Shown: positions 1 through 64,000 of the stretch, piece by piece | How positions within the stretch are numbered: the stretch's first letter is position 1 | Layout of the letters: each line of letters starts with the position of its first letter | Assembly (NCBI RefSeq): GCF_021353295.2 | Contig: NZ_CP120635.1 | Location: 1,034,001 to 1,098,000 of the forward strand | DNA: 64,000 nt | From: Pseudodesulfovibrio thermohalotolerans | GTDB taxonomy: Bacteria; Desulfobacterota; Desulfovibrionia; Desulfovibrionales; Desulfovibrionaceae | Reading direction: 5' to 3' | The notes under the pieces: model-generated | What the model saw: the letters and a program-made list of their open reading frames with translations, nothing else | Database searches by the model: none | What the model was told of the DNA's origin: nothing | Program-made: the position numbers and the translations under genes

Positions 1-786
1 GTCCGCGATCTTGCGGCGGCAGATGTTTTCGCAGGGGGCGGGGCAGAGACGGCCCACGGCCAGGGGAAGCGGGTTGCGTTCCTTCATGATGGTGAGCGCG
101 CCGCGCATGTCGCCCTTCTTCAACTGCTGGATGTAGCTGCGGACGTCGATCTGGGCCGGGCATTTCTGCATACAGGGGGCCAGACAGTCGTCGACCTTGT
201 TGAGGTGCAGCAGGTCCATGGTCATGCCGGACACGCGGATGGCTCCGGTGGGGCAGACCTCGGCGCATTTGCCGCAGGAGCGGCAGGCGTGCCAGTCCAC
301 AACGGGCAGCCCCTGGTTGTTGAGCCGGATGGCGTCGAAGCCGCAGACCTTGACGCAGGAGCCCATGCCGATGCAGCCGAGGCCGCAGGATTTTTCGCCG
401 CCGTGGAGCAGCGCCTCGGCTCGGCAGTCATGGATGCCTTCGTAGTCGAAGAGGAGGTTGGCGCGGGAGCCGCCGGTGCAGATGTTGTTGGCCACCTTGG
501 GTTCCTTGAAGGAAACCTCGGTGCCCATGATGGAGGCGATGTTCTGAGCGATCTCGGGACCGCCCGCAACGCAGATTTCCGGGGCGGCGTCGCCCTTCAC
601 GACGGCGGCGGCCGCCGCCGAGCAGCCGGGATATCCGCAGCCGCCGCAGTTTGCGCCGGGGAAACATCCTTCGACCCGTGCGATGCGCGGGTCCTCCTGC
701 ACGTGGAGAACGCGGGAGGCCACGGCCAGCACGGCGGCCGCGCTTAGGCCGAGAATGAACAATACGAGTATGGAAGAAGTAACCAT
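1..786 (-). CDS. rnfB: RnfB iron-sulfur subunit of the Rnf complex (partial, GltD-like fusion)
   Basis: Membrane-bound electron carrier subunit of Rnf, which couples electron transfer between ferredoxin and a second carrier to Na+ or H+ transport. The 262 codons seen begin with a hydrophobic anchor (about residues 4-24), then the RnfB cluster motif with Cys47, Cys50 and Cys55, then ferredoxin-type cysteine sets between residues 134 and 178 (CRSCGKCAEVC). From about residue 200 the sequence turns into the Fer4_20 type of GltD and dihydropyrimidine dehydrogenase (CLAPC, then GRLCPAPCENIC), so the protein is a fusion that continues past the window edge. The start ATG is 24 bases after rnfA. Subunit identity is certain; the function of the C-terminal part is inferred. 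Confidence 0.93.
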   Translation of the reverse strand, partial: MVTSSILVLFILGLSAAAVLAVASRVLHVQEDPRIARVEGCFPGANCGGCGYPGCSAAAAAVVKGDAAPEICVAGGPEIAQNIASIMGTEVSFKEPKVANNICTGGSRANLLFDYEGIHDCRAEALLHGGEKSCGLGCIGMGSCVKVCGFDAIRLNNQGLPVVDWHACRSCGKCAEVCPTGAIRVSGMTMDLLHLNKVDDCLAPCMQKCPAQIDVRSYIQQLKKGDMRGALTIMKERNPLPLAVGRLCPAPCENICRRKIAD

Positions 787-810
787 GTTCAATTTTTCCT
801 TAGGCTTTGG

Positions 811-1386
811 TTAGGCTGCCATGCCCTTGAAGGCGAAAAAGACCAGCGACATGATCCCAGCCGTTATCAGGGCCACCGGAACGCCTCGGAACACTGCGGG
901 AACGGGCATGAAGTCCAGCCGCTCGCGTATGGAGGAGATGATGACCAGGGCCACCAGGAAGCCGATGCCCGAGGCGAGGCCGTAGAGCATGGACTTGGTG
1001 AAGGAGTACCCGTTTCGCTGAACCATGATGGCCACGCCCATCACCGCGCAGTTGGTGGTGATAAGCGGCAGGAACAGGCCGAGCGACTTGTAGAGGGGCG
1101 GCACCAGTTTCCGGAGGAACATCTCCAGGAACTGCACCAGCGAGGCGATGACCAGGATGAAGACGATGGTTTGCAGGTACTCGATGCCATAGGGAACGAG
1201 CACGTAGTGGTGCAGGGGCCAGGTGATGCCCGTGGCCATCATGATGACGAAGATGACCGCGCCGCCCATGCCGAGGGCCACGTCTGTGGACTTGGAGGTG
1301 CCCATGAACGGACACGTTCCAAGATATTGGACAAGGACGATATTGTTGATGAATATCGCCGAGATGAAGAGCATGAAGTATTCCAT
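811..1386 (-). CDS. rnfA: RnfA integral membrane subunit of the Rnf complex
   Basis: Polytopic inner-membrane subunit that, with RnfE, forms the core of the ion-translocating Rnf complex. At 191 residues it has the normal length. The N-terminus MEYFMLFISAIFINNIVLVQ and the following GTCPFMG are family hallmarks; this Cys-containing half-helix pairs with the one in RnfE around a membrane [2Fe-2S] centre in studied Rnf/Nqr enzymes. About six hydrophobic helices are visible. It lies between rnfE and rnfB in an operon with gaps of only 12 to 24 bases, all read leftwards. Confidence 0.96.
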   Translation of the reverse strand: MEYFMLFISAIFINNIVLVQYLGTCPFMGTSKSTDVALGMGGAVIFVIMMATGITWPLHHYVLVPYGIEYLQTIVFILVIASLVQFLEMFLRKLVPPLYKSLGLFLPLITTNCAVMGVAIMVQRNGYSFTKSMLYGLASGIGFLVALVIISSIRERLDFMPVPAVFRGVPVALITAGIMSLVFFAFKGMAA

Positions 1387-1398
1387 TTCAGACCTCTC

Positions 1399-2076
1399 CT
1401 ATCGGCCGTCGCAGGCGTTGCACGCCCCGCAGGAGGCGCAGGTGGAGTTCTGGGTGGTGGACTCGGTCTCGCCCTTCTTGCGGCTCTGGCGGCGGTTGAA
1501 GGCGTTCATGCCCGCCAGGATGAGGCCGAGGCAGACAAAGGCGCCGGGGGCCATGACCATGAACTGGGCGGGCTTGAAGTTCGCCCACATGACAGGAATG
1601 CCGAACACGGTGCCGTTGCCGAAGATCTCCCGGACGGCGCCCAGGAAGGTCAGGGAGGCCGCAAAGCCGATGCCCATGCCCAGCGCGTCGGCGATGGACG
1701 GGAGAATGGCGTTGCGAGAGGCGAAGGCTTCCGCGCGACCCAGGATCAGGCAGTTGACCACAATGAGGGGCACGAAGATGCCGAGCTTCTGGTACAGGGG
1801 GTAGGCGTTCGCCTGCATGAGCAGTTCAACGGCCACCACCAGAGAGGCCGTGACGACGATGAAGCAGGCGATGCGGACCTTGGGCGGGATGATCTTGCGC
1901 ATGGCCGAGATGATGATGTTGGACAGGGTCAGGACGAAGATGACCGCCGCGCCCATGCCGAGGCCGTTTTCCGCCGTGGAGGTGACGGCCAGGGTGGGAC
2001 AGAGGCCGAGCAGCACCCGGAAGGGCGGCAGTTCGGCCCACAGGCCTTTGAGGAATTCCTTTTTGATATCGCTCAT
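1399..2076 (-). CDS. rnfE: RnfE integral membrane subunit with Cys-rich tail
   Basis: Membrane subunit paired with RnfA. I start it at the ATG giving MSDIKKEFLKGLW because AGGAAGGAG lies just upstream; an in-frame ATG nine codons earlier falls inside the end of rnfG. LLGLCPTLAV carries the conserved half-helix cysteine. Six helices follow. The last dozen residues are unusual: CASCGACNACDGR holds four cysteines spaced C-x2-C-x2-C-x2-C after a charged, Ser/Thr-rich linker, and is absent from textbook RnfE. It could bind a metal or cluster at the cytoplasmic face, but that is inference. Confidence 0.95.
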   Translation of the reverse strand: MSDIKKEFLKGLWAELPPFRVLLGLCPTLAVTSTAENGLGMGAAVIFVLTLSNIIISAMRKIIPPKVRIACFIVVTASLVVAVELLMQANAYPLYQKLGIFVPLIVVNCLILGRAEAFASRNAILPSIADALGMGIGFAASLTFLGAVREIFGNGTVFGIPVMWANFKPAQFMVMAPGAFVCLGLILAGMNAFNRRQSRKKGETESTTQNSTCASCGACNACDGR

Positions 2077-2087
2077 GGTGCTCCTTC

Positions 2088-2657
2088 CTAGGAAGCCTGC
2101 CACAGGGTGGCGAGCTGGGGCTTGATGGTCCGGTAGATGTCGATGGCCTTGCGCACGGCGTCCACGGTTCCCCCGGAGGAGAAGGTCGCGCCGGAGATGC
2201 CGTCGATGTCGCCGCCGCGCGAGGCCAGATCCATGGAATCCAGGCCGTGGGCGGTGAACTGCTTGGTGAAGGCGGGCTTGGCCACCTTGGTGCCCAGGCC
2301 CGGGGTTTCGGTCTGGGTGGTCACGCCGATGCCCAGGAGGCGGTCCTGGTCAAGTTCGAAGCCGACGATGACGCCGATGTCGCCGGAGTAACCGGGGGCG
2401 AACGTCTCCAGGGCCACGCCCACGAGCTTGCCGTCGCGTTTGGCCGGGAACACGGTGACGTCGCCGACCTGCTTGCGCTCGGCGATCGGGTCGTTGTCGC
2501 AGTCCTTGAGGACCGACATGAGGGCCGGGCCTTGGACATAGGTCAGGACCTGTTGTTCGATCTGTCCCTTGGTCGCCTGCTTGAGGTTGACCAGGATGGT
2601 GCCCGACGCCGCGCAGATCAGGGACAGGACCACGAGCATATGAAGTATTTCGCGCAT
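2088..2657 (-). CDS. rnfG: RnfG, FMN-binding periplasmic subunit
   Basis: Flavoprotein subunit anchored by one N-terminal helix (about residues 5-23) with its FMN_bind domain outside the membrane. The covalent-flavin motif is present near residue 157 as DGISGATFSS, where the threonine is the expected phosphodiester attachment site made by ApbE. GVTTQTETPGLGTKV is the other family signature. The length of 189 residues is normal. Its stop is 11 bases before the rnfE start, in the order C-D-G-E-A-B. No ApbE gene is visible in the window; it may lie beyond rnfB. Confidence 0.95.
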   Translation of the reverse strand: MREILHMLVVLSLICAASGTILVNLKQATKGQIEQQVLTYVQGPALMSVLKDCDNDPIAERKQVGDVTVFPAKRDGKLVGVALETFAPGYSGDIGVIVGFELDQDRLLGIGVTTQTETPGLGTKVAKPAFTKQFTAHGLDSMDLASRGGDIDGISGATFSSGGTVDAVRKAIDIYRTIKPQLATLWQAS

Positions 2658-2659
2658 GA

Positions 2660-3607
2660 CTACTTGACTCCGAAGAATTTGGGCCGGAGCCGTTCCAGCA
2701 GGGGGCTGAGAAGGCTGGCGGTCATGACGGCGAAGGGAACGCCGTCAGGGTAGACGCCGTAGGTCCTGATGAGGATCACCATGGCGCCCGCAATGAGGCC
2801 GAACACGATCTGGGGCAGTTTGCCCACCGGGCTTGAAGCGGTGTCGGTGGCCAGGAAGAACGCGCCGAACACGGTGCTGCCCGTTACCAGATGGAAGACC
2901 GGGGAGGCGTAGACGGTGGGATCGATGTACCAGAAGATCGCGGCTGTCCCGGCCACGCCGACCAGGAAGGCGGCGGGAATGAAGACGCGTATCCAGCGGG
3001 TGGCCAGGAGGAACACGCCGCCCGCGATCAGGGCCAGCACCTGCGAGGAGCCGAGTCCGCCGAGCTGGCGGCCAAGCAGCAGGTCCAGGGTGTCGAATTG
3101 GCCGAGGCGTTCGACGCCGAAGTACATGAGCTGGTCGACCGGGCTGTTGATGGCGAAGTGGATGAGGTTCAGGTCGATGTCCATTTCGGCGGGCCAGGAG
3201 AGGCGGCACACGGCCCAGCCCACCAGGGGCGCACAGACCGGGTTGCAGCCGAAACCGCCGAACACGGTGCGGCCGAGGCCGATGGTCACGATTGCGCCTA
3301 TGACGACCAGCCACCAGGGCGCGGTGGCCGGGAGCAGGAACGCGAACAGCACGCCCGCGTAAAAGGCGGTGAAGTTGTCGATGTCCACATCGCGGTGTTG
3401 CAGTCTGAGGAACACCGCGTCGGCCAGAGCCGCCGTGGTTCCGGCGAGGGCAATGACGGAGGCCGCCTGGAGACCGTACATGACCACGGCCATGACTGCG
3501 GCAGGGGCAAGGGCGAGCAGGTGCGCCAGCATCATTTTCTGGATGGTCCTGCCGTTTCGCCAATATGGCGGCGGAGAGACCGTCAGGCGCACTGCGATGT
3601 CTGACAT
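2660..3607 (-). CDS. rnfD: RnfD integral membrane subunit
   Basis: Polytopic membrane subunit of Rnf. I start at the ATG giving MSDIAVRLTVSPPPYWRNG, the usual RnfD beginning; an in-frame ATG eight codons upstream is possible. Family signatures include GFGCNPVCAPLVGWA and GSTVFGAFFLATD. The covalent-FMN motif SGAT that most RnfD proteins carry in a periplasmic loop is not found; the matching region reads FDTLDLLLGRQLGGLG. The length of 315 residues is otherwise normal. It sits two bases from rnfG, so the two are surely translated together. Confidence 0.94.
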   Translation of the reverse strand: MSDIAVRLTVSPPPYWRNGRTIQKMMLAHLLALAPAAVMAVVMYGLQAASVIALAGTTAALADAVFLRLQHRDVDIDNFTAFYAGVLFAFLLPATAPWWLVVIGAIVTIGLGRTVFGGFGCNPVCAPLVGWAVCRLSWPAEMDIDLNLIHFAINSPVDQLMYFGVERLGQFDTLDLLLGRQLGGLGSSQVLALIAGGVFLLATRWIRVFIPAAFLVGVAGTAAIFWYIDPTVYASPVFHLVTGSTVFGAFFLATDTASSPVGKLPQIVFGLIAGAMVILIRTYGVYPDGVPFAVMTASLLSPLLERLRPKFFGVK

Positions 3608-3683
3608 CGCCTTAATGATGGGAGGAGTCATTCTCTATATCTTCCTTGGAGTTCGAGTCAAAATGTCGGGAGTCATCCGGGGC

Positions 3684-4829
3684 CTATGCCTGTTCAGTCT
3701 GCCTGCTGGCCTTGAGCTGTGCCTTGGCGAATCGGATGTATTGCAGCAGCGGCCGCCTGGCGAAGCAGTGGAAGGCGCACAGGCCGCATTCGAAGCAACT
3801 GTGCAGACCGTGTTTTTCGGCCATTTCGAACTTGTCGTATTCAGTGCATCGGCTGATGAGGTGCGGTTGGACCCGCGCCGGACAGTTGAGCACGCATTCG
3901 CCGCAGTTGATGCAGGGAGCGTCCTGAACCTTGGGAAAGCGGCTCGACGGGATGATGAAGAGGCCGTAGTCGTTCTTCGTGACGCCCTCGTCGAGGCTGT
4001 AGACGGCTTCGCCCCGGAAGGGGCCGCCGAGGACCACGATGTCCCCGGAAGACGGCTGGATGCCGACGGTGTCGAGCAGGTGGTGGATGGGGGTCCCGAG
4101 CGGCACGCGGTAGTTCCTGCCGTCAATGGTCAGGACCGTGTCCATGACGGGCAGGCCCGTGAGGACCACGCGCCCCAGATCGTGGAGGTCCATGACGCTG
4201 ACGATCTTGGTGTCGGCCGGGAACTCCCTGCCGGTGATGTCGCGGGTGACCAGCGCGTCCAGGGAGTGGGGATACTTGGGCTTGATGCCCACCGTCTCGG
4301 CCCCCGACAGCTTGAAGTTCTCTCCCTTGCCCACGGCCAGGACCGTGCGGTCGGGAGTCAGGAGCTTGCGGGCCATGTCGAGTCCGGCCTGGATGATTTC
4401 ACTTTCATCCATGAGCAGTTGCTGGGCCACGGAGATGCCCGGTTCCGGGTTGAGACCGTTGATGATGAGGGTGGCGGCCTTGCCGGAATACGGGGCCACG
4501 TCGATGCCGAGGTCCTGGAGAGTGCGCAGGAGATCCTTGCCCACGCCCATGGATTGAACATCCACGGTTTCGACGGTTTCGTCTCCGCCGTCGTGCGAGA
4601 TGGTCAGATTGTGTTCGTTGATGGCTGTGATCTTGCCCGACGCCGCTGCGTGATACGCGCCGCCGAAGGGGGAAGGGTGCTTGGCCAGGATTTCACCCCG
4701 GCGCACGGTCTGGCCCTTCTTGGTCTGCAACACCAGGTTGCGCTTCTGGATGTTCAGCACATTGGGAGCGTCAATGGAGGTGATGGACTCGTTCAGGCCG
4801 GAGTCAAGGGAGTAGTGTATCTTGAGCAT
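3684..4829 (-). CDS. rnfC: RnfC iron-sulfur subunit, short form lacking the NADH/FMN loop
   Basis: Peripheral subunit of Rnf. It has the N-terminal barrel-sandwich segment, then the SLBB-like middle and two ferredoxin cysteine sets starting near residues 306 (CINCGECVLNC) and 345 (CFECGLCAFHC). In ordinary RnfC the stretch before TLIINGAECEP is a GxGGAGFPT loop that holds NADH and FMN; here it reads LGIDVAPYSGKAATLIINGL and ends NPEP, so the loop and the acidic residues are missing. This suggests that electrons enter from the haem protein encoded directly upstream rather than from NADH. The 381 residues are short for RnfC. First rnf gene after the cytochrome, with a gap of three bases. Confidence 0.92.
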   Translation of the reverse strand: MLKIHYSLDSGLNESITSIDAPNVLNIQKRNLVLQTKKGQTVRRGEILAKHPSPFGGAYHAAASGKITAINEHNLTISHDGGDETVETVDVQSMGVGKDLLRTLQDLGIDVAPYSGKAATLIINGLNPEPGISVAQQLLMDESEIIQAGLDMARKLLTPDRTVLAVGKGENFKLSGAETVGIKPKYPHSLDALVTRDITGREFPADTKIVSVMDLHDLGRVVLTGLPVMDTVLTIDGRNYRVPLGTPIHHLLDTVGIQPSSGDIVVLGGPFRGEAVYSLDEGVTKNDYGLFIIPSSRFPKVQDAPCINCGECVLNCPARVQPHLISRCTEYDKFEMAEKHGLHSCFECGLCAFHCFARRPLLQYIRFAKAQLKASRQTEQA

Positions 4830-4832
4830 GCT

Positions 4833-5321
4833 CTACCTCGCGTGGCACTCGTTGCAGGAGTCGTCGCCGTAGGGGCCGCCGTTTTCCTCGTGGCAGCCCA
4901 TGCACTGGCCATGAAACGCCTCGGCGCGCAGCGGAATGTTGGCGATGTCGGGACGCTCATCCTCGGTCAGGGGGCCCTCGGGCACTTCGTCATGACAGCG
5001 CAGGCAGGCTTCGGAGTCCGGAAAGTTGTTCGGGTGCTCCTTTCGGAACCGCTCATCGAATTCGGCGGGGTGACAGGAGCCGCAGGGCAGGAATGTGTCC
5101 AGGCCGGTGTCGTCGTGGTGGCAGTCGGTACAGTCGAAACCGTAGTCGTCAAAATGGGTGCTGTGGGTGAAAATGACCCGTCCGCCTGTGTTGTCCATGA
5201 CGACTCGCACCGGCTCGGTTTCGTCCGGCGGGGATATCGCGTACCCGGCCACAGCCGTGACGACGCACACTGCGATTAAGGCGGCAATGGGGAAGTATCT
5301 GCTTTGCAACGGAGACCTCAT
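4833..5321 (-). CDS. Membrane-anchored pentahaem cytochrome c of the rnf operon
   Basis: Class III-like multihaem cytochrome c that most likely feeds or receives electrons at Rnf on the periplasmic side. Five CxxCH sites are visible (CTDCH, CGSCH, CLRCH, CMGCH, CNECH) after one N-terminal hydrophobic helix that acts as anchor or signal. The ATG at 5321 (MRSPLQSRYFP) has no clear ribosome site; the TTG four codons later has TGAGG at good spacing and may be the real start. Related organisms carry a larger multihaem cytochrome at the head of rnf; five haems is a small version. The product lies three bases before rnfC, making it the first gene of the operon. Confidence 0.9.
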   Translation of the reverse strand: MRSPLQSRYFPIAALIAVCVVTAVAGYAISPPDETEPVRVVMDNTGGRVIFTHSTHFDDYGFDCTDCHHDDTGLDTFLPCGSCHPAEFDERFRKEHPNNFPDSEACLRCHDEVPEGPLTEDERPDIANIPLRAEAFHGQCMGCHEENGGPYGDDSCNECHAR

Positions 5322-5982
5322 TATTGCTAATGGTTTGTGTCTGGCCCAACCCGGCGCCCACCCGGCGCGCTCCGTCCGGAGCAGAAAATCGGCATTGGGT
5401 TGATCGATCAATCAACTTTAAAGGACCATAAGCATGGAGCGTGCCATGATCGTGGTCCAAAAAAGGGTTGGGTGCTGCTTAACCCGTTATCGCCTGAAAT
5501 AAAAGGGATAATATATTCCTGTCTGATCGATTGATTTTCGTCGTTCAGGCCCGCCTGTCCGACTCCGGAAGGGAACGGTTCGGTCTTGACGGGGGTGTTG
5601 GATACTGTCTGAAAAAAAGGACAAATCATAAACCCGATATTTCTGAGTTAGTTCGTTAAGTCAGCTAGTTACGGTGTTTATGGCGTGGGGTGCCCGTTCC
5701 TGCGCAGGGAAAGGATGATGGTCAGGCTTGAGAAAAAAATCCCAAGATACGGCGAAATCCGAAGAGTCCAAAAAAACGTACAGGCGTCCGTCTTGGCAGA
5801 CCGGGGACAATCCGCCTTGTGCAATATTGAACAAGACGTAACCGATTTTTTTTGGAGACTGAGTGAAATGTCGTCTTTTCGGACGATCGGTCGGTTGACC
5901 GAGTCAACGTGGAGCCGGGGGCGTTGGAAGCCTGATTTCGGTTTTTTAGTATTCGGGCGTTTCGGCGGAAGCGGACCGGGGT
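5322..5982 (-). promoter_or_regulatory. Long control region upstream of the rnf operon
   Basis: No convincing gene lies in these 661 bases between the cytochrome start and the histidine kinase stop. The visible structure is a perfect 12-base palindrome TTGATCGATCAA at 5399-5410, a related half-conserved copy TGATCGATTGA at 5524-5534, an interrupted hairpin at 5423-5458 (GGACCA with TGGTCC, and CATGG with CCATG inside), and a Rex-like palindrome at 5817-5834. Part of the region is visibly richer in A and T than the flanking genes. A long 5' leader or several promoters are likely, but I could not place a convincing -35/-10 pair. Confidence 0.5.
5817..5834. promoter_or_regulatory. Candidate Rex (NADH-sensing repressor) operator
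   Basis: TTGTGCAATATTGAACAA is an imperfect palindrome matching the well-known Rex consensus TTGTGAANNNNTTCACAA at the outer TTGTG and ACAA bases and having the AT-rich centre. Rex senses the NADH/NAD+ ratio, which would suit an Rnf operon. The site is about 500 bases from the cytochrome start, which is far for a repressor unless transcription starts early in the leader. Recognised by eye only. Confidence 0.4.
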
Positions 5983-8937
5983 TTAGTTGGCACTGAACCG
6001 GATGTCTTCGGAGACAGAGGGGAGGGAGAAGGAGAAGACGCTGCCGCTGCCCTCGATGGACTGTACGCCGATCGTGCCGCCGTAGTGCTCCACAATCTCC
6101 TTGCAGATGGCCAGGCCCAGGCCGGTGCCCTTTTCGCCGTTGCGGACCGTGTCGCCCAGCCGGGACTTGTGGAACTTTTCGAATATTTCGTCCAACTCGT
6201 CCGTCGGGATGCCTGGGCCGGTGTCGCTGACGGACACGGTCAGGGCAGCGTCGTTTTCCTCCAAGGCCACGGTGACGCGGCCTTTTCTGGTGAACTTGTA
6301 GGCATTGTTCAGGAGATTGATGAGCACTTGCTTGATCTTGTCCGGGTCGGCGTGGATGCGCCGGGAGGTCTCGGGCAGGTATGTGAACAGCTCCACGTCC
6401 TTGGACGCGTTGAAGCCGCCAGCGGCGGAGGCCACGGCTTCGCGGATCACCTCACTGGGGTTGAGCAGGGTGTCGTTCCAGCAGGCTTTGCCAGATTCGA
6501 TGCGGTTGATGTCCAGAAAATCGTTTATCAGCCGGGTAAGGCGTTCGCCTTCGGTGTCGATGATTTCAAGGTTGTCTTGAATGCGCGCGGCCTTGGCGGC
6601 CAGCTTGTCGCTGTCGGCCTGGGGCAGGAAATGCCGGGAGAAGTCCTTGGCGCAGAGTTTGGCGAAACCGCGAATCGATGTCAGCGGGGTGCGCAGCTCG
6701 TGGGAAACCGACGAGACCATGGAGGACTTCACCTCGTCGAGGGTCATCAGCCGCCGGTTGGCCTCTTCGAGTTCCGCCTTGCGGGTTTCGATTTCGGTGG
6801 TGCGCTGCTCGACTTTGTCCTCAAGCTCCTCGTTGAGCCGGGTCAGGGCCTCCTCGATGGTCTTGCGCTCGATGGCGAGGGCCACCTGTTCGGACACGGC
6901 GGTCATGAAGGTCACGGCCTCCTCGGTGTACTGCCTGGGATTGGCGTAGTCCTGCACGACCATGGTTCCGACCACTTTGTCGCCCTGTCTGAGCGGCACG
7001 CCCAGCCATGTGGCGGGCGCAGTGCCGATGACCCCGATGGAGGCGAGCCGCGCTTCCATGTCCGGCTCGGACATGGACAGGAACAGGGGCACGCCGGTCC
7101 TGAAGACGTGGATGGCCAGGCTGCTCCGGGTCGGGTCGCTGATGTCGGGGATATCGAAGTAGTCGTCCATCTCATCCTGAAAATAAACGAAACGGAGCAG
7201 GTCCCGCTCTTCGTCGAGCATGGCGATGAAGAAATTTTTCGCCTCGATGACCTCGCCTATGATGGCGTGGATGGTCTGGTACAGGTCCTGCAAATTGCGG
7301 GTCGTGTTGACTGCGGCGGAGATGGCGTAGAGGGCGTGCGTGGTGCGTTCGTTGAGCTTGCGTGCCGTGATGTCCTGCAGAAAACCTTCGAGATAGGCGA
7401 TCTCGCCGTCCGCACTGCGGACCAGCCGCGTGCTGCCGGCCAGCCAGATGGCGGCGCCGTCCTTGCGTCTGCAATGGTATTCGTGATTCAGCAGTTCGCC
7501 CCCGGCGCGCATCTCGTCCAGAAAGGTCTGGCGGTCCCGGGGGGTGATGAGGATGTCCGTGGCGATGTTGTCGACGTTGGCGATGAGCTCTTCGGGCGAG
7601 TCGTAGGCAAGCATGGAGGCGAGGGCCGGGTTGACGGTCAGGAATTTCCCTTCGGGCGTGGCCTGGAAGATGCCGCTGCTGGCGTGCTCGATCATCAGCC
7701 GGAAGCGTTCCTCGCTTTCGCGCAGGGCGTCCTCGGCCTGCTTGCGCTGTGTGATGTCCGAGTGCGTGCCGGATATCCTGTAGATATTGCCGTTCGCGTC
7801 CTTGGAACTGGCGCCGCGCCCGAGTATCCAGCGGACGGAGCCATCCTTGTGAATTTGGCGGAATTCCAACTGGAACTGTTCGGTCTTGCCTTCGGAGCAT
7901 TCCTTGTTGGCCGCAATGACCATTTCGCGGTCATCGGGGTGCAGGCTGTTCAGCCAGGAGCTTACGTGATTGGGAAATTCCTCCTCGGTGTAGCCGAGAA
8001 TCTCGCGATAGCGGGGGGAGTAGAAGACCTCGTCGCTGGACAGTTCCCAGTCCCAGAGGCCGTCGTTGGCGCCGCGCGCCATGAGCTGGTATCGCTCTTC
8101 GCTTTTGCGCAGGGCGCGAAGGGCCTCGTTGCGCACGGTGACGTCGATGAGGGAGCAGACCTGATCGTCCGTGCCGGGAATGTCGCGAATGAAGACATGG
8201 ATGCGCCGGGGTTGGCCGCCACGCGTGAGGAAGGTGAACTCGTAGTCGCTGAGCGGGTGGTTGGGCATCACCTCGGTGCGAATTTCCCTGTGCCCGGTCA
8301 TGCGTAGGATTTCCTCGGGGGGCATGAAGTCCATCCAGGTCATGCACCCTTCGATCTCCTCGCGGCGAAAGCCGGACATGATGCAGAATTGCGAGTTGCA
8401 GCTCTTGATGATCGAGCTTTTGCCCAAGAGGACCATGGCCGTGCCGGTGGTTTCAAACAGCGTGCGGTAGTGGCACTCGCTGGAACGCAGGGCGCTCTCC
8501 ACCTGCCGGATTTCGGACATGTCGATGGCCACGCCGTGCAGGCCCACGATTTCCCCGTTTCGTTTCAAGGGCTGCGAGAATATCTTGATGGGCAGGGATG
8601 AGCCGTCCTTGCGCAGGGCCGGGTACTCCTCCAGTTCGAACTCGTCGCAGGCCAGGGCCCTGCGGAGGTTGTGGTAGATGCGTTTGACGGAGTCCGGATG
8701 GATGATGTCGGTGAGATTGAGCCCGGCCCGGATGTCTTCCGGCGTGTAACCGAAGACTTCAAGGGCGTATTCGTTGACGTGGCGGAAAGTGCCTGTGCGG
8801 TCGAGTTCGAAGATGAATAGCGGCAGTTCGTCGGCTATGGGGGTGCGGCCCCGGTTGCGCATGTCGTCGAGCCTGGCGCGGAGCTCATCGAGCTCCGCGA
8901 TGAGCTCTGCCTTGGTCTTGCTTTCGTCGCCTTTCAT
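5983..8937 (-). CDS. Multi-PAS/GAF sensor histidine kinase
   Basis: A 984-residue signalling kinase without clear membrane helices, so probably cytoplasmic. It begins with a short coiled coil, then a run of about four to five PAS/PAC units (residues about 35-530, with PAC endings such as SDITQRKQAEDAL and FLQDITARKLNE), then a GAF domain (about 540-690), a coiled coil, and a HisKA domain with the phospho-acceptor His746 in SSVSHELRTPL. The ATPase domain shows the N box (INLLNNAYKF), G1 (DTGPGIP) and G2 (GTGLGLAIC). No receiver domain and no neighbouring response regulator is seen, so its partner is elsewhere. The signal is unknown; several PAS units suggest redox, ligand or energy sensing. 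Confidence 0.9.
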   Translation of the reverse strand: MKGDESKTKAELIAELDELRARLDDMRNRGRTPIADELPLFIFELDRTGTFRHVNEYALEVFGYTPEDIRAGLNLTDIIHPDSVKRIYHNLRRALACDEFELEEYPALRKDGSSLPIKIFSQPLKRNGEIVGLHGVAIDMSEIRQVESALRSSECHYRTLFETTGTAMVLLGKSSIIKSCNSQFCIMSGFRREEIEGCMTWMDFMPPEEILRMTGHREIRTEVMPNHPLSDYEFTFLTRGGQPRRIHVFIRDIPGTDDQVCSLIDVTVRNEALRALRKSEERYQLMARGANDGLWDWELSSDEVFYSPRYREILGYTEEEFPNHVSSWLNSLHPDDREMVIAANKECSEGKTEQFQLEFRQIHKDGSVRWILGRGASSKDANGNIYRISGTHSDITQRKQAEDALRESEERFRLMIEHASSGIFQATPEGKFLTVNPALASMLAYDSPEELIANVDNIATDILITPRDRQTFLDEMRAGGELLNHEYHCRRKDGAAIWLAGSTRLVRSADGEIAYLEGFLQDITARKLNERTTHALYAISAAVNTTRNLQDLYQTIHAIIGEVIEAKNFFIAMLDEERDLLRFVYFQDEMDDYFDIPDISDPTRSSLAIHVFRTGVPLFLSMSEPDMEARLASIGVIGTAPATWLGVPLRQGDKVVGTMVVQDYANPRQYTEEAVTFMTAVSEQVALAIERKTIEEALTRLNEELEDKVEQRTTEIETRKAELEEANRRLMTLDEVKSSMVSSVSHELRTPLTSIRGFAKLCAKDFSRHFLPQADSDKLAAKAARIQDNLEIIDTEGERLTRLINDFLDINRIESGKACWNDTLLNPSEVIREAVASAAGGFNASKDVELFTYLPETSRRIHADPDKIKQVLINLLNNAYKFTRKGRVTVALEENDAALTVSVSDTGPGIPTDELDEIFEKFHKSRLGDTVRNGEKGTGLGLAICKEIVEHYGGTIGVQSIEGSGSVFSFSLPSVSEDIRFSAN

Positions 8938-9025
8938 CGATTCTCCTGAAGGTCTTTTTAACTACAGGGGAGCCGAAAAAGAAGCAATGATAAAACACAG
9001 CCTTGTCTGTTGAAATGAAACTCGG

Positions 9026-9050
9026 CCAGGGGAGAGGCTATCTCCCCTGG
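9026..9050 (-). terminator. Hairpin overlapping the helicase stop codon
   Basis: A perfect 10-bp stem (CCAGGGGAGA with TCTCCCCTGG) and a five-base loop that contains the helicase stop codon. The downstream T-rich stretch is weak, so it may act as an mRNA end stabiliser as well as a terminator. Confidence 0.55.
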
Positions 9051-10702
9051 GCGGGTTTGCGGCGCGGTTTGAAGGGCCGCTTTCCGGCCGGTTTGGCGCC
9101 CGGCTTCGCGCCCTTTCCGCCGTAGTTTCTGCCGGGTTTGCGCTTTTGCGCGGCGCGGCTCACCAGGGGCGAGCCCTCGCGGCTGTTGACCCGGTCGATG
9201 ACCATGTCGGCCTCGGCGGCCGGGACGGTGAAGGTGGTCCGTTCGCCCTGAACGCGGACGTGCTGGACGGACCACGATTTGATCTTGGCGGCGGAGGTGA
9301 TGAAGTCGACAAATCGCTTGGGGTGCATCCCGTGTGCCCGGCCCAGCGCGCAGACCATGTCGACCCGGCCCTGGCCCATGGGGCCGACGGTCTTGATTTC
9401 GCGGTAGCCGGATTTCACCAGTTCCTCGCCAAAGGCGTGGCGCAGCAGGGCGGCCACCACCATTTCGGCGGGCTTGTCGTTGAGCAGGTCCCCGGCCATG
9501 GCCAGATAGTCGTCGTGTCCTTCCTTTTCGAAGATGGCGTTCAGTTCGGCGGCCACCTTGCGCTTTTTGGAATGGATTACGTCCTCGATGCGCGGCAGGG
9601 GCTCCTTGTCGATATTGATGCCGGAGCTTCTGGCGATGAACATGAGCTTTCGGAATTCGCTCGGAGCTATCAGGCTGATGGCCACGCCCTTTTTACCGGC
9701 CCGACCCGTGCGTCCTGTGCGGTGAACAAAGGTCTGCGGGTCCTGGGGCAGGGCGAAGTTGACCACGTGGGTCAGGTCGGGCACGTCAATGCCGCGCGCG
9801 GCCACGTCCGTGGCCACCAGGATGGTCGCCTTGCGGGCACGGAAGCCGTTCAGGATCTGCTCGCGCCGGTTCTGGTTCAGGTCGCCGTGGATGGGCTCGG
9901 CCGGGTAGCCGCGGAGCGTGAGGCGTTCGGCTACCTTGTCGGCGTCGGCGCGGGTGCGCACGAAGACCAGGCCATAGAAGTCCGGACGGGCGTCGATGAC
10001 CCTGCACAGGGCTTCGAATCGGTCCGAATTGGCCATTTCGTGAAAGACCTGGCGCGTCAGGGGAACGTCGGCGGTCTCGGGCTCGGCGGACAGAACCTCG
10101 AAGTCGTGCATGAATTCGGAGGCGATGGCCATGACCTGGCGGTCCATGGTAGCCGAGAACATGAGGGTGCGCCGGTCTTCGTTGGCGGAGGCCAGGATGG
10201 ACCGGACGTCGTCCACAAAGCCCATGTTGCACATCTCGTCGGCCTCATCGAGGATGAAATAGGACAGGTGGTCGATGCGCAGGGAACCGCGCTCAAGGTG
10301 GTCCATGATTCGGCCCGGCGTGCCCACGACCACATCGGCTCCGTGCCGGAGCGCCTTGAGCTGAAGATGGATGGCCTGGCCGCCGTAGACGGGCAGCACG
10401 CGGATGCGTTTGCCTCCCTTGAGGGAGTCGATCTCTTCGGCCACCTGGATGGCCAGCTCGCGGGTCGGGGTCAGGATGAGCGACTGGACGCGGCGTTCTC
10501 CTTCCACGGCCGCTTCGAGAACGGGCAGGCCGAAAGCCGCGGTTTTGCCCGTGCCGGTCCGGGCGCGGCCGACGATGTCCCGGGAGCCGGAAAGCAGCCT
10601 CGGGATGGTCAGGGCCTGGATGGGAGTGGGGGCGGTGAACCCCTTGGACTTCAGGGCGGTCAAAATCGTATCGGACAGCCCGAGTTCCTGAAAATTGGTC
10701 AT
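9038..10702 (-). CDS. DEAD-box ATP-dependent RNA helicase with DbpA-like RNA-binding domain
   Basis: RNA helicase that unwinds structured RNA using ATP. All core motifs are present in order: the Q motif region, Walker A ARTGTGKT, PTRELA, TPGRI, DEAD (ILDEADEM), SAT, and in the second RecA domain ARGIDVP and HRTGRTGR. After about residue 430 comes a DbpA/CsdA-type RNA-binding fold, then a very basic Lys/Arg/Gly/Pro-rich tail of about 35 residues. The 554 residues and tail fit the DeaD/CsdA group used in cold adaptation and ribosome assembly. It neighbours infA and an RRM protein, also RNA functions, all read leftwards but with gaps large enough for separate promoters. Confidence 0.94.
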   Translation of the reverse strand: MTNFQELGLSDTILTALKSKGFTAPTPIQALTIPRLLSGSRDIVGRARTGTGKTAAFGLPVLEAAVEGERRVQSLILTPTRELAIQVAEEIDSLKGGKRIRVLPVYGGQAIHLQLKALRHGADVVVGTPGRIMDHLERGSLRIDHLSYFILDEADEMCNMGFVDDVRSILASANEDRRTLMFSATMDRQVMAIASEFMHDFEVLSAEPETADVPLTRQVFHEMANSDRFEALCRVIDARPDFYGLVFVRTRADADKVAERLTLRGYPAEPIHGDLNQNRREQILNGFRARKATILVATDVAARGIDVPDLTHVVNFALPQDPQTFVHRTGRTGRAGKKGVAISLIAPSEFRKLMFIARSSGINIDKEPLPRIEDVIHSKKRKVAAELNAIFEKEGHDDYLAMAGDLLNDKPAEMVVAALLRHAFGEELVKSGYREIKTVGPMGQGRVDMVCALGRAHGMHPKRFVDFITSAAKIKSWSVQHVRVQGERTTFTVPAAEADMVIDRVNSREGSPLVSRAAQKRKPGRNYGGKGAKPGAKPAGKRPFKPRRKPAQGR

Positions 10703-10827
10703 GATTAGCCTTTGTTAAAAAATGTTCGATGAGGCTCGTCCGAACGCCGCGACGCGACAGCGGCACGGCCGGGCCTGCGCTTGTGGGAGGTCTCGGAAGG
10801 GAGGAGGAGAAGGGGAGCCCGGGGGAA

Positions 10828-10873
10828 GGGGAAAGGGAGAAGAGCCTTGGGGGTTCCCCGCTTCCCTTTCCCC
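10828..10873. repeat. GA-rich dispersed hairpin (copy D)
   Basis: GGGGAAAGGGA at 10828-10838 pairs with TCCCTTTCCCC at 10863-10873, and is followed by CCGGCCGTCGG. It lies just after infA in the direction of transcription and resembles hairpins at 19309 and 42105, so it may be a terminator as well as a member of a repeat family. Confidence 0.5.
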
Positions 10874-10891
10874 CGGCCGTCGGCTTGACGG

Positions 10892-11110
10892 TTACCTGGG
10901 ACGGAAGGTGATTCTGCCCCGAGTGAGATCGTAGGGGGAAAGTTCCACGGTAACGGTGTCGCCGGGCATGACGCGGATGCGGAACTTACGCATTTTCCCG
11001 GAGATGTGGGCGAGCACGGTGTGACCGTTTTCAAGTTCAACGCGGAACATTGCGTTGGGCAGGGCTTCCTCGACGACGCCCTGGACGACGATTCCTTCTT
11101 CTTTCGACAT
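10892..11110 (-). CDS. infA: Translation initiation factor IF-1
   Basis: Binds the ribosomal A site during initiation and works with IF-2 and IF-3. The 72-residue S1-like OB fold has the full family pattern ([20 protein letters not shown], then [14 protein letters not shown] and a C-terminal GRITFR). Full length, single domain. It lies between an RRM protein and a DEAD-box helicase, a grouping of RNA-handling genes that are cold-inducible in several bacteria; cold induction here is inference. Confidence 0.97.
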
Positions 11111-11202
11111 ATACTGCTTTACCTCTTGTTGGGGGAGACTGGAAAAGCCCGCCCCGGGTAGGGGCGGGCTGGGGTATGTCTTTTAAACGACGGGCGGCCG
11201 CG

Positions 11203-11466
11203 CTACCAGCGCGGGCGCTCGGGACGGGGACGGGCTTCGTTGACTTTGAGGTTGCGGCCTCCGAAATCGGAGCCGTCCAGGCTCTCGATGGCGGCGAGGG
11301 CGCCCTGGTCTTCCATTTCCACGAAGCCGAAGCCGCGGGGGCGGCCGGTCTCGCGATCGTTGATCAATTTGACGGAAATGACCTCTCCAAAGGTCTCGAA
11401 CGCAGCGCGTACATCCTCTTCCGTGGCGCTCCAGGGCAGGTTGCCCACATAGATATTCTTAGCCAT
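11203..11466 (-). CDS. RRM-type RNA-binding protein
   Basis: Small single-domain RNA-binding protein of the bacterial glycine-rich RRM family, thought to act as an RNA chaperone. RNP2 is NIYVGNL and RNP1 is RGFGFVEM; the rest of the RRM fold fits in 87 residues, with a short basic tail (ARPRPERPRW). I chose the ATG giving MAKNIYVG, ten bases after GGAG; a TTG three codons earlier leaves no room for a ribosome site. It lies upstream of infA in the same direction. The 200 bases before it are T/A-rich with no clear operator. Confidence 0.92.
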   Translation of the reverse strand: MAKNIYVGNLPWSATEEDVRAAFETFGEVISVKLINDRETGRPRGFGFVEMEDQGALAAIESLDGSDFGGRNLKVNEARPRPERPRW

Positions 11467-11703
11467 GAGTACCAAACTCCGAAAAAAAATTGAAAAAAAA
11501 GGCGATTTACGCCCGGTGAAACTAGATCAAGGAAACGTAAAGCGCGCAAGCTTTCCAGAACCTGAAGCCATTCCACCCTTGTCGGTGCGGACCGGCCGAA
11601 ACCGGCTGTATCCCCGTGGATACCACCGACCACTGTAGTAGAGGGCCTTACGTGGGAGAAGGGGGATACGTCAAGAAAAAAATAATTTAAGAAGGCATAT
11701 ATC

Positions 11704-12003
11704 TTAGATAATAGCTCCCATATCCGAGAAAATCCTGTCCGGGTCGTACAGGTCGGGTCTTTTCGCCGCCAAGACTTCCATGGTCTTGAAGTATTCGTCC
11801 CAGCCGGACACCTCGGCGACCTTTTTTTTGTCCACGAAAATCTTGAAGATGGTGCCTTTGGGGCATTTGGTCATGTTGATTTCCAGAACACCCTCGCCGG
11901 TCATTTCCGTCCAGAAGGCGGACCAGGAAGAGCGGTCGCCCTCGGTTTTTTTGTATTTCTCGAAATAGGCCTCGAAAATCCGTTCAATTTCGGTGCGTTC
12001 CAT
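11704..12003 (-). CDS. Conserved small protein of unknown function
   Basis: I do not recognise this 99-residue protein. It is acidic and soluble with no signal or membrane segment; the first 35 residues look helical (EIERIFEAYFEKYKKTEG), followed by a compact region rich in Lys and aromatic residues that could be alpha/beta. Its start is three bases after the sialidase-like gene stop, so the two are almost certainly co-translated with the CoA ligase upstream. The ATG is preceded by GAAGGTGAC. Function cannot be assigned from sequence. Confidence 0.75.
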   Translation of the reverse strand: MERTEIERIFEAYFEKYKKTEGDRSSWSAFWTEMTGEGVLEINMTKCPKGTIFKIFVDKKKVAEVSGWDEYFKTMEVLAAKRPDLYDPDRIFSDMGAII

Positions 12004-12006
12004 GTG

Positions 12007-13551
12007 TCACCTTCTTTTGAAGTCTTCAAGGGAAAACCGGGTTCCGGCCACGTGTGCGGTTTTGAGCGGCTCGTAGCCGGGCTCGTCGGCTCCTCCGTGG
12101 TGGTATGCGCAGAAGAAATCGCCGTCCGCCATGCGCGTCCACCCGGAATAGCCGAAATCCGGCGCCGCCGCGTGCCGGTCGTTGCGCAGTTCCAGTATGC
12201 GGTCACGCGCCCAGGCGTCCGGCAATCCGTCCGCAGCGGTCCAGTTCCAAGCATACACGCGGTCATACGCGGGTTCAAGGATGTTCAGGGAAATTTGCTT
12301 CCACGTGCAGTCCGCCGCGTTGTCCTCGAAGGGATAGGGCGCGCCGAACATGACGGGCCGGGTTTCGGCGTGGTCGGGGGCAACCTCGATTTCGGCCCGG
12401 CGTTCGCCGTCGACCCAGACCGAGACTTTTCCGTTCGCGTATTCGAAGCGAAGCCTGTTGAATCGTCCGCGATTCAGAGGCACGGCGGTTTCCGGGGCCG
12501 CGTCCGGGATCATGCGTTCGGGCGTGATGCGCCACCAGCAGCCCGCGCGGACGCCGCAGCCGTTGGGCCCGGCCATGTCCACTCTGACTTCTGCCTCCAG
12601 GGTCATGGTCGCCGTGCGCGGGTCGGTCATGGGGCGCAGGGCGTAGCGGACCACGGAGTCGCCGCCCTCGGCGTTGCGTACGCGCATTCCCTTTTCGGTG
12701 AACGACGGATTGGCCGGATCGACGGCGCGCCCGTGGACCCGGAATCCCGAGGCAAGCTCTTCCGGCGTGCCGACCCAGGCGCAGGTTCCCCAGTCCGGGC
12801 CGGTGTTGCGGTAGGTGACGAGCAGCCGCCCGTCGTCGAGGGGGCCCATGGTCGGCCGGTGGCCGATGAGAGCTGTGGGCGCGAGAGGCGACCAGGTCCG
12901 CCCGTCGTCGTCGCTATGCGTCAGGTACATGGGTTCGAACACGAAGCTGTTTTCGCGCAACAGGGCCAGGATGCGGCCCGAGGGGAGTCGGGTCATGGAC
13001 GCTTCGCACAGGACCAGGTTGCGCTCTGCGGCCAGCACCGACAGTTGCGACCAGTTGCGGCCCTGGTCCGTTGAGCGGAGCACCATCTGTTCGGTCGGGG
13101 GCTGCCTGATGGCGGCGAGTTCCTCGCCGCCAACATGCCGGTGCCCGGCGGTCAGCCAGCTTCCGTCGCTGGAGACCAGAAGCCGGTCGTGCATGTCGTG
13201 AGTCAGCCCCTTGGCTTCGAAGCCGCGCCAGGTGCGGCCGTTGTCGCGGCTTTTGAAAAAGAACCGCGAGCTGTCGGAAATGATGAGGGTGCCGTCCGGG
13301 AAGCGTTTTATACGTGGGCTGTGGCTGCGCGGAGAGTCCGGGTAGACCGGCTCGGACCATGTCCGCCCGTTGTCGCGGCTGGTTTTCACCACAAGGACGC
13401 GGCGGGTGGGTCGCACGTGCCGGTCGGCCTCGTTGTAGGCGACCACGAGGGTGCCGTCCGCGGCGCGGATCACATCCGGAAAGGCGAGGTAGCAGCCGTC
13501 CCTGCGGTCAATGACCACATGGCGGTCGGCTTGGTCCGAGAGGCTCGGCAC
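12007..13551 (-). CDS. Sialidase/BNR-repeat family protein (cytoplasmic)
   Basis: A 514-residue protein with four Asp-box repeats of the S-x-D-x-G-x-T-W type (SRDNGRTW twice, STDQGRNW, SDDDGRTW) in the first half, which is the six-bladed sialidase propeller fold. The second half (about 290-460) looks like a concanavalin-type lectin insert (MTLEAEVRVDMAG, NRLRFEYANGKVSVWVDG). No signal peptide is seen, odd for a sialidase. Catalytic Arg triad candidates exist but cannot be confirmed by eye; the substrate may not be sialic acid. It follows the CoA ligase by 13 bases and precedes a 99-residue unknown. Confidence 0.82.
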   Translation of the reverse strand: MPSLSDQADRHVVIDRRDGCYLAFPDVIRAADGTLVVAYNEADRHVRPTRRVLVVKTSRDNGRTWSEPVYPDSPRSHSPRIKRFPDGTLIISDSSRFFFKSRDNGRTWRGFEAKGLTHDMHDRLLVSSDGSWLTAGHRHVGGEELAAIRQPPTEQMVLRSTDQGRNWSQLSVLAAERNLVLCEASMTRLPSGRILALLRENSFVFEPMYLTHSDDDGRTWSPLAPTALIGHRPTMGPLDDGRLLVTYRNTGPDWGTCAWVGTPEELASGFRVHGRAVDPANPSFTEKGMRVRNAEGGDSVVRYALRPMTDPRTATMTLEAEVRVDMAGPNGCGVRAGCWWRITPERMIPDAAPETAVPLNRGRFNRLRFEYANGKVSVWVDGERRAEIEVAPDHAETRPVMFGAPYPFEDNAADCTWKQISLNILEPAYDRVYAWNWTAADGLPDAWARDRILELRNDRHAAAPDFGYSGWTRMADGDFFCAYHHGGADEPGYEPLKTAHVAGTRFSLEDFKRR

Positions 13552-13564
13552 GGGGAACCTCCGG

Positions 13565-14854
13565 CTACTCCCGTCCGCGCGAGTCTTCCACTCTCCTGGT
13601 TTTGGAGAAGCTGCGCGGCAGCTCGCCGGGGCCGAGGATGGTCACTTCGCCCCGCACCAGGATGTTCTTGCGGATTTCCTCGGCCAGGGCCTTGGCCAGG
13701 TCGTCGTCGCACCCGGAGGTCGCGCCGGGCGCGCGCTCCACGTGCACGGACATGTGGTCCAGGCCGTCCTTGCGGGTGAGGAATATCTTGTATTCGGCGG
13801 ACAGTTCCTTGAAATGTTCGAGCACGGAACCGATCTGGCCGGGGTAGATGTTCACGCCCCGGAAGATGAACATGTCGTCGGACCGGCCCAGGATCTTGTC
13901 CAGGCGCGGCATGTTCACGCCGCAGGCGCATTGGCCCGGGATGAATCGCGTCAGGTCGTGGGTGCGGTAGCGGATGAGCGGGGACGCCTCCTTGCGCAGG
14001 GAGGTGACGACCTTTTCGCCCACTTCGCCCGGTGCCACGGGCTGGAGCGTCTCGGGGTCGATGATCTCGGTGATGAACATGTCCGCCCAGTAGTGGATGC
14101 CGTCGTGGGCCTCGCATTCCAGGCCGGTGCCGGGACCGTACAGCTCGGTCATGCCGATGATGTCGAAGCTGTCCTCCAGTCCCAGGGCTTCCTCGAACTG
14201 GCGGCGCATCTTGGGGGTGTGCGCTTCGGACCCGAAGATCGCCTTCTTGAGATTTATCTTGTCGGCCAGTCCCTGCTTCTGGACTTCCTCGCCCATGAGC
14301 AGGGCCATGGAGGCCGTGGAACACATGCAGGTGGGCTTGAGGTCGGTGAGCATCTGGAGCTGGATTTCCAAAAGCCCCGGCCCGACGGGCAGGGCCATGG
14401 CCCCGAACCGCTCGCAGCCGAGCTGGAAGCCCACGCCCGCAGTCCACAGGCCGTAACCGACGCATATCTGGACCCGGTCCTCGCGGGTCAGTCCGGCCAG
14501 TTCGTAGCAGCGGGCGAACATGTCCTTCCAGACGTCTATGTCGTTCTGCGTGTAGGCCAGGATCTTGCGCTTGCCGGTGGTTCCGCTGGACCCGTGAATG
14601 CGGACGACGTCCCGCTCGGGCACGGACAGCAGCGGCAGGGGATAGCCGTCCTTGAGGTCTTCGGCCGTGGTGAAGGGAAGCTTGCCGAGATCGTCCAGAG
14701 AGGCGATGTCGCCGGGCTCCACCCCAGTTTCCTTCAGGCGGGCCTGATAAAATGGGGAATTGGCGTAGGTATGGCCCACGGTCCATTTGAGGCCTTCAAG
14801 CTGAATGTCGGCGATCTGGTCCTCGGTCAAATTCGGTATGAAACGATGGTCCAT
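13565..14854 (-). CDS. Phenylacetate-CoA ligase family (AMP-forming)
   Basis: Adenylate-forming ligase that activates an aryl acid such as phenylacetate with ATP and CoA. IHGSSGTTGKRK is the phosphate loop; FITEIIDPETLQPV and RTHDLTRFIPGQCACG are typical PaaK stretches, and the C-terminal lid includes GVNIYPGQIGSVLE. I start at MDHRFIPNLTEDQ because AAGGGAGCTCC lies right before it. At 429 residues it has the normal PaaK length. In sulfate reducers such ligases often serve indole/aryl-acid recycling or aromatic amino acid oxidation; the actual substrate is unknown. It heads a three-gene operon and is divergent from the prepilin peptidase. Confidence 0.9.
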   Translation of the reverse strand: MDHRFIPNLTEDQIADIQLEGLKWTVGHTYANSPFYQARLKETGVEPGDIASLDDLGKLPFTTAEDLKDGYPLPLLSVPERDVVRIHGSSGTTGKRKILAYTQNDIDVWKDMFARCYELAGLTREDRVQICVGYGLWTAGVGFQLGCERFGAMALPVGPGLLEIQLQMLTDLKPTCMCSTASMALLMGEEVQKQGLADKINLKKAIFGSEAHTPKMRRQFEEALGLEDSFDIIGMTELYGPGTGLECEAHDGIHYWADMFITEIIDPETLQPVAPGEVGEKVVTSLRKEASPLIRYRTHDLTRFIPGQCACGVNMPRLDKILGRSDDMFIFRGVNIYPGQIGSVLEHFKELSAEYKIFLTRKDGLDHMSVHVERAPGATSGCDDDLAKALAEEIRKNILVRGEVTILGPGELPRSFSKTRRVEDSRGRE

Positions 14855-14985
14855 CTGGAGCTCCCTTGATGCGTGTGAGGCGGCGCGTCTCTTGTGCCGG
14901 AAGGGGAAATCCGGTAGCGTCCGAAATATTGCGCCAGCGGTATTCATGCAGCAAAAGCCGCGAATCTTCAAGCCCCAAGGAGTCT

Positions 14986-15768
14986 ATGGACATCATCCCC
15001 ATCTGGGCATTTTACCTCGCCGCCGCCGTGGCCGGTCTCGAACTCGGCGGTTTGTCCACCATTTTCATCCAGCGTTGGATCGACGAGGAGCCCATCTGCC
15101 GTCCCGGCGGGTCCAAGTGTCCCAACTGCGACTCGCGGCTCGGCTGGCGCGACACCATTCCGCTGGTCAGCTTTCTGCTCCTGAAGGGGCGGTGCCGTCA
15201 TTGCGGGTCGCCTATCGGGCCGCAGTATCTGCTGGTGGAATTGTCCTGCATGGCCTGGGCCCTGGCCTCGGCCCACACCTTCGGGCCGTCGCCGGAATGG
15301 GGCGTGTATCTGGTGCTCGGCGTCATGCTTATCGCGGGCAGCTTCATCGATTTCGAAACCTTCCTGCTGCCCGACCGCATCACATTGGGCGGGACGGCCG
15401 CCGCGCTGGCGGCTTCCTTCATGCTTGAGGAAGGTCCCGGCTGGCAGGACGCGCTGCTCGGCGCGGCCGTGGGCGCGGGATTGTTCTGGGTCGTGCAACA
15501 GCTCTACCGCCTGTGGCGCAAGCGGGAGGGGCTGGGCACCGGCGACGTCAAGCTCATGGCCATGATCGGGGCCATGACCGGACTGGGCGGGTTGCCTCTG
15601 ACTATTTTGGTGGGCAGCCTGACCGGCGCGGCCGGTTCCGTCTTTTACATGCTCCGCCCGGGCAAGGGCGGAATCCGTGGCCGTGTTCCCTACGGTCCCT
15701 TCCTGAGCCTCGGCTGTCTTCTCTACCTGCTCTACGGCCCGCAGATCATGCGCTGGCTGGATTTCTAG
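14986..15768 (+). CDS. Prepilin leader peptidase/N-methyltransferase (A24)
   Basis: Polytopic aspartic protease that cleaves type IV prepilin leaders and methylates the new N-terminus. The cytoplasmic zinc loop has two CxxC sets (CPNCDSRLGW, then CRHCG). The two catalytic aspartates are in FIDFETFLLPD and GTGDVKLMAM. About seven helices are visible in 260 residues, normal for PilD/GspO. The ATG at 14986 follows CAAGGAGT. No pilin genes are nearby in the window, so its substrates are encoded elsewhere. It is divergent from the CoA ligase and ends in its own terminator. Confidence 0.94.
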   Translation: MDIIPIWAFYLAAAVAGLELGGLSTIFIQRWIDEEPICRPGGSKCPNCDSRLGWRDTIPLVSFLLLKGRCRHCGSPIGPQYLLVELSCMAWALASAHTFGPSPEWGVYLVLGVMLIAGSFIDFETFLLPDRITLGGTAAALAASFMLEEGPGWQDALLGAAVGAGLFWVVQQLYRLWRKREGLGTGDVKLMAMIGAMTGLGGLPLTILVGSLTGAAGSVFYMLRPGKGGIRGRVPYGPFLSLGCLLYLLYGPQIMRWLDF

Positions 15769-15796
15769 GCCATACGGCGCTCCCATGGACAACGGG

Positions 15797-15826
15797 AAAA
15801 CCGCCCGGATGGCGCGGACGGTTTTT
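15797..15826 (+). terminator. Terminator after the prepilin peptidase gene
   Basis: AAAACCG and CCG arms pair with CGG and CGGTTTT around one mismatch, ending in five T residues. The A-rich left side could let it work for the convergent BON lipoprotein gene too. Confidence 0.75.
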
Positions 15827-15863
15827 CGCAATGAGCCTTGGTTCTCGATTGGAGGGAGGAGAA

Positions 15864-16670
15864 CTACCTTCCCCTGTCGGGGTTGGAAACGGCCAGCGTC
15901 GGGTGAACCTGCGACTTCGGCTTCTTTTCCACCTTGGGCCGGGTTTTGACGCTTTTGGGCTTGGTTTCGGGCGGCGGCGGGATTTCCTTGGGCGGCTCTG
16001 GCGCAGGGGCGAGTTGGGCGGTCATGATCTTCGGTTCGGCGGCGTTTTCCTGATGATAGAGAAATGAAACCACCCTGTGCACCCCGTCCATGCCCATGGC
16101 GTGGGCCACGATGCGTTCCCGTTCCTCCCTGTTCTGGATGGCGCCCAGAAGGATGATGTCGCCCTGGACGATCTCCACCTCGATGGGCGTGCTGGTCACC
16201 TCGAAGTCGGCCATGAGCTGCGTCCGCAGTTCGGTGTATCGGGCCTGGTCGTGGAAGAAGGAGGCCTTGGCGTCCTCGTCGCGCAGGTACAGCCGGCTGA
16301 TGACCGCGCGCTTGCCGTCGACCTTGTCCACGCATTGATAGATTTTCCGCAATTGTTCCGGGGAGTCGTATTCTCCCACCAGGTAGAGCTTGCCGAAATA
16401 GCAGTAGGGAGTGATCTGCGTAGGTTCGATGCCCTTGGCCCTGTAAAGCTCGGCCTGGGCGTGCCCGGCCACGATGGCGTCCAACATCTGTTGTTCGGTG
16501 GTCCGTTCATCCATGGCTGTTTCGTACATCGATTGTCCTCCTCCGATGAGCGAGGAGACGTAGGCGGGCGCGCCGGGAATGAGCCCGATGCCCATGGGCA
16601 CCATGGCGCACCCTGGCAAAAGGAAGATGAATGAGGCCGCGATCAGCAGTTTGCATCCGAATTTCAGCAC
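15864..16670 (-). CDS. BON-domain lipoprotein
   Basis: Exported lipoprotein. The open frame extends far upstream but the GTG at 16670 gives VLKFGCKLLIAASFIFLLPG followed by the lipobox cysteine, so this is the likely start; a G-rich stretch precedes it. BON (OsmY-like) domains are suggested twice: about residues 80-150 (YCYFGKLYLVGEYDS) and 165-225 (VEIVQGDIILLGAIQN, GVHRVVSFLY), which bind phospholipid in studied members. The C-terminus is a Pro/Lys-rich linker (PKEIPPPPETKPK) typical of proteins reaching through the cell wall. 268 residues. It is convergent with the peptidase gene. Confidence 0.85.
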   Translation of the reverse strand: MLKFGCKLLIAASFIFLLPGCAMVPMGIGLIPGAPAYVSSLIGGGQSMYETAMDERTTEQQMLDAIVAGHAQAELYRAKGIEPTQITPYCYFGKLYLVGEYDSPEQLRKIYQCVDKVDGKRAVISRLYLRDEDAKASFFHDQARYTELRTQLMADFEVTSTPIEVEIVQGDIILLGAIQNREERERIVAHAMGMDGVHRVVSFLYHQENAAEPKIMTAQLAPAPEPPKEIPPPPETKPKSVKTRPKVEKKPKSQVHPTLAVSNPDRGR

Positions 16671-16894
16671 CGTCCCCCCCAGGAAAAGTAAAGTGTTCAG
16701 GCCCCACCCCTGCGAGGAGAAAAGCAAAAAGCCTGCCAGTATCTTCTGAAACGGCAAGCGATCTTTGCAGCTCATGGAGGGCAAAGCTTTTACAATGCCG
16801 GGGATTTTGGAAAAAGAAAACCGCCGATCTAAAAAACGTGGATTCTGTGCGGAGATATGGACAGTCGCGTCTAGAAAAAGTGGATTCTGTGCGG
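16671..16894. repeat. Intergenic region with a 15-base direct repeat
   Basis: GTGGATTCTGTGCGG occurs at 16838-16852 and again at 16880-16894, each preceded by a run of A. The second copy overlaps the glycosyltransferase stop. Otherwise the region holds nothing I can name; it must contain the BON gene promoter. Confidence 0.5.
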
Positions 16895-18478
16895 CTAGAA
16901 TTTGCCTTCGTGACGGGGCCAGTAGCCGGTGAATCCCTTGCAGACGATGATGGTGAACTTGCGGCCCTCCATGCCATTGAAGGAGGAGCGGTAGTGGATG
17001 GGGTCGGACACGTGTTCGAACATCTTTTTCAGGCCGCGTACCTTGGCGTTGGTGAAGCGCTTGCGGATCATGACCGCGTCCCAGCCAACCTTGCCTTCGG
17101 CCGGAGAAGGCCACAGGTCGTACTGGTTCATGCGCCGTTTTTCGGTCCAGGTGCAGTAGGTGATGGGCTGTCCTTCGAGATAGAAGGCCAGCTCCGAGGT
17201 GAACCCGTAGTTGTCGGACATGGCGAAGACCGTGGACGGGTCGTCGAATTCCGTGCGGATGATCTCGTCCACCTTGCGTCCCAGGTCGGCCCACCCCTTG
17301 AGACGGAGAGTGGGGTTCACGGCGTCAGGGATCGGGAGGAGCGGCGAGATGAATATGGCTACGGTCAGGACGACGGCGGAGCCCGTCAGGATGGCGCGTC
17401 CCCGTGTCCTGCGGCCGGGCGCGTCCCACCACGCCTTGAGGGCCATGCCCGCCAGGATGGCTCCCGCCGAGAAGGTCACGGCGGTCCAGTTGGCTTCCAC
17501 CTTGGAGAAGAGCGCCTTGAGGGTGATGCCCGCCCACAGGGGCCAGAAGAAAAGCACGGTCATCAGGTCCCGCCGGTAGTCCGCGTCGAAACGCCCCACC
17601 GGGCCGACCCATGCCTTGCGCATCGCGCCGACCGAGGCCACGGCGAGGAACCAGGCCCACCACGGGGCCAGCAGGCCGATCTGCGCGCCGAGCATTTCGA
17701 AGAACGGCCCGATGCGGTCGGGCAGCCAGTCGCTGCCGCCCACGCCGGAGGTCAGCTTGGCGACATGCTTGTAGGCGACCCAGTCGTTGCTCATGTTCCA
17801 GATGATAATGGGCGCGAGTCCGATGGTGGAACCGGCGATCGCGGCAACGGCGAAGCGCGTCCAGAACCGCTCCGGCATCTGTCCCCGGCATTGCAGGATC
17901 AGGGCGTGGATCAGGGCCAGGGCGAGGAAGGTGAGCATCATGTACTTGGCGAGGATGCCCACGGCCATGCACACGGCGAGGATGACGAAGGGAATGTTGG
18001 AGACCGGCAGGTCGGGTTCGTTGCGCGTGGCCGCCGCAAGGGCGAAGAAGGCCACGGTCCAGCAGAAGATGAGCGGGCAGTCCGTGGTGGCCAGGATGCC
18101 CAGCGCGTTGAGCATGGGCATGGTCGCCGCCGCGAACAGCACGAAAATGGCGAGCCTGTATTCCCGCCACACCCTGGACACGCCGATGTAGAGCGCGGCC
18201 TGGATGCCGGCCATGCCCAGGATGGACCCGAAGCGCACGCCGAGTTCGGTGTTTCCGAAAACCTTGGTCCACAGGGTGATGACCCAGGCGATGAGCGGCC
18301 CCTTGGAATAATAGGATAATTGCGGCCGCCGAATCCAATCCCAGTACTGGGCCTCGTCCTGTACCAGGTTCAGTTGGCCCGAGGCCACGAACCAGTAACG
18401 CACCGCAAAGGATGCCAAAATGATGAAAAAGGCGAGGACATCAAGCCTGGGAGTATAGGTATCGCGGGGCATGGTCAT
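16895..18478 (-). CDS. ArnT-like dolichyl/undecaprenyl-phosphate glycosyltransferase (GT83/PMT_2)
   Basis: Large membrane glycosyltransferase that moves a sugar from a polyprenyl-phosphate donor onto a lipid or protein in the periplasm. The first loop carries the acidic motif QDEAQYWDW, followed by SYYSKGPLIAW, both hallmarks of ArnT-like enzymes. About ten to eleven helices fill the first 400 residues and a soluble C-terminal domain of about 130 residues follows. Starts at 18487 (GTG), 18478 (ATG) and 18472 (ATG) are all possible; none has a strong ribosome site. The acceptor is unknown. Confidence 0.88.
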   Translation of the reverse strand: MTMPRDTYTPRLDVLAFFIILASFAVRYWFVASGQLNLVQDEAQYWDWIRRPQLSYYSKGPLIAWVITLWTKVFGNTELGVRFGSILGMAGIQAALYIGVSRVWREYRLAIFVLFAAATMPMLNALGILATTDCPLIFCWTVAFFALAAATRNEPDLPVSNIPFVILAVCMAVGILAKYMMLTFLALALIHALILQCRGQMPERFWTRFAVAAIAGSTIGLAPIIIWNMSNDWVAYKHVAKLTSGVGGSDWLPDRIGPFFEMLGAQIGLLAPWWAWFLAVASVGAMRKAWVGPVGRFDADYRRDLMTVLFFWPLWAGITLKALFSKVEANWTAVTFSAGAILAGMALKAWWDAPGRRTRGRAILTGSAVVLTVAIFISPLLPIPDAVNPTLRLKGWADLGRKVDEIIRTEFDDPSTVFAMSDNYGFTSELAFYLEGQPITYCTWTEKRRMNQYDLWPSPAEGKVGWDAVMIRKRFTNAKVRGLKKMFEHVSDPIHYRSSFNGMEGRKFTIIVCKGFTGYWPRHEGKF

Positions 18479-18526
18479 AACCGGCACCCAATATATTATT
18501 CGGTGAAGAGAGGCAAGAAAGAAGGG

Positions 18527-18547
18527 CGCGGCATCCCGATTGCCGCG
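18527..18547 (-). terminator. Short hairpin between methyltransferase and glycosyltransferase genes
   Basis: CGCGGCA pairs with TGCCGCG over a seven-base loop, followed on the minus strand by a pyrimidine-rich run (CCCTTCTTTCTT). Likely a modest terminator for the methyltransferase gene upstream. Confidence 0.4.
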
Positions 18548-18616
18548 TTGTGAAATCAGTTGCGGGAGTCGTCTCCGACGGATTTGCCGGGCAATTCCGT
18601 CGCGGGCGGGCGGTGT

Positions 18617-19210
18617 TTATTCGGCCTCGAAGCGGATCAGGTTCGCGTGGCCTGTGTCGAGGGTGGAGGCGTGGCTGAAGCCGTGGGGTTCGACCAGGGC
18701 GCGGACGTCCTCCTCGGAGAGGCGGGAGTGGAGCGGCGGCCCGAAATTGGCCTCGACCTTTTTGCATTCGAGCACGGCCAAAGTGGAGCCGGGACGCAGA
18801 AGGCGGTGAAATTCACGGAACATTTCCGCCGCGCGGTCACGAACCTTCTTGATGTGCAGGACGGTGGACAGGAAGATCACGTCCACGGAGTGCGGTTCGA
18901 TGGGCAGAGGGGCGGTGATGTCGGCGGCAAATGCGGTGATGGGGGCCTCGCCGGGACGGGCGGGCAGCTTGTTGAGGGCGTCCGTCGAGATGCGGATGTT
19001 GTCCACGGCGATGATCGCGCCAGTCTCGCCGAGCAGCGGCGCGGCGTACAGGGAATATTCCCCGGCCCCGCACCCGGCGTCCAGGAAGACCTGGCCGGGC
19101 TTCAGGTCCAGATGCGCAAAGACGGCGGCAGGCTCCTGCAACCAGAAACTTGTCGGCCCATACCCCTTGCGGGGAGCTTCGTTTTCTTGCGGAATTTTCG
19201 TGTTACTCAT
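18617..19210 (-). CDS. Class I SAM-dependent methyltransferase
   Basis: Soluble methyltransferase with the Rossmann motif I FLDAGCGAGEYSLY near residue 45, motif II IIAVDN, and the post-II LDTGHANLIRF tail. I start at MSNTKIPQENEAP, since upstream codons in the same frame look non-coding and overlap the trpA end hairpin; the ribosome site is weak. Nearest relatives would be the UbiE/Methyltransf_11 group; substrate unknown. 197 residues. It lies downstream of the trp operon terminator hairpin and is probably a separate unit. Confidence 0.82.
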   Translation of the reverse strand: MSNTKIPQENEAPRKGYGPTSFWLQEPAAVFAHLDLKPGQVFLDAGCGAGEYSLYAAPLLGETGAIIAVDNIRISTDALNKLPARPGEAPITAFAADITAPLPIEPHSVDVIFLSTVLHIKKVRDRAAEMFREFHRLLRPGSTLAVLECKKVEANFGPPLHSRLSEEDVRALVEPHGFSHASTLDTGHANLIRFEAE

Positions 19211-19308
19211 TTTAATATAGTAAAACTGTTCAGCAAGCCCGTCAAAGAAATGAGTTTCCGTCCGCCGAAGGCGCATCAAAAAGTTTGGGAAAAGAGAGGG
19301 ATGGGGGT

Positions 19309-19365
19309 CCGGGGGAAGGGAGAGAAACAACCCTTTTCAAAGGGTTTTTCTCTCCCTTCCCCCGG
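19309..19365. terminator. Large hairpin after trpA (dispersed repeat copy A)
   Basis: A long stem (CCGGGGGAAGGGAGAGAAA with its complement) caps the end of the trp operon 16 bases after trpA. It is followed at 19365-19376 by GCCGCCGGAGGC, a tag also seen near 42087 and, more loosely, at 10870 and 20233. There is no strong T run, so it could protect the mRNA end or act with Rho. Confidence 0.6.
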
Positions 19366-19380
19366 CCGCCGGAGGCTGCC

Positions 19381-20142
19381 CTACTTCCACGGCTCCATGA
19401 AGGAGTCGCTGGAGCGGCCGGATTCGATGTGCGAGATGAGGGCGGAGCCGAATATGGCGGCGTCCATGAGTCCCTCGAACTGTTCGAGTTGATCGGGATG
19501 CTTGATGCCGAAGCCCAGGGCTATGGGGATGTCGAAGACTTCCCGCGCCTCGGCGAGTTTTTCCTTGATGCGTGCGGGCAGGGCGTCGCGCTGTCCGGTG
19601 GTGCCGAGCACGGAGACGAAGTAACAAAATCCCGCTGCGCCCTCGGCGTAGAGCGCCATGCGTTCCTTGGAGGTGTTCAGGCCGATCAGGGGAACGAGGG
19701 CGACGCCGTGCGGTTCGACGGCATCCTTGACGAATTGGGATTCCTCGTGGGGCATGTCCGCGACGATCAGGCCGGAAACTCCGGCCGCTTCGCAGTCCTT
19801 GCCGAATTTATCCAGACCGTATTGATAGATGGGGTTGAGATAGCCCATGAGCAGCAGGGCAGCCTTGAATTGCCCCTTGCGCTTTCGCAGCTCGGTGAGA
19901 ATCCAGGCCAGGTTGACGCCGTCCGCGAGACATTGGAGGGACGCCTTTTCCACGACCGGACCGTCGGCCACCGGGTCGGAAAAGGGCATACCGATCTCGA
20001 TGACGGACGCGCCAGCCGCGTCCAGTTCTTCAAGTTCTTTCCAGAATTGCTCGCGGTCCGGGAACCCTGCGGGCAGGAACGGAATGAGCCCAACCTTCCC
20101 CCTGGCCTTGGCCTCTTCGATTTTTATCTGCATTGCATTCAT
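19381..20142 (-). CDS. trpA: Tryptophan synthase alpha chain
   Basis: Cleaves indole-3-glycerol phosphate to indole and glyceraldehyde 3-phosphate, passing indole to TrpB. The TIM barrel shows the catalytic Glu in EIGMPFSDPVADGP and the phosphate loop GFGIKHPDQ; ISGLIVADMP is the other signature (here VSGLIVADMPHEE). I start at MNAMQIKIEEAK with AAGGTG upstream; the longer frame runs into the trpB-trpA hairpin. 253 residues, normal. Last gene of the aromatic operon. Confidence 0.96.
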   Translation of the reverse strand: MNAMQIKIEEAKARGKVGLIPFLPAGFPDREQFWKELEELDAAGASVIEIGMPFSDPVADGPVVEKASLQCLADGVNLAWILTELRKRKGQFKAALLLMGYLNPIYQYGLDKFGKDCEAAGVSGLIVADMPHEESQFVKDAVEPHGVALVPLIGLNTSKERMALYAEGAAGFCYFVSVLGTTGQRDALPARIKEKLAEAREVFDIPIALGFGIKHPDQLEQFEGLMDAAIFGSALISHIESGRSSDSFMEPWK

Positions 20143-20301
20143 ATTGTACACCTTGTCTGCGCGCCCGCCTTGCGCGGAGCGCACCCATAAAGTTTTGGAG
20201 CTTCCCAAGAACCTTTTTCTAAAGGTTCTTGGGCCGTCGAAGACGCCTCACCGGCGAGGTCCCGTCGTAGACACGCCCCGGCGGCATCCTGCCGGAGGCC
20301 C
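20143..20301 (-). repeat. trpB-trpA spacer with a strong hairpin (dispersed repeat copy B)
   Basis: CCCAAGAACCTTT pairs perfectly (13 bp, 20204-20216 with 20221-20233) around a four-base loop. The flanks, AAAGTTTTGGAG before and GCCGTCGAAGAC after, resemble those of the hairpins at 19309 and 42105. No T run follows, so it is probably not a full stop but could set the TrpB/TrpA mRNA ratio. Confidence 0.55.
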
Positions 20302-21465
20302 TCACAGGATCTCATCGAGTATCCCCAAATCCTTGTCGCCCCGCCCGGAGAGGCAGACGAGCACCGATTGGCCCTGGAGCTTGTCCCTGTTCTCTATGGC
20401 GTAGGCCACGGCGTGGGAGGATTCCAGGGCCGGGATGATGCCTTCGCGCCGGGACAGGACCTTGAAGGCGTTGATGGCCTGGGTGTCGTTGATGGTCGTG
20501 TAGTCGACCCGGCCGATGGCATCGAGGTGGGCGTGCTCCGGGCCGACGCCGGGATAGTCCAGGCCTGCCGCGACGGAGTGGGAGGGCTCGATCTGGCCTT
20601 CCGGGGTCTGCAACAGCTTGGTCTTCATGCCGTGCAGCACACCTTCGGTGCCGTGGTCGATGGGCGCGGAGCTGTAGCAGCCCGGCTCGCCGGTGCCTGC
20701 GGCTTCCACGCCGACCAGCTTCACGGATTCGTCGGGGACGAAGTTGTGAAACATGCCGATGGCGTTGGAGCCGCCGCCCACGCAGGCCACGACCACATCG
20801 GGCAGTTTGCCCTGGTTGCGGGTCATGAACTGCTCGCGCGCTTCCTTGGAGATGATCTGCTGGAATTCGCGGACCAGGGTGGGGAAGGGATGCGGCCCGG
20901 CGGCGGTGCCGAAGCAGTAGTGGGTGGTCTCCTGGTCGGAGAGCCAGCGTCTGAGGGCCTCGTTGATGGCGTCCTTGAGGGTCTTGGTGCCCGACTCGAC
21001 GGCGATGATTTCCGCTCCCATGAGACGCATTCTGTTGACGTTCGGGGCCTGGCGGACCACGTCGGTGGCGCCCATGTAGATGACCGCCTTCATGTCGAGC
21101 ATGGCGGCGGCTACGGTGGTGGCCACCCCGTGCATTCCCGCGCCGGTCTCGGCCAGGAGCACCTTTTTGCCCATCATTTTGGCCAGGAGCCCCTGGCCAA
21201 GGGTGTTGTTGATCTTGTGCGCGCCCGAGTGGTTGAGGTCCTCGCGCTTGAGCCAGAGGTCGAGGCCGAGGTCCCTGGAGAGGTTCGGGCAGTAGGTGAT
21301 GGCCGAGGGACGGCCGACGTTTTCCTTGAGCATGGCCGCGAAGCGGCTCTGAAACGCCTCGCTCGGGAGGATGGTTTCCATGGCCTCTTCGAGCTCTATG
21401 AGCGGCGGCATGAGCAGTTCGGGGATGAACTGCCCGCCGAAGTCGCCGAAGTATCCTTTTTTCAT
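20302..21465 (-). CDS. trpB: Tryptophan synthase beta chain
   Basis: PLP enzyme that joins indole to serine to give tryptophan, in complex with TrpA. The PLP lysine lies in REDLNHSGAHKINN near residue 85; the catalytic Glu is in AETGAGMHGVA; the PLP phosphate loop is GGGSNAIGMF. The beginning KGYFGDFGGQFIPE is the usual TrpB1 N-terminus. 387 residues, normal length. Nine bases after trpF. Confidence 0.98.
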   Translation of the reverse strand: MKKGYFGDFGGQFIPELLMPPLIELEEAMETILPSEAFQSRFAAMLKENVGRPSAITYCPNLSRDLGLDLWLKREDLNHSGAHKINNTLGQGLLAKMMGKKVLLAETGAGMHGVATTVAAAMLDMKAVIYMGATDVVRQAPNVNRMRLMGAEIIAVESGTKTLKDAINEALRRWLSDQETTHYCFGTAAGPHPFPTLVREFQQIISKEAREQFMTRNQGKLPDVVVACVGGGSNAIGMFHNFVPDESVKLVGVEAAGTGEPGCYSSAPIDHGTEGVLHGMKTKLLQTPEGQIEPSHSVAAGLDYPGVGPEHAHLDAIGRVDYTTINDTQAINAFKVLSRREGIIPALESSHAVAYAIENRDKLQGQSVLVCLSGRGDKDLGILDEIL

Positions 21466-21474
21466 GATGAATCC

Positions 21475-22101
21475 TTATTCCAATTCCGCGAGAATCCGGA
21501 AGACTTCCCGCAGTTTGGTTTCGTCCTTGATGCCCGGCGCGCTTTCCACGCCGGAATTGAAGTCCAGGCCAGGAGGATCCGCAGCCAGGGCAGCCTTGAG
21601 GTTGCCCGGCCCGAGTCCGCCAGCGAGGAACCAAGGTGTATGTATTTCAACGTGTTGCAGATTAGCGAGATTAATGGACTTGCCGGTTCCGCCCTGGCCT
21701 TTCGCGCCTGCGTCCAGAAGGAAGTGGCCGCAGACCTCACTATAGGCTTCCAGGTCGTGCGCCAGCGCATGGGGCGAGGGATAGGCGTCGGGCCAGAAGG
21801 CCCGGATGACCCGGTCGGGGCCGATCTTCCAGCAGAAGATCGTGTCCTGGCCGCCGTGCAGCTGGGCCGCGTGCAGCCCGCATCGGTCCATGGTTTCGAG
21901 GATTTCGTCGACGGTCTGGTCGACGAACACGCCAACCTTGGAGACCTTGCCGGTCTTGACCGAGGCCACGAAATCCGGATCGGCGTTGCGCGGGCTTTTC
22001 TCGTGGAAGATGAAGCCGAGCAGGTCAACGCCCAGTTCGACGCAGAGTTCCACGTCTTCCATGCGGGTCATGCCGCAGACCTTGACCAGGGGGCGTGTCA
22101 T
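21475..22101 (-). CDS. trpF: Phosphoribosylanthranilate isomerase
   Basis: Amadori rearrangement of N-(5'-phosphoribosyl)anthranilate to CdRP in tryptophan synthesis. The catalytic general base Cys is in KVCGMTRMED and the general acid Asp in the PGLDFNSGVE segment; GLGPGNLKAAL is the phosphate site. 208 residues. It is a separate gene here rather than fused to trpC, with one base between them. Confidence 0.96.
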   Translation of the reverse strand: MTRPLVKVCGMTRMEDVELCVELGVDLLGFIFHEKSPRNADPDFVASVKTGKVSKVGVFVDQTVDEILETMDRCGLHAAQLHGGQDTIFCWKIGPDRVIRAFWPDAYPSPHALAHDLEAYSEVCGHFLLDAGAKGQGGTGKSINLANLQHVEIHTPWFLAGGLGPGNLKAALAADPPGLDFNSGVESAPGIKDETKLREVFRILAELE

Positions 22102-22102
22102 T

Positions 22103-22873
22103 TTAGCGGACTCCCGCCAGCTCGGCCAGCATGGCGCCGGGGTCGTCGGCCTCCATCAGCGATGTGCCGACGAGTATCGCGTCGAAGCCCAGCCCGGCCA
22201 TTTCCTCCACCTGGGCGCGGGTGGACACGCCGCTTGCGCATATCCACAGCTCGCCGTCCCGCTTCTGTTTGATGAAGCGGCGGCCTTGGTCCAGGGAGGT
22301 TTCCAGGGTGTCCAGGTCGCGGTTGTTGACCTGGATGACGTCGGCTCCGGCCTCGCGGGCGCGGTCCAGGTCCGCCTGGTCGAATATTTCGACCACAGGG
22401 GTCAGGCCGGGCATCCTCGCGATGTCGACGAGCTGCTTCAGGTGGGCGGCGTCGTCGCACATGCGGGCGATGAGCAGCACGGCGGAGGCCGGGCTGGAGG
22501 CGGTCATGGCCACCTGGAGCGGATCGATGACGAAGTCCTTGCGCAAAAGCGGCAGTCCCGGCCCGTTCATCATGAAGAGGAAGTCGGGGGTGCCCTTGAA
22601 GAACTTGTGTTCGGTCAGTACGGAGATGGCCGCCGCGCCGTTTTCGGCATAGGCGTCGGCGAAATCCAGGGGGTTGGCGTTTTCGCGCAGCATTCCCCTG
22701 CTCGGGCTGGCAGGTTTGAACTCGGCGATGATCGCGCCCGGCCCCTTGGCCTTGATGGCGCCGATGAAGGAGGGGCGTTCGCCCCGGAAGGCGGCGGGAA
22801 TGCGTCCCGCCGCGAAGTCCTTGTGCAGCGACTCGATTTCGAGCCGCTTGGCCTCACGGAATTTATTCAGCAT
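22103..22873 (-). CDS. trpC: Indole-3-glycerol phosphate synthase
   Basis: Ring-closing decarboxylation of CdRP to indole-3-glycerol phosphate. IIAEFKPASPSRG holds the first catalytic Lys/Glu pair; LRKDFVIDPLQV carries the second Lys; QVNNRDLDTL and VSTRAQVEEM close the barrel. 256 residues. Its start overlaps the end of trpD by 11 bases, so translation is coupled. Confidence 0.96.
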   Translation of the reverse strand: MLNKFREAKRLEIESLHKDFAAGRIPAAFRGERPSFIGAIKAKGPGAIIAEFKPASPSRGMLRENANPLDFADAYAENGAAAISVLTEHKFFKGTPDFLFMMNGPGLPLLRKDFVIDPLQVAMTASSPASAVLLIARMCDDAAHLKQLVDIARMPGLTPVVEIFDQADLDRAREAGADVIQVNNRDLDTLETSLDQGRRFIKQKRDGELWICASGVSTRAQVEEMAGLGFDAILVGTSLMEADDPGAMLAELAGVR

Positions 22874-23870
22874 AGGGGATTCCTTTTGTCAGTCCGGCAT
22901 GAACCACGTCGCGGGCGATATCGGCGCATTCGGCCATGGTGCCCTTGTCCAGCAGATTCAGGCACCCTGCCAGATTGAGGGCCACCATGTCCATCATGGC
23001 CTCCGGCCCCTTGCCCGCCAGGATGGCCCGGAGCTTGTCCACGGCGTCCTCTTTGCCGGTGACGCGCACGTCCTCCGGGGAATGGCGCGGGAAGCCCAGG
23101 GTGCCGGGGTCGACCACTGCCTTGTCCATGCGGCCGTCGTCGATGATGTAGCCTCGGTTGACGCCCCAGGTGGTCAGCTCGTCGAAGCCGCCCGCGCCTG
23201 CGAAGATGAGGGCGCGGCGCACGCCGGTCAGGAGCAGGGTCTCGCCCATGAGGAACAGCCGTTCGGGATCGCCCACGCCGATGAGCTGGTGCGACGGGCG
23301 GACCGGATTGAGCAGCGGCCCCATGAAGTTGAACAGGGTGCGAACGCCTAGCTGCCTGCGCACGGGCATGATGTGCTTGAAGGCCGGATGGTAGGACGGG
23401 GCGAACAGGAAGGCGAAATTGTATTTCGCGAGGCCCGCCGCGGCTTCCTCCGGGGTCTGTTCCAGCGGGATGCCCAGCCCTTCGAGGGCGTCGGCCGAGC
23501 CGCAGGAGGACGACTGGGCGCGGTTCCCGTGCTTGGCCACGGTGCAGCCCATGTCCGCGAGGAACAGGGAAACGGCCGTGGAGTTGTTGAAGGAATGCTG
23601 GCCGTCGCCGCCGGTTCCCACGGTGTCGAAGATGGGGTTGTCCGGAGTGGCCTTGATGCCGGGGATGGTCCGCGCCTGCGCCAGACAGGCGCGCACGCCA
23701 GCGGCCAGGTCCGTGGAGTCTTCGCCCTTGGCGCGCAATCCCATGAGGAACGCTCCGGATTGGGCATCGGTCAGGTTGCCGGACATGAGTTCGGCGAACA
23801 TGAAGTCCGCCTGATCGTCGGTCAGGGCGTGTTTCTGGGCCAGTATTTCAAGTATTTCGGCTATGGTCAT
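22863..23870 (-). CDS. trpD: Anthranilate phosphoribosyltransferase
   Basis: Adds phosphoribosyl from PRPP to anthranilate. DTVGTGGDGQHSFNNST is the PRPP/anthranilate signature near residue 85; KHGNRAQSSSCGSADALEGLG and the GRDE-like later segment follow in order. 335 residues, normal and not fused to trpG. It begins four bases after trpG. Confidence 0.97.
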   Translation of the reverse strand: MTIAEILEILAQKHALTDDQADFMFAELMSGNLTDAQSGAFLMGLRAKGEDSTDLAAGVRACLAQARTIPGIKATPDNPIFDTVGTGGDGQHSFNNSTAVSLFLADMGCTVAKHGNRAQSSSCGSADALEGLGIPLEQTPEEAAAGLAKYNFAFLFAPSYHPAFKHIMPVRRQLGVRTLFNFMGPLLNPVRPSHQLIGVGDPERLFLMGETLLLTGVRRALIFAGAGGFDELTTWGVNRGYIIDDGRMDKAVVDPGTLGFPRHSPEDVRVTGKEDAVDKLRAILAGKGPEAMMDMVALNLAGCLNLLDKGTMAECADIARDVVHAGLTKGIPYAE

Positions 23871-23874
23871 AGTC

Positions 23875-24447
23875 TTATCCTTTTATTTTGAGGAAGTTTG
23901 CGAGGAGCTTGGGGCCTTCGGGGGTGAGGATGGATTCCGGGTGGAACTGCACGCCGTGCCAGGGCCGGTCCTTGTACCGCAATCCCATGACCTCGCCCTG
24001 TTCGGTGCGGGCTGTGACCTCGATTTTGTCGGCGGCCTTCTCAGCCGGGACGATGAGGGAGTGGTAGCGGCAGACCGTGAACGGGGAGGGCAGCCCTTCG
24101 AACACGCTCCGGCCCTCGTGGAAGACCTCGGAGGTCTTGCCGTGCATGATCCGCCCGGCGCGTTCAACGGGCGCGCCCGCGAAGTGGCCCAGGGTCTGAT
24201 GCCCCAGGCAGACGCCGAGCACCGGCGTTTCCTTGGGGAGCCTGGCCAGGAACTCCAGGCAGAAGCCCGCGTTCTCCGGATTGCTCGGTCCGGGTGAGAG
24301 GCAGACGCGTTCCAATTCGCCGCTTTCGGCCAGCTCCAGGACTTCTTCCCGGTCGTTGCGGATGACCACAGGGTCGGCATCGAGCTGCTGGAACGCCTGC
24401 ACCAGGTTGAAGGTGAAGGAGTCGAAATTATCGATCAGCAAAAACAT
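23875..24447 (-). CDS. trpG: Anthranilate synthase glutaminase component
   Basis: Class I glutamine amidotransferase that supplies ammonia to TrpE. The nucleophile Cys is in VLGVCLGHQTLG; the His/Glu pair is in GVQFHPESIL near the end. NFDSFTFNLVQ is the typical N-terminus. 190 residues. The gene overlaps trpE by 20 bases. It may also serve para-aminobenzoate synthesis, as in some bacteria. Confidence 0.96.
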   Translation of the reverse strand: MFLLIDNFDSFTFNLVQAFQQLDADPVVIRNDREEVLELAESGELERVCLSPGPSNPENAGFCLEFLARLPKETPVLGVCLGHQTLGHFAGAPVERAGRIMHGKTSEVFHEGRSVFEGLPSPFTVCRYHSLIVPAEKAADKIEVTARTEQGEVMGLRYKDRPWHGVQFHPESILTPEGPKLLANFLKIKG

Positions 24448-25894
24448 CGGTGCCTCCCTTGCCGGTGATGACTTCGAGGATCACACGGGCCTTGTTGTTG
24501 CATTCGACCCATTCGGCCTCGGGGTTCGAATCGTAGACGATGCCCGCGCCCGCCTGCCAATGGCAGACGTTGTCCCTGATCCACATGGAGCGGATGGTGA
24601 TGCCGGTGTCGAGGCTGACCTCGCCGTCGTCCAGGCCTATCCAGCCTATGCAGCCCCCGTAGGGGCCGCGCGCTTCGGGTTCCAGCTCGGCGATGATCTC
24701 CATGGCCCGGATTTTGGGCGCGCCGGACAGGGTCCCGGCCGGGAAGGTGGCCTGGAGCACGTCCACGCCGTCCAGTCCGTCCTTGAGTTCGCCTTCCACG
24801 TAGGAGGTCAGGTGCATGACGTGGGAGAACCGTTCCACGTTCATGAATTTCTCCACGGTCACCGTGCCGGGTTTGGAGATGCGGCCCAGGTCGTTGCGGC
24901 CAAGGTCCACAAGCATGACGTGTTCGGCCCGTTCCTTGGGATCGGCCAACAGATCCTCTTCCAGGCGGATATCCTCCTTCTCGGTCTCCCCGCGCCAGCG
25001 GGTGCCCGCGATGGGGCGCACTTCGAGGCTGCCGCGCGCGGAGCGGACCATCATTTCGGGCGATGAGCCGAGCAGAGTGGTCCCGCAGGTCTTGCCCATG
25101 GAGGGGCAGTCCGGGAATTTCATATAGAACATGAACGGCGATGGGTTGGCCTGGCGGAGCCTGCGGTAGATTCTGAACGGCTCGTCGGGCAGGGGCACGG
25201 AGAACCGGGTGGACAGGACCACCTGGATGCATTCGCCCTCGGCGATAAGCTCCTTGCACCGCGCGACCCCGGCCATGTATTCCTCTTTGCCGGGGTGCAC
25301 CTCGGGCGCGCCGGTTTCGGGAGCGGTCAGGTCGGCCCCCCATTGGATCGGAGCGGGTATGGGCGTGGCTCCTTCGTCCAGGGAGAGGTAGCAGCAGGAG
25401 TGGCGCAGATGGTCGAAGAGAACCATCTGGCCGGGCAGGACCAGGCACGCCTCGGCGTCCTCGGGCCTGCATACGTCTTTCAGTTTGCGCTCGAACATCC
25501 CGGCCACACCGTAGCCGAAGTAGCCGTAGAGGCCGCGCGTCAGGCCGGGCAGCCCGTCGCGGCCCACGGCCGGGGAGGCGCCGGTGGCCTCCTGCTCGAT
25601 GGAGAGATGTTTGACGACTTCCTTGATCCCGGCCAGGAAGTCCATGCCCTCGAACTCCTTGAGGGGCGAGAGCCTTTCGTCGGAGGCCTCGACGACCAGC
25701 TTGCCGTCCACGGGGTGGAGCATGAGGCGGTAGTCGAAGGCGATGAGGGAGTAGCGGCCGAGCCGCCCGTCCACCTCGGCGGATTCCAGGAGAATGCCGG
25801 GTTGGTCGCCCACAAGTCCCATGTAGAGGGAGATGGTGGTTTGCACGTCGGCAGGCATCCATTTGCCGTGCTGCGTGAGGGGTATTTTCTGCAT
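24428..25894 (-). CDS. trpE: Anthranilate synthase component I
   Basis: Converts chorismate plus ammonia to anthranilate. The N-terminal LLESAEVDGRLGRYS is the tryptophan feedback site; the catalytic core has RPIAGTRWRG, DLGRNDLGR, TFPAGTLSGAPKIRAME and YGGCIGW. 488 residues. The ATG is preceded by GAAGGATACGC. It is the first trp gene and lies behind a 241-base gap that holds an attenuator-like structure, so expression is probably regulated separately from the aro genes upstream. Confidence 0.97.
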   Translation of the reverse strand: MQKIPLTQHGKWMPADVQTTISLYMGLVGDQPGILLESAEVDGRLGRYSLIAFDYRLMLHPVDGKLVVEASDERLSPLKEFEGMDFLAGIKEVVKHLSIEQEATGASPAVGRDGLPGLTRGLYGYFGYGVAGMFERKLKDVCRPEDAEACLVLPGQMVLFDHLRHSCCYLSLDEGATPIPAPIQWGADLTAPETGAPEVHPGKEEYMAGVARCKELIAEGECIQVVLSTRFSVPLPDEPFRIYRRLRQANPSPFMFYMKFPDCPSMGKTCGTTLLGSSPEMMVRSARGSLEVRPIAGTRWRGETEKEDIRLEEDLLADPKERAEHVMLVDLGRNDLGRISKPGTVTVEKFMNVERFSHVMHLTSYVEGELKDGLDGVDVLQATFPAGTLSGAPKIRAMEIIAELEPEARGPYGGCIGWIGLDDGEVSLDTGITIRSMWIRDNVCHWQAGAGIVYDSNPEAEWVECNNKARVILEVITGKGGTDVFADR

Positions 25895-26063
25895 TGCGTA
25901 TCCTTCGCACTCCTCGCGCGCGGAGCGTGCGCTCCACTCACAATCGTGCCGGTTTTGGCTGTTCGTTAATGATATGGCCTAGGTATGACCTGCCATCCCT
26001 TGATCTTCTTGTGGTTTTCCCATTTCTTTCACGTACCGTTCATCATGTTCTCCTTCAAAATAA
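25895..26063 (-). promoter_or_regulatory. trpE leader beyond the internal terminator
   Basis: About 170 bases between the terminator and trpE. A good ribosome site (AAGGAGAAC) precedes a five-codon reading frame (MMNGT, stop TGA) at 26027-26044; the same frame stays open after that TGA and contains two Trp codons, which may be chance. A small hairpin GGAGC/GCTCC lies at 25923-25936. No clear promoter is visible. Confidence 0.4.
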
Positions 26064-26134
26064 AGCCGCACCCTTGGTCGGGGTGCGGCTTCGGTTACAG
26101 GTGTAATCGTGTGCCCGGCGAAACGCCGCACCCC
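26059..26134 (-). promoter_or_regulatory. Candidate Trp attenuator between tyrA and trpE
   Basis: Three segments on the minus strand: A, GGGGTGCGGC (26125-26134, one base after the tyrA stop); B, GCCGCACCCC (26080-26089); C, GGGTGCGGC (26065-26073). A and B can pair over 10 bp (antiterminator) and B and C over 9 bp followed by TTTATTTT (terminator). A ribosome ending tyrA would cover A and let the terminator form; one stalled at the three Trp codons of tyrA (26157-26165) would leave A free. All pairings were read directly from the sequence; function is inferred. Confidence 0.75.
26065..26089 (-). terminator. Intrinsic terminator between tyrA and trpE
   Basis: A 9-bp GC-rich stem (GCCGCACCC with GGGTGCGGC) and seven-base loop, then TTTATTTT on the minus strand. 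It lies inside the otherwise continuous aromatic operon, 47 bases after the tyrA stop, and is the terminator half of the attenuator described at 26059-26134. Confidence 0.8.
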
Positions 26135-26135
26135 A

Positions 26136-26906
26136 TCAATAAGATTCTTCGTTGCGCCACCACCACTGGGCCCGATCGGCCAGCAGGTCGAGATCGCCGC
26201 CGGCGGCCAGGCTGAGATAGGACATGAACTTGCGGCTTACTTCCTGCAAAAACGGGTTGGCCTCGGAGATGATCTCGAAGAGTTCCATGTCCTGGGTCAG
26301 CATTTTCGCGGCCGAGTCAAGTCTGCGCCGGAAGGATGGAGTGACGTAATTGCGGATGCTCTCCACATCCCGGGCCGCGGCCAGGAAGGCCACGGTGGAG
26401 GTATAGTTCAGGCCCTGGATGTAGGCCATGGCCCGGTCGTGCTCCTCCGGGTCGGAGGCGAAACAGCCGTAGCCGCAGCGGGTGAACAGGTCGGCCACCA
26501 GGGCCGCGGCGTCCGCGTCGCGGTCGCGGCCGGGCATGACCGCCACTCTGGGCTCGAATCCGTCGGGAACCACGGGGCCGAACAGGGGGTGGGTGCCCAC
26601 CACCGGCCCCTCGTACCGGGCCGTCATGGCCTTCACCGGCATGATTTTCACGGAACCCACGTCGCAGAGGATGGTCGGCGCGGCAAGCATCGGCAGCATT
26701 CGGTCGAGCACGGCGTCCATGGCCGTGACGGGCACGCTGAGCAGGAGCAGGTCGCATCCGTCGAGGGCAGCGCGCACGTCTTCGTCCGAGGAGCCCCGGT
26801 CCAGGCTCGTAACGTTCAGGCCGAGTCCGGCGAAGTCCGTCGAGAAGCGGCCGCCCATCTGCCCGTTCGCGCCCACGACGGCTATGTTGTGTATTTCCGT
26901 TGCCAT
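26136..26906 (-). CDS. tyrA: Prephenate dehydrogenase
   Basis: NAD(P)-dependent oxidative decarboxylation of prephenate to 4-hydroxyphenylpyruvate for tyrosine. The N-terminal Rossmann loop is VVGANGQMGGRFS; VGTHPLFGP holds the catalytic His; DVGSVK is conserved. 256 residues, no ACT or chorismate mutase domain. The C-terminus is odd: AQWWWRNEESY, with three consecutive TGG codons ending 18 bases before the stop. This fits a second job as the leader peptide of a Trp attenuator in front of trpE. 22 bases separate it from aroA upstream. Confidence 0.94.
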   Translation of the reverse strand: MATEIHNIAVVGANGQMGGRFSTDFAGLGLNVTSLDRGSSDEDVRAALDGCDLLLLSVPVTAMDAVLDRMLPMLAAPTILCDVGSVKIMPVKAMTARYEGPVVGTHPLFGPVVPDGFEPRVAVMPGRDRDADAAALVADLFTRCGYGCFASDPEEHDRAMAYIQGLNYTSTVAFLAAARDVESIRNYVTPSFRRRLDSAAKMLTQDMELFEIISEANPFLQEVSRKFMSYLSLAAGGDLDLLADRAQWWWRNEESY

Positions 26907-26928
26907 GATTTCTATCTGTCCTTGCGGG

Positions 26929-28269
26929 TTAGCCGACGATCTTCTTCCACTCGTCGAAGAAGCCCGGGAAGGATTTGTTGACGCATTCGGGGTTGTCGAG
27001 CGTGGTTTTGGCTCCGGCCAGTTCGAACAGGGTCATGGCCATGGCCATTCTATGGTCGTTGTAGGTCTTGAACTTCACTTCGCTGTCGCGGGGCGGACGT
27101 CCCGGGCGGATGGTGAGCGAATCGTCGGACGCCTCAGCCTCGCAACCGGCGCGCGTCAGCTCGGCGGCGCAGGCCGCCAGCCGGTCCGTCTCCTTGAGGC
27201 GGAGATGGGCCACGTTGTCGATGGTCGTCGGCGTGGCGGCGAAGGCGGCCACGGCGGCCACGGTGGGAACCAGGTCGGGGCAGCGGCCCATGTCGACTCT
27301 TATGCCGCGCAGTCTGCTCGGCTCCACCAGGATGCCGTTGAAATTGACTTTGATGGAGGCTCCCATCTGGCTGAGGATGTCCATGATCGCCCGATCGCCC
27401 TGAAGGGAGTCGGCGGCCAAGCCTTTGAGGAGCACCGGGCGCGAACCCACTGTCCCGGCGGCGAGAAAATAGCTGGCGTTGGACCAGTCTCCCTCGACCA
27501 TGTAGCCGGTGTTCTCGTAGCCGGTCGGCTTGACGATGAAGCGGACCTGGCCGGGGGTCACGCCCTTGATCGAACGCCACGGCACTTCCTTCCAGGCGCG
27601 GTCTTCCTTGATCTCCACGGCGAATCCTGCCTTGAAGTCCTCCATGATCCGCAGGGTCAGGGCGACGTAGGGCCAGGACACGGCCTTGTCACCGGTCACC
27701 GCGATGGTCGTCTCGTGGTCGGCCATGGGCGCGCCCAGGAGCAGGCCGGACAGGTACTGGCTGCTTTCCTCAAGGGTGATGTCCACGCTCTTTTTTCGGT
27801 ATCCCCCGGCGGTCATGACGAAGGGGAGGAAGCCCTTTTCCCCCTCGAAATCGAATTTGGCTCCCAGGTTCGACAGGGCGTCGGTCAGCTCGGCCATGGG
27901 GCGCTCGTGCATACGCGGCGCGCCGTGAATCCGGAAGACGCCCTTGCCAGCGGCGGCCACGGCGGTCATCAGACGGCAGGTGGTCCCGGACTCGTGCATG
28001 AACAGCTCACGCGGCTCCTCGTCCTTGTGCTTGCCGTCCGCGTTGGCCCCCTTGGGGCCGTCCTCCATGCCCGTGACAACCAGCTTGCCGTCCTTTTCCT
28101 CAATGGCGGCTCCGCAGGCGGTCAGGCAGTCGCGGGTGCGGGTAATGTCGTCGGAGTCGAGGACCGAGCTGATTTCGGACACGCCTTTGGCCAGGGCGGC
28201 GGCGATCAGGGTGCGGTGGGAGAGGGACTTGCTGGCCGGAGCATTGACGATGATCGGATCCTTGGTCAT
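26929..28269 (-). CDS. aroA: 3-phosphoshikimate 1-carboxyvinyltransferase (EPSP synthase)
   Basis: Transfers enolpyruvyl from PEP to shikimate 3-phosphate. NAPASKSLSHRTLIAAAL is the first substrate loop, LRLKETDRLAA the PEP-binding one, and YNDHRMAMAMTL the third. The start ATG overlaps the pheA stop (ATGA), so translation is coupled. The frame stays open upstream but that part is only the shadow of pheA. 446 residues, close to the normal length. Confidence 0.96.
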   Translation of the reverse strand: MTKDPIIVNAPASKSLSHRTLIAAALAKGVSEISSVLDSDDITRTRDCLTACGAAIEEKDGKLVVTGMEDGPKGANADGKHKDEEPRELFMHESGTTCRLMTAVAAAGKGVFRIHGAPRMHERPMAELTDALSNLGAKFDFEGEKGFLPFVMTAGGYRKKSVDITLEESSQYLSGLLLGAPMADHETTIAVTGDKAVSWPYVALTLRIMEDFKAGFAVEIKEDRAWKEVPWRSIKGVTPGQVRFIVKPTGYENTGYMVEGDWSNASYFLAAGTVGSRPVLLKGLAADSLQGDRAIMDILSQMGASIKVNFNGILVEPSRLRGIRVDMGRCPDLVPTVAAVAAFAATPTTIDNVAHLRLKETDRLAACAAELTRAGCEAEASDDSLTIRPGRPPRDSEVKFKTYNDHRMAMAMTLFELAGAKTTLDNPECVNKSFPGFFDEWKKIVG

Positions 28270-29369
28270 TGGATTTCCTCCTGAGTGGGGTAGGTGCCCA
28301 GCACGCGCAGTGTCAGGCATTGGTCTCGGATGTCGCCCAGCACGTCTTCGTATCTTTCGCCGCCCAGATCGCAGGCCAGGTCGGCGAAGAAGACGTATCG
28401 CCATTTCTCGCCCCGGTAGGGACGGGATTCGAGCTTGGTTACGTTGATGCCCTGGTGGGCCAGGGTGGTCAGCACACGGGCCAGCGCGCCCGGTCGGTTG
28501 GGCGTGGTGAAGAGTATGGATGTCTTGTCGCGCCGGTCCTCTTGGGATGGGGCCGCCCCGATGATGATGAACCGGGTCCAGTTGTCCGGCAGGTCCTCGA
28601 TGGATTCGGCCAGGACGTTCATGGCGTGCATGTCCGCCAGCTTGCGGTGGCCGACCACGGCGGCGGCTTTTTTGCCTGCCACCACTTCGGCGGCTTCGGC
28701 CGTGGATTCCATGGGGATGGTCGGCACGTCGCGCAGGTGGGAGTGGAGCCATTCCCGGCACTGGCCCAGGGGCTGCGGGTGGGAGTAGATGACCTCGACG
28801 TCCTCGACGCGCTCGGCCCGGGAGATGAGGCAATGGCTGATGCGGCTGAAGACCTCGGCCTGGATGTAGACCTTGTATTTCATGAACAGGTCCACCACCT
28901 GCCCCACGGTGCCCTCAATGGAGTTTTCGAGCGGGATGACTCCCAGCTCGGCCCCTTCCTCGGCCACGGCCCGAAAGATCTCTTCAAAGTTGTTCTTGGG
29001 GGTCAGGGAGGCGGACGAACCCATGTGCTCGACCGCCGCGAAATAGGAGAATGTGCCTTCCGGGCCGAGATAGACCACCCGTTCGGGCCGCTGGAGGTGG
29101 CGCGACGAGCTCATGATCTCGCGATAGATGGTGCGCAGGTGCTTGTCCGGCAACGGGCCGGGCGAGGAGTTGGCGATCTTGTCCATCACCTCCTGCTCGC
29201 GGAACGGCTTGTATATGGATTCGCCCTTGGCCGCCTTGTAGCGGCCGACGCTCAGGGACAGCTTGGCCCGCTGGTTGAGCAGGTCCACGATCCGCTTGTC
29301 CAGCGTGTCGATGGAATCCCGCAGTTCCCCGAGATCGGGAATGTCGTTCCTGTCTTTCGTGTCAGCCAT
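28266..29369 (-). CDS. pheA: Bifunctional chorismate mutase/prephenate dehydratase
   Basis: Makes prephenate from chorismate and then phenylpyruvate. The AroQ-type mutase helix is residues about 12-90 (LRDSIDTLDKRIVDLLNQRA); the dehydratase follows (YLGPEGTFSYFAA, LGVIPLENSIEGTVG), and an ACT regulatory domain ends the protein (TPNRPGALARVL, then KLESRPYRGEKWRYVFF), which binds Phe. I start at MADTKDRND with CTGGAGAAG before it. 367 residues. About 180 bases separate it from the DHQ synthase II gene upstream. Confidence 0.96.
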   Translation of the reverse strand: MADTKDRNDIPDLGELRDSIDTLDKRIVDLLNQRAKLSLSVGRYKAAKGESIYKPFREQEVMDKIANSSPGPLPDKHLRTIYREIMSSSRHLQRPERVVYLGPEGTFSYFAAVEHMGSSASLTPKNNFEEIFRAVAEEGAELGVIPLENSIEGTVGQVVDLFMKYKVYIQAEVFSRISHCLISRAERVEDVEVIYSHPQPLGQCREWLHSHLRDVPTIPMESTAEAAEVVAGKKAAAVVGHRKLADMHAMNVLAESIEDLPDNWTRFIIIGAAPSQEDRRDKTSILFTTPNRPGALARVLTTLAHQGINVTKLESRPYRGEKWRYVFFADLACDLGGERYEDVLGDIRDQCLTLRVLGTYPTQEEIQ

Positions 29370-29548
29370 GTCTTCTCCAGGAGTGCCTTCGGGCATCTCG
29401 GCCCCTCGGCAACGGGTTCTTTCTCGGACCCTTCCAATACGTGTTTTCGAGCGGGGTTGCGTTATTTCATATAATAATGCGTCATCGAACGCTTTTTCTC
29501 AATCCCCGCGTCCCGTTAATCTTCAAGGGAGTTCGGAAAATGGGGTGC
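29370..29548 (-). promoter_or_regulatory. Spacer before pheA with a hairpin around a Tyr-containing mini-frame
   Basis: GCGGGG-A-TTG (29499-29508) can pair with CAA-CCCCGC (29451-29459) with one bulged base. Inside the loop lies a seven-codon frame, MTHYYMK, at 29464-29487. No T run follows, so it is not a classic attenuator; it may be chance or a translation control element. Confidence 0.3.
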
Positions 29549-30532
29549 CTAGCCTTCCTTGATCTCTTCCTTGATGCGCATACCGAAGTGGCGTCCGGCC
29601 TCGTCGGTGCGGACGAGGATCTTGTCGCCGACCTTGAGCGTGACGACGGATACGGGTTCGCCCTTGTCCGTGACCACGCGGATGGTCTCGGCGTTTTGCA
29701 GGAAAACCTGGCCGGTTTTGGTCCCGTTCGCGGTCTTGGTCTCCGCGGTGATGAGCAGCATGGGCCTGACCTCGACCTTGACGCGGCCCACGGTTGCCAG
29801 CGAGGTGGTCCCGTCCGCGCTCACAATGAGCACGTCCACGCCTGCCGCGAGTTCTTCGAGGTAGGTGGTCTTGTCGCCGGGCATCTGGGCGTAGGCGTGA
29901 ACCGCGCCCGCATTGATCCGGAAAGGCCGAGCGGCCACATAGGGGTTGGATTCGGTCTCGGCGTGGACGAGGAAGGAAAAGGCGCTGGAGTTGCCGATGA
30001 GCATTCCCTGGCCTTTCTTCAGCATGGAGATGGTGTCCACGCAGACGCGATGGCCCAGACCGGTGGGCTCGATGGCCGTGATTGTGGCGGTTTGCAGTTC
30101 CATGGTTCCCTGGGAGAGTTTGAGTTCGGCGACGATTCGCTTCAGGTCGGCTCCGCCTTCGGGCAGGACCACGATGGTGTCGCAGCCGCGTTCGAGGATT
30201 CCGGCGGCGAGCACGGCGCGGTCCAGGGATTCGCACTCCAGGGCCAGAGAATCGACCTGGGCCAGGATGTTTTCCACGGGGATGATCTCCCATCCCTTTT
30301 TGAGAACCACGTCCTTGCCCGCCTTGATCTCCTTGACCGTGGCGTCTTCATCGGCCTTTTCGGTCAGCTCGACGACGGGCATGTCCTCGGGGGTGATGAC
30401 GGTGACGCGGCCAAGTGCCCTGACGGCCTCTGCATGGTCCTTTTCGACCATGACGGCGTCAACGCCGGATTCGAGTGCCAGGGTGACCAGGGTTTTGTCG
30501 AAGGGAACGGATTTGAAGATGATTTTTTTCAT
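29549..30532 (-). CDS. 3-dehydroquinate synthase II (archaeal-type, MJ1249 family)
   Basis: Second step of the alternative aromatic route: oxidative deamination and cyclisation of ADTH to 3-dehydroquinate, without DAHP. The family is recognised by VTVITPEDMPVVELTEKAD-type N-terminal segments, GLGHRVCVDTISMLKKGQG, SFLVHAETESNPYVAARPFR and GKDVVLKKGWEIIPVENILA-type stretches. 327 residues. It lies 10 bases after the ADTH synthase gene. This pair replaces aroF/aroB and is known from archaea and sulfate reducers. Confidence 0.93.
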   Translation of the reverse strand: MKKIIFKSVPFDKTLVTLALESGVDAVMVEKDHAEAVRALGRVTVITPEDMPVVELTEKADEDATVKEIKAGKDVVLKKGWEIIPVENILAQVDSLALECESLDRAVLAAGILERGCDTIVVLPEGGADLKRIVAELKLSQGTMELQTATITAIEPTGLGHRVCVDTISMLKKGQGMLIGNSSAFSFLVHAETESNPYVAARPFRINAGAVHAYAQMPGDKTTYLEELAAGVDVLIVSADGTTSLATVGRVKVEVRPMLLITAETKTANGTKTGQVFLQNAETIRVVTDKGEPVSVVTLKVGDKILVRTDEAGRHFGMRIKEEIKEG

Positions 30533-30542
30533 GGCTGCTTCG

Positions 30543-31340
30543 CTATGCGTTGAGGTGGTTGAGGGCGGCCTCGACGGATTCGTCGTTGTGCACGACCATG
30601 TTCAGGGCCTCGACCAGACGGGTGGGGTTGTCGTGCTGGAAGACGTTGCGTCCCACGGACAGGCCCGCGCCTCCGGCTTCCAGGGAGTCATGCACCATCT
30701 GGAGGAACGCCTCGGTGCTGTCGAGCTTGGGGCCGCCCGCGATGACCACGGGGATGCAGCAGGCGTTGCACACGCGGGAGAACGAGTCGATGTCGCCGGT
30801 GTAATTGACCTTGACCACGTCCGCGCCCAGTTCGGTGCCCACGCGGGCGCAGTGGGCCACGATCTCGGGGGCGTATTCATTCTTCACCTTCGGGCCTCGG
30901 GCGTAGACCATTGCCAGGAGCGGGATGCCCCAGTTGGATGCGTCGGAGGCTATTTTCCCGAAATCGTTAAGCATGGCGGCTTCGGTTTCATCGCCGAGGT
31001 TGCAATGGATGGACACGGCGTCCGCGCCGAGCCGGATGGCGTCCTCCACGGAGGCGACCAGGGATTTTGCGTTGGGGAAGGGAGAGAGGGAGGTGGAGGC
31101 GGAGAGGTGGACGATGAGGCCGATGTCCTTGCCTTCGGCGCGGTGGCCGCAGCGGACAAGGCCCTTGTGCTCAATGACGGCGTTGGCCCCTCCGTCGACG
31201 ACCTTGCCTACCGCCTCGCGCATGTCGACCAGTCCGTCGATGGGGCCGACTGTCACGCCGTGGTCCATGGGGACGATGATGGTCCTGCCGGTGTTGCGGT
31301 TGAAGATGCGCTCCAACCTGATGGCTTTTCCGATGTGCAT
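30543..31340 (-). CDS. ADTH synthase (2-amino-3,7-dideoxy-D-threo-hept-6-ulosonate synthase)
   Basis: Class I aldolase-like TIM barrel that makes the seven-carbon precursor of the archaeal-type shikimate route. The sequence shows the FbaB/LsrF-like fold: [15 protein letters not shown] near the start, VVKVNYTGD with the Schiff-base Lys, VIAGGPK, and [11 protein letters not shown] at the phosphate site. 265 residues. First structural gene of the aromatic operon, 135 bases after the leader peptide stop. The substrate assignment is from family knowledge. Confidence 0.92.
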
Positions 31341-31399
31341 GTTGTTTCTCCTCTGAAGTTGGTTCCCTCAAGGAGCCGGGCTGGACCGGCGACCGGTGC

Positions 31400-31437
31400 A
31401 AAAAAACAAGGGCCGCCGGCTTTCGCCCGCGGCCCTT
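31400..31437 (-). terminator. Attenuator terminator ahead of the aromatic operon
   Basis: AAGGGCCGC pairs with GCGGCCCTT (9 bp), with an inner GGC-GAAA-GCC cap, then GTTTTTTT on the minus strand. Its left arm can instead pair with GCTCGCGG at the end of the leader frame (31498-31505), which would prevent termination. Confidence 0.88.
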
Positions 31438-31475
31438 GAAGAAGTTTTCTATCGGTTGTGTGATCCACCAAAAGG

Positions 31476-31571
31476 TTACACAGCGCCTCTTCCAAGCCCG
31501 CGAGCGTGGCTATACCAATACCAAAAGTAAAAGTTGGAAAAGTATGCGGTGGTAACGATGGAGGTCTTCAT
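31476..31571 (-). CDS. Aromatic-rich leader peptide of the aro-trp operon
   Basis: A 31-codon frame on the minus strand, MKTSIVTTAYFSNFYFWYWY then SHARGLGRGAV and TAA. Codons 14-20 read Phe-Tyr-Phe-Trp-Tyr-Trp-Tyr except that residues 14-20 are F,Y,F,W,Y,W,Y in a row, with Tyr10 and Phe11 just before. This is what a leader peptide sensing all three aromatic aminoacyl-tRNAs should look like. Codons 23-26 (GCT CGC GGG CTT) form the antiterminator arm. The ribosome site is weak (GAGG is 16 bases away). Position, stop and terminator fit classic amino-acid operon attenuation. It is too short for standard gene calling. Confidence 0.85.
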   Translation of the reverse strand: MKTSIVTTAYFSNFYFWYWYSHARGLGRGAV

Positions 31572-31602
31572 GGCTTTTAGAGCTACACCTCTAGGGCCGA
31601 TC

Positions 31603-31656
31603 TGTCAACAAAAACATATGTTACGATTTCAGGTAGATAGCGTTATATGTATTATA
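31603..31656 (-). promoter_or_regulatory. Probable promoter region of the aromatic operon
   Basis: Two candidate elements are visible on the minus strand: a perfect -10 TATAAT at 31651-31656 with a poor -35 (occupied by CAAAAATG), and a perfect -35 TTGACA at 31603-31608 with a poor -10 (TAGCTC at 17 bases). The first would give a leader of about 70 bases before the peptide start; the second would start transcription almost at its ATG. Confidence 0.45.
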
Positions 31657-31673
31657 AAAGTGCGACCGGCGGT

Positions 31674-31760
31674 CATTTTTGTTTGATTTAACATTTTTTT
31701 ACAAATTGACAATTTTGGTGCATTTTTTACCATGCAAAAATGTACTTTATGACAAAAATG
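31674..31760. promoter_or_regulatory. Cluster of CAAAAATG/CATTTTTG octamers between aro and amt
   Basis: The octamer occurs at 31674-31681 (as CATTTTTG), 31735-31742 and 31753-31760 within an A/T-rich stretch. Two further copies lie in front of the glutamate-synthase-like gene (36797 and 36820). A shared regulator of nitrogen genes is possible; low-complexity A/T sequence is the alternative. Confidence 0.35.
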
Positions 31761-31828
31761 AAAAAATATACTCATTTTGAAACGGTCGAAAGTGGCGATT
31801 TTACATGGATAGCAACAAAAAACGCAAT

Positions 31829-31844
31829 TGGCACGACTCTTGAT
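31829..31844 (+). promoter_or_regulatory. Sigma-54 promoter of amt-glnK
   Basis: TGGCACGACTCTTGAT matches the -24/-12 consensus TGGCACRNNNNTTGCW at all but one position (A for C in the -12 box). The start of transcription would fall near 31855, about 40 bases before amt. Nitrogen-regulated sigma-54 control is usual for this operon. Confidence 0.75.
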
Positions 31845-31893
31845 AGAAAGGAGGCAGGTTAGAAACGCTTTCCATTCAAAGAGGAGTATCGCA

Positions 31894-33252
31894 ATGTTTT
31901 CGAGAAAGTCCCCGACCCATGTTTCCAAGAGGCTCGCCATCGGCGCGGCCGTATTGGCGGCAGCCCTGGCCCCTTCCTTTGCCTACGCTCAGGATGTGGA
32001 GCTGCTCACCCAGTCCAACGCCAACATCCTTTGGACGCTCATCGCCGCCTGTCTGGTCATGATTATGCAGGCCGGATTCGCCTGTGTCGAGGCCGGATTC
32101 ACCCGGGCGAAGTCCGCTGGCAACATCATGATGAAGAACTTCCTGGACTTCGCGGCGGGGTCCATCGTCTTCTTCCTGTTCGGTTTCGCCGTCATGTTCG
32201 GCCTGGATGCGGGCGGGTTCATCGGAACCTCCGGCTACGCGCTGAGCGGCGTGGCCGAGGGCGACATGATGTGGACCTACACCTTCTGGTTCTTCCAGTC
32301 CGTGTTCGCCGCCACCGCCGCCACCATCGTTTCGGGCGGCATGGCCGAGCGCACCAAGTTCGGCAGCTACATCGTCGTGTCCATCGTCATCTCCGGCCTG
32401 ATCTATCCCATGTCCGGCCACTGGGCGTGGGGTTCCCTGTGGTTGGGCGATGACGGCGCCGGTTGGCTGGAAGCTCTCGGCTTCTGCGACTTCGCCGGTT
32501 CCTCCGTTGTCCACTCCGTGGGCGGCTGGATAGCCCTGGCCGGAGCTCTGGTGCTCGGTCCGCGTATTGGCAAGTATTCCGAGGACGGAAAGGCCAAGGC
32601 CATCCCGGGCCACAACATCCCGTTGGCCGGTCTGGGCGTCTTCATCCTGTGGTTCGGCTGGTTCGGCTTCAACCCCGGTTCCACCACCACCGCCGACGAC
32701 ACCATCGGCCTGATCGCCATGAACACCTCTCTCGCGGCCTGCGGCGGCACCCTTGGAGCCATGTTCATCTCCTGGCTCCGCTACGGCAAGCCCGACATCT
32801 CCATGACCATGAACGGCGCGCTGGCAGGTCTGGTCGGCATCACCGCCCCCTGCGCCACCGTCACTCCCGGTCCTTCCATCATCATCGGCCTGGTGGCCGG
32901 CGTGCTGGTCGTCATGTCCATCGAGTTCATCGACAAGGTTCTCAAGATCGACGATCCGGTCGGCGCGGCTTCGGTCCACGGCGTCTGCGGCGCATGGGGC
33001 ACCATCGCCTGCGGCCTGTTCAATACCGACGGCGGTTTGTTCTTCGGTGGCGGTATGGGGCAGCTCGGCGTGCAGCTTGTCGGCGTGGGCACCTTCTTCG
33101 TCTGGGCCTTTGGCTGCGGGTTTATCCTCATGAGCATCGTCAAGGCGATCTTCGGCATCCGCGTGACCAAGGAAGAGGAGCTTAAGGGGCTGGACATCGC
33201 GGAGCACGGCTCCGAGTCCTACAACGGCTTCCAGCTCTTCAGCAACGAGTAG
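31894..33252 (+). CDS. amt: Ammonium transporter with signal sequence
   Basis: Trimeric inner-membrane channel for ammonium uptake. After an N-terminal signal (AAVLAAALAPSFAYA, cleavage about residue 32) come eleven helices. The signature DFAGSSVVHSVGGWIALAGA and the later GASSVHGVCGAWG-like VGAASVHGVCGAWGTIACG carry the two pore histidines. Start at 31894 because GAGGAG lies seven bases before; an earlier in-frame ATG lies upstream of the likely transcription start. The signal sequence, absent from some Amt proteins, is seen in E. coli AmtB. It is followed by glnK 39 bases on, which blocks the channel when nitrogen is plentiful. Confidence 0.95.
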   Translation: MFSRKSPTHVSKRLAIGAAVLAAALAPSFAYAQDVELLTQSNANILWTLIAACLVMIMQAGFACVEAGFTRAKSAGNIMMKNFLDFAAGSIVFFLFGFAVMFGLDAGGFIGTSGYALSGVAEGDMMWTYTFWFFQSVFAATAATIVSGGMAERTKFGSYIVVSIVISGLIYPMSGHWAWGSLWLGDDGAGWLEALGFCDFAGSSVVHSVGGWIALAGALVLGPRIGKYSEDGKAKAIPGHNIPLAGLGVFILWFGWFGFNPGSTTTADDTIGLIAMNTSLAACGGTLGAMFISWLRYGKPDISMTMNGALAGLVGITAPCATVTPGPSIIIGLVAGVLVVMSIEFIDKVLKIDDPVGAASVHGVCGAWGTIACGLFNTDGGLFFGGGMGQLGVQLVGVGTFFVWAFGCGFILMSIVKAIFGIRVTKEEELKGLDIAEHGSESYNGFQLFSNE

Positions 33253-33291
33253 TCGAAGCGCAACCAAAGATCATTCAAGGAGAATAATAAA

Positions 33292-33624
33292 ATGAAGCTC
33301 ATCATTGCATACATCAGGCCCGAAAAGCTCAACGACGTGAAGCAGGCCCTGTACGCCCAGGAAATCTACTCCCTGTCCGTGACCAACATCCTCGGCTCCG
33401 GACGCCAGAAGGGATTCACCGAGACCTATCGCGGCGTGCAGATGGAAGTGAACCTGCTCAAGAAGGTCCGTCTTGAAATCGGCGTGAACGACGATTTCGA
33501 AGCAAAGGCCGTCGAAGCCATCCTGTCCTCCGGGCAGACCGGCACCGAAGGCGACGGCGTGATCTTCGTGACCGAACTGACCAAGGCCCTGCGTATCAGG
33601 ACCGGTGAGGACGGCATCCTCTAG
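33292..33624 (+). CDS. glnK: P-II nitrogen regulatory protein (GlnK type) with Met at position 51
   Basis: Signal protein that binds ATP/ADP and 2-oxoglutarate and controls Amt. The 110 residues start [13 protein letters not shown] and include the C-loop [11 protein letters not shown]. The T-loop reads YRGVQM, so the usual Tyr51 uridylylation site of enteric GlnB/GlnK (YRGAEY) is Met. Regulation would therefore be by ligand binding only, unless another residue such as Tyr46 is modified. SD GGAGAATAAT. It is linked to amt in one unit. Confidence 0.94.
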
Positions 33625-33643
33625 AGCGGATTGCGACAATATA

Positions 33644-33673
33644 GCCGGGGCGGACCGATCGGGCCGCCCCGGC
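33644..33673 (+). terminator. GC-rich hairpin after glnK
   Basis: GCCGGGGCGG pairs perfectly with CCGCCCCGGC over a ten-base loop. There is no T run, so termination may need help or the structure may stabilise the amt-glnK mRNA. Confidence 0.5.
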
Positions 33674-33746
33674 ACAAAAGCGGCGACAACCACTCGGTAC
33701 CATAAGCATAACGGCCGACAGGCGAGATATTTCAAGGTTGACCGCA

Positions 33747-34982
33747 GTGCCCGACATACTAGAGATCATTGAAAATCGCTTCCTGGTCACGCATTTCCAG
33801 CCCCAGGTCTCCCTCAAGCGGAAGGCGGTTGTGGGACTGGAGGCGCTGAGCAGGGGGTTCGACCCCCAAAGCGGAGATATCATACCTCCTACCCTGCTGT
33901 TCGAGCAGGCCCGGGACAGGGCATCCCGGCTCGCCCTGGACCGGGCCTGCCGAACTAGCGCGGCGGAGTCCTTCGCGGCTCTCCTGCGAAGGGACAAGGG
34001 GCTGATGCTCTCCATGAACATCGACGCCTCCTGCATCAACGAGGAGACGCGCGGTTCCTGCCATCTGCTCAATCTGGTCACCCGCTGCGGCATCAGTCCC
34101 GGCAATGTGATTATCGAAATCATCGAGTCCCGGTGCGAGGACATCGACGCCCTCATGGCCTTTGTCCGATTTTACAGGGAGCGCGGCTTTCTTATCGCGC
34201 TGGATGATGTGGGGGCTGGGTTCTCCAACCTGGACCGCATTCCATTGCTCAAGCCGGATGTCATCAAGCTGGACCGCACGCTCGTAAGCGCGGTGGACCA
34301 GCAATTCCACAAGTTGGAAGTGGTCCGCAGTTTCGTTCAGATGTCCAATCGGCTCGGCTGCCTGGTTCTGGCCGAGGGGGTGGAGACCGCCGAAGAGGCA
34401 ATGTGCCTGCTCTCCAACGGGGTGGACGTGTTCCAGGGATTCTATTTCGCCCGGCCCGCCCCGGGGCTGGACGCAGTGCCCGGCATGGCTTCCAAGGTCG
34501 ATGCGCTGGCCGAGCGGCATCGGGAAAAACGCACCCAGCAGATAGCCGACGCAAAGCGGCTGTATTCCAGTTACGATCTGACCGTGCTGACCATGTGCCA
34601 GTCACTGGCTGAAACGCCCGCCAAGGGCATGGCGTCGGCTTTGTCCGGTTTCGTCGAGACCTACGACACCGTGGAGTGCCTGTACGTCCTCGACATGCGC
34701 GGCAACCAGATATCGGACACGGTCTGCGACCAGGGCCGACTCAAGACCTGCAAGCGGTTTCTGTACGAGCCCGCCATGGCGGGTGCGGATCATTCGCTCA
34801 AGGAATATTTTCTGCCCATCCAGGCAGGGCTGGAGAAGTTCACCACCCGTCCGTACATCTCCCTGGCCTCCGGCAACCTGTGCATCACCATTTCGCACGT
34901 CTTCTACCACAAGAGCAGCGGCAGGCACCGCATCCTTTGCGTGGACATGTCTCGCGAGGAAGAGTCCGCCTGCGGCCGGTAA
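33747..34982 (+). CDS. EAL-domain cyclic-di-GMP phosphodiesterase
   Basis: Hydrolyses c-di-GMP. The EAL domain (about residues 10-245) keeps its catalytic signatures: EALSRG, SMNIDAS, EIIES, LDDVGAGFSN, KPDVIKLDR, and LAEGVETAEEA, so activity is expected. A helical linker and a C-terminal PDC/GAF-like sensor follow (about 275-412, ending RHRILCVDMS), similar to the YkuI-type layout. I favour the GTG at 33747 because AAGG is nine bases before it; the TTG at 33738 is too close to that site. No membrane helix. Confidence 0.88.
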   Translation: MPDILEIIENRFLVTHFQPQVSLKRKAVVGLEALSRGFDPQSGDIIPPTLLFEQARDRASRLALDRACRTSAAESFAALLRRDKGLMLSMNIDASCINEETRGSCHLLNLVTRCGISPGNVIIEIIESRCEDIDALMAFVRFYRERGFLIALDDVGAGFSNLDRIPLLKPDVIKLDRTLVSAVDQQFHKLEVVRSFVQMSNRLGCLVLAEGVETAEEAMCLLSNGVDVFQGFYFARPAPGLDAVPGMASKVDALAERHREKRTQQIADAKRLYSSYDLTVLTMCQSLAETPAKGMASALSGFVETYDTVECLYVLDMRGNQISDTVCDQGRLKTCKRFLYEPAMAGADHSLKEYFLPIQAGLEKFTTRPYISLASGNLCITISHVFYHKSSGRHRILCVDMSREEESACGR

Positions 34983-35014
34983 AGCCGGATCGCGCGGGCG
35001 GGGCGAAAGAAAAA

Positions 35015-35040
35015 GGGGAGAACCTTCCGGTCCTCCCCTG
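35015..35040 (-). terminator. Terminator of the glutamate-synthase-like gene
   Basis: On the minus strand AGGGGAGGACC pairs with GGTTCTCCCCT (one mismatch) followed by TTTTTCTTTC, 25 bases after the stop. Confidence 0.8.
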
Positions 35041-35066
35041 CGTAATTCAAAGCCGGTGCTCCGGCG

Positions 35067-36695
35067 TTACATATCCAGAATCTTCTTGGCGGTCTCGTCC
35101 ATGATGTCGGTGATAAAGCCGATGCCGGTCTCGCGTTCGGTCTCGCGGTTGCCCGAGGCGATGTCCGCGCGGCTGATCTCGTTGAGCCGGAATTTGCGTG
35201 CGCCGCACATGAGCTGCTGCAGGGCTGCGGACAGCTTGTCCACGAGGCTCCAGATGCCCACCGCACCGAGGGGGATGTTCTTCATCTCGTCCGAGCCGAC
35301 GTACTTTTCCACATCCTGGTAACAGGCGTAGATTTCCTCGGGGGTCTTGCCGTAATTGGAAACAGCGGCCGGGAGTTTGTCCCAGTTGCCGTGAACGGCC
35401 GCGCGGCGTTCGGGGAAGAGCGCGCCTTCGATGTTGGCGCCCAGGAAGCCGGGGATCATCATGGCGCGGCCCATACAGATAAGCTTGGTGTAGGGAGCGC
35501 CCATGGCCAGGGCCTTGAAGATGTTGCTGCCCTTGGCGAAGCCGCCGGCGAAGGACATATCCACCACGCGCTTGCCGCTCGCGGCCAGACGGGAGGCGTA
35601 CTCGTGGGCCTTGGCGTGGAGTAGAATGGAGGGCACGCCCCAGCTTTCCATCATGTTCCAAGGGCTCATGCCGGTGCCGCCGCCGGAACCGTCCATGGTC
35701 AGCAGGTCGAGTTCGGCCTCGGAGGCGAACTTGATGGCCATGGCCAGGGCCTCCATGCCGTAGGAGCCGGTCTTCAGGGAGATGCGCTTGAAGCCGATCT
35801 TCCGCAGGTAGTTGATCGAGTTCATGAACTCGTCGCGTACCTGTTCGTAGGTCGACAGGTTCGTGTAACCCAGCCTGCTGTGCCGGGCGAAATGCTTGAT
35901 CGATCCTTTGGCGTAGCCGTCCTTGACCTCGGCCTTTTCGGGATCGGGGTCGACCAAGTAGCCGCGCTCCTTGAGGAACTGGGCGTATTCGATGCTGGAA
36001 ACTTCGATCTCGCCGCCGATGTCCTTGGCACCCTGACCCCATTTGAGCTCGATGATGACCTTGTCGCCGTACTTCTCGGCCACGTATTCGGCCACGCCGT
36101 TGCGGGTGTCCTCCACGTTCATCTGGACGATGATCGCGCCATAGCCGTCATAGTAACGCATGTAGGTGTCGATGCGGCGTTCCAGTTCGGGGGCTTTGCG
36201 GATGCGCCCGTTGCTGATCTCGGCGTTGCGGTCGACACCGACAACGTTCTCGCCGATGACGATGGGGGCGCCCACCAGGGCGCAGCCCACGGCAAAGGCG
36301 TCCCAGTACTTGGCGGCGATGAAGGTGGAACCCAGCGCGCCGGTCATGAAGGGCACCTTGCACTTGGTGATCTCATGCGCGCCGAAGGAGGTCTCCAGGT
36401 TGACGTCGGTGAAGAGCAGGTCGGAGTCGGTGTTGGCGGCGCCCATCGCTCCATAGTTCAGGCCCTGGATCCTGAGGGAATTGTAGGACACGCCCACATG
36501 GGTCGTGTTGCCGCTGCCCGCGGTAACCATACCGAAATCGCGGGGGTAGAGGATTTCGCGTCCGCGCATGGACGAGAGCCAGGTCTCGCATTTGCCCTGA
36601 CAGTCCGCCCTGCACAGGGTGCAGAGACCGGATTCAATGGCGTTGCCGCGGTTGACGCTGCCGATGACGTCGTTGCTTTTAGGATAGTTGTTCAT
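35067..36695 (-). CDS. FMN-binding glutamate-synthase-family protein
   Basis: Soluble protein of 542 residues built on the FMN-binding TIM barrel of glutamate synthase (GltB2-like). Signatures: FMTGALGSTFIAAKYW, KWGQGAKDIGG, SLKTGSYGMEALAMAI, and LLTMDGSGGGTGMSPWNMM, the FMN phosphate loop. An N-terminal cysteine set CTLCRADCQGKCETW could hold a cluster. I start at MNNYPKSND with GGAGCTCG before it; an earlier ATG lacks a site. There is no glutaminase domain, so it is not a full GOGAT; it may pair with separately encoded subunits. It is close to amt-glnK, which suggests nitrogen metabolism. Confidence 0.85.
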   Translation of the reverse strand: MNNYPKSNDVIGSVNRGNAIESGLCTLCRADCQGKCETWLSSMRGREILYPRDFGMVTAGSGNTTHVGVSYNSLRIQGLNYGAMGAANTDSDLLFTDVNLETSFGAHEITKCKVPFMTGALGSTFIAAKYWDAFAVGCALVGAPIVIGENVVGVDRNAEISNGRIRKAPELERRIDTYMRYYDGYGAIIVQMNVEDTRNGVAEYVAEKYGDKVIIELKWGQGAKDIGGEIEVSSIEYAQFLKERGYLVDPDPEKAEVKDGYAKGSIKHFARHSRLGYTNLSTYEQVRDEFMNSINYLRKIGFKRISLKTGSYGMEALAMAIKFASEAELDLLTMDGSGGGTGMSPWNMMESWGVPSILLHAKAHEYASRLAASGKRVVDMSFAGGFAKGSNIFKALAMGAPYTKLICMGRAMMIPGFLGANIEGALFPERRAAVHGNWDKLPAAVSNYGKTPEEIYACYQDVEKYVGSDEMKNIPLGAVGIWSLVDKLSAALQQLMCGARKFRLNEISRADIASGNRETERETGIGFITDIMDETAKKILDM

Positions 36696-37005
36696 TCGAG
36701 CTCCAAATGGAATCAAGAGTAGGTTGAAATTGAACAAGTCTGTAATAAAGGTGAAAATCCCTAGCAGGAAGATGTAGGAAAGTCATTAAAAAATGCCATT
36801 TTTGGGCAACAAGAGGCTACAAAAATGTATTTTTTTATCTTTTTGTAATAAAATAGGGAACTGATGCGGAAGGAGCGGAGCCGTTTTGGACGGCGGTGCG
36901 CAGTGGCGGAACGCAGTGGTTTTGCGCCACAAGGGAGGCGGATGGGAAAAAGGGGGTGGGAGCAAAGCTCCCACCCCCATGGTCATGTCTGGCGTATGCC
37001 GGGCG
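36696..37005 (-). promoter_or_regulatory. Control region between glutamate-synthase-like gene and metK
   Basis: The right half holds the metK terminator (36952-36978). The left half (36738-36850) is strongly A/T-rich and contains two CAAAAATG-type octamers at 36797-36804 and 36820-36827, part of TACAAAAATGTA, a palindrome. It probably holds the promoter of the glutamate-synthase-like gene. No gene is seen here. Confidence 0.45.
36952..36978 (-). terminator. Terminator of panC-panD-metK
   Basis: GGGGGTGGGAGC pairs with GCTCCCACCCCC (12 bp) over a three-base loop; the minus strand continues with TTTTTCCC. It lies 28 bases after the metK stop. Confidence 0.88.
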
Positions 37006-38175
37006 TTAGATCTTGCAGGCGGTGCGCAGATCGGCCACGGCATCGGTGGCTTCCCAGGTGAACTCGGGAAGCTCGCGGCCGAAGTGGCCGTAGTTGGTGG
37101 TTTTGCGGAAAATGGGGCGGCGCAGCTTGAGCCGCTTCTGAATGTAGTAGGGACGCATATCGAAGACTTCGGTTACGGCCTTGGTCAACTGCTCGTCGGA
37201 GACCTGTCCGGTACCCCTGGAGCTGACGACGACGGACACGGGTTCCGCCACGCCGATGGCATAGGCGATCTGAACTTCGCACATGTCGGCCAGGCCGGAC
37301 GCGACGACGTTCTTGGCCACATAACGGGCCATGTACGCGCCGGAGCGGTCCACCTTGGACGGGTCCTTGCCGGAGAACGCGCCGCCGCCGTGCGCGCCGG
37401 CGCCGCCGTAGGTATCGTTGATGATCTTGCGTCCGGTCAGTCCGCAGTCGCCCACGGGGCCGCCGATGACGAACCGGCCGGTGGGGTTGATGTAGGTTTT
37501 CAGGTGCTCGTCGATGAGTTCCTCGGGCAGGGACTTCATGATGACTTCCTGAAGGATGGCTTCCTTGAGGTCGGAATACGCGATGTTCTCGTCATGCTGA
37601 GAGGAGACGACCACGTTGTCGATGCGCACGGGCTTGCCGCTCTCGAACTGCACGCAGACCTGGGTTTTGCCGTCCGGGCGCAGGAAGTCGAGGATGCCCT
37701 CCTTGCGCACATAGGTCAGGCGGCGGGAGAGCTTGTGGGCGTAGTAGATGGGGGTGGGCATGAGCGTCGGGGTCTCGTTGGTGGCGAAACCGAACATCAT
37801 GCCCTGGTCGCCCGCGCCCTGTTCCTCGGGCTTGGTGCGGTCGACGCCCTGGGCAATGTCGGGGGACTGCTTGTCGATGGACGAGATGACCGCGCAGGTC
37901 TGCCAGTCGAAGCCCATGGTGTCGGAGCTGTTGTAGCCGATGCCCTTGATGGTCTCACGGACGATGTCCGGGAAGTCGGCGAAAGCGGTGGTGGAAATTT
38001 CACCGGCGATGAAGGCCATCCCGGTGGTGACCAGCGTTTCACAGGCCACACGGGCGTTTTCGTCCTGGCCGATTATGGCGTCCAGGATGGCGTCGGAAAT
38101 CTGGTCGGCGACCTTGTCCGGGTGGCCTTCGGTCACGGATTCGGAAGTGAAAAGGTATTTGCCTTCAATCTGCAT
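37006..38175 (-). CDS. metK: S-adenosylmethionine synthetase
   Basis: Makes SAM from methionine and [20 protein letters not shown] is the central signature; [22 protein letters not shown] is nearby in the second half (split here for length), and the N-terminus [20 protein letters not shown] binds ATP. 389 residues, normal. It follows panD in the same direction with 27 bases between them. No SAM riboswitch is visible upstream. Confidence 0.97.
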
Positions 38176-38202
38176 CGGACCCTCCTTCAGGGATGCTGCT
38201 TG

Positions 38203-38589
38203 CTACGACAGGAAATCCTGGTTGATGAGCTCGCACTCAAGGATTTCGTCGACGGTGTTGTTCTTGCTGGCGATCACGACCCTGGGTTTGCGGGTCTTTG
38301 CTTCGTTTTCGTCCAGCCACATGTAGGCGGCGATAATCACGCGCTGTCCGACTCCGCCCTTGTGGGCGGCAGCCCCGTTCAGGCAGATCTCGCCGGGTGC
38401 GCCGGGGATGGCGTAGGTGGTCAACCGTTCGCCGTTGTCCAAATTGTAAACGTCCACCTGCTCATAAGGCAGCAGACCAACGGTTTTCATCAGTTTGGTG
38501 TCGATGGAGATGCTGCCCCGGTATTCCAGGTTCGCGCAGGTAATGGTGGCGCCGTGAATTTTGGCGCTCAGAAAACATCTTTGAGCCAC
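38203..38589 (-). CDS. panD: Aspartate 1-decarboxylase proenzyme
   Basis: Makes beta-alanine for pantothenate. The pyruvoyl enzyme is formed by self-cleavage between Gly25 and Ser26 in EYRGSISID. The catalytic Tyr and the NGAAAH segment are present. 128 residues, normal. It begins two bases after panC, and no PanZ-type maturation factor is seen. Confidence 0.96.
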   Translation of the reverse strand: MAQRCFLSAKIHGATITCANLEYRGSISIDTKLMKTVGLLPYEQVDVYNLDNGERLTTYAIPGAPGEICLNGAAAHKGGVGQRVIIAAYMWLDENEAKTRKPRVVIASKNNTVDEILECELINQDFLS

Positions 38590-38591
38590 GG

Positions 38592-39443
38592 TTATAATAC
38601 CTCTAAGAGTATATTGTCGATGAGTCGGGCCTTGCCCATTTGCACGGCCACGGCGGCCAGCGCGTTGCGGGATATGGTCTCGACAGGGGAAATTTCGTCG
38701 GGGTCCACGATCTCGATATAGTCCACCACGCCCATGGGCAGGGCTGCGGCGTATTCATCGGTCAGGAACCGCTTCAGAGTTTCGGCATCGCGTTCACCGC
38801 CGCGGACCTTTTCCGCCAGCTTGAGCAGCCCCTTGCGGATGTTCGGGGCGGCGGCGCGCTCCGTGTCCGTCAAATAGGCGTTGCGGGAACTCAGGGCCAG
38901 GCCGTCCTCCTCGCGGACGATGGGTTGGCCGATGAGCCGGATCGGGATGTTCAGGTCGCGGACCAGACGGCGAAGGATGGCGAGCTGTTGCCAGTCCTTT
39001 TCGCCGAACACGGCCACTTCGGCCTGGGTGAGCATGAACAGCTTGGTAACCACCGTGCATACGCCCCGGAAATGGACGGGCCGGCTTGCCCCGCAAAGGT
39101 GTTCGCCGAGTCTCGGCGCTTCCACCCACGTGGCGTGGTTGTCCGCGTACATGGCTCCCGGTTCGGGCGCGAAGACAAGGTCAGCGCCGTGGGCTTCGGC
39201 CTTGGCGCAGTCGCTCTCGAAGTCGCGAGGGTAGGAGGAGAGATCTTCGTTCGCGCCGAACTGGGCCGGGTTGACGAAGACGGAGACCACCAGCCTGTCG
39301 CACTCGGGCCGCGCCCGGTCGATGAGGGAGGTGTGTCCGTTATGCAGGTAGCCCATGGTCGGGACGAGGCCGACGGCAAGGCCCTGCTTGCGCCAAGCCA
39401 GGCATTGGCGCTGCAATTCAGTCGGATTGGTGATGATTTTCAT
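38592..39443 (-). CDS. panC: Pantothenate synthetase
   Basis: Joins pantoate and beta-alanine using ATP. PTMGYLHNGHTSLI is the HIGH-type nucleotide motif, followed by SVFVNPAQFG, FGEKDWQQLAILRR and ALSSRNAYL. 283 residues. First gene of panC-panD-metK, divergent from the GGDEF/TPR gene. No panB is nearby. Confidence 0.97.
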   Translation of the reverse strand: MKIITNPTELQRQCLAWRKQGLAVGLVPTMGYLHNGHTSLIDRARPECDRLVVSVFVNPAQFGANEDLSSYPRDFESDCAKAEAHGADLVFAPEPGAMYADNHATWVEAPRLGEHLCGASRPVHFRGVCTVVTKLFMLTQAEVAVFGEKDWQQLAILRRLVRDLNIPIRLIGQPIVREEDGLALSSRNAYLTDTERAAAPNIRKGLLKLAEKVRGGERDAETLKRFLTDEYAAALPMGVVDYIEIVDPDEISPVETISRNALAAVAVQMGKARLIDNILLEVL

Positions 39444-39633
39444 GGTTTGCCTCTGAGCTTGGTGAACAACTGACAGATTTGAGGTCGGGAGTCAAACAAA
39501 ATGTTTATATCTGGATACATTGATATAGTTGGTTTGAGAAGGGCGGAAAGAGGAGTAAAAACAGGAGTTGTCACACTCGATTCCCCAAACTTTTGTTTGA
39601 GAAAAAACGGCCCTCGTAGTAGCCTGGCATATT

Positions 39634-42057
39634 ATGAGGACAAATAAGGACATCTTCTCGGACCGGGCTACGTCGCTCACTCCCCAGGAGCTGATCGACT
39701 TCGAGCACACCATCAAGGACTGCATGGCGGAGTTCGTTCCCTTTTCCTCCTACAGCCTGTTCTTTCCCCGTGAACGATCGGACGTCATTCCCGACCCCGA
39801 GTTCCGCCGGGAGGACAACGAGCTGATTCTGCCCATGGTCTTCAAGGGCGAGATGATGTGCTATTTCATCGCCAAGGGCGTGCGGCTCAAGGCCCCGTCC
39901 ACGGCCCCCAAATATCTCATGGCGCTGGCTTCGTCCGTGCTCGAAAAGCTGGCCCTGTACAAGAAGGCTGTCACCGACCCCCTCACCGGCCTGTATTCAC
40001 GGAACTTTTTCTTCGAGGAATTGGAGCAGGCCATCGAGCAGGTTCAGGACTGTCTGTCCGCGGGCAGTTGCCGGGCGGCAGTGGAGGCCCGCGAGCCGGA
40101 AATCACCTTTTCCGGCACCTTCGGGGTCATCTTCCTCGACATGGACACCTTCCAGCCCATCAACGAGCGGTACGGCTACCTCAAGGGCGACGATATCCTG
40201 GGCGAAGTAGGGCGGCTGCTCCATCTGGTCTGCCCCAAATACACCACAGTGTCGCGCTTCGCCAACGACAAGTTCGCCATCCTGGTGCCTGACGCCAAGC
40301 CCCACGCATGTTTCCAGCTCTCCGAAGTCATTCGCTCGGGCCTGAACAAGCTTTCCTTCACCGACGACATCACCAACGACACCATCACCGTTTCCGGCAG
40401 CCTGGGCTATGTCTGTTATCCCCAGGGGCTGGAGGGCGCGCAGTTCCGGCGCACTTCGTCCGAGCAGGCGCGCATGATCGTCCGCAAGGCGCGCAAGGGC
40501 GTGGCCGTGGCCAAGGACCAGGGACGCAACCGGGTCTTCGGCTATGCCGACATCCTGTCCAAGGGTGGCCGGGTTCTCGAAATTTTGCCTATGAACCGTA
40601 TGGTTGTCTCCCTGGGCGAAGCGTCCGGGGCCAAAGTGGGCCAGCGTTTCCTGGTGCGTTCGCCCAAGTCCGGCGGGATCGCTTCCGCCTCCCTGACAGA
40701 GGACGAGCGAATTTCCGGCCGCTATCCGGCCATGTACAAGGGCGAGGTGGTGCTGGTGGAAGTTCAGGACGACATCGCCTTTGCCGAGGCCCTGCATCTC
40801 GGCGACGCGGCCTGGTCCGTGGAGCCCGGCGACCGGCTCAATCTTATCGAAGGCGACGAGAGCCTGTTTTCCCCCGAACAGGAGATTCGGGACGACTCCA
40901 TGCCGAGCCACGACGGGGCGACCCAGCTTCTTCGCTACGGCGAATTCGTTTCCTGGTTTTCCAAGGCCCGCCTCAAGCCGGAGTCCTTCGGCCTTTCCCT
41001 CATCCGCATACTGGATCAGCCTGAAGAGGGCGACCGCTATCGGGACGGCATGGATCACATGGCCCGCGACGTGGCCAAACTCGCCAAGGGCGTGTTCGGC
41101 GACTCGGCCACCGGAGGCCGGTTCGGTCTCAACGGCATGATTTTCTTCACGGATGGCGTGGATCGGCAGACCCTTATGGACCGTTCTCTCGAACTTGAAA
41201 AGGCGGCCCTCAGGACCCTCGGCCTCAAGCTCGCCGTGGGTTCGTCGCGTTTCCCCTTCCTCAATTTCGACCGGGCGGACATGCTTGAAAACTGCCGCAT
41301 GGCACTGGAACACGCCCTGCTTTTGCCCGATCCCCGCGTGGCCGTGTTCGATTCCATTTCTCTCAATCTCTCTGCCGACCGCCGTTTCATGGATGGCGAC
41401 ATCTACGGGGCCATCGAGGAATTCAAGCTCGCCCTGCTCGACGACGACAACAATTTGCTGGCGCGGAACTCGCTCGGCATTTGCTACGCCCAGCTCGGCA
41501 AGTTCGAGGAAGCCCGCCACGAGTTCGAGCGGGTGGTGGAGCTGGACAAGGGCGATATCCTCGCCCTCTACAACCTGGGGTGGGCGAACCATCGTCTCGG
41601 TGACCTGGAGAGCGCGGAAAAAACGTACCGCCAGTGCCTCAAGGCTGAGCCGGGGCATGTCTATTCCCTCATGCGGCTCGGCTCCATCGAGGAAAAGGCT
41701 AATCATCTCAAGAAGGCCGCGACTCTCTACAGCAAGGCTGCCGAACAGCCCGGCGGCGAACGTATGGTCCTCCGGCCCCTGGCCCGGGTGGCCTATCGCC
41801 AGGGAGACATCGAGGGCACCCGCGAATATCTCCATCTGGCCCTCAACGCCGACCACAACGACCATCAGGCCATGCACATGCTCGCCAAGCTGTATCTCGA
41901 TCAGGGCGAAGACCCGCAGATCGCCGAGGTCCTGGCGCGGCAGTCTTCGGCGCTGGCCCCGGGCGTGAGCGCCTACTGGGACACTCTTGTGGAAGCGCTA
42001 GAAGCCCAGGGGAAGGGCGAGGAAGCCGCCATCGTCGCCGCCCGCGCGGCGGGGTAG
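39634..42057 (+). CDS. Degenerate GGDEF protein with C-terminal TPR repeats
   Basis: An 807-residue cytoplasmic protein. About residues 110-310 form a GGDEF fold (DPLTGLYSRNFFFEE start, ILGEVGRLL, then the active-site position reads RFANDKFAILVP in place of GGDEF near residue 210), so diguanylate cyclase activity is unlikely. A second, more degenerate copy is suggested at about 425-585 (GRFGLNGMIFFTD at the same site). At least four TPR units follow (about 590-800: LLARNSLGICYAQLGKFEEA, ALYNLGWANHRLGDLESAEK). It may sense c-di-GMP or GTP and scaffold a partner. SD is weak. Divergent from panC. Confidence 0.85.
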   Translation: MRTNKDIFSDRATSLTPQELIDFEHTIKDCMAEFVPFSSYSLFFPRERSDVIPDPEFRREDNELILPMVFKGEMMCYFIAKGVRLKAPSTAPKYLMALASSVLEKLALYKKAVTDPLTGLYSRNFFFEELEQAIEQVQDCLSAGSCRAAVEAREPEITFSGTFGVIFLDMDTFQPINERYGYLKGDDILGEVGRLLHLVCPKYTTVSRFANDKFAILVPDAKPHACFQLSEVIRSGLNKLSFTDDITNDTITVSGSLGYVCYPQGLEGAQFRRTSSEQARMIVRKARKGVAVAKDQGRNRVFGYADILSKGGRVLEILPMNRMVVSLGEASGAKVGQRFLVRSPKSGGIASASLTEDERISGRYPAMYKGEVVLVEVQDDIAFAEALHLGDAAWSVEPGDRLNLIEGDESLFSPEQEIRDDSMPSHDGATQLLRYGEFVSWFSKARLKPESFGLSLIRILDQPEEGDRYRDGMDHMARDVAKLAKGVFGDSATGGRFGLNGMIFFTDGVDRQTLMDRSLELEKAALRTLGLKLAVGSSRFPFLNFDRADMLENCRMALEHALLLPDPRVAVFDSISLNLSADRRFMDGDIYGAIEEFKLALLDDDNNLLARNSLGICYAQLGKFEEARHEFERVVELDKGDILALYNLGWANHRLGDLESAEKTYRQCLKAEPGHVYSLMRLGSIEEKANHLKKAATLYSKAAEQPGGERMVLRPLARVAYRQGDIEGTREYLHLALNADHNDHQAMHMLAKLYLDQGEDPQIAEVLARQSSALAPGVSAYWDTLVEALEAQGKGEEAAIVAARAAG

Positions 42058-42104
42058 GTTCGCCTCCGGTGCAATCTGGCCGTTTGAAGCCTTTGGCGGC
42101 TGGG

Positions 42105-42152
42105 GGAAGGGGAGAAAACGTCTTTTGAGAAAAGGACGTTTTCTCCCCTTCC
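42105..42152. repeat. GA-rich dispersed hairpin (copy C)
   Basis: GGAAGGGGAGAAAACGTC pairs over 18 bp with its complement, between the GGDEF/TPR gene and the convergent M48 gene. Flanked at 42087-42100 by AGCCTTTGGCGGCT and at 42171 by CTGAACTTTTGG, which match, on the other strand, the flanks of copies A and B. It can end transcription from either side. Confidence 0.6.
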
Positions 42153-42250
42153 TTCATTTCTTCTATCCCTGAACTTTTGGTGCCGCTTGGCGGTTTGCGG
42201 GCGCGGTGAGCTGGCGCGCTTGCGGGCTAGGTGTATGCGGGCGGTCGAGT

Positions 42251-43498
42251 CTACTTGGTTGTTGCGTGTGGGGCCGACAGGGCCTTGATGCGCGCGAGAA
42301 CCGGGGGGTGGCTGTATTCGAGCCAGACCGTGAGCGGATGCGGGGTGGGGTTGGAAAGGTGCGAGGCGGACATCTTCTTCAGAGCCGAGATCATGGTCTC
42401 GGGGCGGCCCGTGGTTCGGGCGGAGAAGGCGTCGGCCTCGAATTCATGTTTGCGGGAGATCAGGTTGGCCGCCACGGAAAGCGCCAGTGAGAGCGGGGTG
42501 TAGAGCAGAACGAAGAAGACCAGTCCCGCGTACAGTGACTTGTGCGCCATGCCGAAAGCCGCGAACAGCCCGTCGGATTGCAGGAACAGGGACATGAGGT
42601 AGAAGACGACCCCGGTCTTTATGATGCTTATGGCCAGATGTTTCTTGATGTGTCCGAGCTTGGCGTGGCCCACTTCATGAGCCAGCACCGCAACGATCTC
42701 GTCGGCGTCCATTTCCTTGATGAGCGTGTCGAACAGGGCGATGCGCCGCCGCTTGCCGAATCCCGTGAAAAAGGCGTTGCCCTTGGTGGAACGTTTGGAG
42801 CCGTCCATGACAAAGATGCCGGACAGCTCAAACCCGGCCTTGTCGGCAAAGGCTTCGAGCTTGTCGCGCAGTTCGCCGTCCTCAAGGGGCGTGAACTTGT
42901 TGAACAGCGGCAGAATCCAGGTGGGCGCCACATAGGTCAACCCCAGAGAGAGAACCACCGCGAATCCCCAACACAGGAGCCATGCGTAGGAGCCGGTCTC
43001 GCGCAGGAAGAGCAGGATGCCCGCCACCAGCGCTCCGCCGATGATCGCGGTCAGGGCGATCCCCTTGACCCGGTCCATGATGAAGGTGGCAACGGTGGTC
43101 GTGTTGAAACCGAAGCGTTTTTCCAGGACGAAGGTGTGGTACGTCTCGAAGGGCAGGCCGATAACGCCCGCGATCAAGGCCAGGCCGCCGATGAATAAAA
43201 GGCCGGTGGCAAGGGGACCGGCCCCGGCGGCGCGGGCGATCTGGTCAAGGAGATTGAAGCCGCCGAGCAGGATGGCGGCCACCAGCACGGCGGTGTTGAA
43301 GGATTCCGACACCGTGGAGAATTTCATGGATTCCAGGGTGTAGGCCCTGGATTTGACATACGTTGCCTCGTCGAATACATCGGCCAGCTCCTCGGGCGGT
43401 TTCGGCTGCATGGCCTTGGCGGAGAGCCTGTCGGACAACATGCCCAGAAACCAGGCCGCAATCAGGGAACCGATGATGATGACGAGATAGATGTTCAT
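42251..43498 (-). CDS. M48 family membrane zinc protease (CAAX protease/Ste24 type)
   Basis: Integral membrane metalloprotease for quality control of membrane or lipid-modified proteins. The zinc site is VLAHEVGHAKLGH near residue 275, with the third ligand Glu in KHEFEADAFSA about 85 residues later. Seven helices can be counted, with the long N-terminal domain (GFNTTTVATFIMDRVKG) of the Ste24 group. 415 residues, normal. It stands alone, convergent with the GGDEF gene. Confidence 0.92.
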   Translation of the reverse strand: MNIYLVIIIGSLIAAWFLGMLSDRLSAKAMQPKPPEELADVFDEATYVKSRAYTLESMKFSTVSESFNTAVLVAAILLGGFNLLDQIARAAGAGPLATGLLFIGGLALIAGVIGLPFETYHTFVLEKRFGFNTTTVATFIMDRVKGIALTAIIGGALVAGILLFLRETGSYAWLLCWGFAVVLSLGLTYVAPTWILPLFNKFTPLEDGELRDKLEAFADKAGFELSGIFVMDGSKRSTKGNAFFTGFGKRRRIALFDTLIKEMDADEIVAVLAHEVGHAKLGHIKKHLAISIIKTGVVFYLMSLFLQSDGLFAAFGMAHKSLYAGLVFFVLLYTPLSLALSVAANLISRKHEFEADAFSARTTGRPETMISALKKMSASHLSNPTPHPLTVWLEYSHPPVLARIKALSAPHATTK

Positions 43499-43696
43499 GA
43501 AGCCCTCCCGGGGCTGAGACGGATCGCGTTGAATGGTTACGCTATACGGATTCGTCTCGGCTCGTCAACAGCGGCCGTCAGACGTATGGCCTAGGGGCTC
43601 GGAAATGCGGGACAATCGTGAGCGCGCTTGCCTATTTCCCGTGGCTGTATTAATTTGCGGGAGTTGCTTACCGCTTTTTCCCTAACGAAGGACGCC

Positions 43697-44554
43697 ATGT
43701 CAGGAAGCCCCATGACCGCCAAGGAAATCCGCGAAGACATCGCGCGTGCCCGCGCCTACGCCAAGAAAAACGATTATCTGCGGACACTCAAGTGTCTGGC
43801 CAACGCCATTCGGGGAATGGTCACCAGCCAGGTCTACGGGGTGGAGAAGTTCGAGATTCAGGCCCACCTGGACGAGGCCCTGCGCGACCTGAACAAGATG
43901 AAGATGATCCAGAAGCTCTTCCCTGACGGACTCACGTACCGGAAGGGCAGGGAAAAGGCGTTTTTCCAGACCCTCATGCGGCTGCACCGAAAGCTCGGAG
44001 AAGCCATGGAAAAGGCCCGCGTGGCCAAGCAGCGCAAGCGTCTGGCCGTGCTGGACGACAACCTCATCAAGGCCGCGAAGCTTATTCGGGCGGGCCAGCC
44101 GCTTGAGGCCCGCAAGCTCTACAGCAAGATCGCCGAATATTTTCAGGACATCGAGGGCATTCATTCGGATATCGGCAATCGCATGGCCGCCTTCGGCCTT
44201 TTCGCCGAGGCCGTGCCCTACCTGAACAGGGCGTTGGAAATCCAGAACAACGACGCGCGCGCCCACAACGCGCTCATCCTTTGCTACGAGGGGATGCACG
44301 AGGTGGACAAGGCCATGGCCGCCATCAAGGATGCCATGCGCTGGCTCGGTCCCGGAGAGAACCTCTACCTGCGCCTTGCCAAGCTGTACCTGCACAAGCG
44401 GGAATGGGGCGAGGTCTTCAACAACGCCAAGGCCGCGCTGGACCGCAATCCTCTCAACGCCGAAGCTGCCGGGCTCATGAAGCAGGCCGAGCCCAAGATT
44501 TTCGCTTCGGCCAAGGGGCGCGGTTCTAAAAAGGCCCACGACCTGAATTTCTAG
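43697..44554 (+). CDS. TPR-repeat protein
   Basis: A 285-residue soluble protein of which the second half is TPR-like helix pairs (LFAEAVPYLNRALEIQNNDA, ALILCYEGMHEVDKAMAAIK, YLRLAKLYLHKREWGEVFNN). The first half is strongly helical and basic. It starts at the ATG at 43697, behind GAAGGAC. I do not recognise a specific family; a scaffold role is likely. An in-frame ATG at 43628 lies before the likely ribosome site. Confidence 0.82.
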   Translation: MSGSPMTAKEIREDIARARAYAKKNDYLRTLKCLANAIRGMVTSQVYGVEKFEIQAHLDEALRDLNKMKMIQKLFPDGLTYRKGREKAFFQTLMRLHRKLGEAMEKARVAKQRKRLAVLDDNLIKAAKLIRAGQPLEARKLYSKIAEYFQDIEGIHSDIGNRMAAFGLFAEAVPYLNRALEIQNNDARAHNALILCYEGMHEVDKAMAAIKDAMRWLGPGENLYLRLAKLYLHKREWGEVFNNAKAALDRNPLNAEAAGLMKQAEPKIFASAKGRGSKKAHDLNF

Positions 44555-44575
44555 GCCGACTCCGGCCGTTTCTTT
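44554..44575 (+). terminator. Terminator after the TPR gene
   Basis: GGCCG pairs with CGGCC over a four-base loop, followed by GTTTCTTTT. The stem starts at the stop codon. Confidence 0.6.
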
Positions 44576-44702
44576 TCGGAAAGGGCGATCAAGCCCCTGT
44601 ATCCATGGAATATTGCGCCGTCCGAACAGGGCGCGTTGAGAATGAGGGCGGGGCCGGGAACGCTCATCAGGCACGCCCCGGTCCCGTCCGGTTTAGTGGA
44701 GG

Positions 44703-45164
44703 CTATTTGGAAGCGTTGAGATTTTCGCGGGCCAGCCGTAGGATCGATCCTTCGCCCGTTGCCACGAGGAGATTGCCGTCCCGGTCGATGCTCAGGCCGG
44801 AGACCGGCCTGCCGCAATCATAAGCCCGGCTGACCGACCCGTCGGAAGCGATCAGAAAAATCGCGCCGGACACCGTGCCCACGAAGACCGTGCGCGACCG
44901 GCCGACGGCAAGAGCGGTGGGGGCTTCCACCTTGGCGTAAACCACGGGGTCGCCGTCCGGCGGAACGCACAACACTTCGTTTGCAGCGCAGTTCGTGGTA
45001 TAGGCATTGCCCCGTCCGTCCAGAGCCAGTCCGGCGGCTCCCGGCAGATCGGAGCAGATCGTTTGCCTTGCTTCATCCCCGAGGGCCGGGAGGACCGCCC
45101 CCGGCAGGATCATGACGAGGACGAACGCCATGAAAAAAGTGTGAGTACGCGAGTAAATCCGCAT
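44703..45164 (-). CDS. Small exported NHL/beta-propeller-type protein
   Basis: 153 residues with a signal peptide (FFMAFVLVMILPGAVLPALG) and about three propeller-like blades (GAAGLALDGRGNAYTTNCAAN, APTALAVGRSRTVFVGTVSG, PVSGLSIDRDGNLLVATGEG). It is too short for a full propeller, so it may oligomerise or be a remnant of a larger SMP-30/NHL protein. Three mature cysteines could form disulfides. The start at 45164 has a perfect AGGAGG. It is divergent from the LysR gene and may be its target. Confidence 0.78.
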   Translation of the reverse strand: MRIYSRTHTFFMAFVLVMILPGAVLPALGDEARQTICSDLPGAAGLALDGRGNAYTTNCAANEVLCVPPDGDPVVYAKVEAPTALAVGRSRTVFVGTVSGAIFLIASDGSVSRAYDCGRPVSGLSIDRDGNLLVATGEGSILRLARENLNASK

Positions 45165-45260
45165 GTCGTGCCTCCTTTGCGTTGGAGCCACGGTAGAAAT
45201 GTGTCATTAATATGTCCAATACATATTTACACGAAGATTAATATTGATTAGGTCTGAATA
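45165..45260. promoter_or_regulatory. Divergent promoter region shared by propeller protein and LysR genes
   Basis: A 96-base A/T-rich region between two divergent starts, a usual place for LysR autoregulation. It contains ATTAATATG and ATTAATATTGATTA inverted A/T motifs, of the T-N11-A type, near 45209-45252. No -35/-10 pair is clear. Confidence 0.45.
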
Positions 45261-46151
45261 ATGGAATTGAGACAGATTACCTATTTCATCGCCGTGGCCG
45301 AGGAACTGCATTTCGGCCGGGCCGCCGAGCGGTGCCATATCGCCCAGCCTCCCCTGTCGCAGCAGATCAAGCGTCTTGAAGAGGAGCTCGGCGTCACGCT
45401 TCTTGAGCGGACCAGCCGGAGGGTGGCCCTGACCCCGGAGGGCAAGGAGTTCCTCAAACGGTGCAGGGATGTCCGCGACCGGCTGAACGAGGCGGTCGTC
45501 TGCATTCAGGACATGGCCAAGGGGTTGGAGGGCCAGTTGCGCGTGGGTTTCATCGGCCCGGCGTCGCTCTCCAGGCTGCCCATGGCCATTCGCGCCTTTC
45601 GCGAGCGCAACCAGCGTATACGTCTGGATTTTTCGGCGCAATCCACCTCGGAACAGTTGCCGCTTCTGCGTGGCGATCGCATCGACATAGCCTTTGTCCG
45701 TCTTTTCGGACATGACACCGGCGGGCTCAATTCCCTGTTGTTCCTGCGCGAACCCTATGTCCTGGCCGTGCCGGACGGGCATCCGTTCGCCGAGCGGGAC
45801 GCGTTGGACATTACCGACCTCGAAGGCCAGCCGCTCATTTTCAATCAGCGTATCGCGCAGCCCGCGCTGTATCGGTCGCTGGTCGGCTCCTTCCACAAGG
45901 CCGGGTTTATGCCCAACATCGTCCAGGAAGTGAATACCGAGCAGTCCACCGTGGCTCTGGTCGCCACCGGCCTGGGATGCGCCCTTGTGCCCGCTTCAAG
46001 TGCGTCGGGCGGGCGGAACGGCGTGGTCTTCAAGCCTCTCTCCGGCGATCTCCCACAATGGGAGATTACCGCGCTTTGGAAAAAGAGCAATCAATCAGCA
46101 ATATTGCAGAAATTCCTCGAAGTCGTGCGCGATTTCCGTCAGGTCAGTTAG
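45261..46151 (+). CDS. LysR-family transcription regulator
   Basis: DNA-binding regulator of 296 residues. The winged helix-turn-helix is at residues 1-60 (ELRQITYFIAVAEELHFGRA, then PLSQQIKRLEEELG), followed by an effector-binding domain of the LysR type with two subdomains (about 90-290). The start codon is directly in line with the HTH. Closest in style to the CynR/BenM group, ligand unknown. Its neighbour across the divergent promoter is the small propeller protein, the most likely target. Confidence 0.93.
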   Translation: MELRQITYFIAVAEELHFGRAAERCHIAQPPLSQQIKRLEEELGVTLLERTSRRVALTPEGKEFLKRCRDVRDRLNEAVVCIQDMAKGLEGQLRVGFIGPASLSRLPMAIRAFRERNQRIRLDFSAQSTSEQLPLLRGDRIDIAFVRLFGHDTGGLNSLLFLREPYVLAVPDGHPFAERDALDITDLEGQPLIFNQRIAQPALYRSLVGSFHKAGFMPNIVQEVNTEQSTVALVATGLGCALVPASSASGGRNGVVFKPLSGDLPQWEITALWKKSNQSAILQKFLEVVRDFRQVS

Positions 46152-46243
46152 AATCGGAAATGTTATAATCTGCGCGAAAACCTGTTTTCGTGCGGGCGCG
46201 TGTTGTATGCTGCACCCAAACCTGCAACGAAGGAGGGTGCGCC

Positions 46244-46669
46244 ATGCGCAAGACAATGATTCCGTTTTTGGCCGCTTTGATCGGTTTTTGCGCCGTGCTC
46301 GGCCTGTCGCCATCCGTTTTGGCCGAGTCCGGGACGTTGGCGGTTTGCCTGTCCGGCTGTCGGCCCGGGGATGCCGAGTGCATCAACTGCTGCGCCGAAG
46401 CGTTTGCTTCGGGGGAGGAGCGGGCCATCGTTGAGGGCTACGTCGACTGCACCGAGAAATGCGAATCGCTGGAGGGGCTCAAGGCCCTGATGTGCTGCCG
46501 GGGTTGTCTGGAGCAGGCGCGCGCCGCAGGCGGCGCTGAAGCACGGACCGCCGATTTCGAATGTCCCAATTGGGTAGGCCCCGTTCCCTGCCCGGATTGC
46601 CAGACCTGGAGCCTTCGGCGTCAGCAATGCGTTCCCGCCCCCAAGGAACTTTGCAACGATACCAAATAA
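46244..46669 (+). CDS. Small exported Cys-rich protein
   Basis: 141 residues with a signal peptide (MIPFLAALIGFCAVLGLSPS, cleavage near VLA-ES). The mature part of about 114 residues holds 15 cysteines, including CINCC and MCCRGC pairs and a PCPDC set, so it probably forms disulfides or binds metal. The ATG at 46244 follows GAAGGAGGG. I do not recognise a family. It lies alone after LysR, and its codon use matches the neighbours. Confidence 0.78.
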   Translation: MRKTMIPFLAALIGFCAVLGLSPSVLAESGTLAVCLSGCRPGDAECINCCAEAFASGEERAIVEGYVDCTEKCESLEGLKALMCCRGCLEQARAAGGAEARTADFECPNWVGPVPCPDCQTWSLRRQQCVPAPKELCNDTK

Positions 46670-46801
46670 CGGCTGTGCCGGGGGGCATCATCCCACTGCG
46701 GCTTTCCGTCCGGGCATCGGGTGTGGATATCGTTTTTCCGCGAAACGGCTTGATGCGTGTGGAATGACGATTGGAGCTGAGGCGGGGCGAGCGTCATTAC
46801 C

Positions 46802-46837
46802 AAAAAACCGGCCCCGGTCCGTGTGGACCGGGGCCGG
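46802..46837 (-). terminator. Terminator of groESL
   Basis: A perfect 13-bp stem (CCGGCCCCGGTCC) with a four-base loop, followed on the minus strand by a T run of six. It lies 34 bases after the groEL stop. Confidence 0.92.
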
Positions 46838-46870
46838 TTGGCTTGATCTGGGTCGGGTTGCCTGGGAGGC

Positions 46871-48535
<1,665 letters not shown>

Positions 48536-48579
48536 TTAAAATAGAAATTGTGTTTAGTAGATTGGTACCGGATATGGAG

Positions 48580-48867
48580 CTATTCGACGATGGCGAGGAT
48601 ATCGTCCTCGCGCATGACCAGGTGCTCTTCGCCGTCGATGCTGATCTCGGTCCCGGCGTATTTGGCGAACAGGACCAGGTCGCCTTCCTTGACGGTGGTG
48701 TTCACGCGCTTGCCGGCTTCGTCCAGCTTGCCGGGGCCGACGGCCACGACTTCACCCTTCATGGGCTTTTCCTTTGCGGAATCCGGGATGTAGATGCCAC
48801 CCGCGGTTTTTTCTTCCGTTTCCAGACGTTTGACCAGGACTCGGTCGTTCAGCGGTTTCAATTTCAT
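48580..48867 (-). CDS. groES: Co-chaperonin GroES
   Basis: 10-kDa lid of Gro[13 protein letters not shown] and the mobile loop [15 protein letters not shown] are present; 95 residues, normal. SD GAGGTATAAGAGG. First gene of the operon. Confidence 0.97.
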
Positions 48868-48936
48868 CCTCTTATACCTCCAAAATGGATTTTTTGAATG
48901 TTTGCGCCGAGCGACATGAGCCGCCCGGCTTGCAGT

Positions 48937-48964
48937 TAGATAAACACGGCATGGCAGGAGTCAA
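48937..48964 (-). promoter_or_regulatory. Probable vegetative promoter of groESL
   Basis: TTGACT at 48959-48964 and TATCTA at 48937-48942 with 16 bases between. No CIRCE inverted repeat is present and no clear sigma-32 site is seen, so the stress control route is unknown. Confidence 0.55.
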
Positions 48965-49039
48965 CCCGAGCGGACAAAAAAAATGGGGTCCGCTCGCGAG
49001 CAGCGGATGCATGGGGGAGAATGCGGAGGGCGGCGGCCC

Positions 49040-49474
49040 CTATCCTACGGATTTTTCCCTGAATTCCGCGAAGGGGAGGTCCATTTCCCGAACGTGTTCG
49101 GTGAACCAGTCGGCAAGGAATCCGTGGAGCTTGACGGGCGGCACGGATGTGCCGTTCATGAGTTCGGCTTCCAGGCGCGTGATGTCGTCAAGGAACCGTT
49201 CGTGCGATTCCTGCTGGCCATCCAGGCCCGGGTAGTCGGTTTCGTCCATGAGGTTTTCCTCGAAACTGAAGTGCTGCATGGCGAAGTCTTTGAGGTCGCT
49301 CATGATGTCGAGCATCTTGTCGGTCTCGTCGTCGTCGAGCTGACGGTACATGTCCGGCGACACCGTTTCGATGCGGCCGAGCATGGCGAAGAAGGTTTCG
49401 TGTTGTTCGTCGATTTCGGGGATGCCCAGGGTGATGATAGGCGAAGATTCGGCCGGGTTCGATTTGGCTGGCAT
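49040..49474 (-). CDS. Bacteriohemerythrin
   Basis: Di-iron oxygen-binding protein. The iron ligand pattern is visible: DEQHETFF, then HFSFEENLM with the bridging Glu, HERF and WFTEHVREMDLPF. 144 residues, single domain. It gives oxygen sensing or storage in anaerobes that meet air. SD AGGAGAAACGC. Divergent from the acyltransferase gene. Confidence 0.93.
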   Translation of the reverse strand: MPAKSNPAESSPIITLGIPEIDEQHETFFAMLGRIETVSPDMYRQLDDDETDKMLDIMSDLKDFAMQHFSFEENLMDETDYPGLDGQQESHERFLDDITRLEAELMNGTSVPPVKLHGFLADWFTEHVREMDLPFAEFREKSVG

Positions 49475-49707
49475 GCGTTTCTCCTGTAACGCGGGTTGTT
49501 TCTTTTATGTTTCCCATACCGGGAATCCGGAAATATGTCACCTGTTCTCAAATTTTTCCCACGGGAAACGGAAACGGGGGCGGGCTGGCCTGTGTCACAC
49601 CGTTGCCCGAAATACGTCACCCAAATACGCGGAAATGTCATGGACGCGGCGCGAACGGGGGGCGGCGGCCCGAGTATGGTCTGGCAACCATATTCAGGAG
49701 GATGAAA
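49475..49707. promoter_or_regulatory. Divergent region between hemerythrin and acyltransferase genes
   Basis: Two copies of GAAATAYGTCACC (49530-49542 and 49609-49621, direct repeats) and a short TGTGTCACA palindrome at 49591-49599. They may be operators for a shared regulator. No -35/-10 pair is clear. Confidence 0.35.
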
Positions 49708-51537
49708 ATGGAAGATCGCCTTGCCGGTCCGCTGTTCGATCTGGATTCGCCTTTCAACGACCCCGTTCGCCACACTCTTTTCTCCATGGTCAGGAGACCT
49801 TTGGCCAAAGTCCTCAGGCTCGATACCCTCAATACCCTGTACTCGACGTTGCAGGACGGTGAGGGCGGCTCCTTCGTGGACAAGGCCCTTGATCTGCTCG
49901 GGGTGCGCTTTTCCGTCGACGGCCAGCCCGTCAGCCGGGTGCCGCGCACCGGACCGCTGGTCGCGGTCTGCAATCACCCCTTCGGCGTGCTCGAAGGGCT
50001 TTTGCTGGTTCGCATCCTGCGGGAGGTCCGGTCCGACATCAAGATCATGGCCAATTTCATGCTCGGCATGATTCCCGAGATGGACGACCTCATCATTCAG
50101 GTGGACCCGTTCGGCGGCGCCGAGTCCTCGCGCAAGAATATCGCCGGTCTCAAGGCGTGTATGCGCTGGCTCAAGGACGGCGGTATGCTGGTGGTTTTCC
50201 CGGCGGGCGAGGTGTCAAGTCTGAAGGTCAAGAAGCGCCGCGTGGGCGACCCGAACTGGAGCCCCATGATCGGCCGGATCATTCGCAAGACCGGGGCCGC
50301 GGCCCTGCCGGTATTCTTTAACGGCCGCAACTCGGGGCTGTTCCAGACCTTGGGCCTCATCCATCCCCGTTTGCGCACGGTGCTGCTGCCGCACGAGAAC
50401 CTGAAGCACGCCTCTCGCGACGTTATCGGTGTGCGGTTCGGCACGGTCATAGGCCACGACAAGCTGGCCGAACACGGCGACGACCAGGCGATAGTGGATT
50501 ATCTGCGCTTCCGCACCTATCTCCTCCGCCGCGAGCGCAAGCCGCGTTTCAATTTCAAGCCCCGCGAAACCAGGCGGAGCATGGACCCCATCGCCAACTC
50601 GCGCGGCAAGCATATCCTCGCCTCCGAGGTGGCCGCCCTGCCGGATGATAACATCCTGCTCGAAAGTTCTGATTTCACCGTGTTCCACGCCCAGGCGTTC
50701 ATGATCCCCCGGCTGCTGCGCGAGATCGGCATCCAGCGCGAGGAGACCTTCCGTCAGGTGGGCGAGGGCACCGGCCGGGCCATGGATATCGACAGGTTCG
50801 ACGACACCTATCACCATCTGGTTCTCTGGAATCGGAAGGAACGGGAAGTGGCCGGAGCGTACCGTTTCGCCAGGACCGACGAGATCATCGCCGAGCAGGG
50901 CGCGTCCGGTTTGTATACCTCCACCTTGTTCGACTACCGCCCCGGCTTCCTTGAGGGCCTCGGACCCGCGCTGGAGCTGGGCCGTTCCTTCGTCATTCCC
51001 AAGTACCAGCGCAGTTACCAGCCGTTGCTCATGCTGTGGAAGGGGCTGGCCGAATACGTGGTCCGCAACCCCCGGTATTCCCGGCTGTTCGGCTGCGTGT
51101 CCATTTCCAGCGAGTATTCCGTGATCGCTCGTGAACTTATCGTAGGCTTCATGGAACGCCATTGCTCCATGCCGGAACTGGCTCGGATGGCGCTTCCCAA
51201 GCGGCCGCCCAAGGTCAAGAAATTGAAACGGCTCGACTTCTCCCTGCCCGAGGCGGTCTTCGATGATCCCGAGGACGTGGCCGACTTCGTGCGCGACGTG
51301 GAGGACGGCCGGTCCATTCCGGTGTTGCTCAAGCAATATCTCAAGCTGGGCGGCAAGATCATCGGCTTCAACATGGACCCGGATTTCGGCAATTGCATGG
51401 ACGGGCTTATCCTGGTGGACTTGCACAAGTCGGACCCGAAGGTACTGTCCCGATTCATGGGCCGCGAGGGCACGACCCGCTTTCAAAATGCCGGTCAGCC
51501 CGCGCCCGTGCGCCGGATCGGCGACGCCGCCGCCTGA
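49708..51537 (+). CDS. OlsF-like bifunctional acyltransferase
   Basis: 609 residues with two acyltransferase domains. The first (about 60-260) is PlsC-like: NHPFGVLEG with His at the active site, VFPAGEVSS, and PVFFNGRNS. The second (about 320-520) is GNAT-type N-acyltransferase of the hemolysin/OlsB group (TGRAMDIDRFDDTYHHLVLW, ELGRSFVIPKYQRSYQPLLM). This two-domain order is that of OlsF, which makes ornithine lipids. The usual NHxxxxD Asp is Glu in the first domain. I start at 49708 because AGGAGG sits six bases before it; the ATG at 49702 is too close. Confidence 0.82.
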   Translation: MEDRLAGPLFDLDSPFNDPVRHTLFSMVRRPLAKVLRLDTLNTLYSTLQDGEGGSFVDKALDLLGVRFSVDGQPVSRVPRTGPLVAVCNHPFGVLEGLLLVRILREVRSDIKIMANFMLGMIPEMDDLIIQVDPFGGAESSRKNIAGLKACMRWLKDGGMLVVFPAGEVSSLKVKKRRVGDPNWSPMIGRIIRKTGAAALPVFFNGRNSGLFQTLGLIHPRLRTVLLPHENLKHASRDVIGVRFGTVIGHDKLAEHGDDQAIVDYLRFRTYLLRRERKPRFNFKPRETRRSMDPIANSRGKHILASEVAALPDDNILLESSDFTVFHAQAFMIPRLLREIGIQREETFRQVGEGTGRAMDIDRFDDTYHHLVLWNRKEREVAGAYRFARTDEIIAEQGASGLYTSTLFDYRPGFLEGLGPALELGRSFVIPKYQRSYQPLLMLWKGLAEYVVRNPRYSRLFGCVSISSEYSVIARELIVGFMERHCSMPELARMALPKRPPKVKKLKRLDFSLPEAVFDDPEDVADFVRDVEDGRSIPVLLKQYLKLGGKIIGFNMDPDFGNCMDGLILVDLHKSDPKVLSRFMGREGTTRFQNAGQPAPVRRIGDAAA

Positions 51538-51611
51538 CCCCGGCGGCGGAAGGCCGTCCGAATCCTGGCTCCGGGCTTGGCTTTCCGGCGTTAAGAGCAT
51601 ATGTTGCGCGA

Positions 51612-52334
51612 ATGCGAACCAAGCTTATATTTTTGCCGTTGCTGATCGTTGCCTTGGGGCTGTTTGTCGGCTGTCAGAGGGTCGGCGACCTGCCGACCGA
51701 CAAATACAAGCCCGCCGCACATGCTGAAAGCGGGAGTCGGGAAAAGGCCCAGGACCGGAAAAGGGCCGGGGCGCCGGATGGCTGCTCGCCCGAGTTCCGC
51801 GCACTCTTTGACCAGGCTGTGGTGGAGATGCGCGGCAAAGGCGACCTGGACGTTGTCGTGGTTACCGATCCCCTGTGCTGGCATTGCCGCCTGGCCCACA
51901 AGCTTTTGGGCGAGTACCCCAAGTTGTATGGCAGGCTTCGCCTTTCCTTCTTCCCGCGCCGAAGCTTCATCGGCTCCGACATGGCCGCCTGGATCATGGA
52001 GGACGCGGCAGGCTCCGACCGTCTGCCCAAGCTGATCGATTTCGCCTATGAGGATCTCCAACAGCCCAAGTCTGAAGACCTCATGGAAGCGCGCATGATC
52101 GTCCTGGCCCAGTTCACCAAGGCTTTTCCAGAGTTGCTTCATGGCACCACGCTCGATGCGCTGTACCTGCGGCTGCAAAAGGACCACGAGTCCCATGTGT
52201 TGGAAAGCGTCAAGCTCGCCAGGACGGCCCATCTCCCCGGCACCCCCATCCTGGTGGCGGGTGACACCGTGGTCCTGGGCTTCGGCCCCAGCGTCTGGCT
52301 CAAGGTCCTGGAAGGAGCCCAAATGTGCCGGTAG
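51612..52334 (+). CDS. Thioredoxin-fold (DsbA-like) lipoprotein
   Basis: Exported protein with a signal and lipobox (LIVALGLFVGC) and a thioredoxin fold. The redox motif is DPLCWHCRLAH near residue 90, and the cis-proline is in HLPGTPILV. Helical insertion of about 100 residues between them, as in DsbA/DsbG. 240 residues. Likely a periplasmic thiol oxidase or isomerase. The ATG at 51612 has only a weak upstream site. Confidence 0.85.
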   Translation: MRTKLIFLPLLIVALGLFVGCQRVGDLPTDKYKPAAHAESGSREKAQDRKRAGAPDGCSPEFRALFDQAVVEMRGKGDLDVVVVTDPLCWHCRLAHKLLGEYPKLYGRLRLSFFPRRSFIGSDMAAWIMEDAAGSDRLPKLIDFAYEDLQQPKSEDLMEARMIVLAQFTKAFPELLHGTTLDALYLRLQKDHESHVLESVKLARTAHLPGTPILVAGDTVVLGFGPSVWLKVLEGAQMCR

Positions 52335-52369
52335 GCGTACCCACTTATCTTTTGGAAAAAAGGAATGAC

Positions 52370-52392
52370 GGCCTCCTTCGGGAGGCCTTTTT
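52370..52392 (+). terminator. Terminator after the DsbA-like lipoprotein gene
   Basis: GGCCTCC pairs with GGAGGCC around TTCG, followed by five T residues. A textbook intrinsic terminator. Confidence 0.93.
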
Positions 52393-52567
52393 CGTGGGGC
52401 GTAAAATGAATTTTCGGTGATTGTTGGAAGGTGACTTTTCTCTTTTCCCCTGTAAAACATCTGGGTAGCGATGAAGGTATACACCTAGCATAGGCACACT
52501 GAAAATGAGAATGCCTTGAGAGTTGAAAGCGGCCAACTTCGATGGGCTAAGCGTCTTTCGTAGCCGT

Positions 52568-53152
<585 letters not shown>

Positions 53153-53187
53153 TATTTCACCTTGATATTTTGAGTGCGTTGCGTCCT

Positions 53188-53197
53188 TGGAATCACT
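53188..53197 (+). repeat. Left 10-base inverted repeat of the RHS module
   Basis: TGGAATCACT here and its complement AGTGATTCCA at 55962-55971 lie at the two ends of the RHS module. They may be remnants of a recombination or insertion site, or chance. Confidence 0.4.
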
Positions 53198-53362
53198 TCC
53201 TTTTCAAAAACCTGTCAAGAGGAAATGTTATCCCTTTTTCGGTCTTTTTTATCCCTCTGACGCCCGTTTTCTCTTTTGGCCAAAAACCGGGGTTATAGTT
53301 GTCGCGTTTTTTGGAGGCGGTCTCCAAAGACGTTTTCGACAACCTATAAAACAGGAGGCAAA

Positions 53363-53545
53363 ATGTTCTTCTCAACTCCGGCAAAAGACAGATTTTGCAA
53401 GTTCACCTACAACTCGATGACAGGCGAATACGAGCGCGATTGGATCGAATACGCTGACGGCACGTTCGAACCGGTGCGCCGAAACGGCCACCTCAAACAA
53501 AAATGGGACGGCCAGCCGTCGCGCTTCCAATGTGGCACACCCGCA
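53363..53545 (+). pseudogene. 5' part of the RHS gene, out of frame with the rest
   Basis: An excellent ribosome site (AGGAGG, five bases before ATG) starts MFFSTPAKDRFCKFTYNSMT and continues YERDWIEYADGTFEPVRRNG, which reads as a YD-type start. Around 53500-53545 the coding sense moves to another frame (-1/+2), where the RHS protein continues. It is therefore the N-terminus of a frameshifted gene, a recoded gene, or a sequencing error. The frame remains open to 53992 but loses RHS character after the shift. Confidence 0.6.
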
Positions 53546-54933
53546 AACCCGCCGATTGGGTGCCGTGGGAACACGGTCTTCCGTTCTCCTGGAACCACAC
53601 CCTCGCCCACGGCGACAAGCCCGCTGATTGGGGCGACAAATCGCAGACCGAAATCGAAGCTGGCAGCGCGCCTTACTTCATGGAAGTGGAGACGGACGCG
53701 GACAGCCGCATCGAATCGCGCACCGAGCGCATCGACGGCAGGCGCGAGACCTGGGATTTCCAGTACGACGACGAAGGACGGCTCCCTTGTGTGTCCACTG
53801 ACACCGACTGGGTGCAGGAGTTCGAATACGATGCACAAGGCCGCCGCAGGGCTGACCATGATACGGTCAGGGATGTGTTCACGCGAACCTATGAGTATGG
53901 CGACGACAACCGCCTGCTCTCGGCTGGCAAGGTGCGCTACGAGCACGATGAAAATGGCTTCCGCTGCACCAGGATCGACGGTGAGTCCGTGACCCGTTAC
54001 CAGTACGCAGGTGACTACCGGCTGCTCGGCGCGCTCATGCCTGATGGTCGAGCCATCGCCTACGACCATGACGAGAGCGGCCAGCGGTCCATGAAGTACG
54101 TGGACGGTCAGCCGGTCGAGGCATACCTGTGGCGCGACTTCATCCGGCTGGGCGCGTTTTACGATGGCGAGCATGAATTCGTCTTCAATTACGAAGAGGG
54201 CGAGCGTCTGCCGTACTCCATGACCGTGAACGGCAGCGACTACACCCTCGAATACGATCAGGTGGGAACGCTGAAAGCGGTTGTTTACCCAACCGGAAAC
54301 GTGGTAAAGGCCATTCAATACGACGTGTTCGGCAACCTGCTCTGGGATTCCAACCCCGGCCTGCGCATCCCGCTCGGTTTCGCAGGCGGTTTGAGCGACC
54401 CGGACACCGGCTTCGTTAGGTTCGGTTGGCGTGACTATGACCCGGACACGGGACGTTGGACAGCGCAAGACCCCATCGGCGATGCTGGCGGGGATGATGA
54501 CTGGTACGGGTATTGTCTGGACGATCCGGTGAACCTTATCGACCCCAAGGGGCTCATGGGCAGTAAGCCAGGTCTCCCCGATGAATCAAGAGCACAAAAG
54601 CGATATTGGAAATTCAAGTCAGAAAGTGGAGCATGCGAAGCGTGTGCAGCTTTGGACGGCGTTGTATTTAAAGATAAGCCCGGTCCGGTGCATCCAAACT
54701 GCCGATGCTCGGCAGAAGAGATTTGGATGACCGACGAAGAGGCAAAGAAATACACCGAATGGAAGCCATCGTTGCTTATGCCGGAGGATTCTCTTCGAGG
54801 CCGATCTGCTCGAAAACTCTTAAAAAAGAAGTTAACAGAGTTTGGCCAAGGCTTTACAGAAACACCAGACCCAATTGTGACTCCCATCCAAGAATGGGGG
54901 AAACGCAGAAAGAATAAAGAACGCGCTCGATAA
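53503..54933 (+). CDS. RHS-repeat protein with MuF-like C-terminal tip
   Basis: 476 residues in this frame. YD repeats fill about residues 60-300 (TWDFQYDDEGRL, RRADHDTVRDVFTRTYEYGD, YEHDENGFRCTRIDG). The RHS core follows: LGFAGGLSDPDTGFVRFGWR, DPDTGRWTAQDPIG, NLIDPKG. After that boundary comes a tip of about 120 residues whose pattern ACEACAALDG, then HPNCRC, matches the phage MuF C-terminal family, as found in polymorphic toxins. It is short: complete RHS proteins have over 1,000 residues, so the N-terminal part is missing. No ribosome site precedes this ATG; the true start is probably 53363 with a frameshift. Confidence 0.8.
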   Translation: MGRPAVALPMWHTRKPADWVPWEHGLPFSWNHTLAHGDKPADWGDKSQTEIEAGSAPYFMEVETDADSRIESRTERIDGRRETWDFQYDDEGRLPCVSTDTDWVQEFEYDAQGRRRADHDTVRDVFTRTYEYGDDNRLLSAGKVRYEHDENGFRCTRIDGESVTRYQYAGDYRLLGALMPDGRAIAYDHDESGQRSMKYVDGQPVEAYLWRDFIRLGAFYDGEHEFVFNYEEGERLPYSMTVNGSDYTLEYDQVGTLKAVVYPTGNVVKAIQYDVFGNLLWDSNPGLRIPLGFAGGLSDPDTGFVRFGWRDYDPDTGRWTAQDPIGDAGGDDDWYGYCLDDPVNLIDPKGLMGSKPGLPDESRAQKRYWKFKSESGACEACAALDGVVFKDKPGPVHPNCRCSAEEIWMTDEEAKKYTEWKPSLLMPEDSLRGRSARKLLKKKLTEFGQGFTETPDPIVTPIQEWGKRRKNKERAR

Positions 54934-54993
54934 AATGAACCTAAACAGCATTGCCGCTACGAGCAGAAAAATAGCGGCAATGCTCAAAGAGAT

Positions 54994-55728
54994 ATGATTT
55001 CATACACACAGATATACAAAATATTGGTGCTTATTGTGCTCGCTATGAAGAGCAATCAAGTCAGGGCATATTTGGAAGTTGACCCAGCAATGACCCCACT
55101 TGGATACTCGGCGGTCCAAGCCGGTGCCTATTCCGTGTTTTTGGGCTTTTATATTACAAGTCTTTTCCTAGCTTTTCTTGATGCGGGAAAACTCGCAATC
55201 CTTGCGTTATCCGCTTGTCTCCTTGTCTTTCTCTATTATCCTGCTTCGTTGTTTATTTCCGCCATTGTCGCAGGCTTGGCATCTGATATCCCCGTATCTT
55301 TGACGGCCTTTCTGGTCTTTTCAATTCTCGCTTTGGGAATGTGCCTCATTCAGATGAAAAAAGTCCCCACATGGTTGACTCTTTCTCGCATTGATAAACG
55401 GGATTGTGCTGTGGCTGTCTTCTTGATGTTCTCTCTTCCAACCATCTGGATTTCCGGCTTGTTTGGTGACTATACAATAGCTTTCCTTAACTACTATGCC
55501 ACCTTTCTTTATGTTGTGTTCGCCGTCATGTTGGTGTCTATCTGGCAGCGCAAAGCCTTGAGTCTTCTGCTCCATCTTGTTTTTCTCTGGTCGATTTTGT
55601 TTATGTCTCTGATTGTCTGGTTCGGTTATTGGCAAACAGGCTATTGGTTGACGTTTGTTTTCCATACAGTCTGCGCAATCGCCTATCTCTATGCCATGTT
55701 TAAAAATCGACAAGAGCTATTGCCTTGA
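54994..55728 (+). CDS. Multi-pass membrane protein, candidate RHS immunity protein
   Basis: 244 residues with about seven to eight hydrophobic helices (ILVLIVLAMKS, YSVFLGFYITSLFLAFLDAG, LAILALSACLLVFLYYPASL and others), many aromatic residues near the end. It is visibly richer in A/T than the core genes, as is the spacer. It starts 60 bases after the RHS stop in the same direction, the usual place for an immunity gene. I do not recognise its family. A membrane immunity protein suits a toxin acting at the membrane, but this is inferred from position. Confidence 0.65.
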   Translation: MISYTQIYKILVLIVLAMKSNQVRAYLEVDPAMTPLGYSAVQAGAYSVFLGFYITSLFLAFLDAGKLAILALSACLLVFLYYPASLFISAIVAGLASDIPVSLTAFLVFSILALGMCLIQMKKVPTWLTLSRIDKRDCAVAVFLMFSLPTIWISGLFGDYTIAFLNYYATFLYVVFAVMLVSIWQRKALSLLLHLVFLWSILFMSLIVWFGYWQTGYWLTFVFHTVCAIAYLYAMFKNRQELLP

Positions 55729-55959
55729 AGGCAAGTCCCAGTTGTTTTGTATATCAGTCGGTACGGCGGTTAACCACCTGACATCGCGTTGATTCTGAAA
55801 AATACTCTCAGTATAACAACTCAGAAACTCAGAAGTAAACACCCAAAATAAAAGAATTTCACCCTGGTATACGCAATGTATACCAGGGTGTGCCTGTATG
55901 TGTCTGGGCGGAAAAATTCGTCTAAAAAGGTGAATGATTACAACGGTTGTGAAATAGAG
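55729..55959. other. A/T-rich end of the RHS module
   Basis: No gene is seen. It contains the perfect palindrome at 55860-55890 and ends at the inverted-repeat/direct-repeat border at 55962-55973. Confidence 0.5.
55860..55890. repeat. Perfect 13-bp palindrome near the right end of the RHS module
   Basis: CACCCTGGTATAC pairs with GTATACCAGGGTG over a five-base loop. On the minus strand it is followed by GAAATTCTTTTATTTT, so it could end transcription entering from ltaE; it could also be an operator or recombination site. Confidence 0.55.
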
Positions 55960-56336
<377 letters not shown>

Positions 56337-56340
<4 letters not shown>

Positions 56341-57377
56341 TTGGCGGCCTCCACGGCCTTGCGCAGATCGGCCACGAACTCGTCGACCATTTCTTCGGTT
56401 GTGGCCCAGGAGGTCATCCAGCGCACGGTGTGGTCGTGTTCGTCCCAGACGTAGAAGTAATACTTTTCCAGCAGGATTTCCGTGGCCCGGGGCGGGATGT
56501 GGGCGAACAGGGAGTTGCAGTCCACGGTTCCCTTGATGTCCACCCCTTCGATGGCTCCGGCTTTTTCGGCCAGCCGCTTGGCCATGGCGTTGGCGTGGGT
56601 GGCGTTCTTGAGCCACAGGTCGTCGGCCAGGTAGGCTTCGAGCTGGGCAGAGACGAAGCGCATCTTGGAAACCAATTGCATGGCCTGTTTGCGCAGGTAG
56701 GGGAACCCTTCGCCGATGTCCGGGTTGAGGAACAGCACGGCCTCGCCCATGAGACATCCGTTCTTGGTGCCGCCGAAGGAGATGAAGTCCACGTCCAGCG
56801 CGGTGGTCATGTCGAAGAAGGAGCAGTCGAGTGCGGCGCAGGCATTGGCCAGGCGCGCTCCGTCCATGTGCACGAGCAGGTCGCGGTCGTGGGCGAACTC
56901 CACCAGGTCCTCGATCTCCTTCAGGGTGTAGAGCTTGCCGAGTTCCGTGGGCTGGGTGATGGAAATGACCTTGGGCTGGGAGGCGTGGACGAAGCCGATG
57001 TGGCCCAGATAAGGGGCGATCATGCCCGGCGTGAGCTTGCCGTCCGTGGACGGAATAGGCACCAGCTTGATGCCGCCGAACGCCTCGGGCGCGCCGCATT
57101 CGTCATTGTTGATGTGCGCCTGGGCTGCGCAGAGCACGGAGTTGTAGGTGTGGGTCACGGAGCGCAGGCCGAGCACATTGGCCGCCGTGCCGGTGGTCAC
57201 ATAGTGGATGCGCGCCTGGGAGCCGAAAAACTCCTTGAACACCTCGTCGGTGTGGATGGAAAGTTCGTCGTCGCCGTAGGATTTGCGGAATCCGGTGTTG
57301 GCCTTGACAACGGCCTCCATGACGGCCGGGTGCGCGCCTGCGTTGTTGTCGCTGGCAAAGGATTTGAGATCAGTCAT
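56337..57377 (-). CDS. ltaE: Low-specificity L-threonine aldolase
   Basis: PLP enzyme that splits threonine or allo-threonine to glycine and acetaldehyde. The PLP lysine is in [26 protein letters not shown] and [12 protein letters not shown] are conserved. I start at [11 protein letters not shown], with GGAGAACGAC before it. 346 residues. Its start overlaps the SGNH gene stop by 8 bases and its stop overlaps the LOG fragment start, so a tight four-gene operon is likely. Confidence 0.94.
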
Positions 57378-57960
57378 TGTCGTTCTCCAAATCGAGGAAA
57401 TTACGTACCGCGTCGGACTTGAGGAGCAGTTCGGCGAGGATGTCATAGCCCTCGGCAGCAGGGTGGACGTTGTCGTAGGCCGCCAGGGCCGAAGCATAGG
57501 GCGCGGAGTCCTTGAGGGATTGTATCACCGGCACACAGGGCACGCCGAGCCGATCGCATACGGTTTCAAGGCCCAGGGAAAGCTGGGTGATCCGTTCGGT
57601 CTTGTCCGGATCGCCCACGGGCATGGGGCCGATGAACAGCGTGGGGCCGATGTCTTTGGCTTCGGACAGGATGGCTTCGGCGTTGTCGTAGCAGGTCTGC
57701 GCGGGCACGTCGTTCGCGATGTCGGCCACGCCGAACGAGAAGATCAGCCGGGCGTTCTGTCCAGGCAGGAAGCGGCGGGCGACTTCGTCCCGCCAGCGGT
57801 CGCGGAGTTTGATGGTGGTGTTGGCGCGAACGCCGAGGTTGTACCAGGTGAGATCCCGGCCGCCCCGCATGAGGACAGTCGCGATTCTACCGGGCCAGCC
57901 GAGCCCTGTCGCGTCGCCGCATCCCAGCGTCAGGGAGTCGCCGATGAAAAAGGTAATCAT
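57370..57960 (-). CDS. SGNH/GDSL-type hydrolase
   Basis: Esterase or lipase of the SGNH fold, 196 residues, no signal peptide. Block I is IGDSLTLGCGD, block III FSFGVADIAND (Asn replaced by a degenerate GVAD), and block V DNVHPAAEGYD with the catalytic Asp and His. Substrate unknown. It overlaps ltaE by 8 bases and follows the flavin protein gene by 12 bases. Confidence 0.88.
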   Translation of the reverse strand: MITFFIGDSLTLGCGDATGLGWPGRIATVLMRGGRDLTWYNLGVRANTTIKLRDRWRDEVARRFLPGQNARLIFSFGVADIANDVPAQTCYDNAEAILSEAKDIGPTLFIGPMPVGDPDKTERITQLSLGLETVCDRLGVPCVPVIQSLKDSAPYASALAAYDNVHPAAEGYDILAELLLKSDAVRNFLDLENDND

Positions 57961-57972
57961 GGTTCCCTCTCG

Positions 57973-58419
57973 TTATTTGATCCGCGCGGTGGCGGATGTG
58001 ATGGCAATGGCATACACGGCGGTGATGCCCAAAACCTGTTCATTGTAGGGGAGTTTATGGCCCGCGTATTTGAGGGTGATGCGGTCCAGGGCGCGCATTT
58101 TTTCGTCGCCGGCAAGGGCGCGGGGCGTGCCGTCGCCCATTACCGAGCGGAAGTGGTATCCCAATTTGCAGGCGTTTTCGTCGTTGGTCTTGAGCCGCAT
58201 GTCCACGGCGGCGGAGAAGGCCAGAGGCGCGCCCGAATCCAGGCAGGCGGCCTTGCGTCCCTTCATGCCCGAGTGGATGTAGAGCGTGTCGCCGTCCGAT
58301 GCGAAGTTCACGGGAACACAGTAGGGGCCGTCCTTGTCGGCAAGAGCCAGCCAGACGACCTCGGCTCCGTCCAGAATGTCGGCAACCACGGACTTGTCTT
58401 GGGTTACGTCTTTGCGCAT
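57973..58419 (-). CDS. Pyridoxamine 5'-phosphate oxidase-like flavin protein (NimA type)
   Basis: 148 residues with a split beta-barrel: WLALADKDGPYCVPVNFASDG, LYIHSGMKGRKAACL, and GYHFRSVMGDGTPRA, which fit the NimA/PNPOx-like group that binds FMN or haem-like cofactors. Possible roles are flavin reduction or nitroimidazole inactivation; the true substrate is unknown. First gene of the ltaE operon. SD GGAGG in AATTGGAGGAACC. Confidence 0.88.
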   Translation of the reverse strand: MRKDVTQDKSVVADILDGAEVVWLALADKDGPYCVPVNFASDGDTLYIHSGMKGRKAACLDSGAPLAFSAAVDMRLKTNDENACKLGYHFRSVMGDGTPRALAGDEKMRALDRITLKYAGHKLPYNEQVLGITAVYAIAITSATARIK

Positions 58420-58633
58420 GGTTCCTCCAATTTAATCAAAAATGGAAAACAGACTAGTAAGCTTCCATGGGGCCGAAGGCAAGCTTCGCACCCGGCATTT
58501 TCCCAAACGGGCCTGATCGGCGGGAGCATGTGACGATGCGGCCGGGCGGCGAACGGACCGCCGTATTCGAATCGTCCGGCGGGTGAGCAATATGGAAACC
58601 GTTTGAAAATATCGACTAAATAATCACCGAGTG

Positions 58634-58661
58634 TTGCCCTTGGGGCAAATGGTGTTATAAA
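58634..58661 (+). promoter_or_regulatory. Promoter of nhaA
   Basis: TTGCCC (58634-58639) and TATAAA (58656-58661) with 16 bases between. TTGCCC-TTG-GGGCAA over the -35 is a palindrome and may be an operator. Confidence 0.6.
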
Positions 58662-58691
58662 TATGCATCATAACCGCAATAGGAGCGACCT

Positions 58692-60062
58692 ATGAGGCAA
58701 CCTCAGGACAGGCCATTGCCGGTCCATTACGTACTGAGTTCATTCGATAAATTCTTCCGTATGGAGGCCGCTGGCGGTATCGCGCTGATGGCCTGCACCA
58801 TAGCCGCCCTGGTTTGGGCCAACTCTCCATGGGCCGCGAGCTACCATGCGCTGTGGCAGACCAAGCTGACTGTGGGGGTGGGAAATTGGGTTTTGTCCAA
58901 GCCTTCGTTGCTGTGGATAAACGATGGCCTCATGGCCATTTTCTTTTTCCTCGTGGGGCTGGAGATCAAGCGCGAGCTGATGGTGGGCGGGCTGTCCACG
59001 CCGAGTCAGACCATCATGCCAGTAGCCGCCGCCGTGGGCGGCATGGCCGTGCCCGCGCTCATCTTCTTTTCCCTGAACAGCGGGCTGGAGTCGGCTCCGG
59101 GATGGGGCATCCCCATGGCCACGGATATCGCCTTTGCCCTTGGCATCATGTCCCTGCTGGGCAGCCGGGTGCCAGTGGGACTCAAGATTTTTCTGACCGC
59201 CGTGGCCATCGTGGACGACATCGGAGCCATTCTGGTCATTGCCGTCTTCTACACCGACACCCTGAATCTGATGGCCCTCTTCATCGGGCTGGCCGCGCTC
59301 GCCTTTATGCTCATGCTCAACCTGGGCTGGCGCATCCGCAACTCCATTCCGTATTTGGTGTTCGGCGTCGTGGTCTGGCTGGCCTTCCTCATGTCCGGCA
59401 TTCATGCCACCATCGCGGGCGTGCTGGCGGCCATGACCATACCGGCCGGAACACGCATGAACTGCTCCACCTTTGTCGAAGAGCTTCGCCACGCCGCCGA
59501 AGTCTTTGAAATGGCCATCACCCCCGGCAAGACCGTGTTGACCAACAAGGAGCAGCAGATGGCCCTGCATTCCATGGAGCACGCATACGATGCGGCCACC
59601 ACGCCGTTGCAGAACATCGAGCATTCCCTGCATCCATGGGTGTCGTTTTTCATCATGCCTGTTTTCGCCCTGGCCAACGCGGGCGTGCAACTGGATGCAA
59701 ATGTCTTTCAGGAGTTGCTCACGCCGGTTTCCCTGGGCGTGTTCATCGGACTGGTGGTGGGTAAACAGATAGGCGTCGCCGGGGCGTGCTGGATCATCGA
59801 CAAGCTCGGTTTTGCCTCGTTCCCGGACCGGACCACAATGGTCCACCTGTGGGGCGCGTCCTGCCTTGCGGGTGTCGGTTTCACCATGTCCATCTTTATC
59901 GGAAACCTGGCGTTTAAAGAGGGCACGAGCCTGGTTGCGCTGGCAAAGATCGCCATTCTCTTCGCCTCCCTGGTTTCAGGGGTGCTCGGCTACCTGATCC
60001 TTAGGTACCTGGCTTCGGACGTCAGTAAGGACGGTGTGGAAGAACTCCCCAAAGACGCCTAG
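58692..60062 (+). CDS. nhaA: Na+/H+ antiporter NhaA
   Basis: Exchanges Na+ for H+ to control cell pH and sodium. Twelve helices. The ion-binding aspartate pair is in VAIVDDIGAILV near residue 175, with the other acidic residue in ATDIAFALG near 146. A hydrophilic loop of about 60 residues in the second half (EELRHAAEVFEMAITPG) is longer than in E. coli. 456 residues. SD TAGGAGCGACC. It would complement a sodium-type Rnf, which is inference. Confidence 0.95.
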   Translation: MRQPQDRPLPVHYVLSSFDKFFRMEAAGGIALMACTIAALVWANSPWAASYHALWQTKLTVGVGNWVLSKPSLLWINDGLMAIFFFLVGLEIKRELMVGGLSTPSQTIMPVAAAVGGMAVPALIFFSLNSGLESAPGWGIPMATDIAFALGIMSLLGSRVPVGLKIFLTAVAIVDDIGAILVIAVFYTDTLNLMALFIGLAALAFMLMLNLGWRIRNSIPYLVFGVVVWLAFLMSGIHATIAGVLAAMTIPAGTRMNCSTFVEELRHAAEVFEMAITPGKTVLTNKEQQMALHSMEHAYDAATTPLQNIEHSLHPWVSFFIMPVFALANAGVQLDANVFQELLTPVSLGVFIGLVVGKQIGVAGACWIIDKLGFASFPDRTTMVHLWGASCLAGVGFTMSIFIGNLAFKEGTSLVALAKIAILFASLVSGVLGYLILRYLASDVSKDGVEELPKDA

Positions 60063-60080
60063 CCGCTCCACTCGGAAACG

Positions 60081-60118
60081 AAGCCCCCGCCGGACATTGG
60101 ACCTGCGGGGGCTTTTAA
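60081..60118 (+). terminator. Terminator after nhaA
   Basis: AAGCCCCCGC pairs with GCGGGGGCTT over a 14-base loop, ending in TTTTAATTT. Confidence 0.9.
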
Positions 60119-60134
60119 TTTCGGGGGGCGCGGA

Positions 60135-61667
60135 TCATCGCACCGTGTAGATGGTCGTGGTCCCGGAAGTTTCGTTGCCCACGAAGAGCAGGGCGTCGCC
60201 CGTGCCGCTCTCGGCGGCGGGAACGAAATGCACGCCTTCGGGGCCGAGATCGCCGGCCGTGCCCTCTTTGGGGTCGCCGGAGAAGTCGCGGTCCAGCCGG
60301 TAGGTCTCGAAGAAAGGGTTTTGGGGGTCGGTGATGTCGAAAACCATCACCCCGCCCATGCGTTCAAGCCCGATAAAGACGTAAGTTCGACCGTCGACCA
60401 CGCCGATTTCCGCGCCTTCCGGTTCGCACCCCTTGTCGTCCGAGCGTTTGTCGAACTTGTTCTTGTCGCTGTCGGCATTGAATCCGTATGCATGGAATCG
60501 GGCCAGGATGCGCTCGAACCTGTCGCCGGAGTCGAAAACGAGGCTGCCGTTCTCATCCCATATGGAGAAGGAGCGGCCGCCGAAAGCGACGATACGGTCG
60601 TAGTCGCCGTCGCCGTCAGTGTCGGACAGGTCCGTGATGGTCTTGAGGCGGCCCAGAGCCTTGTTGTCCTGAAGCTTGCCGCCTTCGGGGAATGCCCTCG
60701 GGTCGAGTTCGACTTTGGACAGCCGCTTTTCGTCGGCATATTCATCGTATTCGCGGGAATCGCCCTCGTTGGCGGTGACGAAATAGTTGCGGCCGTTCAC
60801 GGCGTAGGCAGCGATGCCGTCGGGCATGTAGGCGGAATACACGGGCCACTGCCTGAGGTTGACGGCCTTGTCCTTGTCGCTGGCGTCCATGACCAGGCCG
60901 GACCAGTCCTTGAGGCCGAGGCCCAGGATTTCGACAACCGTTGCTTTCGGGATGTCCACCACGGCCACGCTGTTGTTTTCCTGCAGGGTGACGAAGGCGA
61001 GCCGGGAGTCGGGGGATACGGCTATGTATTCCGGTTCCAGGTCCTGGGCCACGGTGGAGCCGGGATGCGAGAGGCGTACGCCCCTTGCCTTCAGGTGTTT
61101 CCGGAGGGGATTGAAGGCGGCGAATCCGGCGCTGCGGTTGACGGCTTTGTCCAGGCCGGGGGAGATGTCGATGATGCTGATGGAGCCTTCGGGGTCGACG
61201 GAGCAGGCGTCGTCGGGGCCGCCTTCGCAGGCGGCGAGGATGTATTTCCCATCGGGCGAAAAGGTGACCATGTCGGGTTGAGCGCCGACTCGGAAGGCGG
61301 CAAGGACGTTTCCCGTGCGGTCCGCCACGACCACATGGCCCGGAGCCTGCTTGGGGGCGGCCTCCACGGCGACGGCGATCATGCCGTCGCGGCAGGCCAC
61401 GGAATTGAGCGCCGTGCCGTATGCGGAAAAGTCGAAGCTGGTCTTTTTGACGGGGTTGCGGATATCCGAGACGTCGAGAACGTCCACGACGTTCATGTGG
61501 CCGTTGACCACATAGGCCTGTCCAACCTCGGGATCGTAGACCACGATTTCGGCGGCGGATTCGTCGAAGACGCCGGAGGCGTAGCGTCCGGCGGGCGTCA
61601 GTTCCAGGGCGGCGGCGGGAACGGCCGCCAGCAGCAGGACCAGCAAGGCGAGTAAAAGTTGTGGCAT
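60135..61667 (-). CDS. Choice-of-anchor I family exported protein
   Basis: 510 residues with an N-terminal signal (LLALLVLLLAAVPAAALE). Beta-propeller repeats of the LVIVD/NHL kind follow (VVNGHMNVVDVLDVSD, MVTFSPDGKYILAACEGG, ISPDSRLAFVTLQENN-like), and a calcium-type loop DTDGDGDYDRI. The C-terminal MGGVMVFDITDPQNPFF is typical of the choice-of-anchor I group. Cell-surface or periplasmic, possibly a phosphatase-like or binding protein; function unknown. It stands alone, convergent with nhaA. Confidence 0.88.
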   Translation of the reverse strand: MPQLLLALLVLLLAAVPAAALELTPAGRYASGVFDESAAEIVVYDPEVGQAYVVNGHMNVVDVLDVSDIRNPVKKTSFDFSAYGTALNSVACRDGMIAVAVEAAPKQAPGHVVVADRTGNVLAAFRVGAQPDMVTFSPDGKYILAACEGGPDDACSVDPEGSISIIDISPGLDKAVNRSAGFAAFNPLRKHLKARGVRLSHPGSTVAQDLEPEYIAVSPDSRLAFVTLQENNSVAVVDIPKATVVEILGLGLKDWSGLVMDASDKDKAVNLRQWPVYSAYMPDGIAAYAVNGRNYFVTANEGDSREYDEYADEKRLSKVELDPRAFPEGGKLQDNKALGRLKTITDLSDTDGDGDYDRIVAFGGRSFSIWDENGSLVFDSGDRFERILARFHAYGFNADSDKNKFDKRSDDKGCEPEGAEIGVVDGRTYVFIGLERMGGVMVFDITDPQNPFFETYRLDRDFSGDPKEGTAGDLGPEGVHFVPAAESGTGDALLFVGNETSGTTTIYTVR

Positions 61668-61734
61668 TCCATTCTCCGTGAAGGCTGGTTGGCTGTCGGG
61701 GAGGGGAAGATCGCCCTGCCTGTCGGCTGCGTGT

Positions 61735-62004
61735 TTAGAATTCCATCAGCCCGAGCGGGTCCAGCGCGGAGACTTCCACGCGCACAAAGGTGGCCACATC
61801 GAAGAAGAGGTCCGAGGTGATTTCGGTAAGCCGCCACCGGCTGCCGGTGCCGAAGGAGTTCCACAGTTCGGTCTGGATGCCCTGACGGACCTTGAAGGAG
61901 ACGGAGTCCACTTCGGGCTCTGTCCCTTCCAGATAAGTCTGCATGAGCGGTACCAGGCCACAGGTCACATGCTGCACGTCGATGAATTCCGGTTCCATTG
62001 TCAT
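61735..62004 (-). CDS. Small unknown protein linked to mnmE
   Basis: 89 residues, or 87 from the second Met (MEPEFIDVQHV). It is acidic, soluble and rich in aromatic residues; I do not recognise it. Its start lies next to the mnmE stop (one base between), so it is translated with mnmE. Possibly a helper of the tRNA-modification enzyme, but only the position supports that. Confidence 0.7.
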   Translation of the reverse strand: MTMEPEFIDVQHVTCGLVPLMQTYLEGTEPEVDSVSFKVRQGIQTELWNSFGTGSRWRLTEITSDLFFDVATFVRVEVSALDPLGLMEF

Positions 62005-62005
62005 G

Positions 62006-63397
62006 TTATTTACCTATGCAGAAGGAGTCGAAGATGGAGTTGAGAATATCGTTTGCGGCGATTTCGCCCGTGATGCCGGAGAGCACGTCGCAGGCGGTTT
62101 CCAGTCGCACGCTCAGGAGATCGTAGGGAATTCCGGCCGCTGTGTCCCCGGCCAGCGCGGCCAGTTCGCGGTCGGCTTCGGCCAGCACTGCGGCCTGGCG
62201 GGCGTTGGGGGCGAGTTCGTCGGGATCGGGCTGTCCCGCGTTCCCGAGGACGCGCTCCCGGATGCGGGCGGACAGACGGTCCAGTCCGTCACCGCTCTTG
62301 GCCGAGACGGACGCGGTTTCCAGGCCGACGGCCTTGAGCGTTTCGCCGTTTTGCGCATCGAACGTGTCGAGGTCCGCCTTGTTCAGCACGGCCAGTGCCT
62401 TTTCGGGGCCGATGCGCCGGGCCGCGTCCAGGGTGTCGGCGTCAACCGGGGCGGTCCCGTCGGCAAGCAGCAGGACGAGGTCGGCGCGGTCCATGAGTTC
62501 GCGGCCCATTTCGAGACCGGCTGCCTCGATCGCGTCCTCGGTGGCGCGAATGCCTGCGGTGTCGGCCAGACGGACGGTCAGGCCGTCCAGATTCAGGGTT
62601 TCCTCAAGGTAGTCGCGGGTGGTGCCGGGCTGGTCGGTAACGATGGCCCTGTTGCGGCCGAGCAGGGCGTTCATGAGGCTCGATTTGCCCGCGTTGACCC
62701 GGCCGGCCAGGACGACCAGCGCGCCTTCGCGCCATGCGCGGGTGCGATCGACGGCCTTGAGCAGCGAGCCGATCTCTCCGCGCACCCCCTCGACGGTCCC
62801 GATCAGTTGCTCCGGGGAGAGGCATTCCAACTCCTCCTCGGGAAAATCCACGGCCACGGCCAGTTGGGCGCGAAGCGCTTCGAGCCGGGAGCGGAGTTCC
62901 GTTATTTTTTGTCCGAGCAGACCGGAAAGCTTGACCTGGGCCAGATGCATGGCCGCCTTGGTGGGGGCGTGGATCATCTCGGCCACGGCTTCCGCCTGGG
63001 AGAGATCCATTCGGCCGTTCATGAAGGCGCGGTAGGTGAATTCGCCGCGTTCGGCCAGTCGCGCGCCATGGTCCAGCGTTTCCTGGAGCACGGCCCCGAG
63101 CACGGCCCGTCCGCCATGGCAGTTGATCTCGACCACGTCTTCGCCAGTGTAGGAGTTGGGGCCGGGCATGAAGGCACAGAGCGCGTCGTCCAGAACCGTG
63201 CCGTCCGCGTCGGTCACATGGCCGTAGTGCAGACGGTAGGGGCGGAAGTCCGTGAAGGTCTCCCGAGCGGGCCGAAACATGGCGCGGACGATTTCACGGG
63301 CGCGCGAACCGCTGACGCGGACGATGCCCACGCCGCCGTCTCCGGGCGGGGTGGCGATGGCCGCGATGGTATCCTTGGAAAGCCTGGGGTCGAGCAT
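62006..63397 (-). CDS. mnmE: tRNA modification GTPase
   Basis: With MnmG modifies U34 of tRNAs ending in A/G. N-terminal folate-binding domain (DTIAAIATPPGDGGVGIVR), then the GTPase: G1 GRVNAGKSSL, G2 PGTTRD, G3 DTAGI, G4 NKAD. C-terminus FCIGK with the catalytic Cys. 463 residues. It lies after jag, as is usual for the yidC-jag-mnmE cluster. Confidence 0.97.
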   Translation of the reverse strand: MLDPRLSKDTIAAIATPPGDGGVGIVRVSGSRAREIVRAMFRPARETFTDFRPYRLHYGHVTDADGTVLDDALCAFMPGPNSYTGEDVVEINCHGGRAVLGAVLQETLDHGARLAERGEFTYRAFMNGRMDLSQAEAVAEMIHAPTKAAMHLAQVKLSGLLGQKITELRSRLEALRAQLAVAVDFPEEELECLSPEQLIGTVEGVRGEIGSLLKAVDRTRAWREGALVVLAGRVNAGKSSLMNALLGRNRAIVTDQPGTTRDYLEETLNLDGLTVRLADTAGIRATEDAIEAAGLEMGRELMDRADLVLLLADGTAPVDADTLDAARRIGPEKALAVLNKADLDTFDAQNGETLKAVGLETASVSAKSGDGLDRLSARIRERVLGNAGQPDPDELAPNARQAAVLAEADRELAALAGDTAAGIPYDLLSVRLETACDVLSGITGEIAANDILNSIFDSFCIGK

Positions 63398-63439
63398 GGA
63401 GATTCCTTACAGGAGCTTCGGGGGAATGGCAAAAAGGAA

Positions 63440-63465
63440 AAGGGCCGCTACAGAGAGCGGCCCTT
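63440..63465 (-). terminator. Terminator between jag and mnmE
   Basis: AAGGGCCGC pairs with GCGGCCCTT (9 bp, eight-base loop) followed on the minus strand by TTTTCCTTTTT. The arms are the same as those of the attenuator at 31400-31437. Some read-through to mnmE or a separate promoter is needed. Confidence 0.8.
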
Positions 63466-63587
63466 CAGATATTCGACTTGCAAGAAAGCGGCGCATTCTT
63501 GTTTCCAACAATCCCCGACTCGGCGCGCAACAGTCTGCGCAGGTCGGCGAAGTGCGGAACTCGCGGAGCCGCCGGAGAAAACCGACG

Positions 63588-64000
63588 CTAGTAGCGCGCG
63601 CGGCCGTTGTTCTTGCGGCTCTTGGGAACGATGAGCACACGCTTCATGGGACCGTCGCCCTTGGAGCGGGTGAAGACCGTCTCGTTGTCCTGCAGGGCCA
63701 GATGAATGACCCGGCGGTGGTAGGAGGACAGGGGCTTGGTGGACTGGGTCCTGCCAAGGGAGTCCGCCTTTTCGGCCAGGTGCCAGGCGATCTGCCTCAG
63801 CTTGTCATCCTGGCGTTCACGGTAGTCGCCGGTGTCCACCTGGATACGCACCGAGTCGCCCATCTTGCGGGAGACCAGGCGGTTGACCAGGTACTGAATG
63901 GACGAGAGGGTTTGACCCTCGCGACCGATAATCAGGCCGGAGTTCTCCTCGTCGTCGATGAAGACCTTGACCCGGTCGGATTCCAGGGTGATCTCCACGG
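63588..64000 (-). CDS. jag: Jag/KhpB RNA-binding protein (KH-R3H, partial)
   Basis: C-terminal part of an RNA-binding regulator of cell division and elongation. The KH fold shows SGLIIGREGQTLSSIQYLVN; the R3H motif is in LSSYHRRVIHLALQD near residues 90-105. The 3' end is complete (stop at 63588), while the N-terminus lies beyond the window edge. It is the usual neighbour of mnmE and yidC. Confidence 0.92.
   Translation of the reverse strand, partial: VEITLESDRVKVFIDDEENSGLIIGREGQTLSSIQYLVNRLVSRKMGDSVRIQVDTGDYRERQDDKLRQIAWHLAEKADSLGRTQSTKPLSSYHRRVIHLALQDNETVFTRSKGDGPMKRVLIVPKSRKNNGRARY

Follow-up and report, generated by a model that had tools for sequence, protein, structure and literature searches.

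The junction between tyrA and trpE very probably constitutes a ribosome-mediated transcription attenuator, in which the 3' end of tyrA would serve as the sensor reading frame. When charged tRNA-Trp is ample, the leading ribosome would clear three TGG codons, reach the tyrA stop and cover an RNA segment A; segment B would then pair with segment C and RNA polymerase would stop before trpE. Under Trp shortage, the ribosome would stall on the TGG run and the free A would capture B before C is made. With A:B formed, transcription would continue into trpEGDCFBA. The stall on TGG, the kinetic antitermination and the Trp response are steps that we infer; the sequence elements, their conserved spacing, the covariation of A with B, the wide conservation and the free-leader versions were observed directly.

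All features discussed lie on the minus strand of the window, that is, the whole 64-kb stretch of DNA that was analysed (Table 1). The aro-tyr-trp cluster is read in the order aldolase-like aro, dehydroquinate-synthase-like gene, chorismate mutase/prephenate dehydratase, EPSP-synthase-like gene, tyrA, trpE, G, D, C, F, B and A. We take these names from the translations and from general knowledge of the families, trpE having also been recognised by a family search. Homologues of the tyrA product bear the name prephenate dehydrogenase, and among named organisms those closest to the genome are Pseudodesulfovibrio. The gene order agrees with that of the D. vulgaris aromatic cluster as far as the latter is laid out in PMC1173090.

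Table 1. Positions of the aromatic cluster, the predicted tyrA-trpE switch and neighbouring elements within the window.
Feature	Position	Strand	Remarks
Free leader peptide MKTSIVTTAYFSNFYFWYWYSHARGLGRGAV*	31476..31571	minus	before the whole aro-tyr-trp cluster; putative first-tier attenuator
Front-leader terminator hairpin	31407..31438	minus	T-run 31406-31400
aro-tyr-trp cluster	first gene (aldolase-like aro) starts at 31340	minus	from ORF translations
tyrA	26136..26906	minus	prephenate/arogenate dehydrogenase family, PF02153 relatives; 256 residues; from ORF list
Putative regulatory codons TGG TGG TGG (TGGTGGTGG)	26157..26165	minus	Trp248-250
tyrA stop TGA	26136..26138	minus	ribosome here would cover segment A (footprint assumed)
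Segment A GGGGTGCGGC	26125..26134	minus	5' arm of predicted antiterminator; begins one base past stop
Segment B GCCGCACCCC	26080..26089	minus	common to predicted antiterminator and terminator
Segment C GGGTGCGGC	26065..26073	minus	3' arm of predicted terminator
T-run TTTATTTT	26057..26064	minus	end of predicted intrinsic terminator
Mini-ORF ATGATGAACGGTACG-TGA-(20 codons)-TAA	25966..26046	minus	in-frame TGA 26031-26029
trpE	24428..25894	minus	starts at 25894; first of the controlled genes; from ORF list and family search
trpE, G, D, C, F, B, A (controlled genes)	down to about 19381	minus	names from ORF translations

TyrA ends in ...AQWWWRNEESY*, encoded by TGGTGGTGG, six further codons and TGA, and the three TGG are the only Trp codons in tyrA. 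A and B are perfect complements over 10 bases and C is a 9-base copy of A, so that either a 10 bp A:B helix or a 9 bp B:C helix (longer if the flanking A/T pairs are counted) can form. These elements had been described in the first-pass annotation, from the WWW tail to A one base past the stop and the T-run after B:C, and direct reading confirmed them with all coordinates right. The T-run is separated from the trpE start by 162 bases. Segment A and the GCC that follows it may also form a small local hairpin; the same hairpin (GGC...GCC) appears at A in the consensus fold of the genus and might conceivably pause the polymerase so as to keep it in step with the ribosome.

The 86 bases right after the tyrA stop fold better than 200 out of 200 shuffled sequences (z -3.1), the B:C hairpin dominating the fold. 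GGGGTGCGGC occurs with zero mismatches three times on both strands of the window; two of these occurrences correspond to A and to the complement of B, at a distance of 45 bases from each other. The 15-mer TGGTGGTGGCGNAAC is found in a single place in the genome. Since TGGTGGTGG alone occurs five times in the window, WWW by itself is weak proof. A generic terminator scan of positions 25880-26300 found no terminators and did not flag B:C, which we think was missed as the stem extension ran into the T-run.

A tyrA search of relatives returned the gene from all 36 genomes of the genus, 178 out of 199 genomes of a family sample and 277 out of 297 of an order sample. The downstream DNA was examined for 129 loci, 36 from the genus and 93 from elsewhere in the family and order; 13 of the latter were returned by the search and 80 were picked by hand to sample genera, hence non-randomly. 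A script located the last Trp run, a hairpin with a T-run and the best upstream partner of the hairpin 5' arm. The scripted test (a terminator plus a pairable A) is passed by 87 of the 129 loci. Three TGG codons are present in 86 of these 87, and trpE is visible downstream in 85, the contigs of L017 and L114 ending before it. Two extra loci pass by eye: L055 and, with a poor T-run, L052. Among the remaining 40 loci, trpE overlaps tyrA or starts within 60 bases of it in 14, no trpE is present in the stretch in 15, and trpE without a recognisable terminator is found in 11. Overall, the attenuator is predicted in 22 out of 43 genera and at least once in each of the six families sampled within the order. 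Nitratidesulfovibrio genomes (L229 and L235) are among those with this junction. A second, named collection of 80 loci had 50 flagged with an attenuator (the flag of L243 looks spurious); it comprises largely the same genomes and thus is not independent of the main survey.

Several loci deviate from the common layout. L232 and L253, both flagged with an attenuator, have four consecutive Trp codons in the TyrA tail. L062, L063 and L068 carry GC-rich inverted repeats without a clear T-run between tyrA (WWW) and trpE, possibly a variant of the attenuator. L070, L071, L073-L075, L079, L081, L082, L083, L096, L105 and L106 lack the attenuator and have tyrA overlapping trpE; where trpE starts 4 bases before the end of the tyrA stop (L070, L071, L073-L075, L082, L105), the tail has WW. 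Recoding of an in-frame TGA within TyrA was considered for four relatives and rejected: the TGA of L055 is an ordinary stop with similarity running on past it, and the frames of L062, L063 and L111 run on to their own stop with the tail intact.

The pairing of A with B is specific. Duplexes of A with its own B have a mean energy of -22.7 kcal/mol versus -18.2 (sd 0.6) when A is permuted among 21 genera; with one representative per genus, 0 of 2000 permutations reached the observed value in each of 50 draws. At 81 of 87 loci, the real upstream sequence is matched in pairing by at most 5% of 200 shuffled versions, a share exceeded at the other six. A locus's own B is better than the B of every other genus in 11 of the 87 cases and within the best 5% in 37; it rarely outranks all others because B arms all resemble one another. 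An alignment of 28 distinct sequences from the genus has 94.6% of its A:B cells paired versus 39-50% in slid controls, and four A:B pairs are changed on both sides, a result found in 0 of 500 shuffles. The B:C core is 96% paired and hardly covaries, its score being reached by 110 of 500 shuffles; two outer pairs of the B:C stem have changes in both partners, in 8 and in 13 sequences respectively. Thus, the covariation of A, B and C proposed earlier as a check holds for A:B, both within the genus and across 21 genera, while variation in the B:C core is too low to tell.

The distance from the Trp codons to A is better conserved than that from the Trp codons to the stop: A (its first GG) starts 16.3 nt past the last TGG (per-genus mean, sd 2.0; 8-23 by locus), and the tyrA stop codon ends 30.1 nt past it (sd 5.9; 15-45 by locus). 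A lies past the stop or adjoins it in most Pseudodesulfovibrio loci, as it does in L039-L051 with the exception of L048; L039-L051 are relatives that carry the name Humidesulfovibrio. In deeper lineages it is written into the last tyrA codons, as in L086 with its ...RGGVRPS* end. Since its place relative to the stop thus differs between genera, A tracks the Trp codons. With either placement, a ribosome on the TGG run would leave A free and one at the stop would cover it, given a footprint assumed from general knowledge.

The two states were folded in silico with the ribosome masked according to this footprint. In the stalled state, before C is made, the A side takes up most of the pairing of B in 86 of 87 loci, with a mean of 0.80 versus 0.55 for shuffled upstream sequences; the real value exceeds the shuffle median in 84 loci and every one of 20 shuffles in 45. 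A ribosome placed at the stop gives the terminator in 87 out of 87 loci; at that position, and before C is made, B still pairs with something upstream in 30 of them. Once C is present, B:C prevails at equilibrium in the stalled state too (0.80 vs 0.13), so antitermination would have to be kinetic. As a control, the E. coli K-12 trp leader gave 0.62 (stalled) and 0.95 (at stop) with A 13 nt past the last TGG, and B:C is favoured at equilibrium there as well (0.93 vs 0.02); the two conformations are called similar in stability in the account given in PMC1183508. Hence the earlier suggestion that the geometry fits classic attenuation stands, as both spacing and two-state folding match the E. coli trp leader in silico.

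The WWW tail goes with the attenuator but is not confined to it. WWW is found in 21 out of 22 attenuator genera, the remaining one having WWF, and in 10 out of 21 genera in which no attenuator was recognised; one more genus is mixed. This enrichment has a Fisher P of 0.0006 (0.0015 if the mixed genus is counted as WWW), for genera classified by hand and uncorrected for kinship. WWW is absent from 13 out of 13 TyrA tails read among the better-scoring hits from other orders of the phylum. The last two Trp are invariant in 14 aligned TyrA. As WWW is kept in those 10 genera, the Trp residues are probably in part structural. In the genus g40, all ten TyrA loci examined (L108, L110, L111, L168-L174) keep WWW, and none has trpE within about 1.4-1.5 kb behind tyrA. 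Conservation of the WWW tail in TyrA proteins with no trpE downstream had been named in the first-pass annotation as a finding that would refute the attenuator, and g40 shows it in part; the interpretation is otherwise supported.

A search of 18 genomes without trpE behind tyrA located trpE elsewhere in 14, six of the ten g40 genomes among them; in two of the 14 it is 6-7 kb from tyrA, on the other strand. All 13 unlinked trpE genes examined (L175-L187) are preceded by a free ORF with two or three consecutive Trp codons and a terminator. A lies 13-16 nt past the Trp run in 11 of the 13 by script; L186 fits by eye and L181 is weak. The run consists of three Trp in 11 leaders and of two in L181 and L187, Arg coming next. 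These ORFs are mostly 26-32 residues long, some with more than one possible start, and tyrA is not their upstream neighbour. Several of them resemble TyrA tails (compare WWWRVVDVKGGVRPA in L179 with WWWRSHTERGGVRPS in TyrA of L086), a likeness that partly follows from the RNA constraint. Since an unlinked trpE has a free Trp-run leader of the same layout, the WWW kept in g40 TyrA is best read as a relic. In our reading, the fused form would be ancestral to the order and the trp genes would have moved out together with a copy of the sensor, single steps in the opposite direction being possible. The original reading of the junction as a trp attenuator with the end of tyrA as its leader is strongly supported by comparison. 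It was made from one sequence; the arrangement is order-wide, and its free form is an ordinary leader peptide.

Another leader ORF is located in front of the whole cluster. Its terminator is strong, and an A-like partner of the hairpin lies within the leader codons (ACGCTCGCGGGCTTG). This front aromatic leader was found in 33 of the 36 genus genomes; 30 loci were read, with the terminator identified by script in 28. The peptides contain 3-4 Phe, 2-5 Tyr and 1-2 Trp, and the A segment lies 0-5 bases past the aromatic run. The front leader looks ribosome-mediated as well and would control the whole cluster including the trp genes. Table 7 of PMC1173090 gives an attenuator from the Merino database in front of the D. 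vulgaris cluster, which is probably the counterpart of the front leader; the same table marks none between tyrA and the trp operon. With a Phe/Tyr/Trp leader attenuator in front and the tyrA-trpE switch inside, control looks two-tier: the front leader would act as the first, general aromatic tier and the switch in the tyrA tail as a Trp-only second tier.

A mini-ORF is situated between the terminator and trpE. Its product follows the pattern M..xT-TGA-K..ENRKK.KGW.VIPRP.. with a stop after exactly 20 codons (TAA in 22 cases, TAG in one). It occurs once per genome, at the tyrA-trpE junction, in 23 of the 36 genus genomes (L132-L154 in relatives), and was found in none of the 43 other genera sampled. 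Five other genomes have kept the start and the TGA and lost the tail. Past the TGA, third positions are the most variable, and synonymous changes make up roughly half the codon differences in frame 0 versus 4-9% in other frames, so the mini-ORF looks translated through or past the TGA. A reading of the TGA as selenocysteine is possible, selB having scored over the cut-off in 34 of the 36 genus genomes, but a consensus fold of 22 distinct mini-ORF tails leaves the 40 bases that begin at the TGA unstructured. The attenuator model does not require the mini-ORF.

One could argue that B:C is a mere terminator of the aro-tyr operon, with trpE served by its own promoter, A being a copy of the stem that arose by chance or was left behind, and WWW being structural in TyrA. 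The retention of WWW in several lineages without a recognised attenuator agrees with this, as does a weak promoter-like match upstream of trpE (25996-25969), which could bypass the predicted switch. We nevertheless find such an explanation unlikely, as it leaves aside the specific pairing of A with its own B across 21 genera, their covariation within the genus, the position of A, which tracks the TGG run and not the stop, and the recurrence of the same layout in free leaders before trpE genes unlinked to tyrA. Alternatively, A, B and C might report only that tyrA has been translated to its end, any stall or absence of a ribosome freeing A and the TGG codons being incidental. Any ribosome at the stop would indeed cover A, and the spacing needs just a ribosome upstream of A. 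However, the Trp run is what unites the fused tyrA tails with the free leaders found ahead of trpE, WWW is enriched where the attenuator is present, and the controlled genes make Trp, all of which renders translational coupling without Trp specificity very improbable.

T-box, TRAP and riboswitch-type systems control trp genes elsewhere, and a regulator of one of these kinds could be imagined at the junction. We found nothing in support of it: an Rfam scan of positions 25000-27000 gave five weak matches up to E 10, with no T-box, Trp leader or riboswitch among them, and the covariance models RF00513 (Trp leader) and RF00230 (T-box) had no match up to E 10 in the same interval. With the scan covering the T-box, Trp leader and riboswitch models, we consider such a regulator highly improbable, and an attenuator read by ribosomes translating the tyrA tail is the explanation we prefer.

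If the attenuator operates as proposed, a stall in the tyrA tail should also lower the amount of finished TyrA, a competitor for chorismate. We tentatively propose, without counting this among the likelier parts of the model, that the TyrA tail has a dual use: one stall would open the trp operon and cut TyrA completion, so that chorismate would be switched at one stroke from the tyrosine branch to the tryptophan branch, inside the general aromatic attenuator, and the sensor would have passed between fused and free states, leaving WWW relics behind. If the tyrA-trpE switch works as predicted, a classic attenuator could do without a purpose-made leader ORF and use the tail of a functional enzyme instead, and the antiterminator would sometimes be written into the last codons of the enzyme. 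The system would present a concrete case of one sensor known both as an enzyme tail and as a free leader peptide, and it offers a reason for the odd WWW tail across the entire order. By extension, further operons may conceal attenuators at the boundaries between genes, out of reach of searches confined to 5' leaders. A sensor made of amino-acid codons within the tail of an enzyme, and conserved across an order, seems to be new. The first-pass annotation knew of no described case, and we likewise recognised no description of a trp attenuator in a tyrA tail in the open-access full-text literature, much of the literature lying beyond that scope.

Among known systems, E. coli rph-pyrE has an upstream structural gene as the translated leader and senses UTP via polymerase pausing. 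The tyrA-trpE junction resembles this precedent in that, by position, a full upstream structural gene would be the attenuator leader of the next gene; it differs in its amino-acid regulatory codons, which rph-pyrE is not known to involve. The front leader of the same cluster is free and combines Phe, Tyr and Trp, whereas the tyrA tail is Trp-only and lies within an enzyme gene. The leaders L175-L187, which belong to the same family, share with the junction the Trp run, the spacing of A and the terminator layout, but they are free ORFs, while the sensor here would be tyrA itself. As for the hallmarks of a trp-type attenuator, the junction has a translated ORF in which codons for the amino acid made by the pathway stand in a run (three TGG), and, at the level of sequence and folding, a mutually exclusive antiterminator and intrinsic terminator before a biosynthetic gene; with the assumed footprint, the antiterminator arm would be free when the ribosome is stalled and covered when it is at the stop. 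A dedicated short leader peptide is absent from this place in the window, where tyrA is the sensor ORF, and is found only where trpE is not behind tyrA. In this the system differs from E. coli trpL, a dedicated 14-residue peptide with two TGG codons; here the C-terminus of a 256-residue enzyme provides three, and we identified no counterpart to the separate 5' pause hairpin of E. coli. In other respects the likeness to trpL is close: tandem Trp codons stand shortly before the stop, the terminator ends in a T-run, the antiterminator arm begins close past the last TGG (after 13 nt in E. coli), the same states are obtained in silico, and the opposition of a stalled ribosome to a ribosome at the stop is the scheme outlined for the E. 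coli trp attenuator in PMC1183508.
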